23,899 nucleotides of DNA from Prevotella sp. UBA3294 (GTDB taxonomy: Bacteria; Bacteroidota; Bacteroidia; Bacteroidales; Bacteroidaceae), in NCBI GenBank assembly GCA_002361535.1, contig DETG01000035.1, forward strand, positions 6,514 to 30,412. The letters are read 5' to 3'. The notes beneath the pieces were generated by a model. It did not search any database. It was not told where the DNA came from and saw nothing but the letters and a program-made list of their open reading frames with translations. The position numbers and the translations under genes are program-made. Each line of letters starts with the position of its first letter. Within the stretch, counting starts at the first letter, position 1. Positions 1 through 23,899 of this stretch are shown here, piece after piece.

Positions 1-1289
1 CGCTGATGAAGAAGGTGGCACGCAAACATGGTTTCCGCGTGCTGCTCCATGAGAAGCCCTTTGATGGCATCAACGGATCAGGAAAACATAACAACTGGAG
101 TCTGAGCACCGATACGGGTGTCCTGCTCCACGCACCGGGTAAGACACCCGAACAGAACCTGCGTTTCGTCACCTTCATCGTGGAGACCTTGATGGGCGTG
201 TACCGGCATAACGGACTCCTCAAGGCGAGCATCATGAGTGCCACCAATGCCCACCGCTTAGGAGCCAACGAGGCTCCGCCTGCCATCATCTCCAGCTTCC
301 TCGGGAAACAGGTGAGTGAACTGTTGGAACATATCGAGAAGGCAGATAAAGACGACCTCTTCGTGGTTGCCGGCAAACAGAAGATGGAACTCGACATCCC
401 TGAGATTCCTGAACTCCTCATCGACAACACCGACCGTAATCGGACATCACCCTTCGCCTTCACAGGAAACCGCTTCGAATTCCGAGCAGTGGGATCGGAA
501 GCAAACTGCGCCAGTGCAATGATTGCACTGAATGCCTCCGTGGCTGAAGCTCTCACCGACTTCAAGAAACGCGTGGATGCCCGTATCGCCGAGATTGCCG
601 ATAAGGCTGAATATGCCGAGGGCTCGGAACACTCGGCCACCTTCCATGCCATCATCGATGTGATCCGCGAGGATATCAAGACCTGTAAGCCCATCCACTT
701 CGATGGTAATGGCTACAGCGACGAATGGGTGGTGGAAGCCACCAAACGTGGACTCGATGTAGAGAAAAGCTGTCCGCTGATCTTTGACCGCTATCTCGAC
801 AAAGAGAGTATCACCATGTTCGAGAGCCTCAACATCATGAACCGGAAGGAACTGAAAGCTCGCAACGAGGTGAAATGGGAGACATATACGAAGAAGATAC
901 AGATCGAGGCACGTGTTTTAGGTGACCTGACCATGAATCATATCATCCCTGTGGCCACCCACTACCAGACACGTCTGGCCAAGAACGTGGGAAGCATGCG
1001 CGAGGTGTTCTCACCCGAGGAGGCCGATAAACTCTGCGCACGTAACATCAAGATCATCAAGGAAATTGCTGAACGTACCCAGATCATCGAGACCATGGTG
1101 GAGGAACTGGTGAACGCACGGAAGATTGCCAACAGGATTGAGAGTGAACGCGAGAAGGCCATAGCCTATCATGACACCGTGGAGCCGAAAATGGATGAGA
1201 TTCGCTATCATATCGATAAACTGGAACTCACAGTGGCTGATGAACTGTGGACACTACCGAAATATCGCGAATTGCTGTTTATTCGATAG
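1..1289 (+). CDS. glnN: Glutamine synthetase type III, C-terminal part (5' end outside window)
   Basis: Glutamine synthetase joins ammonia to glutamate using ATP in the cytoplasm and is the main ammonia-assimilation enzyme. The visible 428 or so residues match the C-terminal part of the long type III (GlnN) form, about 700-730 residues and typical of Bacteroidetes. Visible signatures are the catalytic-domain stretch GINGSGKHNNWSLSTD near the start, ATNAHRLGANEAPPAIIS, and NRTSPFAFTGNRFEFRAVGS, which carries the ATP- and glutamate-binding residues. The helical type III tail ends with TLPKYRELLFIR. The frame is open to the left edge, so the ATG at base 6 is internal. The gene converges on the minus-strand gene that ends at 1406. 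Its promoter is outside the window, so regulation cannot be judged. Confidence 0.95.
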   Translation, partial: LMKKVARKHGFRVLLHEKPFDGINGSGKHNNWSLSTDTGVLLHAPGKTPEQNLRFVTFIVETLMGVYRHNGLLKASIMSATNAHRLGANEAPPAIISSFLGKQVSELLEHIEKADKDDLFVVAGKQKMELDIPEIPELLIDNTDRNRTSPFAFTGNRFEFRAVGSEANCASAMIALNASVAEALTDFKKRVDARIAEIADKAEYAEGSEHSATFHAIIDVIREDIKTCKPIHFDGNGYSDEWVVEATKRGLDVEKSCPLIFDRYLDKESITMFESLNIMNRKELKARNEVKWETYTKKIQIEARVLGDLTMNHIIPVATHYQTRLAKNVGSMREVFSPEEADKLCARNIKIIKEIAERTQIIETMVEELVNARKIANRIESEREKAIAYHDTVEPKMDEIRYHIDKLELTVADELWTLPKYRELLFIR

Positions 1290-1304
1290 ATGGATTGGAG
1301 CGAT

Positions 1305-1358
1305 CTTCGAAACATCGAAGCATCGTTATATCGAAATATCGTTATATCGATATAACGA
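1305..1358. repeat. Two adjacent palindromes just downstream of glnN
   Basis: CTTCGA-AACA-TCGAAG (1305-1320) is a perfect 6-bp inverted repeat with a 4-base loop. It is followed by TCGTTATATCGA at 1323-1334, repeated at 1339-1350, where the second copy forms the left part of a perfect 20-bp palindrome (1339-1358, half site TCGTTATATC). The palindromes lie between the glnN stop and the convergent terminator. They may form RNA hairpins at the 3' end of the glnN message or be a protein-binding site; the sequence does not decide which. Confidence 0.6.
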
Positions 1359-1377
1359 AACAACAACATTATATCAA

Positions 1378-1423
1378 AAGCTGAAAAGGCGATGGGGCTT
1401 AAACCCTATCGCCTTTTCAGCTT
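1378..1423 (-). terminator. Long terminator hairpin between convergent genes
   Basis: The arms 1378-1397 and 1404-1423 pair over 20 bp with a single G-T wobble and a 6-base loop (cttaaa). Read on the minus strand, the hairpin is followed by TTTTGATATAATG, a modest U-tract, so it suits termination of the gene ending at 1406. In the plus direction no T-run follows. It could still slow or stabilise the end of the glnN transcript. The stop codon and last codons of the minus-strand gene lie inside one arm. Confidence 0.75.
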
Positions 1424-2668
1424 GTCAACAGCATCCTCCAAGCTCTCTGTGGGCTTGATAATATTATAATCTTTCCAGAAATCCGACTCACCGAAGAAAT
1501 GCGACTGATCGTACAACGACTCACGATCACCAAAGGAGTCACGTCGTGGGAACGGTTTCACATCCTGATCATTGCGATCTGTCACAACCATCTCATTCAC
1601 CGCCGTGAAACTCGTGGCAAACAGCCGTTTCTTCCAATCGCAATTGAAACGGAACAACGAACGCACATAACTCAGATGTGAGCGTTCACCATCGTAGCTG
1701 TAGTTGATCAGTAACGACATCTCGCGTGGCCGGAAGCGCACACCAGCAGGCTTGTTCACTAATATGGCCCGCGTGGCATTGTCACGATCGCGCATGTCGA
1801 GCGACAGTTCTATACGGGTGAAGGCCAGTGTCTCACGGTCGATGTATAGGGTGCCAAAGAACAACGCATAGTTCACATGATATTGAGGTGTAAGGGTCAA
1901 GGTGTATTGGGAACGGTCGTTGATCATGACAGGGTCGCCCATCTGAATGTCGTAGAGTGCCAGTTCCTCTTCGTTGAAGATGAAGTCGCGATTCTTCACA
2001 GCATCGAGCATCACTGCCTGCACCGGACCTCCGATCACCTTCACCGTGAGGGTATCGCTGGGTTTCGGACTTATCAGTCGGCGACCTTTCACGATGGCCA
2101 CACGATCCTGTCCGACTCCATAGCGATAAGGAGTTTTGTACATATCCGTCACTGCCTCGGCAATATATATATAATGTTTACGTTTCTGTGCTACCTCACG
2201 ATAGAAGCATTTGTAAAGTTCAGCATCTTTCGTGTAGTTAGCGGGGATCTTCCGGATAGCCTCACGGAGAATCACCTGTGGGTCACCACGGCGTACGACA
2301 ACATCCTCAAGGACCACGGTGTTCGGCACCAGTCGTACCCGTACATTTCCAGTGCTCCCCTCCTCCAGCGACACCCGTTGGGTACGATAACCAATATGTG
2401 AGACTATCAACTGCTGGGGCTTCTCGTTGGTCTTGATGGTGAAACCGCCGTCGGCATTTGTCACGGTGGAGAACTTTTTCCCTGAAACACGCACGTTGAC
2501 ATATTGCAGTCGCCTTCCTGTCGAGGCATCACGCACATCACCGGTCACCACATAGGTGAGCCTGCTTGTGTCAATGGCTGCCACTTCACGGTTCTGTGCC
2601 ATGACAGGCAATGCCATAGCGCAGAATGCGACAATCAGCCAAAGACCTATTTTGATACGTTTCTCCAT
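1406..2668 (-). CDS. Secreted carboxypeptidase-regulatory-like (CarboxypepD_reg-like) protein
   Basis: This is a 420-residue exported protein of unknown exact role. Residues 1-24 form a signal peptide (basic MEKRIK, hydrophobic core, VMAQ cleavage region). Residues about 40-115 look like the beta-sandwich CarboxypepD_reg-like domain (VTGDVRDASTGRRLQYVNV, then GGFTIKTNEKPQQLIVSHIGY) found at the N-terminus of many Bacteroidetes outer-membrane proteins. The remaining 300 residues resemble the beta-rich part of DUF5686-type envelope proteins, but without the long barrel of that family. It therefore probably stays periplasmic or is attached to the outer membrane. It lies 29 bases after the YitT-family gene on the same strand and is probably cotranscribed with it. 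The ATG at 2668 is directly followed by the signal peptide. Its last codons lie in the terminator stem. Confidence 0.7.
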   Translation of the reverse strand: MEKRIKIGLWLIVAFCAMALPVMAQNREVAAIDTSRLTYVVTGDVRDASTGRRLQYVNVRVSGKKFSTVTNADGGFTIKTNEKPQQLIVSHIGYRTQRVSLEEGSTGNVRVRLVPNTVVLEDVVVRRGDPQVILREAIRKIPANYTKDAELYKCFYREVAQKRKHYIYIAEAVTDMYKTPYRYGVGQDRVAIVKGRRLISPKPSDTLTVKVIGGPVQAVMLDAVKNRDFIFNEEELALYDIQMGDPVMINDRSQYTLTLTPQYHVNYALFFGTLYIDRETLAFTRIELSLDMRDRDNATRAILVNKPAGVRFRPREMSLLINYSYDGERSHLSYVRSLFRFNCDWKKRLFATSFTAVNEMVVTDRNDQDVKPFPRRDSFGDRESLYDQSHFFGESDFWKDYNIIKPTESLEDAVDKLKRR

Positions 2669-2697
2669 ATAAGGTAGTTTTAGTGGTTATGATCATT

Positions 2698-3585
2698 TTA
2701 CTTGAACTGATCGAAGCCCAGTCCATAAACTCCAATTACCGGACATTGCGAGACGAAGGCATGGGGATCGGTTTCCTCAATAATCTGGAAGATGCGCTGC
2801 GACTCATTCCGCCGTGCCAGCACGAACAGCATCTTCACCTCCTTGCCGGAATAGAAGCCTTGGCTGTTGATGACCGTGCATCCCCGCTGGGCATTCTGGT
2901 TGATGAGCCGTCCGATCTCCTCATGCTGCTGTGAGATGATGAAGAACTGTACCGAACTGCGCATGGAGTTGACGAAATGATCCACGCAGAATGAGCCCAC
3001 GAAGAGCACCACGAAGCCATATATCACTTTCTCCCAGTCGTGCAGTACCAGATAACTGGCAGTGATGATCACCAGGTCGCAGATCAGGATAATCTTTCCC
3101 AAAGAGATATCATGATATTTGTTCACCATCGCCGCCACCAAATCAGAACCGCCTGTACTGCCATTACAATACAGGCCGATACCAGAAGTAAGACCCATAA
3201 AAGCACCTCCCACAATGGCTGCCATGAAAGGCTGGTCGTGTAAGAGATGGAGGTTGGCAGCCCACGACTGCACCACCGATGTGAAGAAAGTGAACAAGAC
3301 CACGGCATAGATCGTTTTCACACAGAACTTCCAGCCCATGACCTTCAGTGCGATACCCAACAGGATGGCATTCAGCACGAAATACGACACCTGTACAGGC
3401 ACCCCGAATCCCCAGTAGATGATAGAGGAGATGCCCGGCAATCCTCCCATGGTGATCTCGTTTGGTAACAGGAACACCACCCATCCCACACTGCCTATTA
3501 ACATGGCAAATGCGATAAGCAGGTAGTCTTGTATCTCACTGACATATCTTCTCTTCTGAATGTGCGGATTGGAAACCATCGTCAT
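2698..3585 (-). CDS. YitT-family membrane protein (DUF161 + DUF2179)
   Basis: This is an integral membrane protein of about 295 residues. The N-terminal two thirds have five or six hydrophobic segments, including DYLLIAFAMLIGSVGWVVFLLP and the family-typical GGLPGISSIIYWGFG and GLYCNGSTGGSDLVAAMVNK. The C-terminal 80 residues form the soluble DUF2179 domain (FYSGKEVKMLFVLARR, then IEETDPHAFVS). YitT proteins are widespread; a transport role is suspected but the substrate is not known. A longer reading frame opens with TTG at 3642, but that codon lies upstream of the promoter (-7 box 3605-3612), so it cannot be used. ATG at 3585 or 3579 is the real start, with a short leader of 10-20 bases. 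It is divergent from the esterase gene and probably shares a message with the gene ending at 1406. Confidence 0.9.
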   Translation of the reverse strand: MTMVSNPHIQKRRYVSEIQDYLLIAFAMLIGSVGWVVFLLPNEITMGGLPGISSIIYWGFGVPVQVSYFVLNAILLGIALKVMGWKFCVKTIYAVVLFTFFTSVVQSWAANLHLLHDQPFMAAIVGGAFMGLTSGIGLYCNGSTGGSDLVAAMVNKYHDISLGKIILICDLVIITASYLVLHDWEKVIYGFVVLFVGSFCVDHFVNSMRSSVQFFIISQQHEEIGRLINQNAQRGCTVINSQGFYSGKEVKMLFVLARRNESQRIFQIIEETDPHAFVSQCPVIGVYGLGFDQFK

Positions 3586-3604
3586 TTCGTTAAAGTTCTC
3601 GATG

Positions 3605-3636
3605 CAAAAATACAAATAAAAGAGAGAAATGCCAAA
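3605..3636 (-). promoter_or_regulatory. Bacteroidetes-type promoter of the YitT-family gene
   Basis: On the minus strand, TTTG (3633-3636) is followed after exactly 20 bases by TATTTTTG (3605-3612). This matches the Bacteroidetes primary sigma-factor consensus TTTG, 19-21 bases, TAnnTTTG. The predicted transcription start is near 3598, giving a leader of about 13-19 bases before the ATG at 3585 or 3579. Confidence 0.75.
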
Positions 3637-3663
3637 TAACAAGAAACTTTTTTATATGGGATT

Positions 3664-3695
3664 CTTGTTAAAGCCGGTAAAAAGAATTATCTTTG
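3664..3695 (+). promoter_or_regulatory. Bacteroidetes-type promoter of the esterase-fusion gene
   Basis: CTTG (3664-3667), 20 bases, TATCTTTG (3688-3695) fits the Bacteroidetes promoter consensus. Transcription should start near 3702, about 25 bases before the ATG at 3727. The -7 box is the left half of a perfect 16-bp palindrome, TATCTTTGCAAAGATA (3688-3703), which could also serve as an operator. It is divergent from the YitT promoter, with 27 bases between the two. Confidence 0.7.
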
Positions 3696-3726
3696 CAAAG
3701 ATAATAGTAGGAAAGGACAGAAGAGG

Positions 3727-4740
3727 ATGGAAGAGAACAAATATATCAAACAATATCCCGACATCATGAACGGGAAGAAGATTATGTACGTACATGGCTT
3801 TGGCTCATCGGCACAATCAGGCACGGTGACCCGTATCCGCGAGATGCTGCCCCATGCCACCGTCATCGCCGAGGATATCCCTGTGCATCCCGAGGAGGGC
3901 TTTGCCATGCTTCAGACGATGGCAGAGCGCGAGAAGCCCGACTTGATCATCGGCACGTCGATGGGAGGAATGTACACAGAGATGCTCTATGGCTTCGACC
4001 GTATCCTGATCAATCCCGCCTTCCGCATTGCCGATACGATGGGGGCGCATGGCATGACGGGGAAGCAGGTGTTTCAGAACCCTCGGAAGGACGGCATCCA
4101 AGAGTTTATCGTCACCAAAGCCATGGTGAAGGAGTACCGCGACATGCAGGAACGATGCTTCAGTCATGCGGGCGACGAAGGGGAACACGACAGGGTGTGG
4201 GCTCTCTTTGGTGACAGAGACGAACTGGTGGACACCTACGATCTCTACATGGAACATTACACACAAGGCATCTCTTTCCACGGGGAGCACCGCACCAACG
4301 ACAAGGTGTTCTACCATAGTGTGATGCCTGTGATCCGGTGGATCGATGACAAACAAGAAAGGCGAGAACGTCCCATTATCTATATCACCATCGATGCCCT
4401 TCGCGACTACCGTGGCATGCAGCAATCAAGTGCAATGAAGGCATTCCGTTTCTTGTTAGAAAGATACAATATCTATATCGTAGCCCAAGCACCCGATAAT
4501 GACAACCTATATATCAAGGAAGTGCACGACTGGGTGAAAGAGGTGGTCAACGTACCCGCCTACCAGCATATTGTGTTTACAAACCGAAAAGACCTACTCT
4601 ATGGTGATTACCTCATCGACCCTACCCCCGATAACGGCTCCACGACATTCATGGGAACACGAATCGAATTAGGCGATGCCACCTTCAAGACTTGGGAAGA
4701 AATCATCACTTATTTTGATAGGATAGGAGTCCAACCTTAA
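3727..4740 (+). CDS. YqiA-like alpha/beta hydrolase fused to a degenerate HAD (NT5C-like) domain
   Basis: This is a 337-residue two-domain cytoplasmic protein. Residues 16-210 resemble the YqiA/YcfP (UPF0227) esterase family: an oxyanion-loop motif YVHGFGSSAQSGT (21-33), the nucleophile elbow GTSMGG with Ser78, an acidic residue in FGDRDELVD (D163 or D165), and the likely catalytic His197 in FYHSVMP. Residues 215-330 look like a 5'(3')-deoxyribonucleotidase (NT5C) type HAD domain, best seen in FTNRKDLLYGDYLIDPTPDNG. The HAD motif I, normally DxDGV, reads TIDAL (221-225), so the phosphoryl-accepting Asp appears to be Thr221. The second Asp of LIDD is replaced by Pro299. The second domain may therefore bind rather than hydrolyse nucleotides. 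The gene has its own promoter. The helicase gene follows after 94 bases. Confidence 0.75.
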   Translation: MEENKYIKQYPDIMNGKKIMYVHGFGSSAQSGTVTRIREMLPHATVIAEDIPVHPEEGFAMLQTMAEREKPDLIIGTSMGGMYTEMLYGFDRILINPAFRIADTMGAHGMTGKQVFQNPRKDGIQEFIVTKAMVKEYRDMQERCFSHAGDEGEHDRVWALFGDRDELVDTYDLYMEHYTQGISFHGEHRTNDKVFYHSVMPVIRWIDDKQERRERPIIYITIDALRDYRGMQQSSAMKAFRFLLERYNIYIVAQAPDNDNLYIKEVHDWVKEVVNVPAYQHIVFTNRKDLLYGDYLIDPTPDNGSTTFMGTRIELGDATFKTWEEIITYFDRIGVQP

Positions 4741-4760
4741 CCCATCGTATCCTCCTAAAA

Positions 4761-4851
4761 GTCGAAGGTCGAAAGTTGAAGGTCAAAGGTCGAAGGTCAA
4801 AGGTCAAAGGTCAAAGGTTGAAGGTTGAAGGTCAATGGTGAATGGTCAAAA
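4761..4851. repeat. 13-unit heptamer tandem repeat running through the helicase start codon
   Basis: Thirteen consecutive 7-base units have the consensus GTCAAAG; variants are GTCGAAG, GTTGAAG, GTCAATG and GTGAATG. The ATG at 4835 is the end of unit 11 (GTCAATG). Units 12 and 13 are translated. The repeat also supplies AAGG motifs 3 and 10 bases upstream of that ATG. A second ATG in unit 12 (4842) lies in another frame. Confidence 0.9.
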
Positions 4852-7800
4852 TGAACTATACAGGGTGTCTGCCGAAGAACTTTTCGGACAGATCAGTGAG
4901 TTGTTGGATCAGCTCCCAACTGCCGCTTCACGATCCACCGAAGCCACAGGTGATCATACGAGCCACCCATCACCCGATACTTACCATCTGTTCCACTTCA
5001 TTCACCGCCTTCTCGTCATGGCCTGTCATGAGGGTATCCGCGACACAAATCAAGCTTACGGAAACCTGTTCTCACAGGTGGACTACCTCTGCAAGAGACA
5101 TCGCATCGCTGTAAAAGACCGTATCGCCATTCAGGCGATGCGCCGCCACAGTAACCATCGTGAGGATCTGACTGCCGAGGATCTGTTGTACGATATCCGT
5201 GCCCTGAGTCTCTTCATCTCGGCAGTCTTCGAGACCCCTATCCCACATGCCGTTGCCACCCGCATTCCCCATACGAACAAACCTTACGAAAACGTCTATC
5301 AACCCTACTACGACTATCTGCGCTGTGTGGTGGAGGCATGGGATGAAGAGAGCATCACCGTGACCACAGAGCAGGGGAACCATTCTGACACCCTGTTCAT
5401 CGACTATACTGCCGATCACCTGCGCTACCTCAAGGATATCCTGCAGGAGGGCATGCAACTGAACATGCTCAGTGTCAGGAAGAATGAAGGAGCCGACAGA
5501 TGGCAGCCCGCATTGATCATCGTGGAGCCCGACTTCCTCATCGACATCAGCAGTATTGCCCGTTGCTTCGAGTCTTACGGCCATCACCCACTAAACTACA
5601 CGCTCCACCGCATGGAACCATCGGCACTCTCACAGGCTATCCTCTTAGGGCATTTTGCAGGGAAAGCCCTCGACGATGCCGTGAACAACGGAGAGAGCCG
5701 GGTGAACACCACCATCATGAACAGTTTCAAGCAGAAAGCCATGGAATTCTGCACCTGTCCTGACTTCCAGTCAGAGCAATTCATGCGTGATGCCCACACA
5801 CAGGCAGCCAACATCCACCAGACCGTCACAACGCTCTTCGAGCATACCGACAAACGAAAGGCGCTCCTCGAACCTACCTTTATCTGTGAGCGCTTGGGGA
5901 TCACCGGACGTGTTGACCTGATGACCACCGATTTCCAATTACTCGTAGAGCAGAAATCAGGCAGGAACTGGTTTGTGGAAACCGGTCGTCCCAATGAGCA
6001 CGGCAGTATGATGCCCGAGCCCAACTATGTGCAGCTCTTGCTCTATTATGGTGTGCTACGCTATAATTTCCATTTAGGTTTCGACCATGTGGATATGCGA
6101 CTGCTCTATTCGAAATATCCCCCTGAAAAAGGACTGATCGTGGTCAACTACCTGCAAAGTCTGTTCCGGGAAGCCATCCAATTGCGCAACCTGATTGTGA
6201 CATGGGATCTCCATGTGGCCCGTCACGGCTTCGAGAGTATCCTTGAAAGTATCCGTCCGGAAACGGTGAACGTGAAAAACCTGCACGACCGTTTCTTCCT
6301 GACGTGGAAGTTACCGTCGCTGCAGGCTGTGTGCCAGCCGCTACGGGAGATGTCTGAGTTAGAACGAGCCTATTACTGTACGATGATGACTTTCGTCTAT
6401 CGTGAGCAGCGGGTAACCCGGTTAGGTTCCCAGGAAGGGGTGAGCACCTGCAGTTCCGATCTGTGGAACATGCCCTTGGCAGAGAAGATCGAAACGGGGA
6501 ATATCTATACGCGTCTCACACTGATCCACAAAGAGAAGAGTGCCGAATACAACGGCTACGACACCCTGACATTCTGCATACCAGCTCAGGGTGATGACTT
6601 CCTGCCGAACTTCCGCACAGGCGACATGATCTTCCTCTACTCCTATCAGGATGGGACGGAACCCGATGTACGGAAAAGTATCTTGTTCAAAGGAACACTC
6701 CAGCGCATCCAGACAGATGAGATCACTGTGATTCTCGCCGACGGACAGCAGAACCCCGAGCTCTTCGTCATCCCATCCCCCTCCGCTCCCTCCCCCACCT
6801 CATTCTATGCCATCGAGCATGCCCCTTCCGACACCTCTACCACTGCCATCCGTTCCCTGCATACCTTCATCTCTGCTCCTAAGGAGCGGAAAGATCTGCT
6901 GTTAGGACAGCGTGAACCACGGGTGGATCGCTCCTTGTCATTGTCACGCAGCTATCATCCCCACTACGATGAGATCGTGCTACAGGCCAAACAGGCACAA
7001 GACTGCTATCTGCTGGTAGGACCGCCAGGCACGGGGAAGACCAGCATGGCACTTCGTTTCCTGGTGGAAGAGGCTCTCCGGCAGTCCTCCTCCCTCCTTC
7101 TCACAGCCTACACCAACCGTGCTGTGGATGAAATCTGTTCCATGCTCGTCGAGGCTGGGAAGGATTTCATTCGCATCGGCAGTCCTCATCGCTGTGATCC
7201 CCGTTTCCATCCTTACCTCATCGGAAGCCTCATCGAGTCGTGCCCCCGTTTAGACAGTATGAGCGAACGTATCCGACGGGCACCCATCCTCGTAGGCACC
7301 ACAACCACCCTATCAGGTCATCCCGAGATATTTAACCTGAAACATTTCTCGTTGGCCATCGTAGATGAAGCCAGTCAGATCTTGGAACCCGACATCATCG
7401 GTCTGCTGTCTGCCCATCACGACGGTCAGTGCTGCATCGACAAATTTATCCTGATCGGTGATCATAAGCAACTCCCGGCGGTCGTGCAGCAGTCGGAGCA
7501 CGACAGTGAGGTAAATGTCCCACAGCTGCGGGCTATCGGCCTCACCAATTGTCGGCATTCGCTCTTCGAACGGTTGTCAACGCTCTATGCCGCCTATCCC
7601 GTAAAAGGGATCCTCCACCGACAGGGCCGGATGCATCCTGCCATTGCCGACTTTCCCTGCAGGATGTTCTACCCCCATGAGCACATCGAGCCCGTACCGC
7701 TTCCCCACCAACAGGAGAAGTACCATGCCAATGTGCGTTTCATCCCCTCGCGGTTCTGTCATCATCCAGGACTCTCCGACAAGGTGAATACCGACGAGGC

Positions 7801-8224
7801 ACGTATCGTTGCCGAGGAACTGCGTCAGCTCTATGAGCAATACGGCGACCGGTTCAGTCCCCACACCACTGTCGGTGTCATCGTGCCCTATCGGAATCAG
7901 ATTGCCGTCATCCGCAAGGAGATCGAACGATTGCAGATCCCTCTGCTGTCGGAGATCTCCATCGACACCGTGGAGCGTTATCAAGGCAGTCAGCGCGATG
8001 TCATCATCTACTCTTTCACCATCCAGCATCCCTACCAGTTAGAGTTCCTCACCAGTAACACGTTCATTGAGAGCGATGCCGACGGCTCGTCGCGTCTCAT
8101 CGACCGGAAGCTGAACGTGGCGATCACAAGGGCGCGCCGGCAACTCATCCTGACGGGGAACCCGCAGGTGCTCGCTATGAATCCCTTGTTCCGCCAGTTG
8201 ATGGCAGAGGCTGCAGCACCGTGA
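4835..8224 (+). CDS. Dna2-like PD-(D/E)XK nuclease / SF1B helicase
   Basis: This 1129-residue protein probably processes DNA, with a nuclease and a helicase in one chain as in Dna2. The nuclease core is visible as GRVDLMTTDFQLLVEQKSG: Asp361, Glu372 and Lys374 fit the PD-(D/E)XK pattern, followed by a helix with PNYVQLLLYYGVLRY. An OB/beta-barrel-like segment lies around residues 545-650. The helicase has Walker A GPPGTGKT (729-736), Walker B VDEAS (843-847), motif III GDHKQLPAV, motif IV HRQGRMHP, motif V DTVERYQGSQRDVII and motif VI LNVAITRARR (about 1093-1102), the order of UPF1/Dna2-type SF1B enzymes. No clear four-cysteine Fe-S cluster was identified, although CTCP lies before the nuclease core. 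The start at 4835 is the first ATG in frame and lies in the heptamer repeat. A role in repair, replication or defence cannot be told from the neighbours. Confidence 0.85.
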   Translation: MVNGQNELYRVSAEELFGQISELLDQLPTAASRSTEATGDHTSHPSPDTYHLFHFIHRLLVMACHEGIRDTNQAYGNLFSQVDYLCKRHRIAVKDRIAIQAMRRHSNHREDLTAEDLLYDIRALSLFISAVFETPIPHAVATRIPHTNKPYENVYQPYYDYLRCVVEAWDEESITVTTEQGNHSDTLFIDYTADHLRYLKDILQEGMQLNMLSVRKNEGADRWQPALIIVEPDFLIDISSIARCFESYGHHPLNYTLHRMEPSALSQAILLGHFAGKALDDAVNNGESRVNTTIMNSFKQKAMEFCTCPDFQSEQFMRDAHTQAANIHQTVTTLFEHTDKRKALLEPTFICERLGITGRVDLMTTDFQLLVEQKSGRNWFVETGRPNEHGSMMPEPNYVQLLLYYGVLRYNFHLGFDHVDMRLLYSKYPPEKGLIVVNYLQSLFREAIQLRNLIVTWDLHVARHGFESILESIRPETVNVKNLHDRFFLTWKLPSLQAVCQPLREMSELERAYYCTMMTFVYREQRVTRLGSQEGVSTCSSDLWNMPLAEKIETGNIYTRLTLIHKEKSAEYNGYDTLTFCIPAQGDDFLPNFRTGDMIFLYSYQDGTEPDVRKSILFKGTLQRIQTDEITVILADGQQNPELFVIPSPSAPSPTSFYAIEHAPSDTSTTAIRSLHTFISAPKERKDLLLGQREPRVDRSLSLSRSYHPHYDEIVLQAKQAQDCYLLVGPPGTGKTSMALRFLVEEALRQSSSLLLTAYTNRAVDEICSMLVEAGKDFIRIGSPHRCDPRFHPYLIGSLIESCPRLDSMSERIRRAPILVGTTTTLSGHPEIFNLKHFSLAIVDEASQILEPDIIGLLSAHHDGQCCIDKFILIGDHKQLPAVVQQSEHDSEVNVPQLRAIGLTNCRHSLFERLSTLYAAYPVKGILHRQGRMHPAIADFPCRMFYPHEHIEPVPLPHQQEKYHANVRFIPSRFCHHPGLSDKVNTDEARIVAEELRQLYEQYGDRFSPHTTVGVIVPYRNQIAVIRKEIERLQIPLLSEISIDTVERYQGSQRDVIIYSFTIQHPYQLEFLTSNTFIESDADGSSRLIDRKLNVAITRARRQLILTGNPQVLAMNPLFRQLMAEAAAP

Positions 8225-8273
8225 TGGAGGGTACAAATGATTCGTCATAACGTTTTACATAAAAATATAGATT

Positions 8274-9224
8274 ATGGTATATAATGAACTGGGAAAGACA
8301 GGAATGAAACTGTCGAATTTAGGCTTCGGTGCCTCCTCCTTGGGCGGGGTGTTCCATGATATCCGCGAGACGGAAGGTATCCAGGCCGTACACACCGCCA
8401 TCGACCATGGCATCAATTTCATCGATGTGTCACCCTACTACGGTCATCTGAAAGCGGAGACCGTTTTGGGCATGGCCTTGAAAGATATTCCACGCGACAA
8501 ATACTACCTCTCCACGAAAGTGGGGCGTTATGGTAAAGACGGCGTGAACCTCTGGGACTACTCCGCACAGCGCGTTACCGACAGCGTGTATGAGAGTATG
8601 GAACGACTGAACATCGACTATATCGACCTGATTAATGTGCACGATGTGGAGTTCCAGGCCGACCGTGAAGGCGGATTGCAGAAGATTGTCGATGAGACAC
8701 TGCCAGCCTTGGTAGCCCTGCGCGAGAAAGGGGTGGTGAGACATGTGGGCATCACCGACCTACAGCCCGAGAATCTGCAATGGGTGATTGAACATGCCGC
8801 ACCCGGTACGGTGGAGTCGGTGCTCTGCTTCTGTCATTACAGTCTGAACGATGAGCTGTTGCTCGACTACCTCGACTTCTTCGAGGAACACGGCATCGGC
8901 GTGATCAACGCATCGCCATTCTCCATGGGACTGCTCTCCCAACGAGGTGCCCCCGACTGGCATCCGGCTCCCGAGAGTCTGAAGGAAGCATGCAGGAAAG
9001 CCGCTGCCCACTGTGCTGAGAAAGATTATCCCATCGAGAAACTGGCCGTGCAATACAGCACCCATCTGAACCCCCGCATCGCCACCACCCTCTTCAGTTC
9101 TGCCAACCCCAAGAATGTACTGAAGAACATCGACTACGTGAATGCTCCCATGGATGAGCAGTTAGTCAAGGAGGTGCAGGGCATCATCGGCGATCAGATG
9201 AGGGTGAGGTGGAAGAACACTTAA
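8274..9224 (+). CDS. Aldo/keto reductase, probable L-fucose/L-galactose-type dehydrogenase
   Basis: This is a 316-residue cytoplasmic NAD(P)-dependent oxidoreductase of the AKR superfamily (TIM barrel). The catalytic tetrad is visible: Asp51 and Tyr56 in NFIDVSPYYG, Lys82 in STKVG, His123 in NVHDVEF. The sequence follows plant L-galactose dehydrogenase and bacterial L-fucose dehydrogenase closely in layout (LGFGASSLGGVF near the start, SPFSMGLLSQRGAPDWHP around residues 223-240). It would oxidise the C1 of L-fucose or a related sugar to the lactone. The genes that follow, a lactonase-like amidohydrolase and a zinc dehydrogenase, and the nearby mutarotase support sugar oxidation. The ATG at 8274 lies 49 bases after the helicase stop. 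No clear promoter was seen there. Confidence 0.85.
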   Translation: MVYNELGKTGMKLSNLGFGASSLGGVFHDIRETEGIQAVHTAIDHGINFIDVSPYYGHLKAETVLGMALKDIPRDKYYLSTKVGRYGKDGVNLWDYSAQRVTDSVYESMERLNIDYIDLINVHDVEFQADREGGLQKIVDETLPALVALREKGVVRHVGITDLQPENLQWVIEHAAPGTVESVLCFCHYSLNDELLLDYLDFFEEHGIGVINASPFSMGLLSQRGAPDWHPAPESLKEACRKAAAHCAEKDYPIEKLAVQYSTHLNPRIATTLFSSANPKNVLKNIDYVNAPMDEQLVKEVQGIIGDQMRVRWKNT

Positions 9225-9230
9225 GGAGCG

Positions 9231-9262
9231 GAGCCCACCCCAACCCTCCCAAAGGGAGGGAG
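9231..9262. repeat. G/C-rich palindromic element, reverse copy
   Basis: This contains the perfect hairpin CCCTCCC-AAA-GGGAGGG (9244-9260) with a flank rich in CCCC. Read on the minus strand it becomes CCCTCCCTTTGGGAGGG followed by TTGGGGTGGG. That resembles the copy at 9382-9418 on the plus strand and the copy in the bamA signal sequence at 20261-20292. It lies right after the aldo/keto reductase stop and may end or stabilise its message. Confidence 0.7.
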
Positions 9263-9322
9263 AGGAGCGGGGGAGCGAGAATAGCAACTGAGTTCATCGC
9301 GCCAGCCGAAAAAAAGCCAAGC

Positions 9323-9340
9323 CGCCCCTCTGATGGGGCG
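9323..9340. repeat. Short G/C hairpin in the spacer
   Basis: CGCCCC-TCTGAT-GGGGCG is a perfect 6-bp stem with a 6-base loop. It is the second of four hairpins in the 256-base spacer between the aldo/keto reductase and the amidohydrolase. It is followed by no T-run in either direction that would mark a plain terminator. Confidence 0.55.
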
Positions 9341-9381
9341 AGCTTACCTTAGTGAAAGAGCGACGGGGAGTCGCGGTTAAG

Positions 9382-9418
9382 CCTTCCCATATAGGGGAAG
9401 GTTTGGTTAGGGTGGATG
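9382..9418. repeat. G/C-rich palindromic element, forward copy
   Basis: The stem CCTTCCC (9382-9388) / GGGAAGG (9395-9401) is followed by TTTGGTTAGGGTGG. The order of stem and G-rich tail matches the minus-strand reading of 9231-9262, so the two copies face each other across the spacer. If translated in the upstream open frame it gives a KPSHIGEGLVRV-like peptide, but that frame is not thought to be used. Confidence 0.65.
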
Positions 9419-9430
9419 TTTCTTTTGTCT

Positions 9431-9453
9431 CTTTTCTTTGCGCCAAAGAAAAG
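9431..9453. repeat. Perfect 10-bp inverted repeat upstream of the amidohydrolase
   Basis: CTTTTCTTTG-CGC-CAAAGAAAAG is a perfect 10-bp stem with a 3-base loop, ending 27 bases before the ATG at 9481. It may be an operator or an RNA hairpin in the leader. The TTTG within each arm resembles part of a promoter -7 box, but no matching TA at the right place was found. Confidence 0.65.
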
Positions 9454-9480
9454 AGTGATGAAATAATAATTAATAATGAT

Positions 9481-10398
9481 ATGAAAATTATTGATGCACA
9501 CAGCCATTTATGGCTCAGACAAGACACGACGTGGAACGGAAAGGTGATCAAGACCTTAGACAACGGGCGTTCCATGTTCCTTGGTGAGGAGGTGCAGATG
9601 GTACCGCCTTTCATGATCGATGGCCGTAACTCCGCCGAGGTGTTCCTATCGAACATGAACTATGCGCAGGTGTCGGCAGCCGTGGTAACCCAGGAGTTCA
9701 TCGACGGTATCCAGAACGACTATTTAGAAGAGGTGCAGAAGCGCTATCCCGACCGGTTTTTCGTTTGCGGCATGGCAGATTACTTCCACCCTGGCTTCGC
9801 CCAGCAGGCAGAGGAGCTGATCAACCGTGGCTTCAAAGCCATCAAGATCCCCGCCCACCGTCTGCTGTTAGACGACCGTCGTATCCTGATGACCACCGAT
9901 GAGATGATGCGGATGTTCCATGTGATGGAAGACCGCGGCGTGATCTTCTCTGTGGATCTCGCCGACGGTGATACCCATGTAGCCGAGATGAAGGAGATTA
10001 TCGAGGAATGCCCCGGTCTGAAGATCGCCATCGGACACTTCGGCATGCCCACCACCCCCAGATGGCAGGAGCAGATCAAACTGGCACGTCATCCGAATGT
10101 GATGATCGAGTCGGGTGGTATCACCTGGCTCTTCAACAGTGAGTTCTATCCTTTCCATGGGGCTATCCGTGCCATCCGCGAAGCCATCGACATCGCAGGC
10201 ATCGAGAAGCTGATGTGGGGTTCCGACTATCCCCGTACCATCACCGCCATCACCTACAGGATGTCATACGACTTCGTCACGAAGAGTAAGGAGCTGTCTG
10301 AGCAGGAGAAAGTTCTGTTCTTAGGTGAGAATGCCCGACGGTTCTATGGTTTCGATCATCTGGTGGAGCTACCGTATATCAAGAATATGTCGGAATGA
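9481..10398 (+). CDS. Family-2 amidohydrolase, probable sugar-lactone hydrolase
   Basis: This is a 305-residue metal-dependent hydrolase of the amidohydrolase_2 family (TIM barrel), which includes L-fuconolactone and L-rhamnonolactone hydrolases. The metal-binding HxH is at His7 and His9 in IDAHSHLW. His186 is in IAIGHFG and the catalytic Asp249 is in MWGSDYPR. Between an L-fucose-type dehydrogenase and a zinc dehydrogenase, its likely job is opening the sugar lactone to the acid. This is inferred from family and context; a decarboxylase or another hydrolase is possible. The frame is open upstream to 9352, but that part only translates repeat DNA. ATG at 9481 starts the IIDAHSHLW strand expected at the N-terminus and follows an A/T-rich leader. 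Confidence 0.8.
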   Translation: MKIIDAHSHLWLRQDTTWNGKVIKTLDNGRSMFLGEEVQMVPPFMIDGRNSAEVFLSNMNYAQVSAAVVTQEFIDGIQNDYLEEVQKRYPDRFFVCGMADYFHPGFAQQAEELINRGFKAIKIPAHRLLLDDRRILMTTDEMMRMFHVMEDRGVIFSVDLADGDTHVAEMKEIIEECPGLKIAIGHFGMPTTPRWQEQIKLARHPNVMIESGGITWLFNSEFYPFHGAIRAIREAIDIAGIEKLMWGSDYPRTITAITYRMSYDFVTKSKELSEQEKVLFLGENARRFYGFDHLVELPYIKNMSE

Positions 10399-10438
10399 GC
10401 AGACCTTCCACCCGATGATACACCCATCGTGGTCATCA

Positions 10439-10480
10439 CACTTATCACTTATCACTTGAAACTTATTACTTAAAACTTAT
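10439..10480. repeat. Six-unit heptamer repeat abutting the dehydrogenase start codon
   Basis: The units are CACTTAT, CACTTAT, CACTTGA, AACTTAT, TACTTAA and AACTTAT, all 7 bases and in perfect register. The array ends one base before the ATG at 10482. The sequence is unlike the GTCAAAG heptamer at the helicase gene, but the unit length and the position against a start codon are the same. Confidence 0.8.
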
Positions 10481-10481
10481 A

Positions 10482-11501
10482 ATGAAAGCAGTACAGATAA
10501 CCGCCGAACAGCAAATGGCGGTGGTAGAATTAGAGAAACCTGAGATCAAGAGCAATGAGGTGCTCTTGAAGATGAAGTATGTGGGATTCTGCGGCAGCGA
10601 CCTGAACACGTTCTTAGGCAGGAACCCGATGGTGAAGATGCCCGTCATCCCCGGTCATGAGGTGAGTGCGGTGATTGCTGCCGTGGGCAGTGAGGTGCCC
10701 GCAAGCCTGAAGGTGGGAATGGCAGTGACCGTTGATCCCTATAGCAACTGTGGGCACTGCGCCTCCTGTCGTCATGAGCGTGCCAACGCCTGTGAGCACA
10801 ACGAGACGTTAGGTGTGCAGCGCAACGGTGCCATGCGTGAATACCTGGCGATGCCTTGGCAGAAAATCATCCCTGCCACAGGACTCACCGAGAAGGAGAT
10901 TGCACTGATCGAACCGATGAGCGTAGGTTTCCATGCCGTGAACCGTGCCGAAGTGACCGACATCGACAGGGTACTGGTCATCGGCTGCGGCATGATCGGC
11001 ATCGGTGCCATCGTACGTGCCAGTCTGAGGGGGGCCACCGTCATTGCCGTGGACCTCGATGACGAAAAGCTCGCATTGGCCAAACGGATGGGTGCCCACG
11101 AAGTGATCAACTCGAAGACCGAAGACCTGCATGCCCGTCTGATGGAACTGACAGAGGGGTTAGGACCCGATGTGGTGATCGAGGCAGTGGGAAACGCCTT
11201 CACACAGAATCAGGCTGTGAACGAGGTGGCCTTCACGGGGCGCATCGTCTTCATCGGCTATGCCAAGGGTGGCACGGAGTTCGTGACGAAGCTCTTCGTA
11301 CAGAAAGAACTCGACATCCGTGGGTCACGCAACGCCAAGCCTGCCGACTTCCGTGCCGTAATCCATTACATGCAGCAGAACCGCGACTATCCGAAAGACG
11401 AACTGATCTCTGCCGTGGCAACACCCCAGACGGCCATCGATGCCATGCGCCAGTGGGCTGCCGCTCCCGCCAAGGTGTTCCGCATCCTGGTAGGATTCTA
11501 A
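10482..11501 (+). CDS. Zinc-dependent medium-chain alcohol dehydrogenase
   Basis: This 339-residue enzyme is of the sorbitol/threonine dehydrogenase type. Catalytic zinc ligands are visible as Cys37 (GFCGSD) and His59-Glu60 (PGHE). The four structural-zinc cysteines are 90, 93, 96 and 104 (NCGHCASCRHERANAC). The Rossmann motif is VIGCGMIGIGA (Gly168-Gly173), and Asp191 at the end of the second strand points to NAD rather than NADP. It probably oxidises a hydroxyl of a sugar acid or sugar. In the oxidative L-fucose pathway a 2-keto-3-deoxy-L-fuconate dehydrogenase would fit, but the substrate is inferred from neighbours only. It follows the amidohydrolase after 83 bases, half of which is a heptamer repeat. 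It ends 13 bases before the convergent mutarotase. Confidence 0.85.
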   Translation: MKAVQITAEQQMAVVELEKPEIKSNEVLLKMKYVGFCGSDLNTFLGRNPMVKMPVIPGHEVSAVIAAVGSEVPASLKVGMAVTVDPYSNCGHCASCRHERANACEHNETLGVQRNGAMREYLAMPWQKIIPATGLTEKEIALIEPMSVGFHAVNRAEVTDIDRVLVIGCGMIGIGAIVRASLRGATVIAVDLDDEKLALAKRMGAHEVINSKTEDLHARLMELTEGLGPDVVIEAVGNAFTQNQAVNEVAFTGRIVFIGYAKGGTEFVTKLFVQKELDIRGSRNAKPADFRAVIHYMQQNRDYPKDELISAVATPQTAIDAMRQWAAAPAKVFRILVGF

Positions 11502-11514
11502 GAGCAAGAGACAG

Positions 11515-11895
11515 TTATTTCTCGTACAGATAGAACATCCGCTCCATCATCTGCCACTTCTCATCCGAGGTGGCGTGGGCGTCACAATGCTGAAAACGGG
11601 CCACATACCGCTCCCACTCTTCCTGACGGGGCAATGTGGCCAGTTTTTTCATGGCCTCCTCCCAGCAGAAGTCGAGAGGGGCATCCACAATCATCACCAA
11701 GCGGTTTCCTAAGATGTATATTTCCATCTCCAAGATTCCTACCTGCTTGATTCCTTGCTTGATCTCATCCCAGAAATGTGCTGCATCGTGTGCCTCGCGA
11801 TACTGTCGGATCAAGTCATCGTCGTCGCGCAGCTCCATGGTCTGCACATACCGTTTCACGGGTTGTCCGTATTCTTTTGTCTTGTAGCCGTTCAT
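11515..11895 (-). CDS. L-rhamnose/L-fucose mutarotase family protein (RhaM/COG3254)
   Basis: This is a 126-residue dimeric ferredoxin-like-fold protein of the RhaM family, which interconverts the alpha and beta anomers of L-rhamnose or L-fucose. The typical order is seen: RYVQTMELRDDDDLIRQYREAH with the conserved Tyr and His36, then GIKQVGILEMEIYILGNRLVMIVDA, and the late WERYVARFQ. It is convergent with the zinc dehydrogenase, 13 bases apart, so it is read from its own promoter. No confident TAnnTTTG box was found upstream of 11895. Its presence beside the aldo/keto reductase and lactonase-like gene suggests L-fucose, because oxidising dehydrogenases act on one anomer. Confidence 0.85.
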   Translation of the reverse strand: MNGYKTKEYGQPVKRYVQTMELRDDDDLIRQYREAHDAAHFWDEIKQGIKQVGILEMEIYILGNRLVMIVDAPLDFCWEEAMKKLATLPRQEEWERYVARFQHCDAHATSDEKWQMMERMFYLYEK

Positions 11896-11973
11896 TGGGT
11901 TATCATGTTGTAGGATTTGTTTTCAACAATAACCGTGAAAAGACCGCATTTATTATCCAAAAGGTCATTTTTA

Positions 11974-12005
11974 TTTGGCTTTTCTCTTACTTATTCGTAC
12001 CTTTG
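11974..12005 (+). promoter_or_regulatory. Promoter of the Fur-family regulator / MFS operon
   Basis: TTTG (11974-11977), 20 bases, TACCTTTG (11998-12005) is a full match to the Bacteroidetes consensus. Transcription should start near 12012, leaving about 27 bases before ATG 12039. No clear Fur-type inverted repeat was recognised over it, although autoregulation would be expected. Confidence 0.8.
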
Positions 12006-12038
12006 CAGCGTTCATGACGAGTAACATAGTGATATTGT

Positions 12039-12479
12039 ATGATGACCGATGAAGAATTCTTTTTACATAAGTTAGAACACCGACAGATCAAACCCACGGC
12101 CACACGTCTGCTCATCCTGCGACAGATGTGCCGGGGCGATGAGATGGTGTCACTGCCTGAGTTAGAACGGCTCCTTCCCACCGTGGATAAGTCAACGATC
12201 TCACGGGCATTGTCGCTGTTCCTCCTCCACGGACTGATCCATGCCGTGGATGATGGCAGCGGGTCGCTGAAATACAACGTATGCGCCGACGACTGCGACT
12301 GTGGTGAGGATATCGATGATGAGCATACCCACTTCTTCTGTGAACGCTGCCGCCGTACGTTCTGCCTGAAGCAGATCCACGTGCCCGTGGTGCCCCTGCC
12401 CGACGGCTTCACCCTGAACAGTGTCAACTATGTGCTGAAAGGACTCTGTCCGGAATGCAGCGAGAAAAGTGAAAGGTAG
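12039..12479 (+). CDS. Fur-family metal- or peroxide-responsive repressor
   Basis: This 146-residue regulator belongs to the Fur/Zur/PerR superfamily. The N-terminal winged helix includes KPTATRLLILRQM and the recognition region VDKSTISRALSLFLLHGLIH. The dimerisation domain has the regulatory metal motif DEHTHFFC and two structural-zinc CxxC pairs, Cys101/Cys104 and Cys137/Cys140. An additional cysteine-rich stretch, CADDCDCGED (residues 82-91), lies before it and is not a standard part of the family. The metal sensed cannot be fixed from sequence; the cysteines and the MFS partner make a metal-homeostasis role reasonable. ATG at 12042 is an equally possible start. The MFS gene starts 3 bases after the stop, so the two are cotranscribed and probably translationally coupled. 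Confidence 0.85.
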   Translation: MMTDEEFFLHKLEHRQIKPTATRLLILRQMCRGDEMVSLPELERLLPTVDKSTISRALSLFLLHGLIHAVDDGSGSLKYNVCADDCDCGEDIDDEHTHFFCERCRRTFCLKQIHVPVVPLPDGFTLNSVNYVLKGLCPECSEKSER

Positions 12480-12482
12480 GTC

Positions 12483-13679
12483 ATGTCGGAACGTCTGTGG
12501 AACGCCAACTACATCAAGGTGATGACAGCGAACTTCTCGCTGTTCTTCGCCTTCTATCTCCTCACACCCCTGCTGCCCCTCTACCTGAACGAGGTGTTCG
12601 GTGCCACGAAGGATACCATCGGCGTGATGCTGTCGGGCTATACACTGGCAGCCTTGCTCACCCGTCCGTTCAGCGGCTTCATTGTTGATACCTTCAACCG
12701 CAAGACGGTGCTGATGACCTGCTTCTTCTTGTTCTTCGCCTGCTTCGCCGGATACATCGCGGCGGGCACCCTGCTGATGTTCGCCATCGTGAGGACACTG
12801 CATGGTGCACCCTATGGAGCACTCACCGTGGCAAACAGTACGGTGGCCATCGACGTGCTCCCGTCGAGTCGTCGCAACGAGGGCATCGGCTACTACGGAC
12901 TGAGCAACAACCTCTCGATGGCCATCGCACCCTCTATCGGCATCTGGATCTACAAGGCCACCGACAATTTCACTCTGCTCTTCTGGCTGGCTCTTCTCGT
13001 GGCAGGATTCGGCATGCTCGTGGATGCCACGGTGCATGTACCCACCAAAGAGTTGGTGCGCAACAAGAGTAAGCTGTCGCTCGACCGCTTCTTCCTCACA
13101 CGTGCCTGGCTCATGGCCATCAACATCGCCCTGTTCGGATTCTGCTTCGGCGTACTGAGCAATTACCTCGCCATCTACAGTAAGCAGGTACTCGGCATCA
13201 CCAGCGGTACGGGCACCTATTTCATGCTGCTGTCTATTGGCCTGTTCTGTAGCCGACTGCAGGGAGCCGCCGAGCTGCGGAAAGGTCATCTCACACATAA
13301 TGCCGCCGAAGGAATCGTCATCTCTCTCGTGGGATACACCCTCTTCGCCGTCACCGCCCATTTCTCCTCACCCACACTCATCCAGTTCGGATACTATGGC
13401 TCTGCCATCCTCATCGGTCTGGGAAACGGTCACATGTATCCCGCTTTCCTGAATATGTTCATTGCCGTGGCAAAGAACACCGAACGGGGCACTGCCAACA
13501 GCTCCATTCTCACCGCATGGGACATTGGTTTCGGCATCGGGATCCTGTTAGGCGGTCTGGTAGCAGAACATCTCGGCTACACGGCAACGTTCTGGATGGT
13601 GGCCATCGACAATGCCATCGGCTCCGCCCTCTTCTTCCTTGCTACACGACAGTTCTTCCTACAGCGGCGAAGGGGATAA
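12483..13679 (+). CDS. Major facilitator superfamily (MFS) transporter
   Basis: This is a 398-residue inner-membrane transporter with about 12 hydrophobic segments. MFS motif A between segments 2 and 3 reads RPFSGFIVDTFNRKTVL (61-77). Further signatures are ARG-like turns such as VRTLHGAPYGALTVANSTVAIDVLPSSRR in the first half and NGHMYPAFLNMF followed by ERGTANSSILTAWDIGFGIG in the second half. It resembles the drug/arabinose-efflux (YfcJ/YhhS-like) class rather than the L-fucose symporter FucP, so it is not an obvious part of the sugar cluster. Cotranscription with a Fur-family repressor suggests export of a metal chelate, siderophore or toxic compound under metal or redox control. That is inference. 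A long open frame on the opposite strand is only its shadow. Confidence 0.85.
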   Translation: MSERLWNANYIKVMTANFSLFFAFYLLTPLLPLYLNEVFGATKDTIGVMLSGYTLAALLTRPFSGFIVDTFNRKTVLMTCFFLFFACFAGYIAAGTLLMFAIVRTLHGAPYGALTVANSTVAIDVLPSSRRNEGIGYYGLSNNLSMAIAPSIGIWIYKATDNFTLLFWLALLVAGFGMLVDATVHVPTKELVRNKSKLSLDRFFLTRAWLMAINIALFGFCFGVLSNYLAIYSKQVLGITSGTGTYFMLLSIGLFCSRLQGAAELRKGHLTHNAAEGIVISLVGYTLFAVTAHFSSPTLIQFGYYGSAILIGLGNGHMYPAFLNMFIAVAKNTERGTANSSILTAWDIGFGIGILLGGLVAEHLGYTATFWMVAIDNAIGSALFFLATRQFFLQRRRG

Positions 13680-13705
13680 GTTAACTCCATTCGTTTCCAA
13701 CTTCT

Positions 13706-13718
13706 TCGCCGCAGGCGA
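13706..13718 (+). terminator. Small hairpin after the MFS gene
   Basis: TCGCC-GCA-GGCGA lies 27 bases after the stop codon and is followed by CAATTCTT, with only a weak T-tract. It is a possible terminator or 3' end stabiliser for the Fur-MFS operon; the stem is only 5 bp. Confidence 0.35.
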
Positions 13719-13875
13719 CAATTCTTGATCGTTAATTGTTAATTTTCTGAATTATCTTGACGAATTAACTTCGTTTAACGCAAATAACGCGCATTTTAAG
13801 AACCAAGCGCCCTTTCGGTCGGGAAAACGCCATTCTCACGAAGTTTGGTAAGTTGCTGATATTGAGCGCATTGTG

Positions 13876-14000
13876 AAAATTCGCCATTTTTGGCTCGCGA
13901 AAACAGCGTTTTTAGACTCCAAAAACATAGGTTTTAGGGTGCAAAAACAACGTTTTTAGGTGATGAAAACGTCGTTTTTGTGAAGCAAAAGGACTAAAAA
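13876..14000. other. Phased A/T tracts, probable intrinsically curved DNA
   Basis: Runs of four or five A or T occur at 13876, 13887, 13900, 13909, 13921, 13931, 13943, 13953, 13966, 13974, 13987 and 13996. Their centres are spaced 9-12 bases, close to one helical turn, over 125 bases. The A/T pairs form quasi-repeats of 21-23 bases with cores like AAAACnnnGTTTTT. Phased A-tracts are known to bend DNA. Confidence 0.65.
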
Positions 14001-14010
14001 TACTTTCTTG

Positions 14011-14157
14011 AGGGTCGCCTTCGGCGAGAAATCCAACAAAATCTAAACAAAATCTTACAAATACCTGTGTTGTTGATTTGTTTTTGGGTGATAGATTTTG
14101 TTTGATTTTGGATAGATTTTGTAGGATTTCTGCCCGTAAGGGCATCCAACAAAACAT
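14011..14157. repeat. Compound inverted repeat flanked by hairpins
   Basis: The outer arms GAAATCCAACAAAATCT (14028-14044) and AGATTTTGTAGGATTTC (14114-14130) are complementary at 16 of 17 positions. The inner arms AAACAAAATCT (14045-14055) and AGATTTTGTTT (14093-14103) are perfect. A hairpin TCGCC-TTC-GGCGA (14015-14027) lies just left. A hairpin TGCCC-GTAA-GGGCA (14131-14144), with a GNRA-type loop, lies just right. ATCCAACAAAA recurs after it (14144-14154). It could be a small non-autonomous mobile element or a structured RNA. Confidence 0.7.
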
Positions 14158-14291
14158 TCAAAAGTAAGAATTATGCTTTTTCGAAGAAACGTCATCTAAG
14201 GGTCGTTCCGATCGGCGTTTTCACCCGTTCCGACGGCATCTACATGTGGATGGTGACGGCGGAACGAGTCGTAGATAACGGCGGATCAGGT

Positions 14292-14429
14292 GTAAGTAAA
14301 GTCTGGAACAACCCTAAACAGAGCCTACGTAAACATTACTTAGACTCTACTTGGATTCAAATCAGACTTTACTTGCATCCCAATGAGACTTTACTTGGAT
14401 CCCAACCAGACTTTACTTGCACAAAAAGG
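14292..14429. repeat. Four 22-bp direct repeats with an upstream inverted copy
   Basis: Four head-to-tail 22-base units start at 14342, 14364, 14386 and 14408. All begin AGACTTTACTTG (AGACTCTACTTG in the first) and most continue G/CATCCCAA. An inverted copy, GTAAGTAAAGTCTGG, lies at 14292-14306. It could pair with the fourth unit. The 22-base period is not a multiple of three, so this is not a protein repeat. There are no unique spacers, so it is not a CRISPR array. An iteron-like or other protein-binding array is possible. Confidence 0.85.
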
Positions 14430-14589
14430 CACTTTTAGACACTTCCGAACACTCAGGAGTTTCCCTTTCTTCCAATTAGCATTCTTTCACAACCCTTAAA
14501 TAATTGCGAATTTTCCTGACAATTTCTCACACATAGAATGCCGAGAATCTCGAATGTTGTGGAGCAAGATTATTCTGGCGAAAAGTGAG

Positions 14590-14701
14590 TCAGTTATTTG
14601 ATTCCTCGGCCTTGATGAGTTCCACATTCAATCGCTCGATAAGACTGAGCTTGACGTCATCATTGGAATTTGTCTTTGCAAAGATAGTATAAAATTTCAA
14701 C
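14590..14701 (-). pseudogene. Possible small gene remnant without a start codon
   Basis: On the minus strand a short frame ending with TGA at 14590-14592 reads NDDVKLSLIERLNVELIKAE and then ESNN. This is a helical, charged peptide with the look of real coding sequence. A TATCTTTG promoter box (14679-14686) precedes it. The start is not in frame: an ATGATGACG at the right place is shifted by one base, so a single-base loss at the start codon is one explanation. No family was recognised, and chance remains possible. Confidence 0.25.
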
Positions 14702-14752
14702 TTAGCGAAGAGAATGCAAATAATTAGAGTGAAAAAATAATCCTAAGCTTTT

Positions 14753-14983
14753 ATGGGCAACAATGTCCATCTCATCATTCCTGATGGCATAACGCTCACC
14801 GTGACGGGTGGTGTGAAAGTGGAACTGAAAGACAATGCCGTGCTCAACATCTACGGTCAGGTTCTCAATTCGGGCCAGCTCATCGCCACCAATAGCTACA
14901 GCGGTGCCGCCGGCATCGGCAGTGGCGGCGGCACTGGCCCTGCTCATGCTCGTGGCATAGATGATTGGGAATGGCTCGACTGA
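14753..14983 (+). pseudogene. Fragment of a large repetitive surface adhesin
   Basis: The frame reads NVHLIIPDGITLTVTGGVKV, then a stretch with NIYGQVLNSGQLIATNSYSG and AAGIGSGGG. This is the beta-helical repeat style of large Bacteroidetes surface proteins (parallel-beta repeats with IPDGxTLTVTGG). The similarity ends at GSGGG and the last 16 codons look unrelated, so both ends appear cut. No signal peptide, repeat continuation or C-terminal sorting domain is present. It converges on murI and is most likely a relic of a longer gene. A short expressed protein cannot be excluded. Confidence 0.5.
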
Positions 14984-15017
14984 TCACTTTGAAAGATCGG
15001 TGCGAGCCTCGGGTGTT

Positions 15018-15842
15018 TCACTCCAAAGAAACATTCTCTACGTCATCCACTTCCTCATGCAGGAAGAGTTGAGCACTCTTGCGGAAAGCCTCCGGACTCT
15101 CAGTAGTGAGGTAATGACAGGTGGCATTCTTAGAACAGAGTTGCTCAATCTCGGGATGACGAAGGAGATAATCCTTCAGACTGGTGGCCACATATTCGCC
15201 CTGCGGGATGATGCGCACACCGGGATCGACATATTTCACTATCTTCGACATCAGCAGGGGATAGTGGGTACAACCCAGAATAATCGCATCGATAAGGGGA
15301 TCCTTGCGCATCAGCTGACGGATACGCTTCTCCACAAAATAGTCGGCACCGGGACTGTCGGCCTCATTGGCCTCAACGATGGCTGCCCACAGCGGACAGG
15401 CCACGCCCGATACCTGAATATCAGGGAAGAGTTTCTGGATCTCGAGGGTATAGCTCTCACTACGGATGGTGCCTTCGGTGGCAAGAACGCCCACATGACG
15501 GGAGCGTGTGAGATTTCCGATAATCTCTGCCGTAGGACGAATCACTCCTAATACCCGTCGATCTGGTGCTACACGGGGCAGGTCGTTCTGCTGTATGCTA
15601 CGCAGGGCTTTGGCGGAGGCGGTGTTACAACCGAGGATGACCAAGCGGCATCCTCGGTCGAAAAGTTTAAATACGGCTTGCCGCGTGAATTCATATACCA
15701 CCTCAAAGGAACGGGAGCCATAAGGAGCACGGGCATTGTCACCCAAGTACAGATAATCATACTGGGGGAGCATCTGGCGCACCTGATGAAGAATGGTTAA
15801 GCCACCATAACCACTGTCGAATACACCGATTGGAGTCATCAT
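15018..15842 (-). CDS. murI: Glutamate racemase
   Basis: This cytoplasmic enzyme converts L-glutamate to D-glutamate for peptidoglycan. The protein of 274 residues has the family hallmarks: IGVFDSGYGGLTI at the N-terminus, YLGDNARAPYG, the first catalytic cysteine Cys72 in GCNTASA, and the second, Cys191, in GCTHYPL. The frame extends upstream to 15974 but lacks family sequence there and overlaps the preceding ompH gene. The paired ATG codons at 15842 and 15839 begin the MTPIGVFDSG strand and are the right start. It is the last gene of the envelope cluster, 50 bases after the third ompH gene. D-glutamate supply fits with uppS in the same cluster. Confidence 0.95.
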   Translation of the reverse strand: MMTPIGVFDSGYGGLTILHQVRQMLPQYDYLYLGDNARAPYGSRSFEVVYEFTRQAVFKLFDRGCRLVILGCNTASAKALRSIQQNDLPRVAPDRRVLGVIRPTAEIIGNLTRSRHVGVLATEGTIRSESYTLEIQKLFPDIQVSGVACPLWAAIVEANEADSPGADYFVEKRIRQLMRKDPLIDAIILGCTHYPLLMSKIVKYVDPGVRIIPQGEYVATSLKDYLLRHPEIEQLCSKNATCHYLTTESPEAFRKSAQLFLHEEVDDVENVSLE

Positions 15843-15892
15843 TTCGAAAAAACGTAAAAAGAGAGAGCAGGATGCGAGGGCACGTGGGAGCG

Positions 15893-16408
15893 TTACTTTT
15901 GTGAATCCTTCTTGAGGACATCTTTCAAGAGGTAAGTAACATCCTCGCCCATGGCTGGATCGATATAAGGACAACTATCGTTGTCGGTGTTGAGAATGAG
16001 AGCGTAGCCACGTTCCTCACCCAGCTGTCTGACAGCAGCACTGAGTTTCTCACGAAGCGGCAGATAGGCATCGCGTTGTGCCGCATCAAGCAAACGACGT
16101 GCCTCCTCCTTGAAAGCGATGTTCTTCTCCATGAGTTCTTGCAACTCCGCCTGTCGTTTCTGACGGATGGGCACCGCGAAGTCGTGCTGTCCCTCCAAGA
16201 ACTCTTCGTATTTCTTGTTGAACTCCTCCTCGGCACGCTTCATCTCGGCCTCATACTGGGCACGGAGATCGGAAAGGTTCTTCTGTGCAATCTCATAGTC
16301 GGGCATGGCACGGAAGACCTCTTGATAGCTGAAATACCCAAACTTCACCTGTGCACTGGCCAATAGGGGCAGTGCACAGATAAAGAGGGAAAGGATGAGT
16401 TTCTTCAT
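15893..16408 (-). CDS. OmpH/Skp family periplasmic chaperone, third copy
   Basis: This is a 171-residue exported protein. The signal peptide MKKLILSLFICALPLLASAQ is followed by the OmpH/Skp start VKFGYFSYQEVFRAMPDY, a long charged coiled-coil arm (about residues 40-120) and the terminal YALILNTDNDSCPYIDPAMGEDVTYLL. Skp-type chaperones bind unfolded outer-membrane proteins on the way to BamA. This copy differs most from its two neighbours and has Arg/Leu-rich coil segments (RRLLDAAQRDAYLPLREKL). Only 6 bases separate it from the second copy, so they are cotranscribed. It may have a specialised client set; this is inference. Confidence 0.9.
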   Translation of the reverse strand: MKKLILSLFICALPLLASAQVKFGYFSYQEVFRAMPDYEIAQKNLSDLRAQYEAEMKRAEEEFNKKYEEFLEGQHDFAVPIRQKRQAELQELMEKNIAFKEEARRLLDAAQRDAYLPLREKLSAAVRQLGEERGYALILNTDNDSCPYIDPAMGEDVTYLLKDVLKKDSQK

Positions 16409-16414
16409 GAATGC

Positions 16415-16915
16415 TTACTTGATTTTGTTTACTTCAGCCTTCACATCAGCAGTCACATCCTTGCTCAGCGTATCACTGATATAGGGAATACCGGCACTTA
16501 CGTCCATGATATACACATAGCCGCCGTTCTTACCCACATTCTTGATAGCTGTAGTAATCTTGTTCATGATAGGAGCCATCTTCTCCTGCTGCTGCTTGGC
16601 CAGCTCCTGCTGGTTGTCCTGATAAGCCTGCTGGTATTTCTGCATCAGCTGATTGAGGTTGGTCTCCGTTTCCTGCTGCTTGGTGGCATTCATCGTACTC
16701 TTCGTCTTTTCATACTCATCAGCCTTGCGCTGAATCTCATCCTGCATAGCCTTGAGATCGTTCTCATACTGCTTGCTCAATGCCTCCAGATCGCCACGAG
16801 CCTTGATGAATTCAGGCATTGACTGCATAATTGACTGTGCATCTACATGTCCAAACTTCTGTGCGAATGTTGCCATTGGTGCAAGCAACATCAGCATAAT
16901 CAAAATCTTTTTCAT
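16415..16915 (-). CDS. OmpH/Skp family periplasmic chaperone, second copy
   Basis: This 166-residue exported chaperone has the signal peptide MKKILIMLMLLAPMATFAQ, then KFGHVDAQSIMQSMPEF, a Gln/Lys-rich coiled coil (MQKYQQAYQDNQQELAKQQ) and the conserved end GGYVYIMDVSAGIPYISDTLSKD. The frame is open to 16942, but ATG 16915 follows an AAGGAA ribosome-binding site and begins the signal peptide. It acts with BamA in outer-membrane protein delivery. It follows the first ompH copy by 56 A/T-rich bases. Confidence 0.92.
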   Translation of the reverse strand: MKKILIMLMLLAPMATFAQKFGHVDAQSIMQSMPEFIKARGDLEALSKQYENDLKAMQDEIQRKADEYEKTKSTMNATKQQETETNLNQLMQKYQQAYQDNQQELAKQQQEKMAPIMNKITTAIKNVGKNGGYVYIMDVSAGIPYISDTLSKDVTADVKAEVNKIK

Positions 16916-16971
16916 TTCCTTAATTCTTAATATTAATTTCAATTCTTCAATCTTTCTATTATTTCAAATTT

Positions 16972-17484
16972 TCAACGAGCGTAACCCAGTTTCTTCAAGA
17001 CCTCGTTACTGATATCGATTTTCGGACTACCAAAGATAATGGCGGTATCAGAAGACCGGTCGAGCACCATACTGTAGCCGTGGAGATCGCTCAAATCTTT
17101 CACTGCATTGTAGATCTCCTCCTGGATAGGTGTCATCAGTGCCTCGCGTTTCTTGAAGAGTTCACCTTCAGGTCCGAAATATTTCTTCTTCAGGTCACTG
17201 GCTTCCTTCTCTTTCTTCATAATCTCCTCTTGCTTGGCTTTCTTCTGCTCTTGCGAAAGGAACACCACCTCGTTCTGGTAGTTCTTATACATGGTCTGTG
17301 CCTCGGTGTTTAAAGCCTCCACCTCTGCCTGCCATCTCTTAGACACCTGGTTGAGCTGTTCGTTGGCACGCTCGTAGGCGGGTATATTCTTCAGCACGTA
17401 CTCCATGTCGATGAGCGCGAACTTCTGTGCGCTTGCCGTCATCGCCATCATGTTGAGGAGGGCCATCATAATCATTTTCTTCAT
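16972..17484 (-). CDS. OmpH/Skp family periplasmic chaperone, first copy
   Basis: This is a 170-residue periplasmic chaperone. The signal peptide MKKMIMMALLNMMAMTASAQ is followed by KFALIDMEYVLKNIPAYERA, the coiled-coil arm (NTEAQTMYKNYQNEVVFLSQ region, then a KK-rich helix) and GYSMVLDRSSDTAIIFGSPK. The conserved SDTAIIF end is typical of the Bacteroidetes OmpH copy directly downstream of BamA. The longer frame to 17565 has no family sequence. ATG 17484 starts the signal peptide and is preferred. It lies 126 bases after bamA on the same strand. Confidence 0.92.
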   Translation of the reverse strand: MKKMIMMALLNMMAMTASAQKFALIDMEYVLKNIPAYERANEQLNQVSKRWQAEVEALNTEAQTMYKNYQNEVVFLSQEQKKAKQEEIMKKEKEASDLKKKYFGPEGELFKKREALMTPIQEEIYNAVKDLSDLHGYSMVLDRSSDTAIIFGSPKIDISNEVLKKLGYAR

Positions 17485-17610
17485 AGGCTCAATGATGATT
17501 GGTTCAACGATTATATGACGAGCACGAAAACGGAAAGTTAATGGCCCGCCATGGATTTTAAACAATTTTCAGTATTTATCTATTTCTTAATGATTAAATA
17601 TCAATTATCA

Positions 17611-20340
17611 TCAGAACTCTTGTCCTAACACAAAGTGGAACTGGCTGCCTCCACGCTTATACGAACCGTTGTCGTACACCTTGTCGAAACCGTATGCCCA
17701 GTCGATACCCATCAAACCCACCATGGGGAGGAAGATGCGCACACCGACACCGGCGGAACGTTTCATGTCGAAGGGGTTGAATTTCTTCGGGTCGTACCAA
17801 GCATTACCAGCCTCTGCGAATCCCAATCCGTAGATCGTTGTATTACCCAACAGGAACGGGTAGCGGATTTCCAACGACAGACGGTCGTAGGCATAGGCAT
17901 TGGAGCCTCCGCTGGTTCCACCTTCGCGTGCTGCCGTATAAGAGATGGTACCATTCTCGTAGCCTCGGAGTCCAATGGTTTCCTCAGCATAGCTGGTAGA
18001 GTATCCACTCATACCATCACCACCCACATAGAATGTCTCGAACGGTGATTTCTTGTAACTGTTATAGGAACCGAGCAGACCAAACTCCACACGTGTCATC
18101 AGCACGAAGCATTTGTTTCCACCTGTAAGGGCTGTGTAGGTCTTACTTCTGAACTTCCACTTGTGATACTCGATCCAGCGATACTTATCCTGTTGCTGCT
18201 GCGTAAAGTCAGCTGCCTGATAGTCGGTGGCGAGGTTCTTATAGTCCTTGCCGTCCCACAATGACCATGGCGGCGTGAGAGAAACAGAGGCCATGAATTC
18301 AGAACCGTTACGTGGGAAGAGCGGGTTATCGGTAGAAGCACGCGACAGGGTGATTCCTAAGTTCAGGTTATTACAGTTACCATTCTGGATGAGGAAATAA
18401 CGCCAGTTCTTCAGCATATAGCGGGTATATGACAACTCTGCGCTCAACGTGAAGTAGTCGTCAGGCCAACGCAGACGCTTACCCCATCCCAGGCTGGCAC
18501 CGAACAGTTTCACATAGGTGTCGGGATCCATGAAGCTCTCCATACTGTAACCATAGTTACCGTATCCACCATAGCCATAGTTGCCATAGCCATACATGTA
18601 ATTATACATATTATACTGGTAGGCGGTGTTGTAATAGTTGCTGGAGACATCACTCTGCTTGGAGTAGAATGCACCCACAGAGAACTGGATAGGACGCTTG
18701 CCACCAAACCACGAGGTGGAATAGGAAGCGTTGTACGACTGATAGTAGCGGGCATTGGTCTGGGCTCCTATTGACAGCACCTCACCATCACCCACGGGTA
18801 GGATTCCGCGGTGCTCCTTGTTCTTGTTAAAGAGGTTGGCCATGGAGAAATTGTTCAGCTTGAGACCCACGCGCATGATGATACCCGTTTGGCCCCATCC
18901 CAACGAAAGTTCAATCTGGTCGTTCGATTTCTGCACTAAGTCCCAGTTGATGTCAACGGTACCATCCTCACCATTGGTTTTCACGTCTGGCTTTACCTCC
19001 TCAGGATCGAAATGCCCCATGGAAGCCAGTTCACGGGCAGTACGCATCAAGGCATCCTTCGAGAAAAGATCGCCCGGTTTGGTACGCAACTCACGACGGA
19101 TCACATTTTCGTATAGTTTGTCATTACCATGGATACGCACATGACTGAGGCGTGCCTGTGGTCCTTCCTGCACGCGCATCTCCAGATCAATGGAGTCGCC
19201 TACAATATTCACGTCGGTAGGCTCGATGCTGGAGAATACGTATCCGTTGTTCCAGTAGAGGTTACCCACGGCATCGTCATCCTCACGAAGTCGTTTGTCC
19301 ATGAGTTTCTGGTTATAGACATCTCCTTTCTTCAAGGTGAGCAGTTCGTTCAGACGATCGGTAGTATAAACAGTGTTGCCCACCCATTTAATGTCACGGA
19401 TGTAGTATTTCTGTCCTTCCTCCACCTTGACATAGATATTCACATGCTTATCATCATAGTTCCAAACACTGTCAGCGAGGATGGTAGCATCACGGTAGCC
19501 ATATTCGTTGTATTTGGCGATCAGGTTCTGCTTGTCCTCTTTCCACCGCTCGGGGGTGTACTTCTTCTTTTTCAGGAATGTTGACAGCTTACCGGCCTCA
19601 TGAATAGAGCTAAAAGCACCTTTGGTGAACAACTTTCCTTTGATCTTTCCGTCGGAGAGCTTCTCGTTACCGTCGATGATGATCTGATGCACTTTCATCT
19701 TCATCTTCTTGTCAACCGTAACATCGAGGATCACCTGGTTCTTGTTCGCCACGTCATCACGCTGCACGATGGAGATTTCAGCATTCTTGTAGCCTTTGTC
19801 ATCAAAATATTTCTTGGCAAGAATCTTTGCACGGTCGATCATGTTCGGAGTAATCTGGTTGCCTTTGAGCAGACCCAGTTTCTTCTCCATGTCTTCGCGC
19901 TCACTTTTCTTCAGACCGATATAATGTATATCTGAAACACGGGGCCGCACGGCCAAATGGATATGCAGGTATATTTTGTCACCGATAAGTGAATCGGCAG
20001 AGATAACAACCTGAGAGAACAGTCCGTGTTTCCAATAGCGTTTCACGGCTTCTGTGATCTCGTTTCCAGGTACAGAAACCTTCTGACCTATCGACAGACC
20101 GGAGATTCCAGTGAGCACATAGTCCTCATATCCCTCTACTCCCGACACGGCAAGGCCAGCAACAGTACATTCGCGGGGGATGCCGGCATAAGTGATGTCT
20201 GGGTTTATGATTTTCTCCTGAGCAACGATCGTGCTAAATGAAAACAGAAAAAGGAGGATACACCCCCACCCTCTCCCTAAGATGGAGGGGTGTGAACTGC
20301 TTCCCTTCTTATCTATTGTGTATTGAGTCATAACTGTCAT
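17611..20340 (-). CDS. bamA: Outer-membrane protein assembly factor BamA (Omp85)
   Basis: BamA folds and inserts beta-barrel proteins into the outer membrane. The 909-residue protein has a signal peptide ending at about TIVAQ (residue 41), five POTRA-like domains (roughly 45-470, for example IHYIGLKKSEREDMEKKLGL, IKWVGNTVYTTDRLNEL, VRIHGNDKLYENVIRRELR), and a C-terminal 16-strand barrel ending in FHFVLGQEF with the terminal aromatic. A barrel loop near residues 563-596 is extremely Tyr/Gly/Asn-rich (about 13 Tyr in 33 residues). The n-region of the signal peptide contains a translated palindromic element (residues about 15-27). ATG 20340 has AAGGA 5 bases upstream and no Met lies between the element and the hydrophobic core. 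It follows uppS by 31 bases. Confidence 0.95.
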   Translation of the reverse strand: MTVMTQYTIDKKGSSSHPSILGRGWGCILLFLFSFSTIVAQEKIINPDITYAGIPRECTVAGLAVSGVEGYEDYVLTGISGLSIGQKVSVPGNEITEAVKRYWKHGLFSQVVISADSLIGDKIYLHIHLAVRPRVSDIHYIGLKKSEREDMEKKLGLLKGNQITPNMIDRAKILAKKYFDDKGYKNAEISIVQRDDVANKNQVILDVTVDKKMKMKVHQIIIDGNEKLSDGKIKGKLFTKGAFSSIHEAGKLSTFLKKKKYTPERWKEDKQNLIAKYNEYGYRDATILADSVWNYDDKHVNIYVKVEEGQKYYIRDIKWVGNTVYTTDRLNELLTLKKGDVYNQKLMDKRLREDDDAVGNLYWNNGYVFSSIEPTDVNIVGDSIDLEMRVQEGPQARLSHVRIHGNDKLYENVIRRELRTKPGDLFSKDALMRTARELASMGHFDPEEVKPDVKTNGEDGTVDINWDLVQKSNDQIELSLGWGQTGIIMRVGLKLNNFSMANLFNKNKEHRGILPVGDGEVLSIGAQTNARYYQSYNASYSTSWFGGKRPIQFSVGAFYSKQSDVSSNYYNTAYQYNMYNYMYGYGNYGYGGYGNYGYSMESFMDPDTYVKLFGASLGWGKRLRWPDDYFTLSAELSYTRYMLKNWRYFLIQNGNCNNLNLGITLSRASTDNPLFPRNGSEFMASVSLTPPWSLWDGKDYKNLATDYQAADFTQQQQDKYRWIEYHKWKFRSKTYTALTGGNKCFVLMTRVEFGLLGSYNSYKKSPFETFYVGGDGMSGYSTSYAEETIGLRGYENGTISYTAAREGGTSGGSNAYAYDRLSLEIRYPFLLGNTTIYGLGFAEAGNAWYDPKKFNPFDMKRSAGVGVRIFLPMVGLMGIDWAYGFDKVYDNGSYKRGGSQFHFVLGQEF
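20261..20292. repeat. Palindromic element inside the bamA signal-peptide codons
   Basis: CACCCC (20261-20266) pairs with GGGGTG (20287-20292), and CTCC/GGAG pairs inside. On the minus strand it reads CCCCTCCATCTTAGGGAGAG then GGTGGGGGTG. This is the same layout of stem plus G-rich tail as the spacer copies at 9231-9262 and 9382-9418. It is in frame and encodes SHPSILGRGWGC, so it has been kept as part of the protein. Confidence 0.65.
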
Positions 20341-20371
20341 TTTTCCTTATAGAGATAATTATTCCCCGCCA

Positions 20372-21214
20372 TCACAGGGAAGGGCTATGGGTAGGCGAGC
20401 CTTGTTCGGGATTAGGACTGGGAGTGAGACACTCTTCTTCCACCTGTGCCTCGGTCTTTCCAAAGCGGCGCTGACGACCCTGATAGTTCACGATAGCCTT
20501 ACGAAGGCATTCTTCATCGAAATCTGGCCAGAAGGTATCGCAGAAATACAACTCAGAATAGGCGATCTGCCACAGCAGGTAATTACTGATGCGTAATTCA
20601 CCGCCGGTACGGATAAGCAAGTCGGGATCAGGCATGAAGTTTGTCTGCAGATGCTGACTGATGAACTCCTCCGTGATATCCTCTGCACGAATGCCTCCGG
20701 TCTTCATTCTCTTGAAAATATTCTGGGGGAGCTCCTCCATATCGTGAACCTCGGAGACAATCTTCTTCACTGCTTCGGTGATTTCCCATCGACTGGAATA
20801 GCTCAGGGCAATGACGAACGTCATGGAATCATTCTGGGCCGTATGCTCCTCCAGCTCCTGGATCTTTTCCTGCACCTCATCGGGCAGACGCTTCCTGTCA
20901 CCAATCATCTGGAACCGCACGTTGTTCTTCATGAAGATTTCTTCTTCAAGTGAAGTGAGAATCAGTCCCATCAGTGCTGTCACCTCATCGATAGGCCGGT
21001 TCCAATTCTCAGTGGAGAAGGTGTAGAGGGTGAGATATTTCACACCGAGGTTCACGCACGCTGTGGTGATACGTCGAACGGCTTCCACACCTGCCTGATG
21101 GCCGTAGCTGCGCTCTTTGCCACGTTGATTGGCCCATCGTCCGTTACCATCCATGATGATGGCAATATGATTCGGAACGCGGCTCATGTCTATCTGATCA
21201 GTCATCTTTGTCAT
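20372..21214 (-). CDS. uppS: Isoprenyl transferase (undecaprenyl diphosphate synthase)
   Basis: This enzyme adds isopentenyl units to farnesyl diphosphate in cis to make the C55 lipid carrier for peptidoglycan and surface polysaccharides. Motifs are [15 protein letters not shown] with catalytic Asp22, [15 protein letters not shown], and the late [20 protein letters not shown], followed by [13 protein letters not shown]. It has 280 residues, about 25-30 more than usual, because of the proline/serine-rich tail [18 protein letters not shown]. The tail may come from a degraded repeat element. The gene overlaps the end of the DUF6089 gene by 17 bases if ATG 21214 is used, or 8 if ATG 21205 is used, so translational coupling is likely. 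Confidence 0.95.
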
Positions 21215-21890
21215 TATTACAAGTTCTACATTTTGCCATGAAACTGTATGTGAGAGTCAGCTGCAAGGCTGAGAAACAGTCGCGATTTTTGAATGCCCCG
21301 GTACTTTTAATCAGGTAAGGATCCACCACACCATCAAGTTTGTCGCTGAAGGTGAAATGCATAGCCCACTCAATACCGAGGTTCAGTCGGGTGGCAACCT
21401 TGTACTTCACACCCACACCCATGGGAATATTTGCCGTAATGACCTCCCCTTGGGAGGTATCGACATACGTGCCTCCGACACCTGCGAATACGAAAGGGGT
21501 TATCCTTTTCGCACCACGGTAATCGAGACCTGTACCGTAGGGCCAGAAATTATACTCATAGCGGATACCCACATCAGCTATCTTGTGGCTGAACGTCATG
21601 GACTGCTGCCATTCAGGATAGTAGGTGTTCACCTTGCGGGAGTCTCCTTTCAGGGTACCATATGATGCAGTGGCGGCCAGTCCCATATATGGGTTGAAGA
21701 TCCTTCTCACCATGATGGTGGCCATCGGTTGCATATCTCCGAAGATACTGCCGTTGAAGTCGCCTTCGTAGCTCACCATTCCCACGCCACCGCCGATCTC
21801 CATGCGGTACTCATCGTCCCACTGGGCATATCCTGCCATTGTGGATGTGAGGAAGAGGAAACAGCATACTGATCGGCACACTCTCATCAA
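21198..21890 (-). CDS. DUF6089-type outer-membrane beta-barrel protein
   Basis: This 230-residue protein has a signal peptide ([20 protein letters not shown], then YAQ) and a small beta-barrel. Alternating amphipathic strands are seen ([54 protein letters not shown]), and the last strand is LQLTLTYSF. It fits the DUF6089 family commonly found upstream of uppS and bamA in Bacteroidales. Its function is unknown. The C-terminal [13 protein letters not shown] lies beyond the barrel and has two cysteines. It begins 28 bases after the DUF6242 gene, so they share a transcript. Confidence 0.8.
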
Positions 21891-21918
21891 TCGGTTCTCC
21901 TTATTATATTACACTGGG

Positions 21919-23343
21919 TTATTGAAACTCTTTCTGTATCTTCTTCCAGCCCAGACGGTTCATACGGCCACGCCACACCTGTCCATTCTCACCGTTGATG
22001 ATCCAGAGACACCACTGGCTATCTACTGCTGCAGCATGGGGGATATCACTCCCTTTCAATGTGCTTGGCAGGGGATAAAGGGTACTGCCCTTCCAGGTAA
22101 TACCTCCGTCTTTGCTTACATATGTCGTCGAGAAAGGGCTTTCCGTACAAGCTCCCACGCCCGATCCACCGAAAGCGATCAGCACATCGTCGTAGGCAAA
22201 CATGGAGAGATTTGCCAAAGATGGAAGCCTATATAGTGAATGATCCGACGGAGTATAGTAAGTCCATTCGTTCGCCTGAAGAGGATTGGAGAGGTCTTCC
22301 AACTTCCCCCACACCATGGCATAGCCATCATTGGGCCAAGTTGTCAAGTCGCGGTTACCCGTTACGATGACACGTTCCACATCGGTATTGGTTTTCAGGG
22401 TGAAGCATGCATAGCTTACAGAACTTTGCGGCAGCCATATTGCCTCATCACCCATTGGCTCTTCGATCCAAGTGGTGCCATTGTCGGCAGAACTCAAAAT
22501 GTTCCCTTCAGCATCCATGCCATAAAGCTTCAGACTGCTGACAGCCAGCAGACGGGTGAGGTGAGGGGCACTTACCGTTATCCATTCCTGTCCGTCGGTA
22601 GAACGCAACAGTTTTTCCTTATCAAGGAGAAAGAGGTTGTTGCCTTGAGCCAGAAGATTCTGATAGGCATCGGCCTCCAAACGATGCTTGAAGTTAAAGG
22701 CCAGAGGGGTGAAATCTGAGCCATCAGACAACAATGTGGCATATCCCACCGTGTATCCGTCTCGCTGGCCGAACACATAAAGATGATCGTTACAAGCCAC
22801 GGCTTTCAACTCTTTCATCCCAGCCAAGGTACTCTGTGCAGCACGTTCCGACCAGTTAAACACCTCCCCTTCTTCTTGATGCACATTGACATGCACCGTA
22901 TAGGCACGGTAGGCCTTTCCGCTATTGGCATAGGCCACCATCTGCCGGGGAGTGGAGAAATCAATAGAGTCGGTGGAAGAATAATATCTCAGTGAGTCAC
23001 TGGTGACACTCTTCAATGCAATGACTCCTCCGTTCTTGGCTGTAACCGTACAGATCACATGAGCCACGTCCGTTCCATAAGGCAACGAGTCGGGGTTATA
23101 GATTTCCCGTTTCTCCTGATCGATATAGAACTGGTAGTCGCTACCTGTAAGCGTGGTGGTATAGGTGCTGTCTGCGCCTTTCGATGAGGTGGTGTGAACC
23201 GTCCTCTTCAATGTTCCCAAGGTAAAGGTGGTAATGGCAGTGTCATCATAATAGATAGTATCATCATCGTCTGATTTCAGACATGACGTACAAACCATGA
23301 CCGCAGAGAACAATATCGCGAAAGGTATCAATATCCTTTTCAT
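21919..23343 (-). CDS. DUF6242-type surface lipoprotein
   Basis: This is a 474-residue lipoprotein of unknown function. The signal peptide MKRILIPFAILFSAVMVCTS is followed by the lipidated Cys21. The next residues LKSDDDD fit the acidic lipoprotein export signal that sends Bacteroidetes lipoproteins to the cell surface. Residues 30-150 form a beta-rich N-domain. Residues from about 165 onward look like a beta-propeller with Asp-box style repeats (LLRSTDGQEWITVS, ILSSADNGTTWIEEP, TYVSKDGGITWKGS), as in sialidase-type or photosynthesis-stability-type propellers. A carbohydrate- or peptide-binding role is possible. The frame extends to 23508 but crosses the promoter box, so ATG 23343 is chosen. 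It is the first gene of the envelope cluster. Confidence 0.85.
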   Translation of the reverse strand: MKRILIPFAILFSAVMVCTSCLKSDDDDTIYYDDTAITTFTLGTLKRTVHTTSSKGADSTYTTTLTGSDYQFYIDQEKREIYNPDSLPYGTDVAHVICTVTAKNGGVIALKSVTSDSLRYYSSTDSIDFSTPRQMVAYANSGKAYRAYTVHVNVHQEEGEVFNWSERAAQSTLAGMKELKAVACNDHLYVFGQRDGYTVGYATLLSDGSDFTPLAFNFKHRLEADAYQNLLAQGNNLFLLDKEKLLRSTDGQEWITVSAPHLTRLLAVSSLKLYGMDAEGNILSSADNGTTWIEEPMGDEAIWLPQSSVSYACFTLKTNTDVERVIVTGNRDLTTWPNDGYAMVWGKLEDLSNPLQANEWTYYTPSDHSLYRLPSLANLSMFAYDDVLIAFGGSGVGACTESPFSTTYVSKDGGITWKGSTLYPLPSTLKGSDIPHAAAVDSQWCLWIINGENGQVWRGRMNRLGWKKIQKEFQ

Positions 23344-23360
23344 GAGCTGTCGCTTTTGAT

Positions 23361-23412
23361 TTTTGGGTGCAAATTTACTTAGAAATCCGCAAAAAGGAAT
23401 CCTTTTGGGTGC
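23361..23412 (-). promoter_or_regulatory. Candidate promoter/operator region of the DUF6242 gene
   Basis: TAAATTTG on the minus strand (23370-23377) fits the -7 box and lies 27 bases before ATG 23343. A matching -33 TTTG is not present at the usual distance. The region holds a palindrome AAAAGGA-A-TCCTTTT (23392-23406) close to where the -33 box should be, and TTTTGGGTGC twice (23361-23370 and 23403-23412). The weak -33 and the symmetric sites suggest control by an activator or repressor. Confidence 0.4.
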
Positions 23413-23533
23413 TTTATTATGCAAATTATTCATTAAATGAGCATTTTTTAAGTTATGTTTAGAGTTGAAAGAGAAAAGGGAATAAAAAAAGAGGACGATA
23501 TGAATCACTCACTTCGGCCTCCTGAAAACAATT

Positions 23534-23629
23534 CTAACGGATGTTGGTGTTAACTAAACATACAATACTAAGTATTGTCATAACAAGTGTTACCGCCAGC
23601 ATCATAGTTGTTTCAAAATCTAATAACAT
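23534..23629 (-). CDS. 31-residue predicted small membrane protein
   Basis: This short gene begins MLLDFETTMM and continues with a hydrophobic helix, AVTLVMTILSIVCLV (residues 12-26), ending NTNIR. The layout is one short acidic N-terminus, a single membrane segment and a terminal Arg. It has the parts of an independent gene: a Bacteroidetes promoter (23703-23734), a 5' stem-loop at the predicted transcript start, and AAGG 8 bases before ATG 23629. A T-rich run (23483-23490) follows on the minus strand. No family was recognised. Small single-span proteins often regulate or stabilise larger membrane complexes; the target here is unknown. Chance is unlikely to give all these parts in order, but the peptide is unproven. 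Confidence 0.6.
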   Translation of the reverse strand: MLLDFETTMMLAVTLVMTILSIVCLVNTNIR

Positions 23630-23682
23630 AATCTTTACCTTAAATCTATCAAACTACTAACCTATGAAAACTTTAACGGAAT

Positions 23683-23698
23683 GCATTCTCCCGAATGC
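23683..23698 (-). promoter_or_regulatory. 5' stem-loop of the small-protein transcript
   Basis: On the minus strand GCATTC-GGGA-GAATGC is a perfect 6-bp stem with a GNRA-type loop. The predicted transcription start from the -7 box at 23703-23710 is about 23696-23698, so the message would begin with this hairpin. Such 5' stems are known to protect short mRNAs from decay. Confidence 0.55.
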
Positions 23699-23702
23699 GA
23701 TG

Positions 23703-23734
23703 CAAAGGTACATAGTTTCTGACAATCCCACAAG
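23703..23734 (-). promoter_or_regulatory. Promoter of the small membrane protein gene
   Basis: On the minus strand CTTG (23731-23734), 20 bases, TACCTTTG (23703-23710) matches the Bacteroidetes consensus. The spacing equals that of the promoters at 3605-3636, 3664-3695 and 11974-12005. The leader to ATG 23629 would be about 66 bases. Confidence 0.75.
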
Positions 23735-23808
23735 CAGGAAAGATTATTTTTTTAATTATTTAGTGTATTTTTGACCTAAATCAAAAGTTCGGGCCTGTAG
23801 AAACAGAA

Positions 23809-23843
23809 ATCGGCCCAGGTGCCCTATTTGCACCTGAGCCGAT
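23809..23843 (-). terminator. Terminator of the gene at the right edge
   Basis: The arms ATCGGC+CAGGTGC (23809-23822) and GCACCTG+GCCGAT (23830-23843) pair over 13 bp with one mismatch and a 7-base loop. On the minus strand it is followed by TTCTGTTTC and lies 26 bases after the stop codon at 23869-23871. It separates that gene from the small-protein unit. Confidence 0.7.
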
Positions 23844-23868
23844 GATTGTATCCGTGAAGGACCGAATC

Positions 23869-23899
23869 TTAGAGTTTCGGACCTGCAGCGACGAGAGCC
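23869..23899 (-). CDS. pckA: C-terminal end of a gene, probably ATP-dependent PEP carboxykinase
   Basis: Only ten codons are visible, ending ALVAAGPKL and a TAA stop (23869-23871). This tail is recalled as that of ATP-type phosphoenolpyruvate carboxykinase, which interconverts oxaloacetate and phosphoenolpyruvate and is central to carbon dioxide fixation to succinate in Bacteroidetes. With so few residues the assignment rests on the tail alone. The terminator directly downstream confirms that a real gene ends here. Confidence 0.5.
   Translation of the reverse strand, partial: ALVAAGPKL

Follow-up and report, generated by a model that had tools for sequence, protein, structure and literature searches.

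The window analyzed in this study is a stretch of 23,899 nucleotides from Prevotella sp. UBA3294 (assembly GCA_002361535.1, contig DETG01000035.1). On its minus strand, downstream of a gene read in the same direction whose product ends in ...ALVAAGPKL (by eye) and upstream of a gene encoding a DUF6242 protein, lies a compact unit with a promoter, a 5′ hairpin, a leader, a 31-codon reading frame, and a terminator-like hairpin (Table 1). A first-pass annotation had described it as a small transcription unit for a membrane peptide, and the promoter, the 6-bp GNRA hairpin, the AAGG, the ATG, and the frame were all found on the minus strand where it had placed them. Its statement that the unit is insulated from the upstream gene also holds, as the 14-pair terminator stem is present. 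The promoter had been called a consensus one: TAnnTTTG is kept in relatives, whereas CTTG, at −33, appears by eye to be poorly conserved. Likewise, the AAGG named as ribosome-binding site does precede the ATG of the 31-codon frame in the window, but it belongs to a start context common to other Prevotella genes. Two features go beyond that annotation, namely, a palindrome upstream of the promoter and a likeness of the leader to the small RNA FopS.

The hairpin at the 3′ end of the unit, whose stem has mismatches, was absent from the mechanical terminator scan. Folding of the whole RNA gave a stability that was not unusual (z = −0.95), and structure was therefore assessed by covariation.

Table 1. 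Coordinates of the unit and of its neighbors within the window
Feature	Position	Strand	Remark
Terminator of upstream gene, 14-pair stem	23809..23843	−	Insulates unit
CRP/FNR-type palindrome TTGATTTAGGTCAA	23771..23784	−	60 bases before −7 box
Promoter: CTTG (23734-23731), 20 bases, −7 box TACCTTTG (23710-23703)	23703..23734	−	
5′ hairpin, perfect 6-bp, GCATTC-GGGA-GAATGC, GNRA loop	23683..23698	−	
Leader segment resembling FopS seed, TTTTCA..TAGTA..TAGATTTAAGGT..AAAGATT	23630..23670	−	
Leader motif AGGTTAGTAGTT	23663-23652	−	Inside FopS-seed-like segment
Conserved core TAAGGTAAAGATTATGTTATTA	23621..23642	−	Covers ribosome site, start codon, and initial codons
31-codon ORF, ATG at 23629, stop at 23534	23534..23629	−	MLLDFETTMMLAVTLVMTILSIVCLVNTNIR*
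Terminator-like hairpin, GUGA(U) cap, then T-run	23484..23522	−	Unit's own 3′ end
DUF6242 gene downstream of unit	21919-23343	−	Own −7-like TAAATTTG (by eye)

The reading frame and the RNA across Prevotellaceae

A protein search of 60 relatives, 36 of them in the genus, detected the peptide in 16 of these 36 (its own genome included), always as a 31-residue frame; in the 24 genomes outside the genus searched for the peptide, one weak match containing a stop (E = 0.04) was not counted. A 16-row peptide profile matched 208 of 398 genus genomes at E ≤ 0.05 (192 at E ≤ 0.001), and a covariance model of the leader matched 276 of 398 at E ≤ 0.01, of which the 36 above 1e-4 may be chance. Because both the profile and the leader model match many genomes of the genus, the unit is not a chance arrangement. 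Comparison of both lists gave 68 genomes that have a leader match of 1e-4 or better, yet no peptide match. Scanning named genomes for the 22-mer core returned at least 118 loci; the taxa among the matches listed were Prevotella, Prevotellaceae, Xylanibacter, Leyella, Hoylesella, Marseilla, some entries named "Bacteroidales bacterium," and one "uncultured bacterium." Xylanibacter, Leyella, Hoylesella, and Marseilla are genera split from Prevotella. An exact core search of viral contigs found no unit.

We collected 243 loci, which gave 180 distinct rows from Prevotellaceae: 120 with an intact frame (116 distinct ORF sequences), 5 with an altered in-frame peptide, 50 that lack the frame, 4 truncated at the end of the locus, and 1 that is spurious (L036). 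This collection favors conserved cores: no locus enters through the 22-mer scan without the core, a row was admitted on 20 of 27 core bases, and the best model matches were fetched. Furthermore, we deliberately fetched loci from genomes that lacked a peptide match (31 loci) and from others that had one (5 loci; G403, G390, G085, G366, and G379). Because genomes lacking a peptide match were fetched on purpose and the scan depends on the core, the ratio of 120 to 50 is not a population frequency. Three loci with an intact peptide, a diverged leader, and the palindromic box at 61 bases (L010, L016, and L017) stand outside the 180 rows. The usual site of the unit is between pckA and the DUF6242 gene. 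The downstream (DUF6242) cluster was found in 132 of 180 rows; the upstream (pckA) cluster supplied the next gene in 78 and the second gene in 9, with many loci ending too early. Pfam searches with one member per cluster identified PEPCK_ATP and DUF6242 at the Prevotella illustrans locus (L198) and DUF6242 in the window.

With frames of 29 to 33 codons admitted as intact, all 120 intact rows had a frame of exactly 31 codons. In 415 moderately diverged pairs of these rows, pN/pS was 0.31 for codons 6 to 31, and the same pairs yielded 0.30, 0.73, and 1.84 at frame offsets 0, 1, and 2. By this evolutionary evidence, the 31-codon frame is under purifying selection and appears to be a translated reading frame. 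Its product is probably a membrane peptide: the predicted hydrophobic segment spans residues 9 to 26, with a hydropathy of 2.71 in the window peptide and a median of 2.65 in the 120 peptides, and a charge falls within it in 6 of 120.

The first-pass reading of an unrecognized peptide gene is thus upheld as to a self-contained unit with a single hydrophobic segment and 120 intact frames whose synonymous bias appears only in the right frame, but the RNA is also kept without the peptide, in 50 rows. These rows lack the frame through early stops or deletions, the extreme being L129, in which the core is joined straight to the terminator. Among cultured species, Prevotella communis E15-14 has an intact frame and Leyella stercorea DSM 18206 has none. 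Stops or frameshifts in relatives had been named as grounds for rejecting the gene; they occur in these 50 rows, yet promoter, hairpins, and core are kept there. The 5′ GNRA hairpin remains in 50 of 50, the GNRA-capped terminator in 48, and the palindromic box with its spacing in 44. When mapped on a quick tree of the downstream proteins (131 in all, 97 from rows with the frame and 34 from rows without it), presence and absence of the frame needs 12 changes, at least 6 of them forced by supported branches, a count that cannot tell gain from loss. In L145 and L146, remnants of the frame favor loss.

Several clades of rows appear to share a lesion (L139/L141/L142, L123/L133, L028/L130, L121/L112, and L126/L134/L136). 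In these clades, the core is kept at 21 to 22 of 22 bases and AGGTTAGTAGTT at 12 of 12, with agreement of the neighboring protein down to 60 to 77% in the more distant pairs; this conservation is somewhat overstated because fetching favored conserved cores. Since relatives without the peptide retain the RNA, the RNA seems to be kept in its own right.

To keep the core out of the selection, we also took the 40 loci that protein search had yielded on its own. In this set, TAAGGTAAAGATT immediately precedes the ATG in 32 loci, AGGT(T)TAGTAGT occurs within 60 bases in 30, codons 2 and 3 are each TTA in 37, and codon 4 is GAT in 39. The pS of codons 2 to 5 was 0.00, compared with 0.44 for codons 6 to 31, in 74 close pairs from this set, and 0.07 compared with 0.65 in 774 pairs. 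In the collected rows, which were chosen partly by core, pS over codons 1 to 5 was 0.0035. The 17 sites picked elsewhere that match AAGGTAAAGATTATG with no more than one mismatch each begin a reading frame, a long one at 14 sites and one of 28 to 30 codons at 3. As the context AAGG[TA]AAAGATTATG is widespread at starts, part of the core invariance may reflect a strong start site only.

Both hairpins covary. The 5′ hairpin is present in 171 of 180 rows, with loops of GTGA (103), GAGA (48), GGGA (10), GCGA (7), and others (3), and its pair 3 is TA in 77, AT in 64, and GC in 24. The GNRA-capped terminator hairpin is present in 172 of 180, with loops of GTGA (129), GCGA (22), GAGA (20), and GGGA (1), and its pair 10 is GC in 60, CG in 52, and TA in 44. 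When the letters were re-dealt as a control, which relatedness inflates, pair 3 of the 5′ hairpin formed in 76 of 171 rows on average, compared with 169 observed; for terminator pair 10, the average was 72 of 172 and the observed number 166. The other pairs gain less over shuffling; terminator pair 4 gains nothing (167 versus 167), and the bases at terminator position 5 are mismatched (30 of 172). The inner pairing is partly a matter of construction, because the search sought GNRA loops with inner pairs formed.

A palindrome upstream of the promoter and related units

All 16 peptide loci from the 60 relatives carry TTGAnnnnnnTCAA, centered 67 to 68 bases before the −7 box. In 168 of the 179 true rows, the conserved box, TTGAYnTAnRTCAA, precedes the −7 box by 59 to 62 bases; these are 115 of the 120 intact rows, all 5 altered ones, 44 of the 50 frame-less ones, and all 4 truncated ones. 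Of the 11 other true rows, which have no exact box, three are on contigs too short to show it and L125 is one change off; six of the 11 are frame-less. Two frame-less groups, one comprising L114, L115, and L224 and the other L028 and L130, also lack a palindrome at the usual place. The half-site of the palindrome fits the FNR consensus, TTGAT-N4-ATCAA.

In the genome of the window, TTGAnnTAnnTCAA together with a −7 box at 45 to 75 bases occurred at 9 sites, compared with 0 in the control, and 5 of the 9 are at 60 to 61 bases. The palindrome thus stands at a fixed distance from several promoters of its own genome, as in a CRP/FNR-type regulon. Besides the unit itself, one such promoter (L076/L149, G000:C26:55381) precedes a long leader and then a 27-residue hydrophobic frame, and another (L078/L151, L151 2570, G000:C68) precedes an apparently non-coding stretch, seemingly a small RNA, with a GUGA-loop terminator (by eye), upstream of ileS. 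The L151 box is flanked by ileS (by eye) and by a divergently oriented gene for a DcuA/DcuB transporter (Pfam). Two more promoters with the box at 60 to 61 bases serve frames of 121 residues (L080/L152) and 101 residues (L081/L082). An apparently non-coding sister (L387, about position 1501, minus strand; G000:C96:19831) has its box at 61 bases, lacking the central TA, and carries the AGGTT motif (AGGTTAGTAGT) twice. An 18-base string of this sister was found again in 12 of the 24 genomes searched, identically in 11 and with one change in G076, with inspection covering L387 and G076. In other Prevotella, the box stands at 60 to 61 bases before hydrophobic frames of 25 (L311), 29 (L307), and 30 (L343) residues. 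These three frames appear unrelated in sequence by eye, and that of L307 occurs twice in tandem.

The genome encodes five proteins with a cyclic-nucleotide domain; L155 is an encapsulin shell protein, and the CRP/FNR-type L153, L154, L156, and L157 are candidate regulators. The best solved relative of L153 is 2gau, which is CrpPg according to the accessible text of PMC12040651; that of L156 is 1zyb, and L154 resembles L153 by eye. The accessible text of PMC10994844 describes MasB of B. thetaiotaomicron as a small RNA activated by the CRP-family protein Cur on carbon limitation. The consensus proposed for Cur, TATGTTnTAnAACATA (in the part of PMC6989115 available to us), is unlike TTGAYnTAnRTCAA, and Cur was rejected as regulator, as the palindrome's place holds the latter sequence and not a Cur box. 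HcpR/SnoA was set aside as well, as the accessible part of PMC13370916 concerns a different locus.

Likeness to FopS and interpretation of the unit

FopS of Bacteroides has the seed consensus GTGTTTTTCATAGTATTAGATTTAAGGTTAACAAA, pairs with SusC start regions, blocks translation, and represses SusC transporters (PMC11697453, accessible text). The R1′ seed in the single-stranded 5′ part and binding of RbpB are further marks of the family. FopS and GibS (RF04319 and RF04182; PMC11697453 and PMC7366714, accessible text) appear to resemble our unit in the leader series TTTTCA..TAGATTTAAGGT..AAAGATT and, like it, have a terminator at the end. In our unit, a GNRA hairpin stands ahead of the leader, the motif is longer, and a reading frame is present; we found no mention of a reading frame of FopS in the accessible text of these two papers. 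In P. pectinovora, positions 1869-1935 of L220 (minus strand) are FopS by RF04319 (74.9 bits, gathering threshold 56). This copy contains GTGTTTTTCATAGTATTAGATTTAAGGTTAACAAA exactly and shares the box geometry of our unit, with the box at 60 bases.

The window leader aligns with the FopS seed as TTTTCA..TAGTA..T..TAGATTTAAGGT..AAAGATT, with insertions, at a score of 37 that none of 3,000 shuffles reached. The likeness is confined to the sense strand, on which 176 of 180 rows score at least 20, compared with 0 on the antisense strand. Over 179 units, scores ranged from 16.5 to 45.5 with a median of 35, from gapped alignments of AT-rich sequence. The number of shuffles (of 3,000) that reached the score was 0 for L003 and L076, 1 for L009, 5 for L129, 16 for L007, 21 for L029, 55 for L012, and 107 for L387. 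Unrelated leaders score 14 to 24 (L080, 24; L081, 18.5; L077, 14), and L151 has no likeness to the seed (P about 0.6). At the level of family models, RF04319 and RF04182 gave no match at E ≤ 1 in positions 22900 to 23899 of the window, where Rfam gave nothing relevant, and the FopS model gave none at E ≤ 5 in L002, L129, and L138, with the P. pectinovora RNA (74.9) as positive control. The seed match ends where FopS reads AAAGATTGG and the window unit reads AAAGATTATG, which holds the start codon.

Searches for antisense targets with AACTACTAACCT (60 genomes), CATAATCTTTACCTT (60 genomes, 1 mismatch), and AACTACTAACCTAATGAA (24 genomes, 3 mismatches) gave no recurring target. The 17 fetched non-self CATAATCTTTACCTT sites are start sites of other genes, and the 11 fetched non-self AACTACTAACCT sites have no gene in common; neither set was accepted as targets. 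Some fetched sites carried the sense motif in other transcripts, and the one AACTACTAACCTAATGAA match read in its surroundings was L387. We think that the RNA may repress uptake messages because the complement of its leader, CCUAUGAAAA or CCUAAUGAA, looks like a start region, as with FopS.

From these comparisons, we consider it likely that the unit is a dual-function small RNA of Prevotella that would both act as an RNA and encode the 31-residue peptide. A CRP/FNR-family protein would act at the palindrome to activate the promoter, with carbon or energy state as the likely signal. The predicted transcript would begin with the GNRA hairpin and end at the GNRA-capped terminator, measuring about 210 bases here and down to about 130 where the frame is gone. 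Through its single-stranded leader, in which a FopS-like seed comes with UUUUCAUAGG or AUUCAUUAGG, the RNA may pair with start regions of other mRNAs (...CCUAUGAAAA... or ...CCUAAUGAA...), probably those of sugar-uptake genes of the SusC type, and so prevent them from being translated. It would also serve, in most collected units, as the message for the 31-residue peptide, which may insert into the inner membrane and act in the same response. Possible, and rather doubtful as a whole, is an evolutionary extension in which a FopS-type small RNA gained a start codon behind its seed (AAAGATTGG becoming AAAGATTATG) and later shed the frame several times while the RNA stayed, within one CRP/FNR-type regulon of related small RNAs and unrelated membrane peptides of 25 to 30 residues whose regulator would command both outputs. 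Alternatively, the unit and FopS may have converged. If the dual-function reading of the unit is right, a Prevotella FopS RNA would be tied to a definite CRP/FNR-type operator, and the data would point to a Prevotella regulon of small RNAs and tiny membrane peptides.

The unit might instead be an ordinary gene for a small membrane protein, its promoter, hairpin, and start site kept for expression and its frame-less copies the product of recent decay. The coding selection on the frame, the occurrence of the core as a general Prevotella start context, and the pattern searches that gave no target all agree with such a gene. We nevertheless regard it as unlikely, since clades that seem to share a lesion, though diverged to 60 to 77% at the neighboring protein, keep the core, the AGG motif, the hairpins, and the terminator, since synonymous sites of codons 2 to 5 are almost unchanging, and since an apparently non-coding sister has the same motif and box. 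Conversely, a pure regulatory RNA in which the reading frame arose by chance would account for the 50 rows that keep the RNA without the frame, but 120 frames of equal length with a strong in-frame synonymous bias make this the least probable of the explanations weighed here.

A hydrophobic peptide made from a stable structured RNA and restrained by an antisense RNA would be a type I toxin, and 31 residues with one hydrophobic segment behind a 5′ hairpin are in keeping with one. The mostly single chromosomal place between pckA and the DUF6242 gene, the absence from viral contigs by exact core, the CRP/FNR-type box, and the retention of the RNA without the peptide render a toxin very improbable. 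We give equally little credence to a leader peptide with an attenuator for the downstream DUF6242 gene: the terminator does lie between the unit and the same downstream gene in 132 of 180 rows, but it stays where the frame is gone, and the downstream gene appears by eye to have its own TAAATTTG-type −7 sequence.

Among small RNAs of Prevotellaceae, SrcF of Segatella copri affects nutrient uptake and PUL genes (El Mouali 2024, as reported in the accessible text of PMC11814227), and it may be the same RNA as our unit, or another. A literature search for dual-function RNAs in Bacteroidota or Prevotella found none of Bacteroidota among the titles listed, most subscription papers being outside its reach. 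If our reading of the unit as a dual-function RNA is true, such an RNA exists in Bacteroidota, with several lineages lacking the peptide, and these lineages would offer a ready comparison of the roles of the RNA and the peptide.

In enterobacteria, which form part of another phylum, SgrS/SgrT and AzuCR are Hfq-based RNAs with a dual function in sugar metabolism. SgrT is missing in some species that keep SgrS. We know of no homology between our unit and SgrS/SgrT or AzuCR. VcdRP of Vibrio cholerae likewise combines, in one RNA, a base-pairing part and a 29-residue protein, with CRP control and a role in carbon metabolism; it differs in that CRP represses vcdRP and in that the protein, VcdP, binds citrate synthase (PMC8672173).
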